Below are positions 1-64,000 of a stretch of 64,000 nt of DNA, piece after piece. Each line of letters starts with the position of its first letter. Within the stretch, counting starts at the first letter, position 1. The notes beneath the pieces were generated by a model. That model made no database searches and was not told where the DNA came from. It saw only the letters and a program-made list of their open reading frames with translations. A program made the translations under genes and the position numbers. Origin of the DNA: Pseudomonadota bacterium (GTDB lineage: Bacteria > Pseudomonadota > Alphaproteobacteria > SHVZ01); contig JACQAG010000072.1 of NCBI GenBank assembly GCA_016195085.1, positions 1-64,000 of the forward strand, given 5' to 3'.

Positions 1-166
1 ATCATTATCGGCAGATTGCGCTCCGGGGAAACAGCATTGGTCTGCACTACAGCCGTTTCGCCATACCCAGCCTGTGCCAGCTCAACAACTTACAGGCAAA
101 ACAATCCCAAAAGCCGGGTCGAATCCGCGAAGATCGGCTAGGTTGCGGGCCTGGTCTCGATCGGCC

Positions 167-565
167 TCACACGCCGGCTTCGATCGCTTCCATGTCTTCG
201 TCCGAAAAGCCGAAGTGATGGCCGATCTCGTGGATCAGCACGTGGCGCACGAGGTGATGCAGATCCTCGCCCGATTCCGCCCAAAAGTCCAAGAGCGGCC
301 TACGGTAGAGGAAGACCATGTCGGGCTGGTGCGGCACATCGTGGAGGCTCTTGCGGTCGAGCGCGGTGCCGCGATAGAGGCCGAGAATGTCGAAGGGGCT
401 TTCGAGCCCCATGTCGCGCTCGGTCTCCTCGTCGGGAAACTCGTCGACCCGGATCACCACGCCCTCGGCATGCTGGCGCAGCGCCTCCGGGATCGAGGCG
501 AAGGCCTCGTAGGCGATCGCCTCGATGTCGGCGAGGCTCGGCGGTTTGGTGCTGGCGATAGCCAT
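167..565 (-). CDS. Small zinc metallopeptidase (zincin-like, DUF1025/MtfA-unrelated short family)
   Basis: A 132-residue protein ends in [14 protein letters not shown], so the zinc-binding HExxH (about H112, E113, H116) lies near the C-terminus with an acidic SDEDM tail. This is the pattern of the small 'metallopeptidase family protein' group common in Alphaproteobacteria and Actinobacteria. No signal peptide or membrane segment is visible, so it should be cytosolic. Its substrate is not known. It is transcribed away from the pterin dehydratase gene on its right, with about 77 bases between the two starts. The ATG at 565 is the first in frame and gives a family-typical length. Confidence 0.85.
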
Positions 566-642
566 GGCCCGAAATTAGCGATGCTTGCGCGCGCCCTCAA
601 GGCGCGTTAACCAAGCCCGATAGGCGACCAAGGGAGAATGCG

Positions 643-936
643 ATGGCAGGCAAGCTCACCGGCGCCGGGCGCGCCAAGGCGATCTCCCAGCTTCCCGGCT
701 GGAGCGAGGTCAAGGATCGCGACGCCATTCAGAAATCCTTCAAGTTCAAGGATTTCAATGCGGCCTGGGGGTTCATGGCGCGCATCGCCTTGATGGCGGA
801 GAAGCTGGACCACCATCCCGAGTGGTTCAACGTCTACAACCGTGTCGACATCACGCTCTCGACCCATGATGCCGGCGGCGTCAGCGAGCGCGACATCAAG
901 CTCGCGACCTTCATCGAGAGCGCCGCGCGGGAGTGA
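643..936 (+). CDS. phhB: 4a-hydroxytetrahydrobiopterin dehydratase (pterin-4a-carbinolamine dehydratase)
   Basis: The 97-residue protein has the PCD/DCoH family size and its hallmark block [20 protein letters not shown] (residues 57-76), with the catalytic His pair H57/H58 and a third His at H75. The enzyme dehydrates 4a-hydroxytetrahydrobiopterin during pterin recycling for aromatic amino acid hydroxylases. Some bacterial members instead act as transcriptional or molybdopterin-related accessory proteins. An AGGGAG Shine-Dalgarno precedes the ATG at 643. No phenylalanine hydroxylase gene lies nearby, so the partner is unknown. Confidence 0.93.
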
Positions 937-959
937 CCTGAGCTGGCGAAACATCGTTC

Positions 960-1040
960 CGCGTCCAGCGGCTGGATCACGTGCATATCCATGTGAGCGA
1001 CCGCAAGGCCGCCCTCGATTGGTGCCGACGCTACCGCGGC
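960..1040 (+). pseudogene. N-terminal remnant of a VOC (glyoxalase/dioxygenase) family gene
   Basis: Reading from about 960, the frame gives RVQRLDHVHIHVSDRKAALDW, a typical opening beta-strand and helix of vicinal-oxygen-chelate proteins (RLDHVxIxVSD..AAxxWY). After about 25 residues the frame runs into the 3' end of the opposite-strand SDR gene and no further VOC sequence follows. No complete gene exists here. The simplest reading is a gene truncated by a rearrangement that brought in the SDR gene. The identification rests on a short match, so it is moderate only. Confidence 0.5.
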
Positions 1041-1792
1041 TGCATGCGGATGGCGCCGTCGAGGCGGATGACTTCGCCGTTCAGCATCGGGTTGTCGATG
1101 ATCGCCAGCACCAGGCGGGCGTATTCCTCGGGTTTGCCGAGGCGCGAGGGGAAGGGGACGCTGGCGGCGAGGTTGGTCTTGACCTGCTCGGGCATGCCGA
1201 TCAGCATCGGCGTGGCGAAGAGCCCGGGCGCGATCGCGACCACGCGAATGCCATGGCGGGCGAACTCGCGCGCAGCCGGCAAGGTCAAGGCGACGATGCC
1301 GCCTTTGGAGGCGGCATAGGCGGCCTGGCCGATCTGGCCTTCATAGGCGGCGACCGACGCGGTGGAGATGATGACGCCGCGCTCGCCATCGGCCAAGGGC
1401 GGCAGCGCCTGCATGCCGGCGGCGGCCAGACGCATGATGTTGAAGCTGCCGATGAGATTGATCTCGATCACGCGGCGGAACTGGTCGAGGGCCATCGGCC
1501 CGTCCTTGCCGACGATGCGGTCCGCCGGTCCGATCCCGGCGCAGTTGACGGCGATGCGGGCCGGGCCGTTGACCGCCGCCGCGCCGGAAACCGCCGCCTC
1601 GCCCCAGGCGGCATCGGCCACGTCGCAGGCGATGGCGAAGGCGCCGATATCGGCCGCCACCCGCGCCGCCGCCTTCTGGTTGACGTCGAGGATCGCCACC
1701 TTGGCGCCCGCACCGGCCAGCGCGCGGGCCGTCGCCTCGCCGAGCCCCGATCCGCCGCCGGTCACCAGGGCCGGCACACCTGCCAGCTGCAT
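1031..1792 (-). CDS. SDR-family dehydrogenase, 3-hydroxyacyl-CoA dehydrogenase type-2-like
   Basis: A 253-residue classical short-chain dehydrogenase. The NAD(P)-binding TGGGSGLG is at residues 11-18, NCAG at 83-86, and the catalytic Ser (about 146), Tyr159 and Lys163 lie in the YAASK motif. The Asp36 region (LDVNQ) after the second strand favours NAD. The [15 protein letters not shown] block resembles HSD17B10-type 3-hydroxyacyl-CoA dehydrogenases of fatty-acid or branched-chain oxidation. Exact substrate cannot be read from sequence. It sits 25 bases downstream of a GNAT gene on the same strand. Confidence 0.88.
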
Positions 1793-1817
1793 TGTCGTTT
1801 CCCCCTTTATCCCGCGC

Positions 1818-2363
1818 TTAGTCGACCCAGAGCGCCATCATGTATTCGTCGCGGTACTGGCCGCCGACGAATACCTGGCGGTGCAGCACGCCTTCGCGCT
1901 TGAAGCCTTGACGCTCATAGAGGGCGAGGGCCGACACATTGTCGGCCCGCACCGTCAGCATGAAACGGTGCTTGGCGTGCTCGGAACCCCATTCTCGGAG
2001 CATCTTGAACATGGAGGTGGCGATGCCGCGTCCCTGAAAGGTGCGGAGCACGCCCACGCCCAGGATGTTGCAGCTGTGACGGATGGCCCGGAATTGGCCG
2101 GCATGGGCCTCGATATAGCCCACGAGCTGCCCGCCGGCAGAGGCGATGACGATGATCCCGTGCTCGCCTGATGCCCGCGTGCCGATATGCTCGGCCAGCC
2201 GGTCCGCCGACAGCACCTGCTCGCCGGGCTGGGGCCCGAGGAAGTCGGTCTCGGCTATGAGCTGGCCCAAGAGCCGGATCAGCGTGGCTGCATCGGTCAC
2301 CGTCGCCCGGCGGACATGGGCGGCGGCGGGAGCGGACGCCGGATGCTGGGTTTGCTCGGCCAC
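1818..2363 (-). CDS. GNAT-family N-acetyltransferase
   Basis: A 181-residue protein with the acetyl-CoA pyrophosphate loop FQGRGIAT (motif A, Q/RxxGxG/A) preceded by the strand ILGVGVL, and a C-terminal [17 protein letters not shown] block as in RimI- and ribosomal-type GNATs. It transfers acetyl from acetyl-CoA to an amine; the acceptor is unknown. The N-terminal 16 residues are low-complexity Ala/Pro. The gene is co-directional with the downstream SDR gene, with a 25-base gap, so co-transcription is plausible. Confidence 0.87.
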
Positions 2364-2438
2364 GCTTCTTACCTCATGGGGCAGCGTCTCGTTATAGTCT
2401 TCGGCAGGCGGGTTCGTCAGCGATCTTTCTGGAGCGGG

Positions 2439-3404
2439 TCAAGATTTTGGCTCGAGCGCCTTCGGCAGCGGATGCTCGGCGGTCGCCGCCGCGGCCAAAG
2501 CGGAACGGGCGACGATCGCCTCACGGTGCGCGATGTAGACCGACGCGGCGGCGATGATGGCGCCGCCGATCCACACGAACTGGTCGGGTACCTCGCCGAA
2601 GGCGATGTAGCCGATGAGCGCCACGAAAGGCAGCCGGATGTAGTCGATCGGCAGCACCGCGGAGGCATCGGCGCAGGCGAAGGCCCGGGTCTGGCACAGC
2701 GCGCTGGTGGTGCCGACGACGCCGACGAGAAGGCAAAGGCCGAGCGCCTTCAAGGAGGGCGTCTGCCAGACCAGGAGTGCGGGGCCCAAGGCCATCGGCG
2801 TCAGATACAGCATGGTGTAGGTGACGATCGCGTTCGCGGCTTCGGTGCGCGCCAAGGTCTTGATCAGGAGCACCGAGGCGGCCGCGGTGACCGAGGAGAA
2901 GAGCGCCAGCATCGCCGGCAGGCCGATGTCCTGGTGGCCGGGGCGCACGATCAGGAGGACGCCGAGGAAGCCGACGATCGTGGCCGACCAGCGCCTGAGG
3001 CGCACGGTCTCGCGCAGGATCAAGGCCGCCCCCATGGTGGCAAAGAGCGGCGTGGTGAAGCCAAGCGCGGTCGCTTCCGCGATCGGCATGCGCGAGACCG
3101 CGTAGAACCAGGAGAGCAGCGAGGCGGCGGCGATGAGCGCCCGCAACCAATAGAGCCGCATGCGGGTGGTGCGCATTGTGCCGAGCCCCGAGCGGATGAG
3201 CCAGGGCAGCATGTAGAGGACGCCGAAGACGCAGCGGAAGAACGCCACCTGCATCGGATGCAATTCGCTGGACGCCAGCCGGATCGCGGTGGACATGAAG
3301 GTGCCGGTGCCGGCAGCAGCCAGCATCCACAGCATGCCCTCGACGGCAGCCGATTTTGGGGCAAAGCGCGCAAGCAAGAGGGATGGCCCGCTACTGTCGA
3401 CCAA
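2439..3404 (-). CDS. DMT-superfamily transporter (EamA domain protein)
   Basis: An inner-membrane protein with about ten hydrophobic helices in two EamA-type halves. The first half starts at MLWMLAAAGTGTFMSTAIRLAS, and the second carries the typical PLFATMGAALILRE, FLGVLLIVRPG and YIAFGEVPDQFVWIGGAIIAAAS. Family members export amino acids, nucleosides or other metabolites. The substrate is unknown. The open frame extends further upstream but that part overlaps the acetoacetyl-CoA ligase gene and looks non-coding. I chose the TTG at 3404, with AAGG five bases upstream, because the ATG at 3335 would start directly in the first helix. The ATG remains possible. Confidence 0.82.
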   Translation of the reverse strand: MVDSSGPSLLLARFAPKSAAVEGMLWMLAAAGTGTFMSTAIRLASSELHPMQVAFFRCVFGVLYMLPWLIRSGLGTMRTTRMRLYWLRALIAAASLLSWFYAVSRMPIAEATALGFTTPLFATMGAALILRETVRLRRWSATIVGFLGVLLIVRPGHQDIGLPAMLALFSSVTAAASVLLIKTLARTEAANAIVTYTMLYLTPMALGPALLVWQTPSLKALGLCLLVGVVGTTSALCQTRAFACADASAVLPIDYIRLPFVALIGYIAFGEVPDQFVWIGGAIIAAASVYIAHREAIVARSALAAAATAEHPLPKALEPKS

Positions 3405-3512
3405 GCGGACCTTGCCCGGCGCCGGATCGGCGCGGTATAGCACGGAACATCGAGCCGCCTGAGGAACGAAGTCTAGGACGGCGAGAGCCCAAGGGATAGG
3501 GGGAAGCGAACA

Positions 3513-5477
<1,965 letters not shown>

Positions 5478-5502
5478 TGAGCAGGATTGCAAGTGCCATA
5501 CG

Positions 5503-5575
5503 AAGACCCTCACCCCGACCCTCTCCCGCGGTGCGGGAGAGGGTGCCGAGCGAAAGCGAGGCGGGTGAGGGTCTT
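5503..5575. repeat. GC-rich compound palindrome, family A (reverse orientation)
   Basis: Outer inverted arms AAGACCCTCACCC and GGGTGAGGGTCTT enclose an inner stem CCCTCTCCCGC / GCGGGAGAGGG. The asymmetric linker TGCCGAGCGAAAGCGAGGC is the reverse complement, with small changes, of the linker in the copies near 21640 and 31249. So this copy is inverted relative to them. It fills the gap between the ligase and the diguanylate cyclase genes and has no T-run typical of a terminator. Confidence 0.85.
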
Positions 5576-5619
5576 CATGGTTGGAACGCGGTGAAGCCAC
5601 GACCGATGAGCACGGAAGC

Positions 5620-6540
5620 GTGAGCGATCTGCTGCAGTCCTTGTCGCGCCGCAGCGTCGAGGAGATCCTGGCCGTGCTCGAGGCGGCGATCGAGGAGCAT
5701 CAGGCCTGGCTGCAGCGCTGGCATCGTTCGGTCGTCTGCAAGCTGCAGCCCTCCTCCGATCTCGTCTCGGAGAACGCCCACTACCTCTGCCGCTTCGGCA
5801 GCTGGTACGACCTGCATGGCGGCGCCGGGATCGTCGACCAGCCGGCCTTCGACGAACTAGGCGACGCCCATCGCCTGATGCATGACCACGGGCGCTGGCT
5901 GGCGGCGCGCGCGTGGAAGGATTCCCGGGTGCCGGCGGAGGAGTACGAGGCCTTCATGGCCAAGGTCGTGGCCTTCCAGGGCCAGGCCCGGCGGCTCGAG
6001 CGCGCGTTTCGCGCAGCCTTATCCGACCTCGACCCGCTGACCGGCGTGCACAACCGCAAGAGCATGCTGGCCGAGCTCGCCCGCGAGCAGGATCGCGCCC
6101 AGCGCACCCATCAGCCCTGTTGCTTCGCCTTGGGCGATCTCGACCATTTCAAGCAGATCAACGACCGCTACGGCCATGTCGTGGGCGACCGGGTGCTCCT
6201 GGCGGCGGCGGGCTCGTTCCTGTCGAGCCTCAGGCCCTACGACTCGCTCTTTCGCTATGGCGGCGAGGAGTTTCTATTCTGCTTGCCCGACACCGCGCTC
6301 GATCAGGCCCAGCGCACGCTGGATCGCCTGCGCCAGCGCCTGGCCGAGCAGCCGATCGAGGTGGAGGACGGTGAGCGCGTGCAGGTGACCGTCTCCTTCG
6401 GCATCGCGTTGGCGATCGCCGACGTGCCGATCGAGACGTTGATCGAGCGGGCCGACCGAGCCCTCTACGAGGCGAAGCAGCAGGGACGCAATCGCGTCGA
6501 GGTTTGGCGCGAGGACCTGCCGACGAACCCGGTGGCCTGA
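5620..6540 (+). CDS. Diguanylate cyclase with N-terminal CZB zinc-sensing domain (DgcZ-like)
   Basis: The N-terminal about 130 residues form a chemoreceptor zinc-binding (CZB) domain like that of E. coli DgcZ/YdeH. Candidate zinc ligands are H27 (EEHQAW), C57 (HYLCRFGSW), H84 and H88 (DAHRLMHDHG), counted from the GTG. A GGDEF domain follows (DPLTGVHNRKS... RYGGEEF... FGIALA) with an RPYD inhibitory I-site just upstream of GGEEF. It should therefore make c-di-GMP under zinc and product control. Start: GTG 5620 after GGAAG; the in-frame TTG at 5581 would add 13 residues overlapping the repeat edge. The protein is cytosolic. Confidence 0.9.
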   Translation: MSDLLQSLSRRSVEEILAVLEAAIEEHQAWLQRWHRSVVCKLQPSSDLVSENAHYLCRFGSWYDLHGGAGIVDQPAFDELGDAHRLMHDHGRWLAARAWKDSRVPAEEYEAFMAKVVAFQGQARRLERAFRAALSDLDPLTGVHNRKSMLAELAREQDRAQRTHQPCCFALGDLDHFKQINDRYGHVVGDRVLLAAAGSFLSSLRPYDSLFRYGGEEFLFCLPDTALDQAQRTLDRLRQRLAEQPIEVEDGERVQVTVSFGIALAIADVPIETLIERADRALYEAKQQGRNRVEVWREDLPTNPVA

Positions 6541-6622
6541 ATACCCCGGTAGGACTGGTGGAAGCCGGGCGATTGCCTGTACCCTCCGGGGCAAGCGGAC
6601 AAACGAGCGAGGAGACAGGCCC

Positions 6623-6928
6623 GTGATCGAGGATGTACACCGCCTCAAGGAGCTGGAGCACATGATCACGCGCATGGGTGCCGTGACCTCGGTGTTTCGC
6701 GTGCGCTCCGATGCCATCGGCTGCGCGCGGTTCCTTGCCTTCCAGGAGCTGATGGACGTGTTCATCAAGCTCTGCCGCCAGACGCTGGCCGAGCAGAACG
6801 ACTTCTGCAAGGAAACGCTCAAGGTCGATGACAAGGATCGCCACGACGTGACCAACTCCTTCAAGGTGATCTTCGGCTACGAGCCGAATGATTTCTTCCG
6901 CCCGCCCACGGAAAAGCCGGAAGAATAG
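6623..6928 (+). CDS. Conserved hypothetical small soluble protein
   Basis: A 101-residue protein, mostly predicted helical, with no membrane segment, signal peptide or motif I recognise. It starts at GTG 6623 (an in-frame ATG lies later), preceded by a good AGGAG about 9 bases upstream, and has codon use like its neighbours, which supports a real gene. It contains three cysteines. It ends in an acidic, Pro-rich tail. It sits 15 bases upstream of an aminotransferase gene and may be co-transcribed with it. No function is proposed. Confidence 0.72.
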   Translation: MIEDVHRLKELEHMITRMGAVTSVFRVRSDAIGCARFLAFQELMDVFIKLCRQTLAEQNDFCKETLKVDDKDRHDVTNSFKVIFGYEPNDFFRPPTEKPEE

Positions 6929-6943
6929 GCAAGCGATTTAGAC

Positions 6944-8116
6944 GTGAATATCGCTCTGCGGCCGGCGGTCCGGCCCCGCATCGACGCGCTCGCGGATTCG
7001 AAGATTCGCGAAGTCGCCGCTCCGTGGATGACCAATACGGACGTGATCCCGCTCTGGTTCGGCGAGCCGGATCTGCCGACGCCGCGCTTCATCTGCGATG
7101 CGGCCTCCGCCGCCATGGCAGCGGGCAAGACCCAGTACACGCCGTCCGGCGGCATTGCCGAGCTCAGGCGGGCGCTCGCCCTCTACCAGGAAGGCTTGAA
7201 GGGCCGCGCCATCGATCCCGAGCGGATCGTGGTGACCGCATCCGGCATGAGCGCCATCCAGGTGGTGATGCAGTCGCTCATCGATCCGGGCGACCGCGTC
7301 GTCATTCCGCACCCGCTCTGGCCCAATGCCGCCGCGGTGATCCAGGCCCAGGGCGGGACGGTCACGCCGGTGCTGCTCGAAGCCGAGAACGGCGTCTGGC
7401 ATCTCGATCTGGAGAAGCTGTTCGCCGCCCTCGGCGAGGATGCCCGCGCGCTTTTCCTCAACAGCCCGGGCAATCCCACGGGATGGATGATGACATCCGA
7501 GCAGCAGCGGCAGATCCTCGACTATTGCCGCCGCCGCGGGATCTGGATCATCGCCGATGAGGTCTACGAGCGCATCGTCTACGAGGCGCCGGTGGCACCC
7601 TCGTTCCTCTCCCTGGCCGAACCCGAGGACCGGGTGATTGCGATCAACAGCTTCTCCAAGACCTGGTGCATGACCGGCTGGCGCCTGGGATGGGTCACGG
7701 CACCCTCCTTCCTGGTCGCGACCTTGCATCGCCTGAACGAGTTCAACACCAGCGGCTCCAACACCTTCGTGCAATGGGCCGGGGTGACCGCGGTCGAGGC
7801 GGGGGAGCCGTTCGTCGAAGCGCAGCTCCAGCGCTACCGCCGGGCGCGGGATCTGGTGTTCCAGCGGCTTTCCGGCATGCGGCGGGTCTCGCTTCTGCGC
7901 CCCGCCGGGGCCTTCTATGCCTTCTTCCGGGTGGATGGCATGAAGGACAGCCTCGCCTTCGCCAAACGCCTGGTGGCCGAGCATCGGGTCGGCCTCGCCC
8001 CCGGCACCGCCTTCGGGGCGGGCGGGGAGGGCCATCTCAGGCTGTGCTTTGCCAGCGCACCCGAAACCCTGAGCCGCGCCATGGACCGCATCGAGACGGC
8101 GCTCAGCAAGATCTAA
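6944..8116 (+). CDS. PLP-dependent class I/II aminotransferase (aspartate-aminotransferase-like)
   Basis: A 390-residue fold-type I aminotransferase. It shows the substrate-facing GEPDLPTP and YTPSGGIAELRRAL blocks, LFLNSPGNPTGW, IIADEVYE (Asp to PLP N1, Tyr to O3'), the PLP lysine in SFSKTWCMTGWRLGW and the C-terminal carboxylate-binding Arg in HLRLCFAS. It transfers an amino group between an amino acid and a 2-oxo acid. The specific pair is unknown. The GTG at 6944 gives the standard N-terminus. It follows the small hypothetical gene closely. Confidence 0.92.
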   Translation: MNIALRPAVRPRIDALADSKIREVAAPWMTNTDVIPLWFGEPDLPTPRFICDAASAAMAAGKTQYTPSGGIAELRRALALYQEGLKGRAIDPERIVVTASGMSAIQVVMQSLIDPGDRVVIPHPLWPNAAAVIQAQGGTVTPVLLEAENGVWHLDLEKLFAALGEDARALFLNSPGNPTGWMMTSEQQRQILDYCRRRGIWIIADEVYERIVYEAPVAPSFLSLAEPEDRVIAINSFSKTWCMTGWRLGWVTAPSFLVATLHRLNEFNTSGSNTFVQWAGVTAVEAGEPFVEAQLQRYRRARDLVFQRLSGMRRVSLLRPAGAFYAFFRVDGMKDSLAFAKRLVAEHRVGLAPGTAFGAGGEGHLRLCFASAPETLSRAMDRIETALSKI

Positions 8117-8192
8117 GCGCTGCCATGCCATGACCGCATGGCTCCCATGCCGAGCCAAGCATTGTCTGCATGCGTGTCCGCGCACATGTTCG

Positions 8193-8207
8193 TTGTGCAA
8201 CGCACAA
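8193..8207. promoter_or_regulatory. Palindrome upstream of the DUF1127 gene (candidate operator)
   Basis: A perfect inverted repeat, TTGTGC-AAC-GCACAA, lies 19 bases before the ATG of the DUF1127 gene. Its size and spacing fit a dimeric regulator site. The regulator is unknown and the call is inferred from symmetry and position alone. Confidence 0.4.
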
Positions 8208-8226
8208 TGACGCGACGGAGTTACCC

Positions 8227-8451
8227 ATGCGGACCCCCTCCACGGCCAACTCGGCCAGCAGTCTTTCCAGCGCGCGGCCCCTCGGCTTGGCCGACCTGCC
8301 GCGGCGCATCGTCGACACGCTCTTGCTCTGGCAGCGCCGGGCCTCCGAGCGGCGGCATCTCCTCAGCATGGATGACCGGCTGCTGCAGGATCTGGGCGTG
8401 TCGCGCCTCGACGTCGAGTTCGAGGCCTCGAAGCCGTTCTGGCGCGCTTAA
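8227..8451 (+). CDS. DUF1127 (YjiS-like) small protein
   Basis: A 74-residue protein whose C-terminal half carries the DUF1127 pattern: LLLWQRRASERRHLLSMDDRLLQDLGVSRLDVEFE. Short alphaproteobacterial DUF1127 proteins are Arg-rich and have been linked to RNA turnover and phosphate or stress physiology in some species. Here only family membership is supported. The ATG at 8227 is preceded by ACGGAG and by a palindrome at 8193-8207. An upstream in-frame ATG at 8170 would add 19 residues across the palindrome and is less likely. Confidence 0.88.
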   Translation: MRTPSTANSASSLSSARPLGLADLPRRIVDTLLLWQRRASERRHLLSMDDRLLQDLGVSRLDVEFEASKPFWRA

Positions 8452-8499
8452 GCCCTCGGCCAGCCGTCCCCTGGGCCGGCGGGCTCGCTGGGCTCGGGC

Positions 8500-9147
8500 T
8501 CAGGCGGCGCTGAGCAGCTTTTCCCGCTCCGTCGCCTGCATGCTCGCGCGCTCGTTCATGCGCGCGAGCCAGGCGGCGAGCGTCTTGCCTTTCAGCATGC
8601 CCGCGCCTTCCGGCGTCCTCGCGAAATAGGCAAGGTGCGGCGCCAGCATCAGATCGGCGATCGAAATCTGGCCGCCGGCCATGAAGGCGTTGTCGCCTTT
8701 CAGTCGCTCGAGCTCGTCCACGCAGATCCGCGCATTCGGCAGCGCAGCGGCGATCACTGCTTCGTCCGGCGTGCCGCCCCGGAACTGCGGCACGATGATG
8801 CGCTGCCAGGTGATCGTCGCCGAGACCTGCGGGAAAAAATACCAATCGACGATGCCGGCGATCTGATTCATGCGCGCGGCGGCAGGCACCTCTTTGGGCT
8901 GCAGTGCCGGCCCGGGAAAGGCGGCGTCGACGTAGCGCAGGATCGCCTGCGTCTCGTAGAGCCGAAACGCACCGTGATCCAGCACCGGTATACGGCCGAA
9001 GGGGTTGCGCTGCAGATGCGCCTCGCTCTTGTGCTCGCCCATTGCCATGGCGGCCAGACGGTAGGAGACACCCTTCTCCTCCAGGCCCAGCAAGGCGCTC
9101 CTGACAAAAGGGCTTCCCGGGATGCCGTGGATGGTGATCTCGGCCAT
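8500..9147 (-). CDS. Glutathione S-transferase family protein
   Basis: A 215-residue protein with a thioredoxin-like N-terminal domain (PGSPFVRSALLGLEEKGVSY, NPFGRIPVLDHG with the cis-Pro, ETQAILRYVD providing the glutathione gamma-glutamyl contact) followed by an all-helical GST C-domain containing the conserved SIADLMLAP N-capping motif. It probably conjugates or reduces small electrophiles with glutathione. The ATG at 9147 gives the normal start (MAEITIHG). It ends beside the convergent DUF1127 gene. Confidence 0.92.
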   Translation of the reverse strand: MAEITIHGIPGSPFVRSALLGLEEKGVSYRLAAMAMGEHKSEAHLQRNPFGRIPVLDHGAFRLYETQAILRYVDAAFPGPALQPKEVPAAARMNQIAGIVDWYFFPQVSATITWQRIIVPQFRGGTPDEAVIAAALPNARICVDELERLKGDNAFMAGGQISIADLMLAPHLAYFARTPEGAGMLKGKTLAAWLARMNERASMQATEREKLLSAA

Positions 9148-9248
9148 GAGTTGCTCTCCCTATCGACAGCGATGGACCTGCCGCCCGATCGCGATGGCAT
9201 ATCGTAAGTGGATACTTACCGATACGTCAAGCCGCTTGCGCGGCACCG

Positions 9249-10490
9249 CTAGCGCTGGCGCAGCAGCAGGCGGTTCAAGCCATTGAAGGCGGCATAGAAC
9301 AGCCGGAACTGGCGATCGAACGCGGCCTCGTCCAGATCCTTGGCGACCTCGCCCGTCAGCGCCTGTCGGATTTCACCAAGGCTGGATCGCCCGTCGATGC
9401 GCTTTGCGATCGCCGGGGCGAGAGGCGGCAGGGGAGAGCGCAGAATGACGCCGTCGACCTCGGCGGTCAGGGTACCGGATGGCTTGATCCCGGCGGCCAC
9501 GGTGGCAGGATCGAGATTGCGGAAGACCGGGACCCAATCGGGACTGTCAGGGCTGGCTACGCTCGGCCCGGCGTTGTCGGCTCTAACCGCATAGAGCACG
9601 TGACGGGCAAGGTTGCCCGCAAGCCGCTCGGCCGCCGCGGCCCGATCCAAGGGAGCCAGGCGGTCGAAACGCGGCAACAAGGTGGCGTCGCTGACGTAGC
9701 TCCTTGGCTCATAGCGCGCGGGCTCGATGAAGGACGACACTCTGAGTCCGGCGCCGGCGAGGAGCTCAGCCAGCTCCGGCACGGAGTAGGAGCGATCCTG
9801 GCGATGCAACAGGAGATCGTAGACGCCTGCATCGTCGCCCGTGACGTGATCCCCGACGAAGGGGTTGCGCTGCAACCAGTTGGTGGGCGGAAGCTGGGCC
9901 AAGAGCCGTCGCGTCAGCGAGATCCGCTCGCGATCGGGGAGATCGTCGGCGATCTGGCGGATCAGCGCCTGCATCGGATAGACGCCGGTGCGCCCGAAGG
10001 TGGCATAGACCATGAGGCCGATGCCGCCCTCGGGCTTGAGCGCGCGCGCCAAGCGGGCGAGCCCGGCTTTTGGATATGCGAGGTGATGCAGCACCCCGCA
10101 GCAATCGATGTAGTCGAAGGCCGCCTCCTCGTCCACGGCTTCGATCGCGCGTTGCTCGAAGCTGATGTTGGCAAGGCCCCGCGCCTTCGCGCGGGCCTTC
10201 GCCACGGCCAAAGAGGCGCTGGAGAGGTCGATGTAGTTGACCGCCGCCGGAACAGCGCGGTCGGCCAGGTGCTGCGCCAGCATGATCGCCCCGTCGCCGG
10301 TACCGCCGCCGGCAATGAGCGCGCGGAACGGCAGGCGCCAGTCGCGTTTGCCGGCGTAGATGTAGTGGTCGATCTCGAGGAGGTGGCTGGGGCTGCCCTC
10401 GATCAGCCGCTTCGATTCATCCCGCGGGTCCCGCGGTGGGTAGGGATAGGTTTCGTACTGGGCGCGAACCGGATCGTTGTCGCGAGTCAA
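9249..10490 (-). CDS. Class I SAM-dependent methyltransferase with C-terminal extension
   Basis: A 413-residue protein. It begins with YETYPYPPRDPR, then has SAM motif I ALIAGGGTGDGAIMLAQHL, motif II acidic strand NYIDLSSASLAVAKARA and the DYIDCCGVLHHLAYPKAGL block, so the N-terminal about 230 residues are a Rossmann methyltransferase. The C-terminal about 150 residues are not assigned; they resemble the helical tails seen in other 'YPYPxRDP' methyltransferases, whose substrates are unknown. It lies 13 bases after the asparaginase gene on the same strand, so the two are probably one transcript. Confidence 0.85.
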   Translation of the reverse strand: MTRDNDPVRAQYETYPYPPRDPRDESKRLIEGSPSHLLEIDHYIYAGKRDWRLPFRALIAGGGTGDGAIMLAQHLADRAVPAAVNYIDLSSASLAVAKARAKARGLANISFEQRAIEAVDEEAAFDYIDCCGVLHHLAYPKAGLARLARALKPEGGIGLMVYATFGRTGVYPMQALIRQIADDLPDRERISLTRRLLAQLPPTNWLQRNPFVGDHVTGDDAGVYDLLLHRQDRSYSVPELAELLAGAGLRVSSFIEPARYEPRSYVSDATLLPRFDRLAPLDRAAAAERLAGNLARHVLYAVRADNAGPSVASPDSPDWVPVFRNLDPATVAAGIKPSGTLTAEVDGVILRSPLPPLAPAIAKRIDGRSSLGEIRQALTGEVAKDLDEAAFDRQFRLFYAAFNGLNRLLLRQR

Positions 10491-10503
10491 TGGAAGCCGC
10501 CCG

Positions 10504-11547
10504 TCAGAACGCCGCGTCGCTGGCGGGGTGAATCTGGCCGACCGGGGTGCCGACCCAATTCCTCAATGTTGGGGTGAATTCATCGGCGAGCGATGCGGCC
10601 TCCTCCCGGCTGAGCGCGCCCAGGCGGACAAGGGCTTGACCCATGGCGATGCCAGAGGCGCGTCCGGCGCCATCCTCGATCTTGATCGCCACGCCGATTC
10701 CCTTCTCCGGCAAGGCCGCCGCATGCACGCCCTCGGCCCCGCCCTTGACCAGGATTCTGCCGCGGCACGCGGCGATCACCTTAGAATCGAAGCGGCCGGT
10801 GCCGGCGATCATGAGCGGATTTGCGGCGACCGCGGCGACGACGCGCCGGCAGGCGGCGGCGCGCCCAGGCGAAAGCCCCGTTGGGTCGGCCAGGTGCGCG
10901 AGCGCGCGGGCCATCTCGGTCAAGCTCACGCCGAAGACCGGAATGCTGCAGCCGTCGCGCCCGCGCGGGCGCTGCCGCAGATTGGCCTCGCAGAGCTCCT
11001 CGAACAACGCGAGGAGCGCCCGCTGCACCGGATGATCGGGGTTGATGTAACCCTTGGTCGGCACACCCAGATGCCGGGCGACGGTGAGAAAGCCCGTGTG
11101 CTTGCCCGAGCAGTTGTTGTGGAGCTGGCTCGGCTCGATGCCGGAGCGGATCAGCCTATGGGCGACCTCGGTATAGCTCGGCAGCTGCACGCCGCATTCG
11201 AGATCGGCTTCGGAGAGTTCGATCCGTTGCAGCCAAGCCCTAACCGCGTCCACATGCATGGGCTCGCCATTGTGCGACGCGGACGCCAGCGCCACCTCGC
11301 GGTCGCTCACCTGGAACCGCTCCGCGGCACCGGATTCGACCAAGACGATGGCCTGCAACGGCTTGATCGCCGAACGCGGATAGATCGGCGTCCCGATCTC
11401 GCCCAGGGCCTCGAGGACACGGCCCTTGGCATCGATCACGGCGAGCGAGCCGCGATGGCGGCTTTCGACCATATCGCCACGGGTCACCTCCGCCAGGATC
11501 GGTGGGGCGATCATCGGTTCGGCACGTGGGTGGGGGCGGCTGATCAT
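10504..11547 (-). CDS. L-asparaginase, class 3 (Rhizobium etli type II-like)
   Basis: A 347-residue protein with the class 3 (thermolabile rhizobial) asparaginase catalytic set: Ser59-x-x-Lys62 in PRSAIKPLQ, Cys146 and Lys149 in NNCSGKHTGF, and Cys200 in GRDGCSIPV. In the characterised enzyme ReAV the two Ser-Lys tandems and the Cys-bound zinc site are essential. It hydrolyses asparagine to aspartate and ammonia. This class is unrelated to E. coli AnsA/AnsB. Start ATG 11547; an internal ATG at 11514 is possible. The neighbouring methyltransferase is probably in the same operon. Confidence 0.9.
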   Translation of the reverse strand: MISRPHPRAEPMIAPPILAEVTRGDMVESRHRGSLAVIDAKGRVLEALGEIGTPIYPRSAIKPLQAIVLVESGAAERFQVSDREVALASASHNGEPMHVDAVRAWLQRIELSEADLECGVQLPSYTEVAHRLIRSGIEPSQLHNNCSGKHTGFLTVARHLGVPTKGYINPDHPVQRALLALFEELCEANLRQRPRGRDGCSIPVFGVSLTEMARALAHLADPTGLSPGRAAACRRVVAAVAANPLMIAGTGRFDSKVIAACRGRILVKGGAEGVHAAALPEKGIGVAIKIEDGAGRASGIAMGQALVRLGALSREEAASLADEFTPTLRNWVGTPVGQIHPASDAAF

Positions 11548-11624
11548 GGGGTGCTGGTGGAGGGATTGTTGACCGGGTTCGCGTCACCTTGCCCCCATGC
11601 TCCTCGTGGTGCAAGGTCCGCTTC

Positions 11625-12161
11625 ATGCGCGGCTATTTCGGCATCGGTGTCGAGGGTATCAGCAAGGCGATGAATGTCGGCAGCCTGTTTCGCACCGCGC
11701 ATGCCTTTGGAGCGAGCTTCGTCTTCACCATCGCCGCCGTCTACGACCGCGACGAGGGCGGGCTCGCCGACACCTCGGACACGGGCGACCAGGTGCCGTT
11801 CTACGAATATCCCGATCTCGCCAGCTTCACCCTGCCGCATGGCTGCCAGCTCGTCGGCATCGAGATCGCGAAGGACGCGAACGAGCTGCCGAGCTTTCGC
11901 CATCCCCGCACCGCCGCATACGTGCTGGGCTCGGAACGCTTCGGCCTGTCCGAGGCGATGCTCGCCCGCTGCGCCCATGTCGTGCGCATCCCCACGCGCT
12001 TCTCCATCAACCTCGCGATCGCCGGCGCGATCGTGCTCTACGATCGCACCATCAGCCTCGGCCGCTTCGCGCCCCGGCCGGTCGCCGCCGGCGGCCCCAC
12101 CGAATCCTTGGCCCCACCGCAATTCGGCCCGCCCGCCTTCCGCCGCCGCGGGCCTGGGTGA
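11625..12161 (+). CDS. SpoU/TrmH-family 2'-O-ribose RNA methyltransferase
   Basis: A 178-residue SPOUT protein with the three family motifs: motif 1 GISKAMNVGSLFRTAHAFGA (N and R for RNA ribose), motif 2 AYVLGSERFGLSEAML (knot, SAM) and motif 3 RIPTRFSINLAIAGAIVLYD. It probably methylates a tRNA or rRNA ribose; it lacks the N-terminal substrate-binding domain of RlmB, so a small tRNA methylase is favoured. The ATG at 11625 follows GCAAGG; the frame extends upstream but without family sequence. It is divergent from the asparaginase gene. Confidence 0.88.
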   Translation: MRGYFGIGVEGISKAMNVGSLFRTAHAFGASFVFTIAAVYDRDEGGLADTSDTGDQVPFYEYPDLASFTLPHGCQLVGIEIAKDANELPSFRHPRTAAYVLGSERFGLSEAMLARCAHVVRIPTRFSINLAIAGAIVLYDRTISLGRFAPRPVAAGGPTESLAPPQFGPPAFRRRGPG

Positions 12162-12344
12162 GACGGCCGTCAGAGTCCCGCTCTTGGCTTGATCAGATGA
12201 TGTCAGTCGGCTTTTCATCGTCGAGGCTTAGCAACACGCCGCGCGGTCGACATCGGCCCAATCGCTGCCGGGCGTGTCCGGCGGGAACGTGCTAACTGTG
12301 TTGTGGAGGCCCGCGCCAACGCAGGCGCGCGAGAGGTTCAGGGA

Positions 12345-13091
12345 ATGCCATTTCTGGGTACCGTCATCTTGCTGGCATCCTTGGCATTTCTGCCGGGGAT
12401 TGTTAGCGCTAGGGCGGATGATCCTCCGGCCGCCTCGCCAGCGGGAGCGCCTTCCCGCATGGTCGTGCGGGTGGTTGAATTGATCCCGCTGCCTGCGGTC
12501 GTTCTTGCCCGCGTTGCGGCGCGTCGCGTTGGCGGCGAGGGTGTGACGACCCTCTACGAGATCAATGCCGCCGGGCTGGATCTGCTGCTTGCAAGTCCGG
12601 AGCTGCAGTCGGTCGAGGTTGTCGCGACGCCCGGCAGCTCTGCCGCGATGATATCGGCGCTGCCCGCCGATCCTGTCCCTCTGCGCCGCCTGACTATCGA
12701 TCTTGGTTTCGGCGAACCTACCGCCGCACCGGCATACGCTCCCAATGTTGCCCTCCGTGCCAGCACCGCGATTCCCGGAGCGACGATGCGTGCCGCGCCC
12801 GTCGTCAGCGATTTGACGGCGGCAGAGCCGGGCGTCATTGCCTTCCAGATCGAAGATGACCAAGGTGCCGTGCTGCAGGCTGGGTCTGCACCTGATCCTC
12901 GCTACGTCCGTGGCGAGCTGTCCGATGCCGATGGTCGGCTCTTCAGGCGTTTGGATGGTTGGGTCGGCGCCGGCGAATTGTTGCTGGACGTCCCCGACTT
13001 GCCCGGGGCCGCCGTTCTCAGACTGCGTATCGTCGACCGTGCCGATGGCGGTCCTATCCGGGCCCGCGATAGGATCTTGAGGCTGCCTTGA
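12345..13091 (+). CDS. Exported protein of unknown function, partner of the M64 peptidase
   Basis: A 248-residue protein with a clear Sec signal peptide (PFLGTVILLASLAFLPGIVSARA). The mature part is Val/Leu/Ala-rich, probably beta-sandwich, and has no motif I recognise. The ATG at 12345 follows GAGAGG/CAGGGA. Its stop TGA overlaps the TTG start of the next gene (TTGA), so the two are almost certainly translationally coupled and exported together. By gene arrangement, similar to other M64 loci, it may assist or be processed with the peptidase; that is inference. Codon use matches the following gene. Confidence 0.78.
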   Translation: MPFLGTVILLASLAFLPGIVSARADDPPAASPAGAPSRMVVRVVELIPLPAVVLARVAARRVGGEGVTTLYEINAAGLDLLLASPELQSVEVVATPGSSAAMISALPADPVPLRRLTIDLGFGEPTAAPAYAPNVALRASTAIPGATMRAAPVVSDLTAAEPGVIAFQIEDDQGAVLQAGSAPDPRYVRGELSDADGRLFRRLDGWVGAGELLLDVPDLPGAAVLRLRIVDRADGGPIRARDRILRLP

Positions 13092-14980
13092 CCGGCGTCT
13101 CCCGCGCGTCGATGGGTCGGCGTGCGATAGGTCGGCTCGTGCCGACGAGGCTGATCGTCGTCGTGGCGATCCTCACGGCTGGCATTTCCGATGCCAGGGC
13201 GACTGCCGCGGCCCTGCAGACGAACGGCCCTGCCGCCAACCGCGTCAACATAGTCATCCTCGGCGATGGTTATCGCAGCATCGAGCTGTCCAAGTTCGCC
13301 ACCGATGCCGGCAGCTTGATGGGAACCTTCTTCAGCGAAGACCCCTGGTTGAGCTATCGGACCTATTTCAACGTCTGGCGCATCGATCGAGCGAGCAATC
13401 AATCCGGTGGCGCCGATTCCCAAAGCCAGACCCATGACACCGCCTTCGGTTCTTATTTCAATTGCTTCGGCATCCAACGCCTGCTGTGCGCCGATAGCCA
13501 GAAGGTCAATACGGCCGTTGCTCAGGAAATGCCGGCTGGCGTACCCATGATGGTCGTCGTTCTGGTCAACGACAGCCGGTATGGGGGATCGGGCGGAGCA
13601 TTCAGCGTTGTCTCTCTCGATCCCAATGCATCGCAGGTGATGATGCATGAGGTCGGCCACTCGTTTGCGAACCTTTCCGACGAATATGTGGACCCTAGCA
13701 CTTGCGCGGCCGGCATCTACGGTGCCCCCGTCAACAAGTTCAACGTGGCACCCACCTCCGACCGGGCGTCGCTGCCTTGGACCGCGTGGGTCGATGCGGC
13801 AACGCCGCTGCCCAGCCCTGATTCCGGTCCTGACGTGCCCGGCGCATACCTCGGTGGCTATTTTTGCCCTCAATATTTTCGTCCGACGCACGATTCGAAG
13901 ATGAATCACCTGGGAATACCCTACTACCAAGTCAACCAGGAGCAGTTGCTTCGAAGCATCTATGCGAGAATCAATCCGATCGACTCGGCGTCGCCGGCGT
14001 CGAGCAGTGTTGCCGTCGACGGCGGAAGCGATGCCACTTTCAGCGTATCGACGCTGGTTCCCGCCAGTGGATCAGCGTTGTCGATCGCGTGGCGCCTCAG
14101 CGGACAGTTGGCTGGCCAGAATGCCACGCTGACACTGTCCGCAGCGGCGCTCGCTGCCCTTCCGACCGGAGGATCGGTTCTCGAGGTCGCCGTGAGCGAC
14201 CGCACGTCCATGGTGATTCGCGATCCGAACAGCATCATGACGCGACGCCGGTCATGGACCTTGGTCAAAGGCGCTGCCAGCAGCCGTCCTCAGACAGGCT
14301 GGTGGTGGAATCCGACAGAGAGCGGCCGAGGCTTCAGCTTCGAGGTCAGCGGCAACAACATCTTTATGTCGAGCTATCTCTACGCAGGTGACGGCACGCC
14401 GCTCTGGTTCGTTGCGATGAGCCCTCAGCAGAGCAATCTGACCTTCCAAGGACCGCTCCAGCAATATGCCAATGGGCAAACCCTGTCCGGAAGCTACGGC
14501 GTCCCAGTTTTGAGCGGCTCGGTCGGCTCTGTGACGCTCAGCTTCGCCTCGCCAACGGTTGGGCAGCTGACCTGGCCCGGAGGTACCACGCCGATCCAAC
14601 GCTTTGATTTCGTGCCAGGAGGTGCGGCCGCCGGCCCCGCCGCCGGCATGCCGCAGACGGGCTGGTGGTGGAATCCGGGGGAGGCTGGTAGGGGGTTCTT
14701 CTTCGAGGTGCAGGACACCACGATGTTCCTGTCGGGCTACATGTACGACAGCTCCGGCCAGGCCGCGTGGTACATCAGCCAGGCAACGATGAGCTCGCCC
14801 ACGCTCTATGAAGGCACGCTTCAAGAATATCGAGGCGGGCAAACGCTGGGCGGAGCCTATAAGGCGTCAAGCCTATATGCCGACCGCGGCACGATATCGA
14901 TTCAATTCTCGACGCCGACGACAGCGATCCTGACCTTGCCGAACGGGACACAAACGCCGCTTCAACGGTTTGGGTTCTAG
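13088..14980 (+). CDS. Secreted M64-family (IgA-peptidase-like) metallopeptidase with two C-terminal Trp-rich repeats
   Basis: A 630-residue protein with an N-terminal signal (IVVVAILTAGISDARA). The catalytic domain carries NIVILGDGYRS, VVVLVNDSRYGGSGG and the zinc motif HEVGHSFANLSDEY, the HExxH plus L-x-DEY signature of peptidase family M64. After an Ig-like linker (about 290-390) come two copies of an about 105-residue module, each starting QTGWWWNPxExGRGFxFEV and ending TPIQRFDF or TPLQRFGF. Such modules occur in many secreted bacterial proteins. The TTG at 13088 has TTGAGG upstream; ATG 13112 is the alternative. It should act outside the cytoplasm on protein substrates. Confidence 0.88.
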   Translation: MTGVSRASMGRRAIGRLVPTRLIVVVAILTAGISDARATAAALQTNGPAANRVNIVILGDGYRSIELSKFATDAGSLMGTFFSEDPWLSYRTYFNVWRIDRASNQSGGADSQSQTHDTAFGSYFNCFGIQRLLCADSQKVNTAVAQEMPAGVPMMVVVLVNDSRYGGSGGAFSVVSLDPNASQVMMHEVGHSFANLSDEYVDPSTCAAGIYGAPVNKFNVAPTSDRASLPWTAWVDAATPLPSPDSGPDVPGAYLGGYFCPQYFRPTHDSKMNHLGIPYYQVNQEQLLRSIYARINPIDSASPASSSVAVDGGSDATFSVSTLVPASGSALSIAWRLSGQLAGQNATLTLSAAALAALPTGGSVLEVAVSDRTSMVIRDPNSIMTRRRSWTLVKGAASSRPQTGWWWNPTESGRGFSFEVSGNNIFMSSYLYAGDGTPLWFVAMSPQQSNLTFQGPLQQYANGQTLSGSYGVPVLSGSVGSVTLSFASPTVGQLTWPGGTTPIQRFDFVPGGAAAGPAAGMPQTGWWWNPGEAGRGFFFEVQDTTMFLSGYMYDSSGQAAWYISQATMSSPTLYEGTLQEYRGGQTLGGAYKASSLYADRGTISIQFSTPTTAILTLPNGTQTPLQRFGF

Positions 14981-15064
14981 TCAAGAGCCGGCGCCGAGAT
15001 TCGCCCAATATGAGCCGCGCCTCTGGGTCATGAGGCTGTTCGAACGGCATGTGTCGAGCCTTCG

Positions 15065-15237
15065 GTGACACTCCCCATGCTCCCCACCCCGCGCCTCGTG
15101 CTGTCGCCGGCGACTACGGGCGATCTCGATCGCCTCTGGCGGCTGCTGACCGACCGCGAGGTCCGGCGCTATCTCTGCGACGACGTCGCGTTGACGCGGG
15201 CGGAGGTGGAGCGGCTGCTGGCCGGCTTAGCAATGCA
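15065..15237 (+). pseudogene. Truncated GNAT acetyltransferase gene, interrupted by a palindromic repeat
   Basis: The frame from GTG 15065 (or ATG 15077) reads MLPTPRLVLSPATTGDLDRL, then LLTDREVRRYLCDDVALTRAEVERLLAG, a classic RimJ/RimL-type GNAT N-terminus. At the first base of the palindromic repeat (15238) the similarity stops and the frame continues only through repeat sequence. No acetyl-CoA binding motif A is found downstream. About 57 residues remain, so the gene is a remnant. Confidence 0.75.
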
Positions 15238-15340
15238 AGACCCTCACCCTCACCCTCTCCCGCGGTGCGGGAGAGGGGGTGGCCGATACCTCGCTCATGC
15301 CCCCTCCCCCACACCGCGGGAGAGGGCCGGTGTGAGGGTT
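15238..15340. repeat. GC-rich compound palindrome, family A (double hairpin copy)
   Basis: Starts AAGACCCTCACCC and ends GTGTGAGGGTT. Inside are two opposed copies of the core: CCCTCTCCCGCGGTGCGGGAGAGGG and CCCCCTCCCCCACACCGCGGGAGAGGG. It truncates the GNAT remnant to its left. Together with the remnant it accounts for most of the 448-base gap between the M64 gene and the DsrE-like gene. Bases 15341-15428 show nothing recognisable. Confidence 0.8.
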
Positions 15341-15428
15341 GGACTCATCCGATCGCGACGCCGATGCTGCCCGTACTCATAGCGTCGCGCCTGAGCCCAG
15401 CGGATTTTGCGAGAGCCGGGCGCGGCGC

Positions 15429-15806
15429 TCAATAGGTCAGCACGCGAACGTCGTCCTCCATGATCTGGACGACGAGATGCGCCGAGCCGATGAAGCCGGC
15501 GCATTCCGGGATCAGGTCCGCCTCGGTCATGTCGAAGAGATCGAGATTGCTCGGGCAGGCGTAGAGCTTGGCGCCGTGCTCATGGGCTTCCTTGATGAAG
15601 TCGTAGACGGTCTTATCGGCGCCGGGCTTGACCACCAGCGTCTCGGCGACGCCGCGGCGCATCAGCTTGCCGGCGGTCGCCATGCAGACGACCTCGACCT
15701 CATAGTCCATGGCGGCGGCGACCGCGGCCTGGACGAAAGGCGCGCCCAGCTCCTCGCCGTTGCGCGGATCGGTGTTGACGAGCACGATGATGAGCTTGCG
15801 GGCCAC
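15429..15806 (-). CDS. DsrE/DsrF-like family protein
   Basis: A 125-residue Rossmann-like protein: ARKLIIVLVNTDPRNGEELGAPFVQAA, strand VEVVCMATAGKLM, then ETLVVKPGADKTVYDFIKEAHEHGAKLYACPSNLDLF, which fits the DsrE/DsrF/peroxiredoxin-like family that includes sulfur-relay subunits. The single Cys in LYACPSN is at the position of the functional Cys in sulfurtransferase-type members. Chosen start is GTG 15806; the frame runs on upstream, but that part overlaps the opposite-strand hydrolase gene and lacks family similarity. The physiological role is unknown. Confidence 0.85.
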   Translation of the reverse strand: MARKLIIVLVNTDPRNGEELGAPFVQAAVAAAMDYEVEVVCMATAGKLMRRGVAETLVVKPGADKTVYDFIKEAHEHGAKLYACPSNLDLFDMTEADLIPECAGFIGSAHLVVQIMEDDVRVLTY

Positions 15807-15860
15807 GCTTGCATTGTCCGGCCTCGGGGCCGCGCTTGCAAGGTGACGGAAAGGCGGGCG

Positions 15861-16685
15861 ATGTCGACGATGGAATGGACCCTCGATCGGAGCTTCGACT
15901 ACGAGGGCGACACGATTAGGTACCGCGTCATGGGCACCGGTCCCGATCTCGTGCTCGTTCATGGGACACCGTTTTCGTCCTATGTCTGGCATCGGATCGC
16001 GCGGGAAGCGGGGCGCACGTGGCGAATCCATGTCTATGACCTTCTGGGCTATGGCCAATCCACCAGGCGAGAAGGCCAAGACGTGTCGCTTGCCGTCCAA
16101 GACAAGGTGCTCGCGGCGCTTCTGGCGCATTGGCGGCTCGACCGTCCGGCAATCGTCGGCCACGATTTCGGCGGCGCAACGGTGCTACGCGCGCATCTTC
16201 TCGACGGATGCGACTTCAATCGAATCTTGCTCATCGATCCGGTCGCCATCCGGCCGTGGGGGTCGCCCTTCGTGCGGCACGTTCGTGACCATGAGGCGGC
16301 ATTCCAAGGCATTCCGGCCTATATCCACGAGGCCATGGTCGCGCGCTACCTGCGCGGCACGATGGCCCGCCAAATTTCCGATGCCGAGCTCGCACCCTAC
16401 CTCTCGCCATGGCTTGGCCCGGTTGGACAACCTGCCTTCTATCGGCAGATTGGACAGATGGATGAGCGCTTCACCGACGAAGTCGAGGCTCGGCTCGACA
16501 CCATCCGTTGCCCGTTGAGCATCCTTTGGGGCGAGGACGACGGATGGATACCGGTCGCCCAGGGCGCTCGTCTGCAGCGCATGGTTCCGGGTTCGCGGCT
16601 GCGGATCGTGCCAAAGGCTGGACACTTGCTCCAGGAGGACGCGCCAGAAGCCGTAGTGGCCGCCATCTATGATCTCGGCGTCTAG
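15861..16685 (+). CDS. Alpha/beta hydrolase with Asp nucleophile (dehalogenase/epoxide-hydrolase-like)
   Basis: A 274-residue alpha/beta hydrolase. The oxyanion loop is VHGTPFSSYVW, the nucleophile elbow is GHDFGG with Asp at residue 102 in place of the usual Ser, the acid is probably in WGEDDGWIP, and the base is His in KAGHLLQEDAP. An Asp nucleophile is the hallmark of haloalkane dehalogenases, epoxide hydrolases and fluoroacetate dehalogenases, so C-halogen or epoxide cleavage is more likely than ester hydrolysis. The ATG at 15861 is the first of the family region. It is divergent from the DsrE-like gene and 6 bases upstream of the lipoate-ligase-like gene. Confidence 0.88.
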   Translation: MSTMEWTLDRSFDYEGDTIRYRVMGTGPDLVLVHGTPFSSYVWHRIAREAGRTWRIHVYDLLGYGQSTRREGQDVSLAVQDKVLAALLAHWRLDRPAIVGHDFGGATVLRAHLLDGCDFNRILLIDPVAIRPWGSPFVRHVRDHEAAFQGIPAYIHEAMVARYLRGTMARQISDAELAPYLSPWLGPVGQPAFYRQIGQMDERFTDEVEARLDTIRCPLSILWGEDDGWIPVAQGARLQRMVPGSRLRIVPKAGHLLQEDAPEAVVAAIYDLGV

Positions 16686-16691
16686 CTGCGG

Positions 16692-17792
16692 TTGGCTCCC
16701 GTGGAAGCTCGGCCGGCCCTCCGTCTCCGCGTCATCGATTTCGGCTATGCCTCGGCGATCCAGTCACATGCCCTCTATCACGGGCTCGCCGCTGCCTTCG
16801 CCGCAGGAGATGCTTCCGTTCTGTCCCTGGTGAGCCCGATCGAGCCGCATATCTCCATCGGCCTCCATCAAGACCTCGCTCATGAGATCGACGAGGCCTA
16901 TTGCGCCGGCCGCGGGCTGCCGGTCATTCGCCGGCGCTTGGGCGGCGGCGCCGCCTATCTCGATCGCGATCAGCTGTTCTTTCATTTCATCCTGCCCGGC
17001 GCCGGCGCGCTCGAACCTCCGGCGGCACTGTTCGCCCGGACCATGGCTCCGGTCATAGAGACCTATCGCACCTTCGGGATCGAGGCGCGCTATCAGCCAC
17101 CCGGCGACATCGTCGTCGGCCAGCGCAAGATCGGCGCCTGCGCCGGTGCCGCGATCGGCGATGCCTCCGTCGTCATCGGCAGCTTCATGTTCGACTTCGA
17201 CGCGGCCACCATGGCTTCGGCCCTCAGGGCGCCATCGGAGGAGTTTCGCGCCATCCTGCGGGCCGCCCTCGAGGAACGGATCACGACCATGCGGGCGCTG
17301 CTGCCGGCCGTCCCCGGGAGGGACGAGGTCAAGCGCCGCTTTCTCGGCGAATGCGCCCGTGCCTTCGGGCTGCCGGTCGAGATCTCGCAACCGAGCGTCC
17401 CAGAGGCGAGGGCGATCCAGGCGGCGGCTGAGGCGCTGCTGGAGCCGGACTCGACCGAAGCCGCGCGCGGCCCGATGGCGCGCCATGCGGTCAAGGTGGC
17501 GGAAGGCACGGTCCTGTCCGAGTGCGGCTTCAAGACCCAAGGCGATCCCGTTCGGCTCGTTCTCCTGGAGCAGGACGGCCGCATCGCCGAGCTCAGGCTC
17601 GGGGGCGCCATCGCCGGATTGACGGGGCGGGCGATGCAAGCATTGACGCTCCGGTTGCGCGGCACCGCGCTCGATGCCGAAGCGCTGCGCCGCGGGCTCG
17701 CCCGGGAAGCGGCCGACCTCCGGCTCGCCTTGCCGCCGCCGGAGCTGGAGCAGCTAGCCCGCGCCATTGAGGCGGCACGCCGGCAGCAATGA
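16692..17792 (+). CDS. Lipoate--protein ligase family protein (BPL/LplA/LipB fold)
   Basis: A 366-residue protein with the ligase core: PHISIGLHQD, the cofactor-binding RRRLGGGAAYLDRDQLFFHFILP (the RRxxGGGxVxHD equivalent) and the invariant lysine in GQRKIGACAGAAIG. A C-terminal domain of about 120 residues ending QQ resembles the LplA C-terminal or accessory domain. It probably attaches lipoate or octanoate to E2/GcvH-type lipoyl domains. The start is TTG 16692 or GTG 16701. It follows the hydrolase by 6 bases, although a functional link is not obvious. Confidence 0.85.
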   Translation: MAPVEARPALRLRVIDFGYASAIQSHALYHGLAAAFAAGDASVLSLVSPIEPHISIGLHQDLAHEIDEAYCAGRGLPVIRRRLGGGAAYLDRDQLFFHFILPGAGALEPPAALFARTMAPVIETYRTFGIEARYQPPGDIVVGQRKIGACAGAAIGDASVVIGSFMFDFDAATMASALRAPSEEFRAILRAALEERITTMRALLPAVPGRDEVKRRFLGECARAFGLPVEISQPSVPEARAIQAAAEALLEPDSTEAARGPMARHAVKVAEGTVLSECGFKTQGDPVRLVLLEQDGRIAELRLGGAIAGLTGRAMQALTLRLRGTALDAEALRRGLAREAADLRLALPPPELEQLARAIEAARRQQ

Positions 17793-17894
17793 GATCCTGA
17801 GGGGCGCCCGTAACGAAGACGTGGCTTACGCTGGTCTTGGCAGGCACGGTATACTCAAAGAAAACGGCAACGCCACGGAAGCGGATTTCGCCGG

Positions 17895-19958
17895 ATGGGG
17901 AATGCTCATGTCTTGGCTGACCTTGGCGATCGAGCCGAGGTTGCCCCCGCTGTTGCGCCTGGCCTCTTGGAAGTCGAGGATCTCCATGTGGAGTTCCGGA
18001 CCTCCGCCGGCGTGGTGCACGCTGTCCAAGGGCTGAGCTTCAAGGTCAAGCCCGGCGAGATTGTCGCCATCGTCGGCGAATCGGGCAGCGGCAAGTCGGT
18101 TTCGGCCCTGTCGATCATGCGGCTTTTGCCGCGCCGAACCGCCCGCATCGCCAAGGGCAGCATCCGCTTCGAGGGCCGCGATCTCCTCGGCCTGTCGGAC
18201 GAGGAGATGCGCCAGATTCGCGGGCGCGACATCTCGATGATCTTCCAGGAGCCGATGACCTCGCTCAATCCGCTCCTGCCGATCGGGCTGCAGATCACCG
18301 AGCCCTTGACCATCCATCTCGGCATGACCGAGGAGCAGTCGAAGGCCCGTGCCGTCGAGCTGATGCGGCTCGTCGGCATCTCCGCGCCCGAGACCAGGCT
18401 CGAGCAATATCCCCATCAGCTCTCCGGCGGCATGCGCCAGCGGGTGATGATCGCGATCGGACTCGCCTGCAACCCGAAGCTCATCATCGCCGACGAGCCG
18501 ACCACGGCGCTCGACGTCACCATCCAGGCGCAGATCCTCGAGCTGATGAAGGACCTCGCGCGCCGTTTCAACATCGCCCTCATCCTGATCACGCACAACC
18601 TCGGCATCGTGGCGCGCTATGCCGACCGGGTGATCGTGCTCTATGCGGCTCGCCTCGTCGAGCAGGGCGAGGCCGATGCGGTGTTTCACCGGCCGCGCCA
18701 TCCCTACTCCATGGGCCTGTTGCGCGCGGTGCCGCGGCTGGATCGGCCGCGCGGCCAGCGGCTGGAGACGATCGAGGGCCTGCCGCCCAATCTGACGGAT
18801 GCGCCGCCGGGTTGCCGCTTCCAGCCGCGCTGCCCGCACCGGATTGCTCGATGCGCCGACGACCCGCCCTTGATCGAGGTCGAGCCCGACCACGTCTCGG
18901 CCTGCTTCCGCGCCGCCGAGATCGCGGCCGGCCAGCTCACCGAGCAGCGAGCCGGCACCGGAGCGATCGTCGGCGACGAGGTCCAGCGCCGCGCGCCGCT
19001 CCTCTCGGTGCGCCATCTGGTCAAGCACTTCGCCGTCAATTCCGGCTGGCGCGGCAGCCGGTCTACCGTGCGTGCCGTCGAGGATGTGAGCTTCGACATC
19101 TTTCCCGGCGAGACGCTGGGCCTCGTCGGCGAGTCCGGCTGCGGCAAGACCACGATCGGCCGCCTGATCCTCCGCCTGGAGACGCCGACCTCCGGCGAGA
19201 TCAGGATCGAGGGACGCGATCTTGCCCGCGCCAGCCAGACGGACCTCATCGCCATTCGCCGGCGCGTGCAGGTCATCTTCCAGGATCCCTATAGCTCGCT
19301 CAATCCCAGGATGACGGTGGGCGAGATCGTCGCCGAGCCCTTGGCGGTGCATCGCATCGTCGAGACCCCTCGGGCGGTGGCGGAACGGGTGGCGCTGCTT
19401 CTCGGCCAGGTAGGGCTGAGACCGGAGATGCGCGCCCGCTATCCCCATCAGCTCTCGGGCGGGCAAAGGCAGCGCGTCGGCATCGCCCGCGCGCTCGCCT
19501 TCGAGCCGGCCTTCATCGTCTGCGACGAGGCCGTCTCGGCGCTCGATGTGTCGATCCAAGGCCAGATCATCAACCTGCTCGAGGACCTGCAGCAGGCCTA
19601 CGGCCTCGCCTTCCTCTTTATCGCCCACGATCTGGCGGTGGTTCGCCACATCTCGATGCGCGTGGTGGTGATGTATCTGGGTCGGGTCATGGAGGTGGCA
19701 CTTCGCGACGAGCTCTATCGCGATCCGCTTCACCCCTACACCAAGCTCCTCTTGGACGCTGCCCCGGTCCCCGACCCGACGATCGAGAAGGCGCGGGCGC
19801 CACGGCTCATCTCCGGCGAGTTGCCGAGCGCGCTCCGCCCCCCGGTCGGCTGCGTCTTCCATACCCGCTGTCCGATGGCGAGCCAGGAATGCAAGGAGGC
19901 CGTCCCGGCGCTGCGCGAGGTCCGGCCGGGGCATTACGCCGCCTGCATAAAGGTGTAA
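17895..19958 (+). CDS. Peptide-type ABC transporter, fused dual ATP-binding protein (DppD-DppF/GsiA-like)
   Basis: A 687-residue protein with two complete ABC domains. First half: Walker A GESGSGKS, signature LSGGMRQRV, Walker [12 protein letters not shown]. Second half: [17 protein letters not shown] and [11 protein letters not shown]. Each half is followed by the oligopeptide-transporter C-terminal Cys block ([28 protein letters not shown]). It energises import of peptides, opines or similar solutes together with the binding protein and permeases downstream. Starts at ATG 17895 (another ATG out of frame nearby). It is the first gene of the importer operon. Confidence 0.93.
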
Positions 19959-20009
19959 ATTGCGCACCAAGACGGGAGCAATTCCTTCAGCCGTTAAGGG
20001 AGGAGCGAC

Positions 20010-21599
20010 ATGCGCAGACTAACGACGTTGCGGGTACTCGCCGCCGGCCTGTTAGCCGCTGGTCTCGCCGGCTGGCCTGCCTTCGCCGACGAGCCGAAGC
20101 GGGGCGGGATCCTCAATCTTGCCATCTCGGCCGAGACGGCGACTTATGACGGCATTGCCTCCGACACCTTCGCCACCATGCATTTCGCGGCGCCATTCTA
20201 CTCCGAGCTGCTCAAGTTCGACCTCGCGAGCTATCCGAAGCTGAAGGGCGATCTGGCCGAGTCCTGGAGCGTAGCCAGCGACCTCAAGTCCTACACCTTC
20301 AAGCTGAAGCCGAACGTGACCTTCCACGACGGCTCGCCCCTGACCTCGGCCGACGTCAAGGCGAGCTATGACCGCATGCGCAAGCCGTCGCCGGGCGTGG
20401 TCTCGGTCAGGCAGGCGACCTTCGAGGACATCGGCACGATCGAGACGCCGGATCCGCTGACCGTGGTCTTCCGCATGGCGGACGTGAACCCGGGCATGCT
20501 CGAGCACTTCGCCAGCCCCTGGAACTTCATCTATTCCGCCGCCAAGCTCGCCCAGGATCCGAAGTTCCCCGAGCAGAACATCCTCGGCTCCGGTCCGTTC
20601 AGGTTCGTCGAGCATGTGCGCGGCAGCCACGTGCAGGGTGTGCGCAACGACAAGTACTTCCAGGCCGGCAAGCCCTATCTGGACGGCTTCCGCGGCGTCT
20701 TCATGCTGCAGCCGGCCGCCATGCTGAACGCCATGCAGGGCGGGCAGGTGCTGGGCGAGTTCCGCGGCATCTCGCCGGCCGAGCGCGATCGGCTGAAGCA
20801 GGCGATGGGCGACAAGATCCGCACCGAGGAGTCGAGCTGGACCTTGAACCTCTTGGTCAGCTTCAACACCCAGAAGAAGCCTTTCGACGACGTCCGCGTC
20901 CGGCGCGCGCTGTCGATGGCCATCGACCGCTGGGGCGGCAGCCAGGGCTTGGCGCGCACTTCGACCTTGAACGGCGTCGGCGGCCTCATGCGCCCCGGCT
21001 CGACCTACGCCACGCCCGAGGCGGAGCTGGTCAAGCTGCCAGGCTTCAGCAAGGATATCGGCGCCTCGCGCGCCGAGGCGAAGAAGCTCCTGGCCGAGGC
21101 CGGCGTTCCGAACCTCAGCTTCAAGCTGCTCAACCGCTCGATCGCCCAGCCCTACACCCCGGCCGGCGTGTTCCTGGTCGACCAGTGGCGGCAGATCGGC
21201 GTGACGGTTGAGAATCTGCAGCAGGAGACCTCGCCGTATTTCGCCGCGCTCTCCAGCGGCAACTATGACGTGGCGGTCGACTTCTCCAACCTGTTCATGG
21301 ACGAGCCGACGCTCGGCCTGTCGAAGTACGTCTCCTTCGACCGGGCGCCGGAGAACCGCTCCCGGGTGATCGACCGCGACATCGATTCCTTGTTCGATAA
21401 GCAACGCCACAGCGTCGATACGAAGGTGCGCGGCGATCTCATCCGGCAGATGGAGAAGCGCACCTTGGAGCAGTCCTATTCGGTGCCTCTCCTCTGGTGG
21501 CACCGGATCGTCGCCACCAATGCCAAGCTCATGGGCTGGCAGATGTCGGCGAGCCATCTCCTGGGTCAGGATTTGGCCGACGTCTGGCTCGCCGAGTGA
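20010..21599 (+). CDS. Peptide/nickel-type ABC transporter substrate-binding protein (family 5)
   Basis: A 529-residue SBP_bac_5 protein. The signal peptide is MRRLTTLRVLAAGLLAAGLAG to AFA, then DEPKRGGILNLAIS. It carries the family blocks SWSVASDLKSYTFKLKPNVTFHDGSPLTSADVKASYDR and KKPFDDVRVRRALSMAIDR. It binds the solute in the periplasm and delivers it to the permeases. A strong GGGAGGAG Shine-Dalgarno precedes ATG 20010. Ligand is unknown. A palindromic repeat separates it from the permease genes. Confidence 0.93.
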   Translation: MRRLTTLRVLAAGLLAAGLAGWPAFADEPKRGGILNLAISAETATYDGIASDTFATMHFAAPFYSELLKFDLASYPKLKGDLAESWSVASDLKSYTFKLKPNVTFHDGSPLTSADVKASYDRMRKPSPGVVSVRQATFEDIGTIETPDPLTVVFRMADVNPGMLEHFASPWNFIYSAAKLAQDPKFPEQNILGSGPFRFVEHVRGSHVQGVRNDKYFQAGKPYLDGFRGVFMLQPAAMLNAMQGGQVLGEFRGISPAERDRLKQAMGDKIRTEESSWTLNLLVSFNTQKKPFDDVRVRRALSMAIDRWGGSQGLARTSTLNGVGGLMRPGSTYATPEAELVKLPGFSKDIGASRAEAKKLLAEAGVPNLSFKLLNRSIAQPYTPAGVFLVDQWRQIGVTVENLQQETSPYFAALSSGNYDVAVDFSNLFMDEPTLGLSKYVSFDRAPENRSRVIDRDIDSLFDKQRHSVDTKVRGDLIRQMEKRTLEQSYSVPLLWWHRIVATNAKLMGWQMSASHLLGQDLADVWLAE

Positions 21600-21639
21600 G
21601 GGGCGGCCGGTAAGGCGACAATCTCCCAAAGTCATGCGC

Positions 21640-21728
21640 AGACCCTCACCCGCCTCGCTGGCGCTCGGCACCCTCTCCCGCAGTGCGGGAGAGGGAGGCC
21701 CCTGCGTCTTCGCGGGAGGGTGAGGGTT
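21640..21728. repeat. GC-rich compound palindrome, family A
   Basis: AGACCCTCACCC, linker GCCTCGCTGGCGCTCGGCA, stem CCCTCTCCCGC-AGT-GCGGGAGAGGG, and closing GGGTGAGGGTT. The linker is identical to that of the copy near 31249. It sits inside the importer operon, 10 bases before the first permease start. Confidence 0.85.
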
Positions 21729-21738
21729 CGGCGACGCC

Positions 21739-22692
21739 ATGCTGCGCTACACCGCTAACCGGCTCCTGTTGATGGTACCCACACTCATCGGGGTGGCGGT
21801 GCTGGTGTTCTTCATGCTGCGGATCATTCCCGGCGACGTGGTCGAGGTGAAGCTCCGCGCCGATGGCGGCAATGTCAGCCAGCAGACGATCGAGGTCGAG
21901 CGCAAGCGGCTCGGCCTCGATCGGCCGATGGCGGTGCAGTTCGCCGACTGGATGGTGGGTCTGGCGACGCTCGATCTCGGCACTTCCATGTGGACCACCC
22001 GGCCGGTCAGAGAGGAGATCGCCATCCGGCTCGAGCTGTCGATCGAGGTGGCGATCATGGCGACCTTCTTCGCGGTCCTCATCGCCGTGCCGCTCGGCAT
22101 GACCGCAGCACTGATGCGCGACACCTGGATCGACTACGTCGTGCGCCTGGTCACCATCGGCGGCCTCGCCGTGCCGTCGTTCTGGCTCGGCATGATGATC
22201 ATGATCGGGCTGCTGACGTTCTTCAATTGGCTGCCGCCGATCACCTTCACGCCGATCTATGTCGATTTGAAAGAGAATCTGACGCAGCTCGTGTGGCCGG
22301 CGATGGCGGTCGGCTACCGCTACTCCGCCGTGGTCGCGCGCATGATCCGCTCGTCGCTCCTGGAGGTGCTGGGCGAGGACTACATCCGCACCGCGCGCGC
22401 GAAAGGCGTCTACGAGAAACTGGTGATCGGCCGCCACGCGCTGAGGAACGCGCTCCTGCCGGCGATCACGGTCATCGGGCTGGAATTCGCCTTTCTCATC
22501 GGCGGGCTGGTGGTGACCGAGCAGGTGTTCAACTTGAACGGCCTCGGCAAGCTGTTCGTGCAGAGCGTGTCGCGCAGCGACTTCACCCTGGTGCAAGGCC
22601 TGGTCATGCTGATCGCGCTGTTCTACGTTTCGGTCAATCTCGTCGTCGACCTGCTCTACGCGGTCTTCGATCCCAGGGTGCGCTACCGGTGA
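21739..22692 (+). CDS. Peptide-type ABC transporter permease (DppB-like)
   Basis: A 317-residue inner-membrane permease: N-terminal helix NRLLLMVPTLIGVAVLVFFMLRIIPGD, periplasmic loop, then five helices with the EAA loop RMIRSSLLEVLGEDYIRTARAKGVYEKLVIGRHALRNALLP. This is the DppB/OppB/GsiC pattern. It forms the translocation pore with the DppC-like gene, which begins 10 bases later. It lies directly downstream of the palindromic repeat at 21640-21728. Confidence 0.94.
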   Translation: MLRYTANRLLLMVPTLIGVAVLVFFMLRIIPGDVVEVKLRADGGNVSQQTIEVERKRLGLDRPMAVQFADWMVGLATLDLGTSMWTTRPVREEIAIRLELSIEVAIMATFFAVLIAVPLGMTAALMRDTWIDYVVRLVTIGGLAVPSFWLGMMIMIGLLTFFNWLPPITFTPIYVDLKENLTQLVWPAMAVGYRYSAVVARMIRSSLLEVLGEDYIRTARAKGVYEKLVIGRHALRNALLPAITVIGLEFAFLIGGLVVTEQVFNLNGLGKLFVQSVSRSDFTLVQGLVMLIALFYVSVNLVVDLLYAVFDPRVRYR

Positions 22693-22702
22693 GGCCGCCG
22701 CC

Positions 22703-23596
22703 ATGACCATCGCCGAGACTGTCTACCGGCCGACGCGCACGCTCCGGCAGAGCCTGCTCGTGCGCTTCTGCCGGGCGCAGCCCCTGGGTGCCGTGAGCCT
22801 GGTGGTCATCGTGGCGATGATGGCCGCCGGCGTCTTCTCCGAATTGGCCGCACCCTACGATCCGGTGGCGATCGATTTCGGCGGGATGCTGGCGGCGCCG
22901 TCGCTGCAGCATTTCTGCGGCACCGACGCCTTCGGCCGCGATGTGTTCTCGCGCATCATCTATGGGGCGCGCACCGCGCTGGCGATCGGCTTCCTCTCTT
23001 CCTTGAGCGGCTCCTCCATCGGCGCCGTGCTGGGCGCCACGTCGGCCTATTTCGGCGGCCACATCGACAATTGGGTGCAGCGCCTCATCGACATCATGCT
23101 GGCCTTCCCGATCATCGTGCTGGCGCTCGTGGTGGTAACCGTGCTCGGACGCAGTCTCGTGCTCGGCGTCGACGCCAACCTCATCGTCGCCATCGCCATT
23201 CCCATCATCCCGAACGTGACCCGGGTGGTACGGGCCGCCGCGCTGTCGATCCGCAACCTGCCCTACATCGATGCGGCGCGCGCCGGCGGCTATTCCCATG
23301 CCCGGATCATCTTGAGGCACATGGCCCCGAACCTGGTGGCGCCCTACATCATCATGTTCACCGCCTTCATCGCCCAGGCGATCCTGTTGGAGGCCTCGCT
23401 CTCCTTCCTCGGCCTCGGCGTGACCGAGCCGACGCCGGCCTGGGGTCTCATGCTGTCGGGCAACGCCACGGATTTCTTCAAAGAGGCGCCGTGGATGATC
23501 TTCTTCCCGGGCCTCGCCATCAGCCTCGCGGTGTTCGCCTTCAATCTCTTCGGCGATTCCTTGCGCGATTGGCTCGATCCCAAGTTCAAGACGTAG
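22703..23596 (+). CDS. Peptide-type ABC transporter permease (DppC-like)
   Basis: A 297-residue permease with the OppC N-terminal block (LRQSLLVRFCRAQPLGAVSLVVIVAMMAAGVFSELAAPYDP), GTDAFGRDVFSRIIYGARTAL, and the EAA loop IRNLPYIDAARAGGYSHARIILRHMAPN. It pairs with the preceding DppB-like permease. Its stop is followed two bases later by the ATG of a flavoprotein dehydrogenase, so that gene is part of the same transcript. Confidence 0.94.
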   Translation: MTIAETVYRPTRTLRQSLLVRFCRAQPLGAVSLVVIVAMMAAGVFSELAAPYDPVAIDFGGMLAAPSLQHFCGTDAFGRDVFSRIIYGARTALAIGFLSSLSGSSIGAVLGATSAYFGGHIDNWVQRLIDIMLAFPIIVLALVVVTVLGRSLVLGVDANLIVAIAIPIIPNVTRVVRAAALSIRNLPYIDAARAGGYSHARIILRHMAPNLVAPYIIMFTAFIAQAILLEASLSFLGLGVTEPTPAWGLMLSGNATDFFKEAPWMIFFPGLAISLAVFAFNLFGDSLRDWLDPKFKT

Positions 23597-23598
23597 TG

Positions 23599-25116
23599 AT
23601 GGCCTTGCGCCATGACGTGGTCGTGGTTGGGGCGGGCAATGCCGCTCTCTGCGCTGCCTTGGCGGCCCGCGAAGCGGGTGCCGATGTGCTGGTACTGGAA
23701 GCCGCACCCGAGCCCTTCAGCGGTGGCAATACGCGGTTTACCGCCGGCGCCATGCGGGTCGTCTATGACGGTGTGGAGGATTTACGGCGCCTGATGCCGG
23801 ACTTGACCGACGAGGAGGTGGCCCGCACCGATTTCGGTACCTACACCGCCGAACAGTTCATGGACGACATGGGCCGGGTCACGCAATGGCGCAGCGACCC
23901 GGAGCTGGCAGAGACCCTGGTCGGCGGCAGCCGCGAGGCGCTCCTGTGGATGCGCTCGAAGGGAGTGCGCTTCCAGCCGATCTACGGCCGCCAAGCCTTC
24001 AAGGTCGACGGCAAGTTCAAGTTCTGGGGTGGGCTCACGGTCGAGGCCTGGGGCGGCGGGCCGGGCCTGATCGAGGCCTTGACCGCCGCCATCCGCCGCG
24101 AGGGCATCGCCCTTTGGTACGGGGCGCGGGCGGTTCGCCTCATCAATGAGGACGACGGCGTCGCCGGCGTTATGGTCAAGCATGACGGGGTGAGCCGGGA
24201 GGTGCGGGCGGGTGCGGTGGTTCTGGCGTGCGGCGGCTTCGAGGCGAACACCGAGTGGCGCACCCGCTATCTCGGGCCCGGCTGGGATCTGGCCAAGGTC
24301 CGCGGCAGCCGCTTCAACATGGGCGACGGCATCCGCATGGCGCTCGAGATCGGCGCCTCGCCCGCCGGCAACTGGTCGGGATGCCACGCCGTCGGCTGGG
24401 AGCGGAACGCGCCGGAGTTCGGCGATCTCGCCGTGGGTGACGCCTTCCAGAAGCACAGCTATCCCTTCGGCATCATGGTCAACGCCAAAGGCCGGCGGTT
24501 CGTCGACGAGGGTGCGGATTTCCGCAACTACACCTATGCGAAATACGGCCGCGTCGTCTTGGAGCAGCCCGGGCAATTCGCCTGGCAGGTGTTCGATGCC
24601 AAGGTCGTGCATTTGCTGCGCGACGAATATCGCATCAAGCAAGTGACCAAGGTCGCGGCCGGCACGATCGAAGAGCTGGCGGGCAAGCTGGAGGATGTCG
24701 ACACGACCGCCTTCAAGGACGAGATCGCCCGCTACAACCCAGCCGTCAGGACCGAGATTCCGTTCAATCCCAACGTCAAGGACGGCAGGCGCACAGAAGG
24801 GCTCGCCATCGACAAGTCGAATTGGGCGAACACGATCGACACCCCACCCTTCGAAGCCTATGCCGTCACCTGCGGCATCACCTTCACCTTCGGAGGGCTC
24901 AGGATCGACGGCGCGGCGGGCGTGGTGGACACTGCGGGTGCGCCCATCGGCGGGCTCTTCGCCGCAGGCGAGCTCGTCGGCGGCCTCTTCTATTTCAACT
25001 ATCCCGGCGGCACCGGCTTGACCTCAGGCTCGGTGTTCGGCCGCATCGCCGGCGGCGCGGCCGCAAGCCACGCGCTCAGCCGCCGGCAGCGATCCGCTGA
25101 GCGATCATCGTCTTGA
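23599..25116 (+). CDS. FAD-dependent dehydrogenase, TcuA (tricarballylate dehydrogenase)/fumarate-reductase-flavoprotein-like
   Basis: A 505-residue FAD_binding_2 protein. The N-terminal dinucleotide motif VVVVGAGNAALCAALAAREAGADVLVLEAA uses GxGNAA rather than GxGxxG, as in TcuA. The GGNTRFTAGAMR, WGGGPGLIEAL and C-terminal GGLFAAGELVGGLFYFNYPGGTGLTSG blocks match TcuA/flavocytochrome c-type enzymes. It probably oxidises or reduces a carboxylic acid imported by the adjacent ABC system; tricarballylate itself is not proven. ATG 23599 lies 2 bases after the DppC stop. Its 3' end overlaps the convergent TPR gene by 41 bases. Confidence 0.85.
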   Translation: MALRHDVVVVGAGNAALCAALAAREAGADVLVLEAAPEPFSGGNTRFTAGAMRVVYDGVEDLRRLMPDLTDEEVARTDFGTYTAEQFMDDMGRVTQWRSDPELAETLVGGSREALLWMRSKGVRFQPIYGRQAFKVDGKFKFWGGLTVEAWGGGPGLIEALTAAIRREGIALWYGARAVRLINEDDGVAGVMVKHDGVSREVRAGAVVLACGGFEANTEWRTRYLGPGWDLAKVRGSRFNMGDGIRMALEIGASPAGNWSGCHAVGWERNAPEFGDLAVGDAFQKHSYPFGIMVNAKGRRFVDEGADFRNYTYAKYGRVVLEQPGQFAWQVFDAKVVHLLRDEYRIKQVTKVAAGTIEELAGKLEDVDTTAFKDEIARYNPAVRTEIPFNPNVKDGRRTEGLAIDKSNWANTIDTPPFEAYAVTCGITFTFGGLRIDGAAGVVDTAGAPIGGLFAAGELVGGLFYFNYPGGTGLTSGSVFGRIAGGAAASHALSRRQRSAERSSS

Positions 25117-27181
25117 AGGCCTCGACGATGCGCGGCACGTAGACGTGCTTGTAGGGGAAGTCGGTCTTCGAGTCGTTGAGGTGCACCAGCATGGTGGCGT
25201 TGGCCTCGAACACGAAGAGGCGTCCGTCCCGGGTCAGCGTGCAATCGATGCCGAAATAGTCCAGCGGCACCAGCCGGGCGATTTCTTGTAGAGCCGCCGT
25301 CGCCTTGGCGCCGAAGACCTCGTCGAGATCGGCGAGGAAGCGGTGCTCCTCGTCCTTCATCCACTCGGTCTCGCGCATTTTGGTGCGGTAGTAGTGCACC
25401 TTCCAATCCTCGTAGATGGCGAGGTGGTAGGGATAGGGGCGGCCGTCGACGAAGGCGACCCGATACTTCCGGTAATAGCCGTCGGCGCTCCGGAAATCGA
25501 CGAACTGCGTCAGGTAAAACTCGCGGCCTGCGACGTCCCGCAGAAACGGCATCATCGCGGCGGGCGCATCGATGCGGACGAGATCGTCGCCGCCATGGGC
25601 GCCGAAGGGCCTGACCAGGATCGGCATGGCGAGGCCGGTGGCCGCCAGGGTCGCCTCCAGCCGATGCGGCGCCAGGTCTGCACGCGTGACCCGCACCGTG
25701 ACCGGCACGAAGCCACCCTCGATGCCGGCGAGCAGGCGGGCCATGCGGTCGCGGGTGGTGCCGCGCACCGCCTCCGGGTGGTTGAGCCGTGGCTCGGGGC
25801 GCGAGGCGAGAAAGGTGCTAGCGAGCGCCAAGCCGCGCTCCGCCTTGTCGGGCTCGCCGATGCCGTTGAAGATCGCATCGAATGCCGGCAGGACGGGCGG
25901 CGCTTCGCCTTCGCCCACATCGAGGAGCACGAACTTGTGCAAGGTGAAGTTGTCGCGGGTCAGGAGCGCGCCGAACGGCACGTTGACGTCATCGGGCGAC
26001 ATCAGCAGCAGCACCGTGGGCGCCGTCGGGTCGGCGAGGCAGAGCTCGGTGTAGATGCGCTTGGAGGCAAGCGCGGCCAGCCGGTGGGCGCGGGCGGCGG
26101 GAAGATCGTCGCGCAGCCGAGAGATGTAGGAGAGCGCCATATGCGCGTCGGGATTCCCGGGCTCGATCGCCAGATACCGTTCATAGGCGACGCCGGCGGA
26201 CTCGTACTCCTCTAGGTCCTGCAGGAGATTGCCGAGCTGGCCCAGGCTCAGGGTTCGCCCGGGATCGAGGGAAAGCGCCCGACGCTCGGCGGATGTCGCC
26301 TCGGCGATGCGGCCGGCGCCCTGCAGGCTTTGGGCGAGCATGGCGTGGAAATCCGGCAGCGTGGGAGCGATGGCAAGCGCCCGGCGCCCGCTCGAGAGCG
26401 CCCGCGCGCTCAGAGCCCTGCGCCCCTCGGTCTGGCCCAGGAGGCCGTGGGCGAGCGCCAAGCCGGGAGCGAGCGCCAGCGTCCTGCGATAGGCGGCGAG
26501 TGCCGCCTCGATCTCCTGGAGCTGCCGCCTGGCATTGCCGAGATTGAGGTGGAGCTCGGCCTGATCGGAGCGCTGGGCGAGCGCGCGATGAAACCACGGA
26601 ATGGCGTCGGCGGGACCCCGGGCCTCGTCGAGGGCGGCACCGAGATTGCTGCCGGCGCCGGCATGCGCGGGCGCCCAGGCCAGTGCCCGCCGGTAGGCCG
26701 TCAGCGCCGCTGCGATCCGTCCGCGGCCGCGCTCGACCGTGCCTAGCGCGTCATAGGCCTCGGCGAAGCCCGCCGATGGTGCCGCCGCCCGGCGATAGGC
26801 GAGGGCGGCCAGGGCCAGCCCTCCCATGCCCCGGTGGATCTCGCCCAGCTGCGCCAGGCGCAGCTTCTCGCCGGGAGCCAAGGCGAGCGCGCGGCGATAG
26901 CCGGCCAAGGCCGCGCCAAGATCCCCCTGCTGGCGCTTCGCCTCGGCGAGGGTGGCGTGGAAGTCCGGCACAGTGGGCTCGAGCCGGGCTGCCTCGGCGA
27001 TGCGCAAGTCCGCTTCCGCCGGCCGGCCGAGCTGGAGCGCCAGCGTGCCCAGAAGGTAGAGCGCCACCGTATTGCCGGGCTCGGATTCGAGCACCCGCCG
27101 GTAGAGCGGCTCCGCCACATCGAGGCGGCCGGCCTGGTGCTCACGCGCGGCGGTGGCGAGCGCTTCGGCGAGGGAGACCAT
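25076..27181 (-). CDS. TPR-repeat protein fused to an ATP-grasp-like C-terminal domain
   Basis: A 701-residue protein. Residues about 1-380 are at least ten tetratricopeptide-like units (AEPLYRRVLESEPGNTVALYLLG... AYERYLAIEPGNPDAHMALSYI). The C-terminal about 300 residues look like an ATP-grasp ligase: a mobile HxHNFT-like linker, ILVRPFGAHGGDDLVRI, YRKYRVAFVDGRPYPYHLAIYEDW and the metal-binding DYFGIDCTLTRDGRLFVFEANATM. It could ligate a peptide or sugar to a TPR-recruited partner, but no substrate is known. No signal peptide. A divergent two-hairpin repeat follows its start at 27194. Confidence 0.82.
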   Translation of the reverse strand: MVSLAEALATAAREHQAGRLDVAEPLYRRVLESEPGNTVALYLLGTLALQLGRPAEADLRIAEAARLEPTVPDFHATLAEAKRQQGDLGAALAGYRRALALAPGEKLRLAQLGEIHRGMGGLALAALAYRRAAAPSAGFAEAYDALGTVERGRGRIAAALTAYRRALAWAPAHAGAGSNLGAALDEARGPADAIPWFHRALAQRSDQAELHLNLGNARRQLQEIEAALAAYRRTLALAPGLALAHGLLGQTEGRRALSARALSSGRRALAIAPTLPDFHAMLAQSLQGAGRIAEATSAERRALSLDPGRTLSLGQLGNLLQDLEEYESAGVAYERYLAIEPGNPDAHMALSYISRLRDDLPAARAHRLAALASKRIYTELCLADPTAPTVLLLMSPDDVNVPFGALLTRDNFTLHKFVLLDVGEGEAPPVLPAFDAIFNGIGEPDKAERGLALASTFLASRPEPRLNHPEAVRGTTRDRMARLLAGIEGGFVPVTVRVTRADLAPHRLEATLAATGLAMPILVRPFGAHGGDDLVRIDAPAAMMPFLRDVAGREFYLTQFVDFRSADGYYRKYRVAFVDGRPYPYHLAIYEDWKVHYYRTKMRETEWMKDEEHRFLADLDEVFGAKATAALQEIARLVPLDYFGIDCTLTRDGRLFVFEANATMLVHLNDSKTDFPYKHVYVPRIVEAFKTMIAQRIAAGG

Positions 27182-27193
27182 CGCCGGAATATA

Positions 27194-27309
27194 GTGTCCC
27201 GCCCCAGAAATTCGTCAGCGAATTTCTGGGACAAGCGGGCCACTAATCTATTGAATCTAGTGTGATGATTCCGAAGTTCGATGACGAACTTCGGAATCAT
27301 CACACTAGC
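27194..27309. repeat. Two-hairpin repeat element, copy 1
   Basis: A 116-bp element. Hairpin 1 has perfect 12-bp arms (CCCAGAAATTCG at 27203-27214, CGAATTTCTGGG at 27219-27230, loop TCAG). Hairpin 2 has perfect 24-bp arms (27257-27280 and 27285-27308) with loop ATGA; arms start CTAGTGTGAT and end ATCACACTAG. The nearly identical second copy is at 39383-39501. It fills the divergent gap between the TPR/ATP-grasp gene and the GST gene. Confidence 0.93.
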
Positions 27310-27349
27310 CTCCGCCCTGGTAGGGCATTCCTTCGGAGAATTTCCTCAT

Positions 27350-27976
27350 ATGTACAAGCTCTTCTACGCCCCGGGCTCGGCGGCCATGGCGCCCCATGCC
27401 GTGCTCGAGGAGATCGGCGCCCCGCACGAGCTGGTGCGCGTCGATACCGCCGTAGGTGCGCACAAGCGCCCGGACTATCTCAAGCTCAATCCCCATGGGC
27501 GGGTGCCGACCTTGGTCGACGGCGATCTCGTCATCTACGAGGCGGCCGCGATCACGCTGCATCTGGCCGACGGCCACCCGAATTCCGGCCTCGCCCCCGC
27601 CTTGGGTATGCCGGAGCGGGCCCGCTACTATCAATACCTGGTCTATCTCACCAACACGGTGCAGGAAGCGTTCATCCAGTATTACCACGCGGAGTACTCG
27701 GCCGAGAGCGAAGCGGCCCGAGCCGAGGTGAAGGCCATGGCCGAGCGCCGGCTCTCCGGTATGTGGGAGAAGCTCGACGCCGCTTTGGCCAAACCCGGCC
27801 CCTATCTCCTCGGCGAACAATTCTCCGCCGCCGATCTCTATCTCATGATGCTGGCGCGGTGGAGCCGCAACATGGCGAAGCCGGCGACCAGCCATCCCCA
27901 TATGAAGCGCCTCATTGACCGCGTCAGGGCACGCCCCGCGGTGGAGCGGATGATGCGGGCGGAGGGGCTGGAGTGA
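27350..27976 (+). CDS. Glutathione S-transferase family protein
   Basis: A 208-residue GST: MYKLFYAPGSAAMAPHAVLEEIGAPHELVRVD, then NPHGRVPTLVDGDLVIYEAAAITLHLAD (cis-Pro and the E-A/S glutathione contact), then a helical C-domain with GEQFSAADLYLMM. ATG 27350 follows CGGAGAA; the frame extends upstream through the repeat but that is not family sequence. It overlaps the next gene by four bases (GTGA), so the two are co-translated. Confidence 0.9.
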   Translation: MYKLFYAPGSAAMAPHAVLEEIGAPHELVRVDTAVGAHKRPDYLKLNPHGRVPTLVDGDLVIYEAAAITLHLADGHPNSGLAPALGMPERARYYQYLVYLTNTVQEAFIQYYHAEYSAESEAARAEVKAMAERRLSGMWEKLDAALAKPGPYLLGEQFSAADLYLMMLARWSRNMAKPATSHPHMKRLIDRVRARPAVERMMRAEGLE

Positions 27977-28350
27977 GGGGTGTGCGACGCCTGTGCCTCA
28001 TAGCGGCGGTCCTGGCGTCGCAGGCCTGGGCGAGGGGCGCAAGCGCTCTCGACGACGACGGCAATGCGAACCTCCACGGACAGGGGGCCTCCACCTGCGC
28101 CGCCTTCGGTGCTGCCCGCAAGGCGGGCAAGGCCGCAGACTACGAGCAGTGGCTCGACGGCTACCTGTCCGCGGTCAACTTGGTGCTGCCCGACACCTAC
28201 GACATCCTGGGCGCCAAGGAGCGGGGGGCGGCCTTGGCCTGGCTCGACCAGTATTGCGCCGGGAACGCTGGCGATGCCTTCGGCTTCGCCGCTAACCGCC
28301 TGGCGGCCTATCTCTATCCCAACCGCCATGCGAGCAAGCCCGCCAAGTGA
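27973..28350 (+). CDS. Small exported protein of unknown function
   Basis: A 125-residue protein with a Sec signal peptide ([22 protein letters not shown]) and a mature region with two cysteines flanking a conserved-looking helix: [36 protein letters not shown] and [21 protein letters not shown]. The C...W.xGYLSA.N...C layout resembles the periplasmic HdeA/Rap1a-like small helical proteins, but the similarity is weak. Starts at GTG 27973 overlapping the GST stop. No function is assigned. Confidence 0.7.
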
Positions 28351-28463
28351 GGCCCCGCCGAGCGAGGGGAGGGACGCTCTTGCTCTCTGCTTCGCCACTC
28401 CTATACTCCCGCGCCGCGCTCCGCCGGTCCCGCCGCCTTCCTTCCCTCGAACGAGGCTCCGCC

Positions 28464-29672
<1,209 letters not shown>

Positions 29673-29681
29673 GCGCCCGGC

Positions 29682-30383
29682 TCATGGCGCGAAGACGCCG
29701 ATCCCGGCGATCCAAGGATGCGCTCCGAATAGGCCGGCATAAAGTGCCAACCCGCCCATGACCCTAGCCCAGCCGATGCCGCGCCAATCGACGCGGGTGC
29801 GCTGGTCGTAGATCGCCAGGAAGGGCATGAGTGAGCTCCGCATGGCGAAGGGTCCCCAGGCCGCACCCAGCGTCTCCGCCTTCTTTCGATCGATGCGAAA
29901 CATGCCGAAGAGCGCGTAGCCGCCGATCGTCAGAAAGAAGACGAGGCTGGCGAGATCGCCGGTGGGCGGGATATGGGCGAAGGCCCAGAGCGCCAGCGCC
30001 CAGAAGATCGGATGGCGGGTGATGCTGAGGATGCCGGGTGCGGGATTGGCATCGATGGTGAGCAGGGATCGGGCTTGGCCCAGCATGGTCGGGTTGGGGG
30101 TGGTGTAGCCGGCCACCAGCAGGATCGAGGCGAACGGCATCACCAGGATGGGAACCCAGCGTCCGGCACTGCCGCCGGACCAGAGTGGCGCCATCGGTGC
30201 CCGCGCATAGGCGAGCGCCAGCCAGATCAGCGCCAGCGCCGAGACGGCGGTGTAGAGAGCCAAATAGGTCGGCTCGCCCAATGCCGTCACCAAGCGCTGG
30301 CGAACGCCGAGTGTTGCCGGGAGGCTATGGCTGAGGACGAAAACACCGGCGGCGATGACCAGAGCCTGCATGGTGCCGATCAT
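29682..30383 (-). CDS. NnrU-family membrane protein
   Basis: A 233-residue integral membrane protein with about six helices and the NnrU signature GILSITRHPIFWALALWAFAHI, plus FGMFRIDRKKAETLGAAWGPF. The family is named from a denitrification-linked gene (NnrU) and shares the fold of isoprenylcysteine methyltransferases; its biochemical role is not settled. No nitrite or nitric oxide reductase genes are nearby. Start ATG 30383 (an internal ATG follows four codons later). It is convergent with argG. Confidence 0.88.
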   Translation of the reverse strand: MIGTMQALVIAAGVFVLSHSLPATLGVRQRLVTALGEPTYLALYTAVSALALIWLALAYARAPMAPLWSGGSAGRWVPILVMPFASILLVAGYTTPNPTMLGQARSLLTIDANPAPGILSITRHPIFWALALWAFAHIPPTGDLASLVFFLTIGGYALFGMFRIDRKKAETLGAAWGPFAMRSSLMPFLAIYDQRTRVDWRGIGWARVMGGLALYAGLFGAHPWIAGIGVFAP

Positions 30384-30466
30384 GGCCCGGCACTATACTA
30401 CGAAGGGGCCTATGCCGGGCCGTTCCGTCTCAGGAAGCCGCCCACAAACCAAGCGGAGGAAATCCG

Positions 30467-31210
30467 ATGTCCATGACCAAGCAAGCCATCTTCAGCGCCG
30501 CGGCGCTGGCGGCGACGGTCGCCCTGGCGCTGGCGGCCCCCTCTTTGGCGGCGGGGGCGGCGAAAACCGCCGCGCTCCGCGTCTCCGTCGACCGCATCGC
30601 CCGCACCAACGATCCGATCCCGGCGCAATACGCCTTCTGCGTGCCTTCGGCGCAAGGGCACACGGCGATGGGCGCCAACAAGAATCCGCGGATCCACTGG
30701 AGCAAGGGTCCGGCCGGAACCCAGTCCTACGCCATCATCGTCCACGACACCGACGTGCCCAGCAAGTTCGACGATGCCAACAAGGAAGGCCGGACCATCT
30801 CCAAGGATTTGAAGCGGATCGACTTCGTCCACATGGTGCTGGTCGACATTCCGGCGGCCATGACCGAGATCGCCGAGGGCAAGGACTCCGACAAGGTGAC
30901 GCCCAAGGGCAAGCCGCCGGGCAAGACCGACCATGGGGTGCGCGGCGTCAACGACTACGGCAAGTTCATGTCCGGCGACATGGCCGGCGCCTATGGCGGC
31001 TATGACGGCCCGTGCCCGCCCTGGAACGACTCGATCCCGCACCACTACCACTTCGTCGTCTATGCGCTCGACGTTCCGAACTTGAACCTCTCCGGCAATT
31101 TCGGCGCGGCCGAGGTCAGGAAGGCGGTCAAGGGGCATGTACTGGGCCGCGGCAACTTCACCGCCGCCTACACCCAGAACCCGGACGTCGAGCTCATGGC
31201 GAAGAAGTAG
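30467..31210 (+). CDS. Exported YbhB/YbcL-type PEBP (Raf-kinase-inhibitor-like) protein
   Basis: A 247-residue protein with a Sec signal peptide (SAAALAATVALALAAPSLAAGA) and a PEBP domain: NPRIHWSKGPAGTQSYAIIVHDTDVP, the FVHMVLVDIPA strand and GYDGPCPPWNDSIPHHYHFVVYALD (the PEBP anion-binding motif GxxGPxPP...HxYxF). Family members bind phosphate or carboxylate ligands in a small pocket; physiological ligand unknown. ATG 30467 follows GGAGGAAA. Divergent from NnrU. A palindromic repeat lies downstream. Confidence 0.92.
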   Translation: MSMTKQAIFSAAALAATVALALAAPSLAAGAAKTAALRVSVDRIARTNDPIPAQYAFCVPSAQGHTAMGANKNPRIHWSKGPAGTQSYAIIVHDTDVPSKFDDANKEGRTISKDLKRIDFVHMVLVDIPAAMTEIAEGKDSDKVTPKGKPPGKTDHGVRGVNDYGKFMSGDMAGAYGGYDGPCPPWNDSIPHHYHFVVYALDVPNLNLSGNFGAAEVRKAVKGHVLGRGNFTAAYTQNPDVELMAKK

Positions 31211-31248
31211 CGGCGACGGATGTCGCGCCAAACATAACCACGGGACGC

Positions 31249-31340
31249 AAGGCCCTCACCCGCCTCGCTGGCGCTCGGCACCCTCTCCCGCATTGCGGGA
31301 GAGGGGGGACCTGCGCAAAGCGCGGGTGGGTGAGGGTTTT
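31249..31340. repeat. GC-rich compound palindrome, family A
   Basis: GGCCCTCACCC, linker GCCTCGCTGGCGCTCGGCA, stem CCCTCTCCCGC-ATT-GCGGGAGAGGG and closing GGGTGAGGGTTTT. The linker is identical to the copy at 21640, so the two are recent relatives. It occupies the convergent gap between the PEBP gene and folD, where it could also act as a bidirectional stop, although only a short T-run follows. Confidence 0.83.
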
Positions 31341-31364
31341 CGTGTGCCGCGAGCTGCCTGCGCG

Positions 31365-32252
31365 CTAGCCGACGCTCGGCAGCTTGATGCCCCGCCGGCG
31401 GCAGGCGGCCTTGAGGGTGTTGCTCAAGAGGCAGGCGATCGTCATCGGACCGGCGCCGCCGGGGACCGGGGTCAAATGGCCGGCCACGGTTCTCGCCTCG
31501 GCGAAGAGCACGTCGCCGACGAGGATCGGCTTGCCTTGACGCTCGACCCGGTTGATGCCGACATCGATGACGATGGCGCCGGGCTTGATCCAGCTGCCCC
31601 GCACCATCTCGGGGCGGCCGACCGCGGCGATGAGGATATCCGCGCGCCGGCACTCCTCGGGAAGATGCCGGGTGCGGGAATGGGCCATGGTGACCGTGCA
31701 GTGGCGTTGCAGGAGGAGCTGCGCCACCGGCTTGCCGACGAGATTGGAGCGGCCCAGCACCAGGGCCCGCAGGCCCTCGAGCGGGCGCCCGACCGTGTCG
31801 ATGAGATGCATGCAGCCCTGTGGCGTGCAAGGGACCATGCCGTCGACGCCAAGCGCCAGGCGGCCGGCATTGACCACATGCAAGCCGTCGACGTCCTTGT
31901 CCGGGTCGATCGCATCCAGCACGGGGGCGGCTTCGAGCCCGGCCGGCAGCGGTAGCTGCACCAGGATGCCGTCGACCGCGGGATCGGCGTTGAGCTTCGC
32001 GACCAGCGCCAGCACCGCGGCCGCGCCGGCGCTTGCCGGCAGCTTGTGCTCGAAGGAGCGCATACCGGCGGCGACCGTGGCGCGCCGCTTGTTGCGAACA
32101 TAGACCTGGCTTGCCGGATCCTTGCCGACCAGCACCACGGCAAGGCCGGGCTGGACGCCGTTCTCGTGGCCGAGACGGGCGACTGCGGCGGCGGTCTCCC
32201 GGTTCATCCGGTCGGCCAGCGCCTTGCCGTCGATGAGCATGGCTTCGCTCAT
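31365..32252 (-). CDS. folD: Bifunctional methylenetetrahydrofolate dehydrogenase/methenyltetrahydrofolate cyclohydrolase
   Basis: A 295-residue FolD. It contains [17 protein letters not shown] (catalytic Lys in the YxxxK segment), [24 protein letters not shown] and the NADP loop [18 protein letters not shown], and ends in [17 protein letters not shown]. It interconverts the one-carbon folates. The start is ATG 32252, overlapping the stop of the upstream YggU gene as ATGA; an internal ATG at 32240 is less likely. It is the last gene of the yggT-yggU-folD transcript. Confidence 0.97.
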
Positions 32253-32599
32253 GCCGCAGCCTGGAGGATGCGTTGCGCCAGGCTCTCCGCATCGCCCGAG
32301 ATCCGGAGCGTCTTGGTGCGGTCGGAGGCGCCGCGCTCGAGCGCGATGGTCGATTTCGGCAGCCGCCAACGCTTGGCCAGGAGTTCGATGAGGGCTTGAT
32401 TGGCTTGGCCTTCCGTCGGCGCCGCCGTCACCCACACCTTGAGCGCAGCCGCTCCCGCGGCATCGACGACGATGCCGCCGATGCGCGCCGCCGACGCCTT
32501 CGGCGTGAGGCGCACCGTCAACAACACACCGTCGGGAAGCAGACGAACCGGGCTCGGGGATGCCTTGCCGGCGGCTAGAGGTAGTTGACGCTGACCCAA
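32249..32599 (-). CDS. DUF167 (YggU-like) protein
   Basis: A DUF167 protein of about 116 residues: [63 protein letters not shown], the small alpha/beta family often next to YggT. No in-frame ATG precedes the domain. I chose TTG 32599, which overlaps the yggT 3' end by 25 bases; GTG 32527 is the only clear alternative and would clip the first strand. It overlaps folD by four bases. Function unknown. Confidence 0.82.
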
Positions 32600-32865
32600 A
32601 TCACCAGCCGCTTCAGGAAATAGAGGCCCAGCAGGAGGACGATCGGCGAAATGTCGACGCCGCCGATCATCGGCACGTGACGGCGGATGGGCCTGAGGGC
32701 CGGCTCGGTCAGCCGGTAGAGGAACTCGCCGATGGTGTAGACGAGCCGGTTCGAGGTGTTGACGACGTTGAAGGCGACGAGCCAGCTCATGATCGCCGAG
32801 ATGATGACGACCCAGGTATAGAGCTCCAGCACGACAAGGATGAGGTCGGAGACTGGATTGAGCAT
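32575..32865 (-). CDS. YggT-family membrane protein
   Basis: A 96-residue protein with two hydrophobic segments and the YggT pattern: [23 protein letters not shown], then [35 protein letters not shown]. Family members are linked to cell division, osmotic stress and membrane protein insertion in various bacteria. It is the first gene of the yggT-yggU-folD group and starts at ATG 32865. It lies divergent from the tRNA-Ala gene. Confidence 0.92.
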
Positions 32866-32944
32866 GGGCGTTGGCCGCGGACGCTTGTTTTCGTTGCCGG
32901 CACCCTAGCGATGCCACGGTGCCCGTGCAAGAAAATGCCGCGGC

Positions 32945-32973
32945 TTGACAGGCGCGCCGGGGCGCCCTTATAC
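32945..32973 (+). promoter_or_regulatory. Sigma-70-type promoter for tRNA-Ala
   Basis: TTGACA at 32945-32950 is a perfect -35 hexamer. A 17-base spacer leads to TTATAC at 32968-32973 as -10, with a C-rich stretch then the tRNA start about 18 bases later. The match and position make it a likely promoter. Confidence 0.7.
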
Positions 32974-32990
32974 CCCCTCTGACAGCGGAT

Positions 32991-33066
<76 letters not shown>

Positions 33067-33283
33067 ACCCCTCCGATTTCGCCGATTGTCGTCGGGCGAG
33101 CAGATGTCGCCCCGGGAGAGGACCTATCGCTCCGTCGGAAGCGGTTGTCGCTCTTGGGCCCCAATTCGCACGCGGAAGCTGGAACGGTCCGCCGGCGGCC
33201 GGGGCGTCCTCTTCATACGTGCGGGTGGCACGCGATTCGCTCTAAGAAACCGTCACCGCGCAACGCGTAAGGGTCGACAACGG

Positions 33284-34576
33284 CTACTTCAAGACCCAAT
33301 TGGGAATGGCCGCAGCGACCGGCTCGAAGAACACCACCAAGAACAGCACGAGCACCTCGGCGATGATAAACGGCAGCACGAAGCGCACGGTCTGGTCGTA
33401 GGTCGTGCGGGCAATGGAGGTGGTGACGAACAATAGCGCCGCCACCGGCGGCGTGGTCGAGCCGATCTGGTTCGACATGACCATGATCAGGCCGAGCTGG
33501 AACGGATCGACGTTGAACGTCGAGCCGATATAGACCGCGACCGGCACGAATATGATCAGGATCGCCATCGATTCGACGAACATGGTCAAGATCAGCATCG
33601 CGACGGTGAGGACGACGAGGACGCCGGTCTTGGTGGTCGCCAAGCCGGTGATCAGCGCGATCGCGATCTCGTTGAATTGCAGGTAGGCGAGCAGCCAGCT
33701 GAATCCCCCCGCCATGGCGATGATGCCCGACACCATCGAGGTGACGGTCGCCGCATCGAGGAAGATCGCGGGAAGATCCCTGAAGTTCAGCTCGCGATAG
33801 ACGTATTTGCTGACGAGGAACGCATAGAAGCAGGCGATCAGGCCCGCTTCGGTCGCCGTGAAGACGCCGGTGAGGATCCCGCCGACGATCACGCCGGGCG
33901 CCAGCAGCGCCGGCCAGACCTCGATCAAGGCACGCCAGACCTCGCACAGGTCGAAGTTGCCTCTGGTCGCGCGCAACTCCGAAAAACTCGGCAGAAATGT
34001 GTGTATCTTGACCGTGATCATGAGGAACAGGCCGACCAGAACGCCCGGCACGATGCCGCCGAGAAACAGTCCGCCGATCGAGACCTGCGCCATCGATCCA
34101 TAGACCACCATGACCATGCTGGGTGGGATGATCGCGCCGATGGTGCCGGCGCAGGCGATGAGCGCTGCGGCGAATCCCGGCTTGTAGCCGGCCTCCTTCA
34201 TGGTCGGGATCACCACCGATCCGATGGCGGAAGCGTCGGCGGTGGAAGAGCCCGAGACGCCGGCGAATACCATGCTGGAGACGATCGAGGCGTGGCAGAG
34301 GCCAGCTTGGAAATGCCCGACCAGCGTATGGGCGAAGCGCACGAGATGGCGGCTCAAGCCGCCATGCGACATCAGCGATCCGGCGAGTATGAAGAAGGGC
34401 AGCGCGAGCAGCGCATAGGTATCGAGCATGCCGAACATGCGCTGCGGAAACAGCGCACCGTTGACGCCCGGCAGCCAGAGCATGCCGGCCAAGCCGACCA
34501 CGCCCATGCATAGGATGATGGGCACCCCGACGAAAATGAGCACGAGAATCGCCAGCAGCAGCACAAGCAGCATCAT
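33284..34576 (-). CDS. dctM: TRAP transporter large permease (DctM)
   Basis: A 430-residue, about 12-helix DctM protein: LLALPFFILAGSLMSHGGLSRHLVRFAHTLVGH, FAGVSGSSTADASAIGSVVIPTMKEAGY and MSNQIGSTTPPVAALLFVTTSIA are diagnostic. It is the ion-coupled translocation subunit. The start ATG 34576 overlaps the dctQ stop as ATGA, so translation is coupled. Upstream frame extension overlaps dctQ and is not family sequence. The imported solute (usually a carboxylate) is unknown. Confidence 0.95.
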   Translation of the reverse strand: MMLLVLLLAILVLIFVGVPIILCMGVVGLAGMLWLPGVNGALFPQRMFGMLDTYALLALPFFILAGSLMSHGGLSRHLVRFAHTLVGHFQAGLCHASIVSSMVFAGVSGSSTADASAIGSVVIPTMKEAGYKPGFAAALIACAGTIGAIIPPSMVMVVYGSMAQVSIGGLFLGGIVPGVLVGLFLMITVKIHTFLPSFSELRATRGNFDLCEVWRALIEVWPALLAPGVIVGGILTGVFTATEAGLIACFYAFLVSKYVYRELNFRDLPAIFLDAATVTSMVSGIIAMAGGFSWLLAYLQFNEIAIALITGLATTKTGVLVVLTVAMLILTMFVESMAILIIFVPVAVYIGSTFNVDPFQLGLIMVMSNQIGSTTPPVAALLFVTTSIARTTYDQTVRFVLPFIIAEVLVLFLVVFFEPVAAAIPNWVLK

Positions 34577-35076
34577 AGCGGAGCGTCCTGCGCCGGGGTC
34601 ACGGCGATCGACCGAACGTGCCGATGCGCGACGAGCTTGCGCAAAGCGACGAGCGTCAGATAGGCACCGCCGACGATCATGCCGAGATAAATGTAGCTCA
34701 TCGGAATTCCGAGAGACGGGCTCATCTGATAGGCGGCGACCCGCACGAGACGCATCGTGAAGAACGTGATGGAGAGGCCGAGCCACAGCCACATGACATC
34801 GACGAGGATCGCGATCGTCCGCCGAATGCCGGCCGGCATTCGTTCGAGCAGGATATTCATCAGGATATGAGCCCCGCGGTTGTAGGCGATCGGGATCGTG
34901 AGAAAGATCATCCAGACATGTCCGTAAATCTGGATCTCCTCGCTCCAGGCGAGCGGCATGTTGAGAACGAAGCGGCTGAATACCTGCATGCCGCCGACCA
35001 CGACGATAAACATGAAGACCGCGACGACGCACCATTCGATCGAACGGTCGATCACGCGATTGATTGTCTCGATCAC
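34573..35076 (-). CDS. dctQ: TRAP transporter small permease (DctQ)
   Basis: A 167-residue protein with four membrane helices, including FMFIVVVGGMQVFSRFVLNMPLAWSEEIQIYGHVWMIFLTI, the conserved small-subunit pattern (VFxRYV.xxPxxWSEE). It partners DctM and DctP. The start is GTG 35076. About 123 bases separate it from dctP. It overlaps dctM by four bases. Confidence 0.93.
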   Translation of the reverse strand: MIETINRVIDRSIEWCVVAVFMFIVVVGGMQVFSRFVLNMPLAWSEEIQIYGHVWMIFLTIPIAYNRGAHILMNILLERMPAGIRRTIAILVDVMWLWLGLSITFFTMRLVRVAAYQMSPSLGIPMSYIYLGMIVGGAYLTLVALRKLVAHRHVRSIAVTPAQDAPL

Positions 35077-35199
35077 TCGAAAGCCCCCTGCAACCGCGCC
35101 TCGTTCCGGCGCCGTCGCGCTGTGAATGCGGTAAGGATCGCGGGCTCGATCGGGAAGGATTCCGTCGTCGGAGCCCTTCCCCGCGTCGGGCCGGCTCCT

Positions 35200-36213
35200 C
35201 TATTGGGCGAGGATCTGCTTCAGCAAATCCTCGGCATTGAGCTTCGCCGCCATCTCCTTTTGCACGTCGGCAGCTTTGGCGCGCGCCTCGCTCATGTCGG
35301 GACGCGTGACGATCATCCCGCGCTTCTGCAGGTCAGCGAGGCTCTCCGCGTCGCGGATCGGCGACATCGCCCGGGCAATGTCGGTCGCAAGCTTCGAGGC
35401 CTCCATGATGGTCGCCTGTTCCTTGGCGTCGAGCTTGCTCCATTCGGCGAGCGAGAATGCGACCACCGTCGGGTCGATCAAGTGTTGGGTCAGCGCGTAA
35501 TATTTCGCGATTTCGTAGAACTTGAACGACAGGGTCGTCGATGCGGTGTGCTCGAAGCCATCGAGCACGCCGGTTTGCAGCGACGTATAGACCTCGCCGA
35601 AATTCATCGGCGTCGCCGAGGCGCCCATCGCATTCACCGCGCCGACGAAGACCGGCGTCGGAATGGTACGGATTTTGAGACCCTTGAGGTCCGCGACCGT
35701 CTTGATCTCCTTCTTCGCGGTCGCGACGTTTCGGTAACCCCACGAATAGAGATAGCCGACGACCTTGAATCCGACCGCTTCCATTTCTTTGGAAAGGTCC
35801 GCGCCGACCGGGCCGTCCAGCACACGCTGGACGTGATCGTAGCCCCGGAAGATGAAGGGCAGCCCGATCACGCCGCATTTCGCCTTGCAGAAATTGGCGA
35901 ACTCGGCCATGCCGCCGATGTGCATGCTGGCGCCGGAACCGAGCTGCATCGCTTCGATCACCTGGCGCGATTGCCCAAGCCCGCTATTAGGGAACAGCCT
36001 GACATCGAGGGTCTGCGATCGGCTGTTCACGTAATTGGCGAAAACCCAGGAATACATCTGATGCTCGGTGCCGACGATGTCGTCGGCGCCAGCGTGATTC
36101 ACGCGGATGATCTTCTTTTGAGCGAATGCGGCGCCGCCGGCAGTGCACAGGATCAAAGCAGCAGCGAATACGGCGAGAGCAAATCGCCGTAGGGTAGTCG
36201 ATGCGAACGTCAT
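35200..36213 (-). CDS. dctP: TRAP transporter substrate-binding protein (DctP)
   Basis: A 337-residue periplasmic protein. The signal peptide is ALAVFAAALILCTAGGAAFAQ. The DctP blocks are VRLFPNSGLGQSRQVIEAMQLGSG, LKGLKIRTIPTPVFVGAVNAMGASATPMNFGEVYTSLQTGVLDGFE (conserved carboxylate-binding Arg in KIRT) and YYALTQH. A very strong AAAGGGAGGAAGG Shine-Dalgarno precedes ATG 36213. A carboxylate ligand is expected from the family; identity unknown. Likely controlled by the upstream FadR-type regulator through the site at 36307-36317. Confidence 0.94.
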   Translation of the reverse strand: MTFASTTLRRFALAVFAAALILCTAGGAAFAQKKIIRVNHAGADDIVGTEHQMYSWVFANYVNSRSQTLDVRLFPNSGLGQSRQVIEAMQLGSGASMHIGGMAEFANFCKAKCGVIGLPFIFRGYDHVQRVLDGPVGADLSKEMEAVGFKVVGYLYSWGYRNVATAKKEIKTVADLKGLKIRTIPTPVFVGAVNAMGASATPMNFGEVYTSLQTGVLDGFEHTASTTLSFKFYEIAKYYALTQHLIDPTVVAFSLAEWSKLDAKEQATIMEASKLATDIARAMSPIRDAESLADLQKRGMIVTRPDMSEARAKAADVQKEMAAKLNAEDLLKQILAQ

Positions 36214-36306
36214 GCCTTCCTCCCTTTACTTGGTCTCTTGATGCCGATTCGGCTGGGTCGTTTGCCGGTCCGATGAAAAGCTGAGTTCTTCCGCCCTTTC
36301 GAGTCG

Positions 36307-36317
36307 TTGTCATACCA
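36307..36317. promoter_or_regulatory. Candidate FadR-type operator in front of dctP
   Basis: TTGTCATACCA fits the FadR-subfamily GntR consensus TNGTNNNACNA. It lies just upstream of dctP, overlapping the regulator stop, and shares TTGTCA-x-AC-x-A with the second site at 37186-37196. Established: FCD/FadR regulators bind such half-sites. Inferred: this one binds here. Confidence 0.55.
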
Positions 36318-37137
36318 ATCGCAGGCGCGATCGACGTTTGCCGCGCGCTGCGTTTCGCCCACGGTCCCGGATGCTTTGCCGTCCTGCGCCGTCCCCGAAG
36401 ACGGGCTCCAGATCGCGTGCCGTTCCGGCAAGCAGAATTCTCATCGCTTTCTCGGCGTCGTCGGGCGCGCGCTTGCGGATCGCTGCTGCAACCGCCAAAT
36501 GTTCAGCCAGGGAGTTTTCGTAGGATTTGCGCGCGTTCGCGCTGGTCCGAAACAGCGTCAGCAATGCCGTGCGTATCGCGATCGCCAACCGGCTCAACAA
36601 CATGTTGCCCGATGCACGCAAGATGGTCTCGTGAAAGACGAGGTCGTGCCGGCAGCAGGCCTCGACGTCATGCGGCAATGACTCGGCCATCCCTCGAAAC
36701 GCGCGTTCGATCTCCAATATTTGCGCGGCACTCGCGCGCTGCGCGGCGAGACGCGCAGCGCCGGGTTCGAAGATCCCGCGCGCCTCGAGCAGCCCGATCA
36801 GAAATTCCTCGTCGGGCGGCGCCGCCGCCATCCAACGCAGAATATCCGCGTCAAGCATGTCCCACTGGCTCTTCGCGAGAACCGTCGTGCCCCGCCTCGC
36901 TCGAGACTCGATCAGACCTTTGCCGGCGAGCGCCTTGAGGCCCTCGCGCAGCGAGGCCCGACTCACAGAGAGCGTTCGTGCCAGATCTTCCTCGGTCGGA
37001 AGCCGATGGCCCGACGCATAGCTGCCGTCGACGATCATTTGCCCGAGCTTGTCGAGGACGCCCGCGGCCTTGCGCCGCTTGACATCGCTGTCGGCGCCGG
37101 GACCGGCGCGACGGAAACGCATGTCTCGAACGATCAT
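36310..37137 (-). CDS. GntR-family transcriptional regulator, FadR/FCD type
   Basis: A 275-residue regulator. The N-terminal winged helix (GHRLPTEEDLARTLSVSRASLREGLKALAGKGLIESRARRGTTV) is followed by an FCD ligand domain with conserved Asp/His metal ligands (CRHDLVFHETILRASGN; SLAEHLAVAAAI). Regulators of this type sense carboxylic acids. It sits upstream of and co-directional with the TRAP genes, which makes them its probable targets. ATG 37137 is chosen; TTG 37164 and ATG 37122 are alternatives. Confidence 0.9.
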   Translation of the reverse strand: MIVRDMRFRRAGPGADSDVKRRKAAGVLDKLGQMIVDGSYASGHRLPTEEDLARTLSVSRASLREGLKALAGKGLIESRARRGTTVLAKSQWDMLDADILRWMAAAPPDEEFLIGLLEARGIFEPGAARLAAQRASAAQILEIERAFRGMAESLPHDVEACCRHDLVFHETILRASGNMLLSRLAIAIRTALLTLFRTSANARKSYENSLAEHLAVAAAIRKRAPDDAEKAMRILLAGTARDLEPVFGDGAGRQSIRDRGRNAARGKRRSRLRLV

Positions 37138-37185
37138 GGCAAGTCCGGACTTGGCTTGCGGCAATTATCCAATCTATAATCGTAA

Positions 37186-37196
37186 TTGTCAGACTA
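37186..37196. promoter_or_regulatory. Candidate FadR-type operator upstream of the regulator (autoregulation)
   Basis: TTGTCAGACTA matches TNGTNNNACNA exactly and is the centre of an AATTGTC-A-GACTATT palindrome. It lies about 50 bases upstream of the regulator start at 37137 and resembles the second site at 36307-36317. Together they suggest control of both the regulator and the TRAP genes. Confidence 0.55.
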
Positions 37197-37289
37197 TTTG
37201 TCAACGCCTTCCGGCCGGTCGAGCGACTGGACATCGAGCCTCCGCGAGCGCCGGGCGCGCGCAGCCCTGTCCGGAACTGCCGGTCGGGG

Positions 37290-38663
37290 TTAGTTCGTCA
37301 CCGCCAGCCCGTCGATCCGCTTCCGGATCGCGCCGTGGGTTGGGCTCGCCGGATCGAGCTGGGCCAGGAGCTTCCGCCAGAGCTCGCCGGCGCGGGCCTT
37401 GTTGCCGGCTTCCGCCTCGGCCTCGCCCACGAAGAACAGTGCCTCGGGATTCTCCGGGGCCAAGCGCAGCACCCGGCGCATGGTGGAGACGAAGGCATCG
37501 GGCAGCGGGCCGGAAGTCTTGCCCGGCGGATAGATCGTGTGCGCGTAGTCGAGCAGCACGTCGATCCGATCCGGTGCGAGACGGATCGCCTCGGTGTGCG
37601 CTTCAAGCGCCTTCTCGCGCTCGCCCAGGACCGCGTAGGAGCGGGCGAGCCGGCGCCAGCCTTCGAGGTCGCCGGGCTCTTGCTTGAGGCGCTCCGCCAG
37701 ACCATCGACCATGGCGCGGATCATCGCCCCGCGGGCGGCCGGATCGACGGGAACGCCGGCGCCGGTGCTGGCGGGGGCGGCGGCAGGATTCGCCTCCCGG
37801 AGCGAAGCACGGCGCTCTTCGAGGTCGATCCTGCCCGCGCGTGCAGTTTCCTCGAGCCGGGCTTTCAAGACCGGCAGCCAGAGCGCATCGGCGGGCGAGT
37901 CGAGCTCGAGGGCGAGCCAGGCATCGACTGCAAGTCCGGCGTCACCCTGCTGGGCCAAGGCGAGGCCGCGATAGAACCGCGCCCTGGGCTCGTCGGGATC
38001 GATCCGAAGCGCCTTATCGAAGGCCTCGCGCGCCGCGGGGATGACACTTCCATCATTGGCCTCGACCAGGGCCTCGCCATAAGCCGAGATCAGCTCCGGC
38101 TCCTCAGGAGCGAGCGCCACCGCCTTGCCGAAGGCGCGCGCCGCCTCCTTGGGCTTGCGGAGGGACATGAGCCCGCGGCCGAGCCGCGTCCATTCCGCGG
38201 CACTGCTGCTGCCGTCGATGAGACGCCGCTCCAGCTCGGCCACCAGAGACGCCGGATCCTGCCGCTCCTCGCTCGAGGCCGACGGCCGCGCGGACAGCGG
38301 TTGATCCGGCATGTCCGGCCAGCCGAGGCGAAGATAGAGAAGGATGGCAAGCCCCGGCATGAGCAAGGCGAGGAGCGAAGCGGTCGCCAGCCTGACGCGC
38401 CGGCTATCGTTCTTTGGCGCGGGCACGGCCGTGGCGGCTTCGCGGAGGATCCGGCGCTCGATCTCGAGCTTGGCGGCGGCGGCCTCGCCGTCGCCGAGAC
38501 GGCCTGCCACCCGATCGCGCTCGAGCTCTGCCAGCTGATCCAGATAGACCGCGATCCCGTGGGCGCTGGCATTCGGCGCAGGTGTGCGGCCGCGAAGGAG
38601 CGGCCATCCCACGACCAGCACGACCAGGGCGGTCATCAGCGCGATCGCAAACCAGAAGATCAC
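37290..38663 (-). CDS. ccmI: Cytochrome c biogenesis protein CcmI (CycH)
   Basis: A 457-residue protein with an N-terminal membrane helix (FWFAIALMTALVVLVVGWPLLRG), a short cytoplasmic EIxRR-like leucine zipper region (YLDQLAELERDRVAGRLGDGEAAAAKLEIERRIL), a second helix (LATASLLALLMPGLAILLYLRLGW) and a TPR-rich periplasmic part (PLSARPSASSEERQDP onward, with repeats such as EEPELISAYGEALVEAN). This is the full CcmI layout; it presents apocytochrome c to the heme lyase. It lies 29 bases after ccmE, with no ccmF/G/H between them. Confidence 0.9.
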   Translation of the reverse strand: MIFWFAIALMTALVVLVVGWPLLRGRTPAPNASAHGIAVYLDQLAELERDRVAGRLGDGEAAAAKLEIERRILREAATAVPAPKNDSRRVRLATASLLALLMPGLAILLYLRLGWPDMPDQPLSARPSASSEERQDPASLVAELERRLIDGSSSAAEWTRLGRGLMSLRKPKEAARAFGKAVALAPEEPELISAYGEALVEANDGSVIPAAREAFDKALRIDPDEPRARFYRGLALAQQGDAGLAVDAWLALELDSPADALWLPVLKARLEETARAGRIDLEERRASLREANPAAAPASTGAGVPVDPAARGAMIRAMVDGLAERLKQEPGDLEGWRRLARSYAVLGEREKALEAHTEAIRLAPDRIDVLLDYAHTIYPPGKTSGPLPDAFVSTMRRVLRLAPENPEALFFVGEAEAEAGNKARAGELWRKLLAQLDPASPTHGAIRKRIDGLAVTN

Positions 38664-38692
38664 GGCACCGATGCTTTAGGAATGGGTTGACG

Positions 38693-39139
38693 TCACGGGG
38701 TCTTGCTCGGCTCTCGCCATTGCCCGCTCCGCTTCAGGGCCTCGGCCACTTCCGGCGGCATGTATTTCTCATCGTGCTTGGCCAGCACAGTCTGTGCATG
38801 GAATACGCCGTTTTTGAGGCTGCCTTCCGCCACCACGCCTTGGCCCTCGCGGAACAGATCGGGAAGAATTCCGGAATAGGTGACGGGAATGCCGCTGGCG
38901 CCGTCGGTCACGCGAAAATCGGTGGTGACGCCGTCGGCGCGCCGCTTCACGCTGTCCGGCTCGACCAGGCCGCCTAAGCGAAACCGCCGGTCCGGCGGTA
39001 CCTGCTTCGCCATGGCTTCGCTGGGGCTGTAGAAGAACACCAGGCTGTCCTCGAAGGCGGTGAGCACCAGGGCCGTCGCCGAGCCCAAGAACGCCATTCC
39101 AATGATCAGCAGCAGCAGGCGACGCCGCTTACGCGTCAT
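38693..39139 (-). CDS. ccmE: Cytochrome c maturation heme chaperone CcmE
   Basis: A 148-residue protein: N-terminal Arg/Lys-rich anchor ([26 protein letters not shown]), OB-fold body ([28 protein letters not shown]... [16 protein letters not shown]) and the heme-binding motif [10 protein letters not shown] with the covalent heme His at residue 122. It carries heme from CcmC to the lyase. It overlaps the ccmD 3' end by 11 bases. ATG 39139 gives the correct N-terminus; the frame's upstream extension belongs to ccmD in another frame. Confidence 0.95.
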
Positions 39140-39335
39140 CGGTTCCTGCCTCGGCGGTGCCGCTGGGACGCCCGCGGCCGGGCGCTTCGAGCCGGACGAG
39201 CTCGGCGCGCCGACGCCGCACACGCCGCAGCGTATCGATGAGCAAGAGGACGAGCACCGCCGCGGTCACCCCGTAGGCCGGCCACACGAAGCCGGCATAG
39301 CCGCCCATGGCGAGGAATTGGCTGAACGTATTCAT
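39129..39335 (-). CDS. ccmD: Heme exporter subunit CcmD
   Basis: A 68-residue single-helix protein with the CcmD pattern [43 protein letters not shown]. It stabilises the CcmABC-CcmE complex. ATG 39335 is chosen; GTG 39347 would add four residues. It overlaps ccmE by 11 bases. Its usual partner ccmC is not adjacent: a two-hairpin repeat and an inverted SIS-like gene lie between them. Confidence 0.88.
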
Positions 39336-39382
39336 CTCCGACCACACATAGCGCGCACCCGTCTCAGCACCAAGCCTCCCTG

Positions 39383-39501
39383 GTGTCCCGCCCCTGAAAT
39401 TCGTCCGCGAATTTCAGGGACAAGCCGGCCACTAATCTATCGAATCTAGTGTGATTCAGATTCCGAAGTTCGCCGACGAACTTCGGAATCATCACACTAG
39501 C
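39383..39501. repeat. Two-hairpin repeat element, copy 2
   Basis: 119-bp partner of the element at 27194-27309. Hairpin 1 arms are CCCTGAAATTCG (39392-39403) and CGAATTTCAGGG (39408-39419): relative to copy 1, one A-T pair became T-A, a compensatory change. Hairpin 2 has the same right arm (39477-39500) and a left arm starting at 39446 with a three-base insertion (TCA). It separates ccmD from the inverted SIS-like gene. Confidence 0.93.
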
Positions 39502-39559
39502 TCCCAGGGATTCCAGCAGGCTGGGATTATCCCGGTACTTGTGCGAGCCTCATTTTACC

Positions 39560-40447
39560 ATGTCCCGCGCCAACACCCGAATTCCCCATCTCGACGATGT
39601 GGTGCTGCAGGCTCTCGACCTGCATGCCTCCTATGTCATTCCGGCCATGAGGCTGCCGAAGGCGCGCCGCCGCCTGATCGTCGCCAGCGGCAATGCGCTG
39701 CCGACCGGGCGGATCCTGTTCGCCGAGGAGTGCGCTGTTTTCGCGAGCGAGAGCCAATACGGGCGGCTGCTGGAACGGGAGCCCGACATCGATCACGCTG
39801 TCGTGATCTCGGCCTCCGGCACCAAGCATGCGCCGAGGATCATCGGCGATCTCATCCGGCGCGGGCTCAAGCCCTACCTCATCACCTGCGAGCCGCACTC
39901 CCCGGCCGCGGCGCTCATCGATGCCGCATGCGTGCTGGCGACACGGAGCCTGCCCGAGCCGCTCACCTACAACACCTCCACATATCTCGGCATGATGCTG
40001 GCCAAGACCCGCGAGGAGCCAGCCGGCATCAAGCGATTCATCCTCGACGAGGTGGCGCCCCGTCTGCCGGATCTTGCACCCTACCGAGCCTTCTACCTCA
40101 TGCTCCGCTCCCAGTTCGAGGTGCAGCAGCCGATGTTCGTGACCAAGTTCGACGAGCTCTTCGGCGGTCGCCTCGCCGGTCGCTGCTATACCGTCGATCA
40201 GACCATGCACGGCAAGACCGTCGTCTCTTGGGAGAAGGAACTGTTCATCGCATTTGGTTGCGAGAATGAGGATTTCGGCAACGCACGTCTCGCGGTCCCG
40301 TTGCCGCATGAGGCAGGTTTCGCGCAGATGATGGCGGTCGGCTACTACGTCATCGGGCGCATCCAGGCCTCGAAGCCGGCTTGGTTCAAGGAGCATGTCG
40401 CAAGCTACGCGCTGCAGCAGCAGCGTCTGTTCCAGAAGCGGGGCTAG
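39560..40447 (+). CDS. SIS-domain-like (sugar-isomerase fold) protein
   Basis: A 295-residue cytosolic protein. Its central section DHAVVISASGTKHAPRIIGDLIRRGLKPYLITCEPHSPAAALIDAACVLA has the SIS-domain pattern (ISxSGxT...G..xxLIT..xxSPxA..AD), and flanking helices follow. SIS proteins isomerise or bind phosphosugars or regulate in response to them. The similarity is limited to this block, so substrate is not assigned. It is transcribed against the ccm genes that surround it, and its stop shares the CTAG of the ccmC stop. ATG 39560; an upstream TTG 39539 is less likely. Confidence 0.65.
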   Translation: MSRANTRIPHLDDVVLQALDLHASYVIPAMRLPKARRRLIVASGNALPTGRILFAEECAVFASESQYGRLLEREPDIDHAVVISASGTKHAPRIIGDLIRRGLKPYLITCEPHSPAAALIDAACVLATRSLPEPLTYNTSTYLGMMLAKTREEPAGIKRFILDEVAPRLPDLAPYRAFYLMLRSQFEVQQPMFVTKFDELFGGRLAGRCYTVDQTMHGKTVVSWEKELFIAFGCENEDFGNARLAVPLPHEAGFAQMMAVGYYVIGRIQASKPAWFKEHVASYALQQQRLFQKRG

Positions 40448-41175
40448 CCGCGGGTCTCAAGGAGCCTGAGGGCGCGGATCCGGCGGGCGGCGATCGCTGC
40501 TTCCACGCGCAAGATGAGCAGGCTCGCGAACAAGGCGGTGAAGCCGACGGCCATGGCCAAGAGCGGCACCAGCATCGCCGTGTCGATCGCCGGCGCATCG
40601 AAGCGGGTGATCGAGGCCGGCTGGTGCAAGGTGTTCCACCAGTCGACCGAGAACTTGACGATGGGCACGTTGACCCAGCCGACCAGCGCCAGAATGGACG
40701 CGGCCTTGGCGCCGCGGCTGGGATCGTCGAAGGCATGCGCCAGCGCGATATATCCGAGATAGAGGAAGAACAGCACCAGGACCGAGGTGAGCCGCGCGTC
40801 CCACACCCACCAGGTGCCCCACATGGGCTGACCCCATAGCGCCCCGGTCACCAGGCAGATGAAGGTGAAGGCGGCGCCGATCGGTGCGGCGGCCTCGGCG
40901 ACGAGCTCGGCCACCGGGTGCTTCCAGACGAGCGCCGTGGCGCTCGCCACCGCCATGGTGGTGTAGACGAACATCGCCATCCACGCGGACGGCACATGCA
41001 CATACATGATGCGCACGGTCTCGCCCTGCTGATAGTCGGCGGGTGAGGCAAAGAGGCCGAGAGTGAGCCCGGCGGCGATCGCGACGGCGGCAATCGCGCT
41101 GGTCCATGGCAGCAAGGATCGCCCCAGGCGCTGGAACCGGGCAGGGTTGGCGAAGCGGTGCAGGGTCATCGTCAT
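40444..41175 (-). CDS. ccmC: Heme ABC transporter permease CcmC
   Basis: A 243-residue, six-helix protein with the WWD heme-handling motif MWGTWWVWDARLTS between helices, and flanking His residues (VHVPSAWMA; HQPASIT) typical of CcmC. It delivers heme to CcmE. ATG 41175 lies 25 bases downstream of the ccmB stop. Its 3' end meets the opposite-strand SIS-like gene, sharing CTAG, so the normal ccmC-ccmD continuity is broken. Confidence 0.95.
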   Translation of the reverse strand: MTMTLHRFANPARFQRLGRSLLPWTSAIAAVAIAAGLTLGLFASPADYQQGETVRIMYVHVPSAWMAMFVYTTMAVASATALVWKHPVAELVAEAAAPIGAAFTFICLVTGALWGQPMWGTWWVWDARLTSVLVLFFLYLGYIALAHAFDDPSRGAKAASILALVGWVNVPIVKFSVDWWNTLHQPASITRFDAPAIDTAMLVPLLAMAVGFTALFASLLILRVEAAIAARRIRALRLLETRG

Positions 41176-41200
41176 CGGCGAGGCTTATACCATGGGCCGC

Positions 41201-41866
41201 TCAAGCCAAGGCCTGGCGGAGGGCGGCCGCCATCGCCCAAGGTGTGAGCGGCAAGGCCGCCAGCAAGAGGGCGCCCAGCAGCAGAAGATGCGGCCGGGGA
41301 GAAAGTCCGGTCAGCGAGGCTTCGACCGCAGCGGCACCGAAGATCAGCACCGGGATCACCAGCGGCAGTACCAGGAGCGCCACTAGCACGCCGGCGCGTC
41401 TGGCGCCCAAGGTCAGCGCCGCGCCGATGCCGCCGATGAGGCTGATCGTCGGCGTGCCCAGCGCCATCGAGAGAACCAGGCTCGGGAAGCCGGAGGCCGG
41501 CATGTTGAGGAGGATCGCCAAGAGCGGTGTGGCCACGATGAGCGGCACGGAGGTGGCGATCCAGTGGGCGAGCACCTTCGCCAGCGCCACGGCGAAGAGC
41601 GGCAGCGGACCCATGAAGAGCGCATCCAAGGTGCCGTCCTCGTAATCGGCCTGGAACAGGCGGTCGAGGGACAGCATGGAGGCCAGCAAGGCCGCCACCC
41701 AGACCAGACCAGCGGCGATTCCAGCCAGGATCTCCGGCTCCGGACCGACGCCGAAGGGGAACAGCATCACCACCATGACCGAGAACAGGACCGCCATGGC
41801 CGCATCGGCACCCTGGCGGAAAGCGAGCTGCACGTCGCGGAGGAGAAGCGCCGTGAACGCCTTCAT
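41201..41866 (-). CDS. ccmB: Heme exporter permease CcmB
   Basis: A 221-residue membrane protein with about six helices and the CcmB opening ALLLRDVQLAFRQGADAAMAVLFSVMVVMLFPFGVGPEPE, then LFQADYEDGTLDALFMGPLPLFAVALAKVLAHW. It forms the CcmAB release factor of the c-type cytochrome pathway. ATG 41866 overlaps the ccmA stop as ATGA. Confidence 0.95.
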   Translation of the reverse strand: MKAFTALLLRDVQLAFRQGADAAMAVLFSVMVVMLFPFGVGPEPEILAGIAAGLVWVAALLASMLSLDRLFQADYEDGTLDALFMGPLPLFAVALAKVLAHWIATSVPLIVATPLLAILLNMPASGFPSLVLSMALGTPTISLIGGIGAALTLGARRAGVLVALLVLPLVIPVLIFGAAAVEASLTGLSPRPHLLLLGALLLAALPLTPWAMAAALRQALA

Positions 41867-42537
41867 GGCCCGCCCGCACTTGGCCCTGGCGGCGGCCGGG
41901 AGGCGAGATCGAGGCGAAGGGCGCCGGGAAGGGCCAGGCCGCCATGGAGCGCTGCCGCCACCATGCCGCCGCCGTTTCGATGCCGGGCGAGGACCGCCTC
42001 GATGGCGGCGACCGAGGCCGCATCGAGGCCGTTGGTCGGCTCATCCAACAGCCAGAGCCGGGTGCCGCTGGCAAGGATGCGAGAGAGCGCCAGGCGGCGG
42101 CGCTGGCCTTGGGAGAGAAAGCGGGCGGGCATGTCGATGAGATGGCTGAGGCCGGTTGCATCGAGAGCTGCCGCCAGCGCCGAAGGATTCGCCTCCCGGC
42201 CTGCATAGGCGAGCCAGAACCGGAGATTCTCGCCGGCGGTGAAGGCGAGCTTCACCGCATCGAGATGACCGAGATAGGTCGTCAGCGCGCGGTGGGCGTC
42301 GGGATCGGCGTCGAGCCCGACCTCACCCCAGCCGAGCCAGCCCGTCTCGGGCGGGACCAACCCCGCCATCAGCCTGAGCAGGCTCGATTTGCCGCTGCCA
42401 TTGGCGCCGGAGACGACGAGCGCCTGACCGGGCTCGAGACGGAAGCTCAAGCCGGAGAAGACCAGCCGCTCGCCGCGCACGCAGGCGAGATCGCGGCCGA
42501 TGAAGGCAAGCGGGTTATCCTCGGCATGCCTCAGCAA
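41863..42537 (-). CDS. ccmA: Heme exporter ATP-binding protein CcmA
   Basis: A 224-residue ABC ATPase: Walker A GANGSGKSSLL, signature LSQGQRRRLALSR (the CcmA variant), Walker B LWLLDEPTNGLD. It drives release of holo-CcmE from the CcmCDE complex. The only in-frame upstream start is TTG 42537. A strong GC-rich hairpin lies about 70-105 bases upstream of this start, on the promoter side. Confidence 0.95.
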   Translation of the reverse strand: MLRHAEDNPLAFIGRDLACVRGERLVFSGLSFRLEPGQALVVSGANGSGKSSLLRLMAGLVPPETGWLGWGEVGLDADPDAHRALTTYLGHLDAVKLAFTAGENLRFWLAYAGREANPSALAAALDATGLSHLIDMPARFLSQGQRRRLALSRILASGTRLWLLDEPTNGLDAASVAAIEAVLARHRNGGGMVAAALHGGLALPGALRLDLASRPPPGPSAGGP

Positions 42538-42608
42538 GAACGGGGGATCCGAAAAAGCCGAGCCGCGCGTCCGACAATCGGCGGACCGGCGGCTCCGGGA
42601 GGAGAGCG

Positions 42609-42643
42609 GCGCGGCGCCGGGGGAGGGGGGGGCGGCGCCGCGC
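42609..42643. other. Strong GC hairpin with G-run loop upstream of ccmA
   Basis: Perfect 11-bp arms GCGCGGCGCCG (42609-42619) and CGGCGCCGCGC (42633-42643) enclose a 13-base purine loop of G with one A. It lies in the 222-base gap between the paaK-like and ccmA genes. It could be a transcription-stopping or regulatory structure. No T-run follows, so a standard terminator is not supported. Confidence 0.6.
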
Positions 42644-42759
42644 GCTCAAGAGCCGAGATGGCTGAGCCACCTCTCTCATGGCGACACTTAACCAAGCGAG
42701 CTGGGCGGAACGAAGGCAGGATTTGCCGCATTTGCCTCATTCGAGGGGCTGCCGGCGGC

Positions 42760-44010
42760 TCAGTCGAGCTTGCGCACGTCGTCGATCACCTTGCCGTCAT
42801 TGGCCAAGCTGCCGGGCACGACCAGCATGACCTCGCCCTTGAGCTTGCACACGGCTTCAATCGACTGGGAAATCGCCGCCGCGAGGTCGGAATCCGGCTG
42901 GGCGCACTCGCAATGCAGCGTCATCACATCCGCCTGCTGCAGGCGATCCACCACCAGCCGCGCCTTGGTGATATTTGGGTGACGCCGGAGGAGCTCGGCG
43001 ACCTGGGCCGGATGCACGAACATGCCTTTGACCTTGGTCGTCTGGTCGGCGCGGCCCATCCAGCCTTTGATGCGGCGGTTGGTGCGCCCGCAGGGGCTTT
43101 GGCCGGCAAGAAAGGCGGAGAGGTCGCCGGTGGCGAAGCGGATAAGCGGATAGTCCGGGTTGAGGGTGGTGACGACGATCTCGCCGACTTCGCCTTCGGC
43201 CACAGGATCGCCGGTGCCGGGCCTGACGATCTCGACGATCAGCCATTCATCGAGGATCATGCCCTCGCGCGCCGGGCTCTCATAGGCGACGAGACCGAGA
43301 TCGGCGGTGCCATAGAGCTGGAGCACGCTGATGCCGTGTCCGGCGAGTTGGCCGCGCAAGCTCGCCGGCAGCGCCTCGCCGCCGACCACCGCCTTCTTCA
43401 GGCTGGAGATGTCGGCACCCATCTCCTTCGCCTTGTCGACGATCACCCTGAGAAAGGACGGCGTGCCGGCATAGACCGCGGGCCTGAGATCGGCGATCGC
43501 CTTCACCTGCAATTCGGTGTTGCCGACGCCGCCGGGAAACACCGGGCAGCCCAAGGCCTCGGCGCCGGTCTCGATCATCATGCCGGCCGGCGTGAAGTGA
43601 TAGGCGAAGCAGTTGTGCACGAGCTCGCCCTCGCGCACGCCTGCGGCGTAGAGCGCCCGCGCCATCCGCCAATAGTCCGGCCCGCGCCCCTCGGCGTCGT
43701 AGATCGGTCCGGGCGAGGCGTAGATGCGGGCCAGCTCCTTGACCGGGGTGGCATTCAAGCCGCCGAAGGGCAGCGCCTGGCGTTGCCGTTCGATGAGCTC
43801 GCTCTTGCGGATGACCGGCAGACGCGCCAGCGCCGCGTAGGAGGTGATGTCGCTGGGGGTAACATCGCGGAGCAACTTTGCGACGCCCTCGGCCTTTTCC
43901 TTGGCAAGCCGGATCTGCTGCGGCAGCAAGTCGAACAGCCGCCGCTCGCGCAGCGCCGGGTCATGCGTCTCCAACTCGTCGAAATAGTCGCCGGAAGCGC
44001 CGACCATCAC
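42760..44010 (-). CDS. AMP-binding acyl-CoA ligase, phenylacetate-CoA ligase (PaaK) type
   Basis: A 416-residue ANL enzyme of PaaK length. It shows the PaaK-like opening (LPQQIRLAKEKAEGVAKLL... YAALARLPVIRKSEL), YHFTPAGMMIETGAEALGCPVFPGGVGNTELQ, the adenylate pocket LQLYGTADLGLVAYE and the C-terminal QTTKVKGMFVHPAQVAELL. It probably forms a CoA thioester from an aromatic or other carboxylic acid. It overlaps the LivF gene by four bases (ATGA), so it belongs to the Liv-type importer operon. Confidence 0.88.
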   Translation of the reverse strand: MMVGASGDYFDELETHDPALRERRLFDLLPQQIRLAKEKAEGVAKLLRDVTPSDITSYAALARLPVIRKSELIERQRQALPFGGLNATPVKELARIYASPGPIYDAEGRGPDYWRMARALYAAGVREGELVHNCFAYHFTPAGMMIETGAEALGCPVFPGGVGNTELQVKAIADLRPAVYAGTPSFLRVIVDKAKEMGADISSLKKAVVGGEALPASLRGQLAGHGISVLQLYGTADLGLVAYESPAREGMILDEWLIVEIVRPGTGDPVAEGEVGEIVVTTLNPDYPLIRFATGDLSAFLAGQSPCGRTNRRIKGWMGRADQTTKVKGMFVHPAQVAELLRRHPNITKARLVVDRLQQADVMTLHCECAQPDSDLAAAISQSIEAVCKLKGEVMLVVPGSLANDGKVIDDVRKLD

Positions 44011-44819
44011 GCGAGCCAGCGCTTGCGCCGCTTGTAGTGCTTGACGTCACGGTAGCTCTTGCGGCCGCTTCCCGAGAGGCCGAGGTAGAATTCCTTCACA
44101 TCCTCGTTCTGGCTGAGCTGGCGCGCCTGGCCATCCATGACCACGCGGCCGTTCTCGAGGATGTAGCCGTGATGAGCGTAGCGGAGAGCGATGTTGGTGT
44201 TCTGCTCGGCCAAGAGGAACGTCACCCTCTCTTGCTCGTTCAGCCGGCGCACGATCTCGAAGATCTCCTCGACCAGCTGCGGAGCCAAGCCCATGGACGG
44301 CTCATCCAAGAGGATCGTGCTCGGACTTGCCATGAGCGCGCGGCCGATGGCGCACATCTGCTGCTCGCCGCCCGAGGTGTAGCCCGCCTGCGCGCCGCGG
44401 CGCTCCTTGAGGCGCGGGAAATAGGCATAGACCTTCTCGAGATCGGCCTGGATCGGCGCCTTGCCGTCCGCCCGCGTGAAGGCGCCGGTCAGCAGGTTCT
44501 CCTCGACCGTCAGGTGGCCGAAGCAGTGGCGGCCTTCCATCACCTGGATGACGCCGCGCTTGACCACCTCGTTCGGGCTCAAGCGGTCGACCCGTTCGCC
44601 CTTGTATTCGATGCTGCCCTTGGTCACCTCGCCGCGCTCGGCGCGGAGCAGGTTGGAGATGGCCTTCAAGGTCGTGGTCTTGCCGGCGCCGTTGGCGCCC
44701 AGCAAGGCGACGATGCCGCCCGCGGGAACGGCGAGCGACACGCCCTTCAGCACCAGGATCACATGGTTGTAGATGACCTCGATGTTGTTGACGGCGAGCA
44801 CGGAGGACGGAGCTGTCAT
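44007..44819 (-). CDS. livF: Branched-chain-amino-acid-type ABC transporter ATP-binding protein (LivF-like)
   Basis: A 270-residue ABC ATPase with Walker A LLGANGAGKTTTLKAI, signature YTSGGEQQMCAIGRAL and Walker B TILLDEPSMGLAP, typical LivF. The C-terminus carries a basic extension (GRKSYRDVKHYKRRKRWLA) seen in this operon type. It couples ATP hydrolysis to import with LivG. Stop overlaps the PaaK-like ligase start. Confidence 0.93.
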   Translation of the reverse strand: MTAPSSVLAVNNIEVIYNHVILVLKGVSLAVPAGGIVALLGANGAGKTTTLKAISNLLRAERGEVTKGSIEYKGERVDRLSPNEVVKRGVIQVMEGRHCFGHLTVEENLLTGAFTRADGKAPIQADLEKVYAYFPRLKERRGAQAGYTSGGEQQMCAIGRALMASPSTILLDEPSMGLAPQLVEEIFEIVRRLNEQERVTFLLAEQNTNIALRYAHHGYILENGRVVMDGQARQLSQNEDVKEFYLGLSGSGRKSYRDVKHYKRRKRWLA

Positions 44820-44855
44820 CGCTGCCGCTGTCTAAAACGGTGGCCGGCGACCGCA

Positions 44856-44962
44856 GCCCCCACCCTAACCCTCCCCCGCCGAAAACGGCGGAGGAGGGAA
44901 CCGAAGGACGCCGAAGTCAAACTCCCTCCCCCGCGAACGCGGGGGAGGGGCGGGGTGGGGGC
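44856..44962. repeat. GC-rich compound palindrome, family B
   Basis: GCCCCCACCCTAACCCTCCCCCGCC ... GGCGGAGGAGGG, then CTCCCTCCCCCGC-GAAC-GCGGGGGAGGGGCGGGGTGGGGGC. Outer arms GCCCCCACCC / GGGTGGGGGC are inverted. It separates the LivF gene from the binding-protein gene within the importer operon. Confidence 0.82.
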
Positions 44963-45000
44963 AGTCACGAGGTGATTGTCCTAGCCGGCAATACGTCCTC

Positions 45001-46329
45001 TCAGCCCGGCTTGGAGCAGTCGCGGGCGGCGATGCTCTTTTCCTGGGCGTATTTCGCCGCCGCGGTCTCGACGAACGGGCGGAGCAGCTTGTCGTCCGCG
45101 GTGATCCAGTCGGAGATGAACTTCCAGCCCTTGCCGTCCCATTGCTGGATGCGGGCGCGGCTGCCGCCCTCATGGTCGAGGCAGCTGACCTTGAGCGGCG
45201 CCAAGAGGCCTTCGAAGCCCATCTGATTGATACGCTCGGGCGTGAGGTTCAGGTTCTCGATGCCCCAGCGCACCTGCTCGCCGGTCAAGGGTTTCTTGCC
45301 GAAGCGCTCCTGGGCGACCCGGATGCCCTCGATGCCGAGAGCGACGGAGACGAGGCCGCGGTTGTAAAGTACCTGGCCCACCTCCTCGCGCTTGGCGGCA
45401 CCCTTGCCCTTGTCATAGAGGTGCTTCAGCACGTCGCGGACCACGCCGTAGCTGGTGCCGGTCGCGTGCAAGGCGAGTGAGTTGTAGCCGTTGGCGCCGG
45501 CTTCGGCCGGCACCACGTCGGGCTCGGCGCCGGACCACCACACGCCGTACATGCGGTTGCGCGGGAAGTTGACGGCTGCCGCCTCCTTGATCGAGGTCGA
45601 GTTCATCACGCCCCAGCCCCAGAGGAAGACGTAGTCGGGCCGGCCCTGGCGGATCTGCAGCCAGGTCGCCTTCTGCTCGACGCCGGGTGCCGTCACCGGC
45701 AGCGCCTCGAAGACATAGCCATGGCGCTTGGCCAGCTCCTGCAGGATCGGGATCGGCTCCTTGCCGTAGGGCGAGTCGTGGAAGACCAGCGTGATCTTCT
45801 TGCCCTTGAGCTTGTCGTAGCCGCCAAGCGTATTGGCGAGATGGTGGACCAGGATGTCGGCGGCCGACCAATAGGTGCCCAAGAGCGGGAACACCCAGGG
45901 GAAGATCCGCCCGTCGGCGGCCTCGGAGCGGCCATAGCCGACGCTCATGACCGGGATCTTGTCGGTGGGCGCCTTCTCGATGAGTGCGAAGGTGATGCCG
46001 GTCGACAAGGGATGGATGAAGGCAGCACCGGTCGGGCCTTTGCCCTTCAGGCGATCGAAGCATTCGACGCCGCGGTCGGTGGCGTATCCGGTCTCGCACT
46101 CCTCGACCACGAGCTTGACGCCGTTCACGCCGCCATCGCGCTCGTTGATCATGTTGATGTAGTCGACGAAGCCATTGGCGAATGGCGCGCCGTTGGGCGC
46201 ATAAGGCCCGGTGCGGTAGACCAGCGCCGGAATGAATTGCTCATTCTGCGCCGCTGCCGGGCCGACGAGCCCAGTCAGGCCGACGGCGGCGCCGAGCGCG
46301 GCCAAGGCGAGTGTTCTGGTGAAGCGCAT
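45001..46329 (-). CDS. Liv-type ABC transporter substrate-binding protein
   Basis: A 442-residue periplasmic-binding protein (Peripla_BP_6). Signal peptide MRFTRTLALAALGAAVGLTGLVGPAAAQ, then NEQFIPALVYRTGPYAPNGAPFANGFVDYINMINERDGGVNGVKL and GPTGAAFIHPLSTGITFALIEKAPTDKIPVMSVGYGR. It binds a small acid or amide; branched-chain amino acid binding is only one possibility. A strong AGGGAGAGGGACG Shine-Dalgarno precedes ATG 46329. Neighbouring ligases suggest an aromatic or fatty carboxylate ligand. Confidence 0.92.
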   Translation of the reverse strand: MRFTRTLALAALGAAVGLTGLVGPAAAQNEQFIPALVYRTGPYAPNGAPFANGFVDYINMINERDGGVNGVKLVVEECETGYATDRGVECFDRLKGKGPTGAAFIHPLSTGITFALIEKAPTDKIPVMSVGYGRSEAADGRIFPWVFPLLGTYWSAADILVHHLANTLGGYDKLKGKKITLVFHDSPYGKEPIPILQELAKRHGYVFEALPVTAPGVEQKATWLQIRQGRPDYVFLWGWGVMNSTSIKEAAAVNFPRNRMYGVWWSGAEPDVVPAEAGANGYNSLALHATGTSYGVVRDVLKHLYDKGKGAAKREEVGQVLYNRGLVSVALGIEGIRVAQERFGKKPLTGEQVRWGIENLNLTPERINQMGFEGLLAPLKVSCLDHEGGSRARIQQWDGKGWKFISDWITADDKLLRPFVETAAAKYAQEKSIAARDCSKPG

Positions 46330-46517
46330 CGTCCCTCTCCCTAATCGTTGATCTTTGCTTGCCAGGTGCGACGGAACCCCCATGAAACCTTAGCACAAGT
46401 ATCCGTGGAGGGGAGCTAGCGGGGGCGGACTTTGGGGTCGGGGCCGCGAAGAGCGGACCGACGGGAGGATCACCCCCTCCCCGACCCTCCCCGGGATCGC
46501 GCCCGCACCTGCCGGGT

Positions 46518-47582
46518 TCAGTGAGGGAACGGCCACAGGCGCAGCTTCTCCTTGGCGATCGCCCACAGCCGCGCCAGCCCCCTGGGCTCGGTGATGAGGA
46601 AGAAGATGATCAGCGATCCGAAGATCATGTTTTCGAGGTTGGAGATCATCGCCGTCGACAACGGGATGCCGAAGGCGGTCGGCAGCTGATTCAGGACCAG
46701 CGGCACGACGAGGATGAAGCCGGCGCCGAGGAAACAACCGAGGATCGAGCCGAGGCCGCCGATGATCACCATGAACAGGAGCGAGAAGGAGCGGTTGATG
46801 TCGAAGGCCGCCGGCTCCCAGGAGCCCAGATGGACGAATGCCCACAAGGCGCCGGCGACGCCGACGAAGAAGGAGCTGACTGCAAAGGCGCTGAGCTTCG
46901 CCTGCAGCGGCCGGATGCCGATGATCTCCGCGGCGATGTCCATGTCGCGGATCGCCATCCAGGAGCGGCCGATGCGCCCCCGCGTCAGATTCTTCGCCAG
47001 CGCCGCCATGACCACCACGATCGCGAGGGTGAGGAGATAGCGCCCGGACGGCGTGGTGATGCGGAATCCCAGGATCTCCAGCGGGGGTGCCGCCAGCGAA
47101 CCCGAGGGCGTGTAGTTGGTGAACCAGCGAATGCGGCTGAAGGACCAATCGAGGAAGAACTGCGCGGCCAAGGTCGCGACCGCCAGATAGAAACCCTTGA
47201 TCCGGAGGCTGGGCACGCCGAAGAACATGCCGACGGCGGCCGCGGTCAGGCCGGCCAGCACGAAGCAGACGAGAAGGTCGAGTCCCGGCACGCGGATCGC
47301 GAAGTTGTAAGCCGCATAGGCGCCCACCGCCATTAAGCCGCCGGTGCCAAGCGAGATCTGGCCGCAATATCCCACCAGGATGTTGAGACCGATCGCCGCC
47401 AAGGAGAGGATGAGGAACGGGATCAGGATCGAGGTGAGCAGATAGTCCGTGCTGAGGAGCGGCACCGCAAAGAAGGCCACGACCAGCACCAGGGCCAGCG
47501 CCAGGCGATCCTGGAGGATCGGGAACACCGCCTGGTCGGCGGCGTAGCTGGTCTTGAACTGTCCGGCCTCGCGATAGAGCAT
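46518..47582 (-). CDS. livM: Liv-type ABC transporter permease (LivM-like)
   Basis: A 354-residue membrane protein with eight to ten helices and LivM blocks LNILVGYCGQISLGTGGLMAVGAYAAYNFA, GFYLAVATLAAQFFLDW and LTRGRIGRSWMAIRDMDIAAEIIGIRPLQAKLSAFAVSSFFVGVAGAL (EAA loop). The N-terminus MLYREAGQFKTSYAADQAVFPI is longer than E. coli LivM's and recurs in this operon type. It begins 4 bases after the LivH stop. Confidence 0.93.
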   Translation of the reverse strand: MLYREAGQFKTSYAADQAVFPILQDRLALALVLVVAFFAVPLLSTDYLLTSILIPFLILSLAAIGLNILVGYCGQISLGTGGLMAVGAYAAYNFAIRVPGLDLLVCFVLAGLTAAAVGMFFGVPSLRIKGFYLAVATLAAQFFLDWSFSRIRWFTNYTPSGSLAAPPLEILGFRITTPSGRYLLTLAIVVVMAALAKNLTRGRIGRSWMAIRDMDIAAEIIGIRPLQAKLSAFAVSSFFVGVAGALWAFVHLGSWEPAAFDINRSFSLLFMVIIGGLGSILGCFLGAGFILVVPLVLNQLPTAFGIPLSTAMISNLENMIFGSLIIFFLITEPRGLARLWAIAKEKLRLWPFPH

Positions 47583-47586
47583 CCGC

Positions 47587-48483
47587 TCACACTCTTTCTA
47601 TGATCCGTTCGCCGAACAGCCCCTGGGGCCTGACCAGGAGGAACAGCAGCGCCACCACATAGGCGAACCAGCTTTCGATGCCGCCGCCGACCAAGGGCCC
47701 GATGAAGACTTCGGAGAGCTTCTCGCCGGTGCCGATGATGAGGCCGCCGATGATGGCGCCGGGGACCGAAGTGAAGCCGCCGAGGATCAGCACCGGCAGC
47801 GCTTTCAGGGCCACCAGCGCGATCGAGAACTGCACGCCCAGCTTCGAGCCCCAGACCATGCCGGCGACCAGCGCCACGAAGCCGGCGACCGCCCACACGA
47901 TGATCCAGATCTGGTTCAAGGGGATGCCGATCGACTGGGCGGCCTGGTGGTCGTCGGCCACGGCGCGGAGCGCGCGGCCGATCCGCGTCTTCTGGAAGAA
48001 AGTGGCGAGCACCAGCACCAGCACGCCGGCGACCACGGCGGCGAAGATGTCGAACTCGTTCACCAGGATCCCGCCTTCGAACAGCGACTCCAGGATGAAG
48101 ATCGGATCCTTGGGCACGCCGAAATCGAGGATGTAGATGTCGCTGCCCCAGATCGCTTGGCCGAAGCCGTCCAAGAAGAAGCTGAGCCCGATCGTCGCCA
48201 TGAACAGGATGATGCCCTCCTGGTTCACCAGGGGCCTCAAGATCAGGCGCTCGACGGCGAAGGCGAGCCCCACCATGATGGCGCAGGCAAGCATCAGGGC
48301 AAGCGCGAAAGGCATGATTTCCGCCAGCCTGACCAGCGACAAGGCGGCGAACAGCACCATGGCGCCCTGGGCGAAGTTGAACACCCCCGAGGCCTTGAAA
48401 ATGAGCACGAAGCCGAGCGCCACCAGGGAGTAGAGCACGCCCGCGAGCAACCCGCCGATCGCCACCTCGAAGAAGAATCCCAT
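47587..48483 (-). CDS. livH: Liv-type ABC transporter permease (LivH-like)
   Basis: A 298-residue permease: FEVAIGGLLAGVLYSLVALGFVLIFKASGVFNFAQGAMVLFAAL at the N-terminus and the EAA loop FFQKTRIGRALRAVADDHQAAQSIGIPLNQIWIIVWAVAGFVALVAGMVWGSKLGV. It pairs with LivM to form the channel. ATG 48483. A family B palindrome occupies the gap to the LivG gene upstream. Confidence 0.93.
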   Translation of the reverse strand: MGFFFEVAIGGLLAGVLYSLVALGFVLIFKASGVFNFAQGAMVLFAALSLVRLAEIMPFALALMLACAIMVGLAFAVERLILRPLVNQEGIILFMATIGLSFFLDGFGQAIWGSDIYILDFGVPKDPIFILESLFEGGILVNEFDIFAAVVAGVLVLVLATFFQKTRIGRALRAVADDHQAAQSIGIPLNQIWIIVWAVAGFVALVAGMVWGSKLGVQFSIALVALKALPVLILGGFTSVPGAIIGGLIIGTGEKLSEVFIGPLVGGGIESWFAYVVALLFLLVRPQGLFGERIIERV

Positions 48484-48515
48484 GGGCGCTAGTACCTGAG
48501 CTTCCGCCGCACGTC

Positions 48516-48614
48516 ACCCCCCTCCCTAACCCTCCCCCGCAAGGGGGGAGGTAACAGGAAAGAACGCGTACTTACTCCCTCCCCCCTTGCGGGGGAGGGA
48601 TGGGGAGGGGGGTA
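48516..48614. repeat. GC-rich compound palindrome, family B
   Basis: ACCCCCCTCCCTAACCCTCCCCCGCAAGGGGGGAGG ... CCTCCCCCCTTGCGGGGGAGGGATGGGGAGGGGGGT: an extended inverted repeat around an about 29-base centre. It lies between the LivG and LivH genes. Confidence 0.82.
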
Positions 48615-48636
48615 CTTGATGGCTCCGCAATGCATC

Positions 48637-49443
48637 TCAGTGCTGCACGCCGAGATAGGCGTCGATCACCTTGGGGTCGCGCTTGACCTCCTCGGGCGTG
48701 CCGTCGGCGATCTTGCGCCCGTAGTCGAGCACCACCACCCGGTCGGAGATATCCATGACCACTCCCATGTCGTGCTCGATCAAGGCGATGGTGGTGCCGA
48801 ACTCGTCGTTCACGTCGAGGATGAAGCGGCACATGTCCTCCTTCTCCTCGACATTCATGCCGGCCATCGGCTCGTCCAGAAGCAGGAGATCCGGCTCGGC
48901 GGCGAGCGCCCGGCCGAGCTCGACCCGCTTCTGCAATCCGTAGGGGAGCCGGCCGACCGGCGTCTTGCGGATGGCCTGGATCTGCAGGAAGTCGATGATG
49001 CGCTCGCAGACCTCGCGGTGCTGAATCTCCTCGCGCTTGGCCGGCCCGAGCCAGATCGCCTGCAGGAGGAGGCCGGCTCGCATCTTCAAGACCCGGCCGG
49101 TCATGATGTTGTCAAGGGTCGACATGCCGCGGAAGAGCGCGATGTTTTGGAAGGTGCGGGCGATTCCGAGCCGGGCCGCCTCATGTGGTCGCATGCGCCG
49201 GCGGGTCTCGCCCTTGTAGGTGATGCGGCCCTCTTGGGGATGATAGAAGCCGTTGATCACGTTCAGCATCGAGCTCTTGCCGGCGCCGTTCGGTCCGATG
49301 ATGGCGCGGATCTCGCCTTTGCGGATGTCGAAGCTGACATCGCTCAAGGCCCTGATGCCGCCGAAGGAGAGGCCGATGTCCTCGATGGCGAGCAAGTTCT
49401 CGCCGATATGGCGCGGGCCGATGTGTCCGACCGGAGCGTCCAT
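48637..49443 (-). CDS. livG: Liv-type ABC transporter ATP-binding protein (LivG-like)
   Basis: A 268-residue ABC ATPase: Walker A IIGPNGAGKSSMLNVINGFY (LivG type), signature variant RLPYGLQKRVELGRAL, Walker B LLLLDEPMAGMN, and the H-switch ALIEHDMGVVMDISDRVVVLDYG. ATG 49443 overlaps the ligase stop by one base (TGATG), so it is translated right after the ligase. Partner of LivF. Confidence 0.93.
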   Translation of the reverse strand: MDAPVGHIGPRHIGENLLAIEDIGLSFGGIRALSDVSFDIRKGEIRAIIGPNGAGKSSMLNVINGFYHPQEGRITYKGETRRRMRPHEAARLGIARTFQNIALFRGMSTLDNIMTGRVLKMRAGLLLQAIWLGPAKREEIQHREVCERIIDFLQIQAIRKTPVGRLPYGLQKRVELGRALAAEPDLLLLDEPMAGMNVEEKEDMCRFILDVNDEFGTTIALIEHDMGVVMDISDRVVVLDYGRKIADGTPEEVKRDPKVIDAYLGVQH

Positions 49444-51476
49444 CACCCTGCCTTGCGCAAGGGCTCGGGCTCCGCCGGCGGGGCGGCGGCCGGCAGGCAT
49501 TGCGCTTCGGCGATGCGGATCTCGGCCCGGCTCTTGCTTTTGCGGCCATCCTCGAAGGTGACGTCGGTCTCGATCGCCGCCCGCTCCCGGCTGGAATAGA
49601 GCCCGTCCACCAGCGGCTGGTAGCGCTCGGCGACGAAGCCGCGCCTAACCTTGCGGGTGCGGGTGAGCTCGCCGTCATCGGCGTCGAGCTCCTTGTGCAG
49701 GATGAGGAAGCGCTTGATCTGCGAGCCGGCGAGCGTGCGGTCGTGGGCGAGATCGGCGTTCACCGCTTCGATGCAGCCGCGCACCAAATCGTAGACCTGG
49801 CCCATGGCGGCCAGCTCCTGGTAGCTCGAATAGGCGATGCCGCGGCGCTCGGCCCAATCGCCGACCGCGCTCATGTCGATGTTGATCATCGCCGCCGCAT
49901 GGTCGCGGCCATGGCCGAAGGCGACTGCTTCCTTGATGTGCGGGAAGAACTTGAGCTTGTTCTCGAGATATTTCGGGGCGAAGAGCGTGCCGTCGTTGAG
50001 CCGGCCGACGTCCTTCGAGCGGTCGATGATCTTCAAATGCCCGTCGGCATCGAAGAAGCCGGCATCGCCCGAATGCACCCAGCCGTCCTCCGCCTTCGCC
50101 TCCTGGGTCGCCCGCTCGTTCTTGTAGTAGGCGACGAACACGCCGGGCGAGCGGTACATGACCTCACCGGTGTCGGTGATCTTGATCTCCACCCCTTCGA
50201 CCGGCGTGCCGACGGTGTCGGGCTTCACCTCGCCATCGGGCTGGATGCAGAGTGCCACCGAGGCCTCGGTCATGCCGTAGAGCTGCTTCACGTTGATGCC
50301 GAGCGAGCGGAAGAAATCGAAGATGTCGGGGCCGATCGCTTCGCCTGCGGTGTAGGCAAGGCGGATGCGGCTGAAGCCCAGCGTGTTCTTGAGCGGCCCA
50401 TAGACCAGCACGTGGCCCACGCCGTAAAGCAAACGCTGCAGGAGCGAGACCGGCTTCTCGTCGATGATGCGCGTGCCGATCCGCCGCGCCAACGTCATGA
50501 AGTAGTGGAACAGGCGGCGCTTGATGTAAGAGGCGTCCTCCATGCGGATCATGACGGTCGTCAGAATGTTCTCGTAGATCCTGGGTGGGGCGAAGAAATA
50601 GGTGGGACCGAGCTCCCGAAGATCGGTCATCACCGTGGCGCCGCTCTCCGGGCAGCCGACGGCGAAGCCCGCGACATAGGCCTGACCGTAGGAGAAGACG
50701 TGGTCGCCGACCCAGGCCATCGGCAGGTAGGCCAGCGACTCCTCATGCTCGTTCAATCCCTCGCGCTCGATCCAGTTGAGCGAGGTCGCCATGATGTTGC
50801 GTTGCGACAGCATGACGCCCTTGGGCTGACCGGTGGTCCCCGACGTGTAGAGGATGATCGCCACATCCTCGGCCTTGCCCTTGGCGATCTCCTCCAGGAA
50901 GAAGCCGGGATGCGCCGCCTCGAATTTGCGCCCCTCCTCCTGCACCGAGGCATAGGAGCGTAGCTGCTCCTTCGGATAGTTCCTGAGGCCTCTCGGATCG
51001 GCATAGATTACGGCCTCGAGCAGCGGACAGCGCTCCTTGAGGCCGAGCAACTTGTCGACCTGCTCCTGATCCTCGGCGATGGCGAAGCGCGCCTCGCAAT
51101 GGTCGAGCACGAACTGCATCTCGGTTGCGACCGCATCCTGGTAGACCGGCACCGGCACGCCGCCCAAGGCTTGCACCGCCGTGATCGCCCAATAGAGATG
51201 CGGCCGGTTGTCGCCGACGATCGCGAGCTTGTCGCCGCGACGGAAGCCCATGGCGGCCAGGCCTAAGGCAAGCCAGCGGACCTCGTCCAGCACTTGCGCC
51301 CAGGTCCAGGTCTGCCAAATGCCGAGGTCCTTCTCGCGGTTGGCGGCGCGGTCGGCGAAGACCTTGGCGTTGACCAGCAGCACCTTGGGGAAGGTATCCG
51401 CATTGGCAAGCCGCAGGCGCGCCGAGGACGATGCTGCGGCTTGACGGCGAGGACCGTGTTCGAGACCCACTGTCAC
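49443..51476 (-). CDS. AMP-dependent long-chain acyl-CoA synthetase family protein
   Basis: A 677-residue ANL enzyme of FadD15/long-chain class. It has AIILYTSGTTGQPKGVMLSQRN, LAYLPMAWVGDHVFSYGQAYVAG, the adenylate motif QLYGMTEASVALC, YRSPGVFVAYYKNERATQEAKAEDGWVHSGDAG and IDRSKDVGRLNDGTLFAPKYLE. It activates a fatty or aryl acid with ATP and CoA. It is the first gene of the Liv operon, divergent from the alpha/beta hydrolase at 51549. Its C-terminal about 40 residues are Ala/Pro-rich. Confidence 0.92.
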   Translation of the reverse strand: MTVGLEHGPRRQAAASSSARLRLANADTFPKVLLVNAKVFADRAANREKDLGIWQTWTWAQVLDEVRWLALGLAAMGFRRGDKLAIVGDNRPHLYWAITAVQALGGVPVPVYQDAVATEMQFVLDHCEARFAIAEDQEQVDKLLGLKERCPLLEAVIYADPRGLRNYPKEQLRSYASVQEEGRKFEAAHPGFFLEEIAKGKAEDVAIILYTSGTTGQPKGVMLSQRNIMATSLNWIEREGLNEHEESLAYLPMAWVGDHVFSYGQAYVAGFAVGCPESGATVMTDLRELGPTYFFAPPRIYENILTTVMIRMEDASYIKRRLFHYFMTLARRIGTRIIDEKPVSLLQRLLYGVGHVLVYGPLKNTLGFSRIRLAYTAGEAIGPDIFDFFRSLGINVKQLYGMTEASVALCIQPDGEVKPDTVGTPVEGVEIKITDTGEVMYRSPGVFVAYYKNERATQEAKAEDGWVHSGDAGFFDADGHLKIIDRSKDVGRLNDGTLFAPKYLENKLKFFPHIKEAVAFGHGRDHAAAMINIDMSAVGDWAERRGIAYSSYQELAAMGQVYDLVRGCIEAVNADLAHDRTLAGSQIKRFLILHKELDADDGELTRTRKVRRGFVAERYQPLVDGLYSSRERAAIETDVTFEDGRKSKSRAEIRIAEAQCLPAAAPPAEPEPLRKAG

Positions 51477-51548
51477 CTCCCGGGTGGCGCCTGGACTTTT
51501 GTTTGCCGGTGCGGCTCAAATCCTTGGGCGACGCAAGGTCATTAGCAC

Positions 51549-52379
51549 ATGGAAAATACAGGTCAATTGCCTGGCCGGCCAGCGGAACCGAAGCCGGAGG
51601 TGCTGGCGCTGGGTCCGCATCGCCTAGCAATTAGGCAACTTCGGAACCAAGCCGCCGGCGCCGCGAGCGTAGGGCCGATCCTCCTCTTCCTGCATGAAGG
51701 TCTGGGATCAATCGGCCAATGGCGCGACGTGCCCGACGCGCTGGCCGAGGCGACCGGACTTCCCGCCTTGGTCTATGACAGAATCGGCCATGGCGCCTCC
51801 TCGCGGCTGGAAGGCAAGCGGCCGCCGGATTTCATGCAGCGCGAGGCCTGGGAGACCCTGCCTCTTCTTTTGGACCGGCTCGGCATCAGCCAAGTAGTGC
51901 CGATCGGTCACAGCGACGGCGGCACCATTGCCCTCTTCTTTGCGGCGGCGTTCCCCGAGCGCGTGCCGGGCGTGGTGACCGAGGCCGCGCATGTATTTGT
52001 GGAAGAGGAGACGCTGACCGGTATCCGGAAGGCGGTCGAGGCGTTCGAGACCGGTGATCTCAAGCCCCGGCTCCAGCGCTATCACGGCGAGAATACCGAG
52101 ACGATGTTCCGCGGCTGGGCCGATGTGTGGCTCAGCGCCGGTTTCCGCGGCTTCTCCGCGCTCGCATCATTGCCGAAGATCGCCTGCCCCGCCCTGGTGC
52201 TGCAAGGCGTCGAGGACGAGTACGGCACCAAGGCGCAGGTCGAGGCGATTCGGTCCGGCATCGCCGGTCCGGTCGAAGCGCATCTCATTGCTAATTGCGG
52301 ACACGCGCCCCATGCGCAGGCGCGCGCCAGCGTGCTGCCGCTGATCGCGGATTTCGTCCGGCGCGTCGTTGACGGCTAG
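51549..52379 (+). CDS. Alpha/beta hydrolase
   Basis: A 276-residue alpha/beta hydrolase: oxyanion segment LLFLHEGLGSIGQWRDVPDALA, YDRIGHGASSRL, nucleophile elbow GHSDGG with Ser, acid region QGVEDEYGT, and base His in NCGHAPHAQ. It resembles pimeloyl-ester or lactonase-type hydrolases; the substrate is unknown. It is divergent from the acyl-CoA ligase gene with 72 bases between starts, so the ester or thioester pathway of that operon is a plausible context. Its stop shares CTAG with the convergent PuuE-like gene. Confidence 0.9.
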   Translation: MENTGQLPGRPAEPKPEVLALGPHRLAIRQLRNQAAGAASVGPILLFLHEGLGSIGQWRDVPDALAEATGLPALVYDRIGHGASSRLEGKRPPDFMQREAWETLPLLLDRLGISQVVPIGHSDGGTIALFFAAAFPERVPGVVTEAAHVFVEEETLTGIRKAVEAFETGDLKPRLQRYHGENTETMFRGWADVWLSAGFRGFSALASLPKIACPALVLQGVEDEYGTKAQVEAIRSGIAGPVEAHLIANCGHAPHAQARASVLPLIADFVRRVVDG

Positions 52380-53332
52380 GAGCGGAGCGACGGCGCCCCC
52401 TTCGCGGGCGCATGGTGCGCGTGCCAGTGCCGCGCGATGTCGATCCGACGGGCGAGCCAGACGCCATCATGGGCCGCCGCATGGTCGAGGAAGCGCTCGA
52501 GCGCCGCGATCCGGCCCGGACGCCCGACGAGCCGGCAGTGCAGGCCGATCGACAGCATCTTTGGCGTCTCCGCGCCTTCGGCGTAGAGCGTGTCGAAGGC
52601 GTCTCTGAGGTAACCGAAGAATTGATCGCCGGAGTTGAAGCCCTGGGGGGTGGCGAAGCGCATGTCGTTCGTGTCGAGAGTATAGGGAATGACCAGATGC
52701 GGCCCGCGCGGGCCCGCGATCCAAATGGGCAGATCGTCGGCATAGGAATCCGACGAGTAGAGAAAGCCGCCCTCTTCCATGACGAGCTTGAGGGTGTGGC
52801 CGGAGCAACGACCGGTGTACCAGCCGAGCGGCCGCTGGCCGGTGACTTCCGTGTGGATGCGGATCGCCTCGCCGAGATGGACGCGCTCCTCGCCCTCGGG
52901 CATGTCCTTGTAGTCGATCCACTTCAAGCCATGGCTGGCGATCTCCCAATCGGCCTCGCGCATCGCCGCCACCGCTTCGGGGTTGCGCGCGAGCGCGGTC
53001 GCCACGCCATAGACGGTGATCGGCACCTTACGCCGGGTGAAGAGCCGCCACAGCCGCCAAAAGCCGGCGCGCGAGCCATATTCGTAAACCGACTCCATGT
53101 TCGGGTTGCGCTGGCCCGGCCACGGCACCGCGCCGACGCTCTCGGAGAGGAAGGCCTCCGATGCGGCATCGCCGTGCAGGATGCAGTTCTCGCCGCCCTC
53201 TTCATAGTTGAGGACGAGTTGCACCGCGATGCGTGCCGCTCCCGGCCAGCCTGCCTGGGGCGGACGGCGCCCATAGCCCACGAGGTCGCGCGGATAAGCG
53301 GAAGGAGAGCTCAGAGCCACGGGTTCCTCCAT
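52376..53332 (-). CDS. puuE: Polysaccharide deacetylase-fold protein, PuuE allantoinase-like
   Basis: A 318-residue NodB-fold protein with the PuuE-like blocks YPRDLVGYGRRPPQAGWPGAARIAVQLVLNYEEGGENCILHGD, WEIASHGLKWIDY (PuuE has ASHGYRWIDY) and LGWYTGRCSGHTL. PuuE homologues act as allantoinase on the cyclic ureide of purine breakdown, without the metal of classical allantoinases. Because it sits beside a racemase-fold protein and a ureide-type regulator, this is the most likely role, but another cyclic amide is possible. ATG 53332 is the family start. Confidence 0.82.
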   Translation of the reverse strand: MEEPVALSSPSAYPRDLVGYGRRPPQAGWPGAARIAVQLVLNYEEGGENCILHGDAASEAFLSESVGAVPWPGQRNPNMESVYEYGSRAGFWRLWRLFTRRKVPITVYGVATALARNPEAVAAMREADWEIASHGLKWIDYKDMPEGEERVHLGEAIRIHTEVTGQRPLGWYTGRCSGHTLKLVMEEGGFLYSSDSYADDLPIWIAGPRGPHLVIPYTLDTNDMRFATPQGFNSGDQFFGYLRDAFDTLYAEGAETPKMLSIGLHCRLVGRPGRIAALERFLDHAAAHDGVWLARRIDIARHWHAHHAPAKGAPSLRS

Positions 53333-53406
53333 TCCATGCGGTGCCTTGCTGCGTCCTCGATGGCCTTGTGGCGCGAGCCGAAAATTGTCCGGTGGCGCAT
53401 CCTCGC

Positions 53407-54132
53407 TCAGCGCGTTCGCCGGAGAGGTTCGACGACGAGGCGGCGCGCCGCCGGCAACGACAGCCGCGCCAGCGCCTCGGCTTGCGCGAGGGCGGCCTGC
53501 AGCGAGTCGATCAGGGGAACCTTGAATTCCGGCTGCAACGCGGCGGCGAAGCCGGCAAGCGCCGCGCCGCCGATGATCACCACATCGGCGTGATGACGCT
53601 CGATCGCCTCGACGACCGCCGCCCGGAGCTGGCTCAGCGCCTCGTCGCGCTTGGACGCGAGATCGAGGGCTTGTCCCGGGAGGGCGAGGATGGCGCAAGA
53701 GCGACGCTCAAGGCCGGTTTGGCGCAGCAATTCGCCGAGCATTCCGGGCCAGCGCTCGCCGACCGTGACGATCGCGAAGCGGTCGCCGGACTGCAGCGCC
53801 GAGAGAACCGAAGCCTCGGCCATGCCGACGACCGGGAATGAATGCAGCTCGCGAACGGCGCCGATGCCCGGCTCGCCGAAACAGGCGAGGACGCAGGCAT
53901 CGAATTGTCCGGGTGCATACGCATCGACCGCCCCTGCGACGGTTTCGAGGATCCCATGGGCGGCGATCGTCGCCTCCGCGCGCGAGGCGATGTAGCGGGG
54001 ACCGACGCGTGGAGCGGCGGCGACGATGGTGTAGTCGGGGCGATAGAAGCGGCGTGCCGAGAGGGCGAGCTCGCGGGTCAGCGCCTCAGTGGTGTTGCCG
54101 TTGACGAGCAGGATGTTGAGAGGGGCGGTCAT
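53407..54132 (-). CDS. Asp/Glu/hydantoin racemase superfamily protein lacking the second catalytic Cys
   Basis: A 241-residue protein with the racemase opening NILLVNGNTTEALTREL and the first catalytic block DACVLACFGEPG (Cys84), as in hydantoin/allantoin racemases. The second block, normally VLGCAG, reads VIIGGAALAG here: Gly189 occupies the second Cys position. Two-Cys proton transfer is therefore not possible in the usual way. The protein may be a decarboxylase, isomerase or single-base enzyme. The start at 54132 lies next to a candidate GntR operator. Its partner PuuE-like gene lies 74 bases downstream. Confidence 0.85.
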   Translation of the reverse strand: MTAPLNILLVNGNTTEALTRELALSARRFYRPDYTIVAAAPRVGPRYIASRAEATIAAHGILETVAGAVDAYAPGQFDACVLACFGEPGIGAVRELHSFPVVGMAEASVLSALQSGDRFAIVTVGERWPGMLGELLRQTGLERRSCAILALPGQALDLASKRDEALSQLRAAVVEAIERHHADVVIIGGAALAGFAAALQPEFKVPLIDSLQAALAQAEALARLSLPAARRLVVEPLRRTR

Positions 54133-54139
54133 GGATCGA

Positions 54140-54151
54140 TCGTATACGCGA
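54140..54151. promoter_or_regulatory. Candidate GntR operator between racemase-like and GntR genes
   Basis: TCGTATACGCGA is an imperfect palindrome (arms TCGT / ACGC) in the divergent gap. Similar sites occur at 55012-55022 and 55034-55043, upstream of the ABC genes. Inferred target: the GntR regulator at 54259. Confidence 0.45.
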
Positions 54152-54258
54152 TCCTACGCGAATTGCGGGCCAGATCGCCATGTATTGTATTCACGATGCA
54201 TCTGGATCGGCTATAAACCGACGCGGATGCCTTTGCCACGGCCGTGGATGCTGCCCGG

Positions 54259-54960
54259 ATGACCTCGTCGCGACCCAAGGCCCAGGATGTTTCCCGCAGC
54301 CAATTCGTCTACGAGGCACTGCGGCGCGCGATCATCGAGCAGGCGCTGCTGCCCGGTGACAAGCTGCCCGAGGACGTCATCGGCGAGCGCTTCGGCGTCA
54401 GCCGGACCATCGTGCGCGGCGTGCTCGGTCGTCTGAATGCCCAGGGCTTGGTGGATCTCCGGCCGAACCGGGGCGCCACGGTGGCGCATCCCAGCCTCGA
54501 TGAGGCCTTTGACATCTTCGAGGCGCGCCGATCGCTGGAACGCGATGTCGTGCGCCGCCTCGCCGGCCGGGTGACGCGGGACGACCTGATCGCCCTCGAG
54601 GCGCATGTGGCGCTGGAGGAAGCGGCGCGCGAGCACGGCGGCGTGGAATCGATCCGGCTCTCTGGGGAATTTCACATCATCCTGGCCGAGCGTGCCGGCA
54701 ATGCGGTGATCGCCCGCTACGTCAACGAACTGGTCTCCCGCTGCTCGCTCATTCTGGCGCTCTACGGCCGGCCCCATTCTTCCGATTGCGCCGTCAACGA
54801 GCACCTGCAGATCGTGGCCGCGCTCCGGGACGGCGACGCTGAGGCGGCGATCGAGGTCATGGCGGGGCATCTGGAGGCGGTGACGCAGCGGGCGTTGCTC
54901 GCCTCCCCCGACAAGCGCCGGCGGGACATTCGGGTGATCCTGGACGAATACGCCGGTTGA
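54259..54960 (+). CDS. GntR-family transcriptional regulator, FCD type
   Basis: A 233-residue regulator. Winged helix PGDKLPEDVIGERFGVSRTIVRGVLGRLNAQGLVDLRPNRGATV and an FCD domain (SLDEAFDIFEARRSLERDVVRRLAG... VNEHLQIVAALRDGDAEAAIEVM). It is divergent from the racemase-like gene and co-directional with the ABC importer genes, so it probably controls both. Start ATG 54259; GTG 54244 is possible. Candidate operators at 54140 and 55012-55043. Confidence 0.92.
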   Translation: MTSSRPKAQDVSRSQFVYEALRRAIIEQALLPGDKLPEDVIGERFGVSRTIVRGVLGRLNAQGLVDLRPNRGATVAHPSLDEAFDIFEARRSLERDVVRRLAGRVTRDDLIALEAHVALEEAAREHGGVESIRLSGEFHIILAERAGNAVIARYVNELVSRCSLILALYGRPHSSDCAVNEHLQIVAALRDGDAEAAIEVMAGHLEAVTQRALLASPDKRRRDIRVILDEYAG

Positions 54961-55011
54961 CCACCGGGAGCGGCAGGCCCCTGCCCACCCGGCCGGCGCG
55001 GGTCCGAAAAA

Positions 55012-55043
55012 TTGCATACGAAATAACCAAAAATCGTACACGA
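55012..55043. promoter_or_regulatory. Two candidate GntR operators upstream of the ABC importer
   Basis: TTGCATACGAA at 55012-55022 and TCGTACACGA at 55034-55043 resemble TCGTATACGCGA at 54140. They lie in an AT-richer segment of the 259-base gap before the ABC genes and are about 20 bases apart. Binding is inferred. Confidence 0.42.
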
Positions 55044-55219
55044 ACTGATCAAGCCCTTTGCAGTCCCGCGGCGGCGGTCACGGGAGTGGAGGAAGGCCGG
55101 CTGCTGCGCCCGGGGTGAGCCGAGAGGCGAATCAGCGGCTTGCAGGCGCGCTTGGGGCTCCGCCGATCCGTGGCATGGGCATTGCGACGAGGGCCAGTCG
55201 GAGACGACTGGCAGGAATC

Positions 55220-56215
55220 ATGCGCGGCGCCAAGCTCGAGCTCGTCAAGGTCACCAAACGCTATGGCGAAACCCTCGCGGTTGACGCCGTCGATCTCCGC
55301 ATTCCCGCCGCGACCTATTGCTGCCTTCTCGGTCCCTCGGGCTGCGGCAAGACGTCGATCCTGCGGATGATTGCCGGCCACGAGGCGGTGAGCGGCGGCG
55401 ACATCATCCTCGGCTCGGTCAACGTCACCGACATGCCGCCCGCAACCCGCGGTACCGCGATGATGTTCCAGTCTTATGCGTTGTTTCCGCATCTCTCCAC
55501 GCTCGATAACGTGGCTTTCAGCTTGAAGATGCGGGGCATGCGGAAGGCGGAGCGGCAGGCCCGGGCGCTCGAGCTCCTGGGTCTCGTCGCCATGGAGGGA
55601 TACGCCGCCCGCCGCCCGGCGCAGCTTTCCGGCGGCCAGCAACAGCGGGTGGCGCTCGCCCGCGCGCTGATCACCGCCCCGCAGCTTCTGCTGCTGGATG
55701 AACCCCTGTCGGCGCTCGATCCGATGCTGCGGGTCAAGATGCGCACCGAACTGAAGCGCCTGCAGAAAGACCTGGGCATCAGCTTCGTGCACGTGACCCA
55801 TTCCCAGGACGAGGCTATGGCGCTGGCCGATCTCGTGGTCGTCATGAATGATGGCCGCATCGAGCAGGCCGGCCAGCCGCGCGCGGTGTTCAACGCGCCG
55901 GCCAGCGAGTTCGTCGCCCGCTTCATCGGCGGCCACAACGTCATCGAAACCGCCGCCGGTCTGGTCACCGTGCGCGCGGATCGGCTGAAGTTGATCCACG
56001 CCGGGCGGAGCGCGGACGGCGCCCTGGCGGGCACCGTCCGAGACATTGAATATCAAGGCTCATTCGTCCATCTCACGCTCGAAACCGAGCGGGTTCGAGA
56101 CCTCACGGCGATCCTCGACGAGACGGCCTACTACGCCGATCCCCTCGATCCCGGCGACCGCGTCGCCATCACCTGGGATGAGCGCGACGCACACCCTCTA
56201 AGGGCAAGCGTCTGA
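55220..56215 (+). CDS. Polyamine-type ABC transporter ATP-binding protein (PotA-like)
   Basis: A 331-residue ATPase: Walker A GPSGCGKTSILR, signature LSGGQQQRVALARAL, Walker B LLLLDEPLSALDP, and a C-terminal TOBE region (GALAGTVRDIEYQGSFVHLTLETE). PotA-class ATPases power import of polyamines, putrescine or related compounds. ATG 55220 follows GGCAGGA. The frame extends upstream (385 residues) through Arg-rich non-domain sequence. First gene of the importer operon. Confidence 0.92.
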   Translation: MRGAKLELVKVTKRYGETLAVDAVDLRIPAATYCCLLGPSGCGKTSILRMIAGHEAVSGGDIILGSVNVTDMPPATRGTAMMFQSYALFPHLSTLDNVAFSLKMRGMRKAERQARALELLGLVAMEGYAARRPAQLSGGQQQRVALARALITAPQLLLLDEPLSALDPMLRVKMRTELKRLQKDLGISFVHVTHSQDEAMALADLVVVMNDGRIEQAGQPRAVFNAPASEFVARFIGGHNVIETAAGLVTVRADRLKLIHAGRSADGALAGTVRDIEYQGSFVHLTLETERVRDLTAILDETAYYADPLDPGDRVAITWDERDAHPLRASV

Positions 56216-56255
56216 AGGCGACAACCGCTCATCCAATGCAACCAAGGAGAACGTC

Positions 56256-57563
56256 ATGACGGACAGGAAGAGGACGAGCAGCTCCATGCGTTTCGGCGCC
56301 GGCATGAGCCGGCGGACGGTGCTGAGAGGGGTCGCCGCCGCTGCCGGTCTCGCCGCCGGTAGCAAGGCCATCACCGGCTTTCCGGCGGTCATCGCCGCCG
56401 AGCCCGTGACCCTGCGCTATCTCGGCACCGCGGTGAACCAATCGGCCGACATCGCCAGGAAGGTGAAGGAGGATCTCGGCATCGTCATCGAGTACGTCCC
56501 GGTCACCACCGACGACGTGACGAAGCGCATCATCACCCAGCCGAACTCCTTCGATCTGGTCGACAGCGAGTATTTCAGCCTGAAGAAGCTCCTGCCTTCG
56601 GGCAACCTACAAGGCATGAGCGCGAAGCGGATCAAGCACTTCGACAAGATCACGCCGGTGTTCACCAAGGGTGAGATCGCGGGCAAGAAGATCGGCGACC
56701 AGGGTACCGCGCCAAAGAAGGTCTTCTATCTCGCCGGCGCGACCTCGACCAAGTTCTCGCCGACGCCGACCGAGTGGATCACGCTCATTCCGACGGTTTA
56801 CAACGCCGATACCCTCGGCATCCGCCCCGATCTGATCAAGCGTCCGATCACCAGCTGGAAGGAGCTGCTGAACCCGGAGTTCAAGGGCAAGGCGGCGATC
56901 CTCGATATCCCCTCGATCGGAATCATGGATGCGGCGATGGTGGTCGAGGCCACCGGCCAATACAAATATGCCGACAAGGGCAACATGACGAAGAAGGAGA
57001 TCGACCTCACCATGAAGATCCTGACCGACGCGAAAAAAGCCGGTCAGTTCCGCGCCTTCTGGAAGGACTTCAACGAGAGCGTCAATCTCATGGCCTCGGG
57101 CGAGACGGTGATCCAGTCCATGTGGTCGCCCGCCGTGACCAAGGTGCGCTCCCAGGGTGTGGCCTGCGTCTTCCAGCCATTGCAGGAAGGCTATCGCGCC
57201 TGGGCCGCCGGCTTCGGCGTGCCGAAGACGCTGAAAGGCAAGAAGCTGGATGCGACCTACGATTTCATCAATTGGTTCATGTCGGGCTGGGCCGGCGCCT
57301 ACCTCAATCGCCAGGGCTACTACGCCGCGGTGCTGGAGACCGCCAAGGCGAACATGGAGCCCTACGAATGGGCCTATTGGATGGAAGGCAAGCCCGCGCA
57401 GAAGGACATCAAGGCGCCGGACGGGACGGTCTTGGAAAAGGCCGGCACCGTGCGCGACGGCGGCTCCTACGAGGCGCGCATGGGCGGCGTCGCCTGCTGG
57501 AACGCCGTCATGGACGAAAACGACTACATGGTGCGCAAGTGGAATGAGTTCATCGCGGCGTGA
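56256..57563 (+). CDS. ABC transporter substrate-binding protein with Tat signal
   Basis: A 435-residue binding protein (SBP_bac_1/PotD-like). The Tat signal is SRRTVLRGVAAAAGLAAGS with the twin Arg, cleaved near AVIAAEP. The mature part has DDVTKRIITQPNSFDLVDSEYFSL and SGWAGAYLNRQGYYAAVLETA. Tat export suggests pre-folding or a cofactor. The ligand is probably a polyamine-like or ureide-like nitrogen compound; unproven. It ends with an overlapping stop/start to the permease gene. Confidence 0.92.
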   Translation: MTDRKRTSSSMRFGAGMSRRTVLRGVAAAAGLAAGSKAITGFPAVIAAEPVTLRYLGTAVNQSADIARKVKEDLGIVIEYVPVTTDDVTKRIITQPNSFDLVDSEYFSLKKLLPSGNLQGMSAKRIKHFDKITPVFTKGEIAGKKIGDQGTAPKKVFYLAGATSTKFSPTPTEWITLIPTVYNADTLGIRPDLIKRPITSWKELLNPEFKGKAAILDIPSIGIMDAAMVVEATGQYKYADKGNMTKKEIDLTMKILTDAKKAGQFRAFWKDFNESVNLMASGETVIQSMWSPAVTKVRSQGVACVFQPLQEGYRAWAAGFGVPKTLKGKKLDATYDFINWFMSGWAGAYLNRQGYYAAVLETAKANMEPYEWAYWMEGKPAQKDIKAPDGTVLEKAGTVRDGGSYEARMGGVACWNAVMDENDYMVRKWNEFIAA

Positions 57564-58513
57564 TGATGGGATCGGAGGCCGGGGTTTCCCCGGCCTCTTC
57601 GCTCGTTGAGGAAAGAGGCGTGGCGAGCAGCGCCGCCAGACTGCCGCGCGCTGCGGCGGCCTATCTCCTGGTTGCGCCCTTCGCGCTGGTCCTGCTGCTG
57701 TTCTTCGTCCTCCCGATCGCTCTGACGCTCGTCGTCAGCTTCTGGAGCTACAACGAATATTCGATCACGCCTAGCTTCACCCTCGAGAACTACGCCGGCG
57801 TGTTCGAGGGATGCGTGAGCCGGCTGCCAGAGCTCTGCACCACCTTCAAGACCTATCTCTCCACGGCGAAATTCTGCGTTTCCGTGTGGGCGCTGACGCT
57901 CCTCATCGGCTTCATCGTGTCCTACTTCCTGGCCTTTCACGTCCGATCGCCCGCGGTTCAAATTGCGCTTTTCCTCGTCTGCACGATCCCGTTTTGGACC
58001 TCGAACGTCATTCGCATGATCTCGTGGATCCCGCTGCTCGGCCGCAACGGCGTCGTCAATCAGACGCTGACCGCCATGCGGGCGACAGGCGAGCCGATCG
58101 AATGGCTGCTGTATTCGGACTTCGCCGTGGTGCTGGCGTTCGTGCATCTATTCATCACATTCATGATCGTACCGATCTTCAACTCGATGATGCGGATCGA
58201 CCGCCGGCTCCTCGAAGCCGCCCGCGATGCCGGCGCGTCCGGCTGGCAGACTCTCTGCAATGTCGTGGTGCCGCTGTGCAAGCCCGGGATTGCAATCGGC
58301 TCGATCTTCGTCGTCACCATCGTCATGGGTGACTTCGTCACCATCGGTGTGATGGGCGGCCAGCAGATCGCCTCCGTCGGCAAAGTGATCCAGGTGGAGA
58401 CCAGCTATCTGCAGTTCCCGATCGCGGCGGCGAACGCCGTGATCCTGCTCGCGGTCGTGCTCATGGTGATCTGGGGCTTGACCCGGCTCGTCGATATCCG
58501 CAAGGAGCTCTGA
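57560..58513 (+). CDS. ABC transporter permease (PotB-like)
   Basis: A 317-residue permease: AAYLLVAPFALVLLLFFVLPIALTLVVSFWSYNEYSI, and the EAA loop MMRIDRRLLEAARDAGASGWQTLCNVVVPLCKPGIAIGSIF. It starts at GTG 57560 (or ATG 57563/57566) overlapping the binding-protein stop. It forms the channel with the PotC-like gene. The last helices end near LVDIRKEL. Confidence 0.93.
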   Translation: MMMGSEAGVSPASSLVEERGVASSAARLPRAAAAYLLVAPFALVLLLFFVLPIALTLVVSFWSYNEYSITPSFTLENYAGVFEGCVSRLPELCTTFKTYLSTAKFCVSVWALTLLIGFIVSYFLAFHVRSPAVQIALFLVCTIPFWTSNVIRMISWIPLLGRNGVVNQTLTAMRATGEPIEWLLYSDFAVVLAFVHLFITFMIVPIFNSMMRIDRRLLEAARDAGASGWQTLCNVVVPLCKPGIAIGSIFVVTIVMGDFVTIGVMGGQQIASVGKVIQVETSYLQFPIAAANAVILLAVVLMVIWGLTRLVDIRKEL

Positions 58514-58516
58514 GCG

Positions 58517-59422
58517 ATGCTGAAGGAAGGGCGTCCTGCGTCGTTCTATTGGCTCGCAATCGTCTTCGCGCTCTTCGTGCTGTTCCTCTATGGGCCGACG
58601 ATCACCATTCTGGCGCTTTCCTTCCAGGGCCCGGAGGGCGGGCTGACGCTGCCCATGAACGGGATGTCTTCGTTTTGGTTCGCCAAGCTATGGGCCGGCG
58701 TTGGCGTCATCGACATCTGGTCCGCCTTCGCTCGCTCGATGAAGCTCGGCCTGGCGGTGATGGTGCTCACCGTCATTCTGTGCGTGCCGGCGGGCCTTGC
58801 CTACCGCATGCGGTTTCGCGGCTCGACGGCGCTCTTCTACGTCACCATCGCCAGCCTCATCGTTCCCTCGATCGTCGTCTCGCTCGGCATCGGCTTCGAG
58901 TTCCGGCTGATCGACGAGGCGGTCAAAGGCCTGGCCGAGGCCTGGGATATCGACTGGTTGGCGGAGAGCTATACGACGGCGATGGGGCTTTTCACGTCCG
59001 CCCTCGGCGCGCATCTCAGCTGGACCTTGCCATTCGGTCTCCTCATCATGTTCGCGGTCTTCAACCGCTTCGACCGGCGCTATGAGGAGGCCGCCCGCGA
59101 TCTCGGCGCCACATCCTGGCAAACCTTCCGCCATGTCGTGCTGCCGATGATCTTGCCTTCGGTGATTGGCATCGGACTCTTCGGCTTTACGCTCTCCTGG
59201 GACGAGATTGCGCGCACCAGCCAGGCAATCGGCGACCGCAATACGCTGCCGTTGGAGCTACAGGGGCTGACGACGACGGTGACGACGCCGGAGATCTACG
59301 CCCTGGGCACGGTGACCACCGCGATTTCTCTGGCGGTGGTGATGCTCGCATTGGCGGCCATCTCGCTCCTGCGCCGACGCCAGGCTCGGCACGGCTCCGA
59401 TGCCGGCAAGGGATTGGTCTGA
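58517..59422 (+). CDS. ABC transporter permease (PotC-like)
   Basis: A 301-residue permease with N-terminal helix IVFALFVLFLYGPTITILALSFQ, helix MVLTVILCVPAGLAYRMRF, and the EAA loop RYEEAARDLGATSWQTFRHVVLPMILPSVIGIG. It is the last gene of the importer operon, 3 bases after the PotB-like stop. It ends beside the convergent LysR gene. Confidence 0.93.
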   Translation: MLKEGRPASFYWLAIVFALFVLFLYGPTITILALSFQGPEGGLTLPMNGMSSFWFAKLWAGVGVIDIWSAFARSMKLGLAVMVLTVILCVPAGLAYRMRFRGSTALFYVTIASLIVPSIVVSLGIGFEFRLIDEAVKGLAEAWDIDWLAESYTTAMGLFTSALGAHLSWTLPFGLLIMFAVFNRFDRRYEEAARDLGATSWQTFRHVVLPMILPSVIGIGLFGFTLSWDEIARTSQAIGDRNTLPLELQGLTTTVTTPEIYALGTVTTAISLAVVMLALAAISLLRRRQARHGSDAGKGLV

Positions 59423-59462
59423 GCCCGCGCACTCTCGCCGGCAAGCCGCGGCAGCGAACGCG

Positions 59463-60392
59463 TCAGGGCGCGCCGATCGCTCCTGGATCCTTGGCCGCGC
59501 GTTGCACGAGGTGGATGAAGCCGCGCACGGCGGGCGAGGTCTCGCCGCGTCGGCAGGCGAGATTGAGCGGAGCCTCCGGCCGCGGGCTGCCTTTGAGGCG
59601 GCGATAGACGACGCCGTCCATCTGCAGGCCGCGCAGCGAGATCGGAACCACCGAGACGCCGAGGCCGACGGCAACGAGATTGAGCGTGGAGACGATGCGC
59701 GGCGCCTCCTGGCCGATTTGCGGGTTGAAGCCGGCGGCATGGCAGGCGGCGATGATGGTGTCGTAGAGACCGGGGCCGACCGGCCGGCGATAGAGGATGA
59801 AGGTCTCGGCCGCCAGCGCCGCCAAGGCGATTGCGGCATCGCCGCCGAGAGGTCCCGACGCCAGCCTATGGGCGGAGGGGAGTGCGACGACCATCTCCTC
59901 GCTGAGGAGCGGGTGCACGACGAGCCCGGACGGATCGGCAATCGGCGAGCGGATGAAGGCAGCGTCGATCCGCTCCGCGAGCAGCGCCTCCACCAGCTCG
60001 CCGGTGCCGGTCTCTTCCAGCGCCAGCGACACCAGGGCATGGGTCTCCCGGAAGAGACGGATCACCCGCGGCACGAAGGGCACGAAAGGTGCGGAGCTGG
60101 TGAAGCCGACGGCGATCCGACCCTGCTCGCCTCTGTGGGTGCGCCTGGTCGCGGCCCGGGCGTGCTCGACCTGCGCCATAATCCCCCTTGCATCGGCGAG
60201 CAAGGTCCGCCCGGCCTCGGTGAGCTCTACCCCGCGGGGCAGCCGGCGAAAGAGCTGCACTTCGAGCTCCCGCTCCAAGGCCTGGATCTGCTGGCTCAAG
60301 GGCGGCTGCTGCATGCCGAGCGCCTCGGCTGCCCGGGTGATGTGCCCGTGCTCGGCCACGGCCAGGAAATAGCGGAGATGCCTAAGTTCCAT
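59463..60392 (-). CDS. LysR-family transcriptional regulator
   Basis: A 309-residue LTTR: N-terminal helix-turn-helix MELRHLRYFLAVAEHGHITRAAEALGMQQPPLSQQIQALERELEVQLFRRLPRGVELTEAGRTLL, then an effector domain (GRIAVGFTSSAPFVPFVPRVIRLFRETHALVSLAL). LTTRs of the BenM/CatM-like opening often answer aromatic or small-acid effectors; target unknown. The divergent gene is a small unknown protein, followed by acnA. A perfect palindrome lies at its start. Confidence 0.95.
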   Translation of the reverse strand: MELRHLRYFLAVAEHGHITRAAEALGMQQPPLSQQIQALERELEVQLFRRLPRGVELTEAGRTLLADARGIMAQVEHARAATRRTHRGEQGRIAVGFTSSAPFVPFVPRVIRLFRETHALVSLALEETGTGELVEALLAERIDAAFIRSPIADPSGLVVHPLLSEEMVVALPSAHRLASGPLGGDAAIALAALAAETFILYRRPVGPGLYDTIIAACHAAGFNPQIGQEAPRIVSTLNLVAVGLGVSVVPISLRGLQMDGVVYRRLKGSPRPEAPLNLACRRGETSPAVRGFIHLVQRAAKDPGAIGAP

Positions 60393-60393
60393 T

Positions 60394-60416
60394 ATCCATA
60401 TTTAACAGATATGGAT
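60394..60416. promoter_or_regulatory. LysR-type palindrome at the LysR start
   Basis: ATCCATAT-TTAACAG-ATATGGAT is a perfect 8-bp inverted repeat with a 7-base spacer, two bases from the LysR start codon and about 75 bases from the divergent gene. Position and T-N11-A-like geometry fit LTTR autoregulation. Confidence 0.55.
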
Positions 60417-60490
60417 ATACTGCTCATCATATATTGGATTAATGGCAGACTTAGGCTCTAAGCTCGGGCGCAATCGCCAGAGGAGAGGCC

Positions 60491-60733
60491 ATGCAGACCC
60501 ACGAACCGGCGCGGCTGTTGACCGAGCAGTTCCTGGCCTGGCTTGCCGAGAAGCCCCGGAGCTATCGCGATGTCATGGAGGCCTGGCGTAGCTCCTGCCC
60601 CAGGCTCACCGTCTGGGAGGATGCGCTCGCCGACGGCCTGGTGCGCTATGAGGGCGGAGATAGCCGCCTGGTGCGTTTGACCACGCGGGGTCGTGCCATC
60701 CTCGCCGGCCAAAGCGCGCGGGAGCCGGTATGA
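60491..60733 (+). CDS. Small conserved hypothetical protein (winged-helix-like)
   Basis: An 80-residue protein: [65 protein letters not shown]. The helix-helix-helix-strand layout is like a small winged helix and the [16 protein letters not shown] segment resembles the C-terminal strand-helix of MarR/ArsR-like or DUF-type proteins. A strong AGAGGAGAGG Shine-Dalgarno supports ATG 60491. It is divergent from LysR and could be its target. No function is assigned. Confidence 0.75.
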
Positions 60734-60793
60734 GCCAGGATCGGCGCGCCCTTGCCGGCCGCGGCGTCCGCCGAGTTGGCCTTGCCGCCGCGC

Positions 60794-60812
60794 TTGGCTA
60801 TGGTGGAGCCAA
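60794..60812. promoter_or_regulatory. Inverted repeat upstream of acnA
   Basis: TTGGCT-ATGGTGG-AGCCAA, 33 bases before the acnA start. It could be a regulator site or part of the promoter (TTGGCT as a -35-like element). Only symmetry and position support this. Confidence 0.3.
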
Positions 60813-60845
60813 CCACGTTCTATCAGTTGCTATGGAGGGGACCCC

Positions 60846-63527
<2,682 letters not shown>

Positions 63528-63542
63528 GCGAGCGGAGATGGG

Positions 63543-63614
63543 GCTCCCGGCGTCGGGCCGACAACCCGCCAGGCTGTCGGCGCCGGCCTGACAACGGCCG
63601 GGAGCGGGTTTTTC
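63543..63614 (+). terminator. Rho-independent terminator after acnA
   Basis: Outer arms GCTCCCGG (63543-63550) and CCGGGAGC (63598-63605) are followed by GGGTTTTTC. An inner stem GCCGACA / TGTCGGC lies inside. It begins about 15 bases after the acnA stop. Confidence 0.65.
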
Positions 63615-63637
63615 AGGCGCTTTAAGAAGTATTCACC

Positions 63638-63662
63638 CTCCCCCGCCGGGCCCGCGGGGGAG
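63638..63662. repeat. Short GC hairpin (family B half-unit) overlapping the ribosome-binding region of the PAS gene
   Basis: CTCCCCCGC-CGGGCCC-GCGGGGGAG, a perfect 9-bp stem ending 10 bases before ATG 63672. The right arm supplies the only Shine-Dalgarno-like purines, so folding would sequester it. Confidence 0.65.
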
Positions 63663-63671
63663 AATGGGCGC

Positions 63672-64000
63672 ATGGCCCAAGGCGACCCGCAGGCCCTGAG
63701 TTCGGCGGTCGAAACCTGGCGCTCGGTCGAGGCGATTTCCCATCCTCTGATCCGTGAGGTCGCCTGCCTCTGGCAGGCGAAGCGTCGCGGGCGACTGGCG
63801 CCGTCGCGCCGCGACCTCGATCCCGACGAGCTGCGCCTCTACCTCCCCAATATCTTCATGCTCGATGTCGTCGAGCCCGGCATGCGGTTCAGGGTTCGCC
63901 TGATGGGCACCGGGCTCGTTCGCGCCACCGGCCGGGACAACACCGGACGCTTCCTCGACGAGGTCTTGCCGGCTTCGCACTATCCCGGCGTGCGCGAGGA
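63672..64000 (+). CDS. PAS_5-family protein (partial, runs off the window)
   Basis: The visible 109 residues read as a PAS_5 (PF07310-type) domain: PLIREVACLWQAKRRGRLAPSRRDLDPDELRLYLPNIFMLDVVEPGMRFRVRLMGTGLVRATGRDNTGRFLDEV. The LPxxxDxDPxELRxxLPxIxLxDVV and RLxGTxLV...G.D.TG blocks are characteristic. Such proteins are common, usually stand-alone sensors of unknown ligand in Alphaproteobacteria. ATG 63672 is the first start; the 3' end lies beyond position 64000. Confidence 0.85.
   Translation, partial: MAQGDPQALSSAVETWRSVEAISHPLIREVACLWQAKRRGRLAPSRRDLDPDELRLYLPNIFMLDVVEPGMRFRVRLMGTGLVRATGRDNTGRFLDEVLPASHYPGVRE

Follow-up and report, generated by a model that had tools for sequence, protein, structure and literature searches.

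A racemase-superfamily protein with glycine at the second catalytic cysteine site, encoded next to a PuuE-type allantoinase gene

Gene neighbourhood and predicted fold

The 64,000-nucleotide stretch of DNA analyzed here (the window) contains an ORF at 53407..54132 on the minus strand that starts with ATG and encodes a protein of 241 amino acids (the window protein). Residues 7–218 match the Asp/Glu/hydantoin racemase profile PF01177 with 146.2 bits (E 1.5e-42) against a curated cut-off of 31, which places the protein in this superfamily; the same profile matches all 30 members of our homologue set A1 at E ≤ 0.001. No NCBIfam family was found for the window protein at E ≤ 0.001. A plasmid search returned 54 records, 53 of them below 60% identity.

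An AlphaFold2 model (mean pLDDT 90) predicts the two-domain racemase fold, which allantoin racemases match at a Z-score of ~31. Among the matches listed, the top one is AllR from Pseudomonas fluorescens (PfAllR; PDB 5lg5, Z 31.6, 1.8 Å over 217 residues), and the Klebsiella pneumoniae enzyme (KpAllR, also HpxA) matches at Z 30.9 (3qvk) and 30.7 (3qvj). Hydantoin racemase (2eq5, Z 23.9) and OpaE (Z 23.2) score lower, and maleate isomerase and arylmalonate decarboxylase reach a Z-score of about 20. Foldseek searches with the same model also rank allantoin racemases first.

The next gene downstream (52376..53320, minus strand) encodes a PuuE-type allantoinase, with about 540 bits against TIGR03212 (cut-off 424.6) and an E-value of 4.1e-134 against PuuE (3cl6). 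Its likely start is the GTG at 53320, just preceded by GGAGGA; an ATG at 53332 is an alternative. The genome holds three PuuE-family genes, scoring 541 (the one in the window), 448, and 389 bits. The idea that the copy in the window is a stray paralogue finds no support, as it is the top scorer of the three. PuuE uses up (S)-allantoin, and (R)-allantoin remains.

On the other side, divergent from the racemase-like gene, lie a GntR/FCD regulator gene (54244..54960) and a four-gene ABC transporter, all on the plus strand and assigned by profile matches. The transporter genes encode a Pot/Phn-type ATPase (55058..56215, with a true start that may lie inside the ORF), a solute-binding protein (56256..57563), and two permeases (57560..58513 and 58517..59422). 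The second permease gene is followed by a LysR gene on the opposite strand, and no racemase gene is found there. The neighbouring genes suggest cyclic ureides, and not malonates, as substrates.

Elsewhere in the genome, contig 31 carries a paralogue with both catalytic cysteines, and contig 71 an OHCU decarboxylase domain. The latter is part of one ORF that, by eye, has an apparent UraH part and lies beside an apparent PuuD gene.

Catalytic sites and characterized relatives

The first catalytic block (residues 80–87, at 53872..53895 on the minus strand) contains Cys84, Phe85, Gly86, and Glu87, in the motif ACFGEPGI. The second block (residues 187–195, at 53548..53574 on the same strand) lacks cysteine and contains Gly189-Ala-Ala-Leu-Ala-Gly, in the motif VIIGGAAL; in the closest two-Cys relatives this block usually reads LGCAGM or LGCGGM. 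The codons are TGT for Cys84, GAG for Glu87, and GGC for Gly189. In phmmer alignments to 3qvj and 5lfd both blocks are gap-free: Cys84 stands opposite the first catalytic cysteine of 3qvj, and Gly189 opposite the second cysteine of both enzymes. The codons and alignments uphold the proposal of a first-pass annotation that the protein has a single catalytic cysteine, Cys84, with Gly189 at the second site.

That annotation had staked its proposal beforehand on Cys80 and Cys146 lying away from the second catalytic position. Judged by alignment, neither residue is in a catalytic block, and we discard both as a hidden second catalytic cysteine. In the model, Cys80 lies in strand 79–82, and beyond the nearest relatives the position is mostly Ala. 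Cys146 starts strand 145–151, where most A1 rows have Ala; it stands opposite Ala in 3qvj and 5lfd, whose non-dyad cysteine is one place earlier, opposite Ser145.

The window protein shares its fold, its length, and 32% identity with KpAllR, as well as the first catalytic cysteine and the F-G-acid-P-G loop. However, it differs from this two-Cys type in having Gly in place of the second catalytic cysteine, and in a pocket loop that reads IASRAE instead of IEGHFD, unlike either known allantoin racemase. By residue offset, we infer that this stretch, with positions 49 and 51, is the probable counterpart of loop A of OpaE, which lines the pocket of that enzyme.

PfAllR (5lfd, 5lg5) likewise has one cysteine of the dyad and a Glu three residues past site 1. 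Its arrangement, with Gly75 at site 1, Glu78, and Cys180 at site 2, is nevertheless the reverse of that in the window protein, where the cysteine stands at the first site and the glycine at the second. The residue that aligns with Glu78 is Glu87, yet it is on the side that still holds a cysteine, Cys84. PfAllR is said, in work by Cendron et al. in 2016, to be an active racemase in which Glu78 takes the place of the lost cysteine. One-Cys allantoin racemases are thus already known, and the loss of a single cysteine is by itself no sign of a new reaction.

Two-base stereochemistry is commonly illustrated with this superfamily. The statement in the first-pass annotation that its racemases need two cysteines is too strong, given Gly75 at site 1 of PfAllR and the L-aspartate/glutamate racemase of Escherichia coli (EcL-DER), which is active with Thr83/Cys197. 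EcL-DER has an unbalanced one-Cys pair like that of the window protein, but with Thr for the first cysteine and the second one kept.

Arylmalonate decarboxylase (3dg9, 3ixl) has the superfamily fold and one catalytic cysteine, as does the window protein. Its sites are Gly74 and Cys188, in the motifs LMGTSLSF and ILLSCGGL. The natural decarboxylase therefore keeps the other cysteine, and the view of the first-pass annotation that the window protein has the opposite half-site holds. Decarboxylation and ring opening, the examples given there of a new one-sided reaction, are conjectural. The arrangement in the window resembles instead the Gly74Cys/Cys188Ser mutant in the title of 3ixl. The motif LMGTSLSF is absent from the window protein, and none of the 30 A1 members matches the arylmalonate decarboxylase family PF17645 at E ≤ 0.001.

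The Gly189 branch and its loci

We collected 126 distinct family sequences, including two from the PDB; as they were chosen for their similarity to the window protein, the Gly189 branch is over-represented among them. The residue pairs at sites 84 and 189 are Ala/Gly (50), Cys/Cys (35), Cys/Gly (25), Thr/Ser (8), Val/Gly (3), Gly/Cys (2), and one each of Met/Gly, Cys/Ser, and Thr/Glu. A tree was computed from 79 of the 126 sequences with columns 84 and 189 removed, leaving out the nine rows with Thr at site 1 (eight Thr/Ser, one Thr/Glu), rows at least 85% identical to a kept row, and rows shorter than 190 residues. All 51 Gly189 rows form a single branch (bootstrap 100, SH-aLRT 98). Gly189, whose conservation the first-pass annotation had proposed to check, is a trait of this whole branch (51 of 51 rows). 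Column 189 needs two changes on this tree and column 84 needs six. A single Gly189 branch in a tree built without these columns, with only two changes, indicates that the pattern is more than chance. Judged by sequence, the window protein is a member of a distinct branch and not a lone oddity. Among the open-access papers listed as matches, no title or beginning of an abstract refers to a Gly189 branch.

Site 84 in the branch is Ala in 24 rows, Cys in 23, Val in three, and Met in one, leaving 28 of 51 rows with no catalytic cysteine at either site. The first cysteine is therefore optional in the branch, and Cys84 is not its uniting trait. Rows with Ala84 include Reyranella, Roseomonas, and Rhodobacteraceae. 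Position 87 is acidic throughout (Asp in 44 rows, Glu in seven, among them the window protein), but its retention is no proof of a new role, since all 25 two-Cys rows have an acid there as well, in each case Asp. The matching place at site 2, position 192, is Leu in 45 rows, as in the window protein, Met in five, and Ala in one, with no acid. Asn11 and Asn13 are invariant (51/51), and at position 106 there is a Glu in 46 rows and an Asp in five.

The pocket loop separates the two kinds. Arg51 occurs in 45 of the 51 rows of the branch, and all 24 two-Cys rows listed (of 25) lack it. Conversely, 23 of 25 two-Cys rows and PfAllR have Glu49, which is absent among the 49 branch rows listed (of 51). 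The window protein falls in a well-supported subgroup of seven rows with Phyllobacterium, Microvirga, Aquabacter, and others; Cys84, Glu87, and Arg51 occur in all seven, and Glu126 in five.

In a separate group of homologues, Thr occupies the first site and Ser the second (IDTxSDxG and LGSTTMHQ-like motifs). It is found in loci L017, L019, L020, L025, L147, and L174, and forms tandem pairs in L017 and L025.

So as not to select loci by their racemase, we used the solute-binding protein as a query against 387 genomes of the class. Matches at E ≤ 1e-90 occur in 50 of the 387, counting the genome of the window itself. Among the best 25 matches outside that genome (at least 57% identity), 18 loci have a two-Cys racemase gene directly after the permeases, one (L230) has only a Gly189 protein, and six have no racemase, one of which (L232) ends at a contig end. 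A PuuE gene is present in three of the 25. One of the 18, L218, whose transporter is the closest of those read, also has a PuuE gene, and its two-Cys racemase gene is followed in tandem by one for a divergent Ala84/Gly189 protein. This Gly189 protein is on a long branch, keeps Glu49, and lacks Arg51, and its place in the tree is unsure.

Neighbours within 4 kb were counted in the rows with a 4 kb flank, 47 of 51 in the branch and 15 of 24 among the two-Cys locus rows. Of the 47 branch rows, 34 have no PuuE-family gene within this distance. The 13 that have one come from several subgroups, but a single close group, the Reyranella type, supplies seven of these. In L041, a Reyranella-type locus with a Cys-less member of the branch, the partner is PuuE-like and at 334 bits is under the allantoinase cut-off. 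Genes for PuuE, TrzA-like proteins, amidases, or carbon-nitrogen hydrolases are near 28 of 47 branch rows; the two-Cys rows (n = 15) have a PuuE-family neighbour in two cases and any of these hydrolases in seven, a comparison biased towards the branch because most hydrolase queries came from branch loci. Since 34 of 47 rows are without PuuE, while TrzA-like, amidase, or carbon-nitrogen hydrolase genes accompany 17 and oligopeptide-type ABC genes 12, substrates may differ across the branch.

The PuuE model was searched in 23 chosen branch-carrying genomes. Those of L036, L041, L062, and L066 have 14 to 18 TIGR03212 matches each at E ≤ 0.001, weak deacetylase-type matches included.

Possible function of the window protein

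We tentatively favour, at somewhat under even probability, a reading in which the window protein is a putative active offshoot of the allantoin/hydantoin racemases, acting beside PuuE on allantoin or a closely related cyclic ureide with acid–base chemistry mainly on one face. Its observed basis is the predicted fold, the missing second cysteine, the acid at position 87, the neighbouring genes, and the origin in one branch. By analogy with KpAllR and OpaE, where backbone positions after the two sites are reported to hold the enolate, the backbone after both sites (Phe85 and Ala190) would hold the ring or its enolate. At site 1, proton transfer in either direction would fall to Glu87, aided by Cys84 in the subgroup of the window protein. 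The loop at site 2, with Gly189, would offer no acid, which would favour a one-face reaction over plain two-base racemisation. Candidates for such a reaction are tautomerisation and, at a ring carbon, stereospecific protonation or decarboxylation. Because L218 encodes both kinds of protein in tandem, the one-face role is perhaps additional to racemisation and not its replacement. The gain of Arg51 and the loss of Glu49 suggest a substrate somewhat other than allantoin.

A plain allantoin racemase, supplying PuuE with (S)-allantoin from the (R)-form, is a close rival, given the locus and a possible second base, and we give it roughly a one-in-three chance. One face would be served by Glu87/Cys84, the other by water or by a further group, perhaps Glu126. 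Besides Glu87, Glu126 is the one acid noticed whose loop, going by internal symmetry, may be turned towards site 2; it could be the second base in the subgroup, five of seven rows of which have it. The adjacent PuuE, being (S)-specific, leaves the (R)-isomer to be used. Moreover, a two-Cys racemase usually accompanies this transporter family (18 of the 25 best loci) and none follows the permeases in the window, and PfAllR is likewise one cysteine short of the dyad and reportedly active. On the other hand, the acid of PfAllR is on the face without cysteine and Glu87 on the face with Cys84, the pocket loop differs from those of both known allantoin racemases, L218 has both kinds of protein, and the genome has its two-Cys paralogue on contig 31.

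The remaining two explanations appear improbable. The protein might decarboxylate a carboxylated ureide to a single enantiomer, for example as a stand-in for OHCU decarboxylase; one superfamily member with a single cysteine, arylmalonate decarboxylase, is a decarboxylase, and the branch-specific Arg51 could bind a carboxylate. This idea is weakened by the OHCU domain (UraD), which is present in the genome of the window and in 27 of 32 chosen branch-carrying genomes overall, and the A1 members' failure to match PF17645 and the missing LMGTSLSF motif also speak against it; we hold it to be very doubtful. Hardly more probable is a pseudoenzyme whose retained racemase fold would serve binding or regulation. 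The loss of both catalytic cysteines in more than half of the branch would fit this, but Asn11, Asn13, and the acid at 87 in all 51 rows, together with Glu or Asp at 106, suggest a working site.

Our preferred reading, an active offshoot with mainly one-face chemistry, has a bolder and rather unlikely extension, in which the whole Gly189 branch would have abandoned two-face proton transfer by cysteines entirely and would be a new catalytic subfamily with carboxylate-driven one-face chemistry on cyclic ureides, relying on Asp/Glu87 with the cysteine optional. Free allantoin has a bicyclic ring-swap route of isomerisation that needs no second base. In its boldest form, the subfamily would interconvert allantoin isomers by such a ring swap, without breaking a C–H bond.

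A branch of natural proteins that is conserved, lies among catabolic genes, and has one catalytic cysteine or none would show how this fold shifts its chemistry, and may supply natural versions of the mirror-image active site engineered in arylmalonate decarboxylase. It is also a warning for annotation, as proteins labelled aspartate/glutamate or hydantoin racemases may use another mechanism.

Several loci place different members of the superfamily together. In L143, neighbouring racemase-family genes at ~5089 and ~5863 have complementary losses, Ala84/Gly189 and Gly84/Cys189. In L035, a Gly189 protein with one cysteine and a homologue with two (7001–7759 and 10259–10927) are encoded in one cluster, along with a carbon-nitrogen hydrolase and a TrzA-like amidohydrolase. 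In L078, an arylmalonate-decarboxylase-like gene (7726–8421, PF17645) is next to or near a Cys-less Gly189 gene, and genes recognized by similarity to it are located by or near such genes in L071, L074, L160, and L162.
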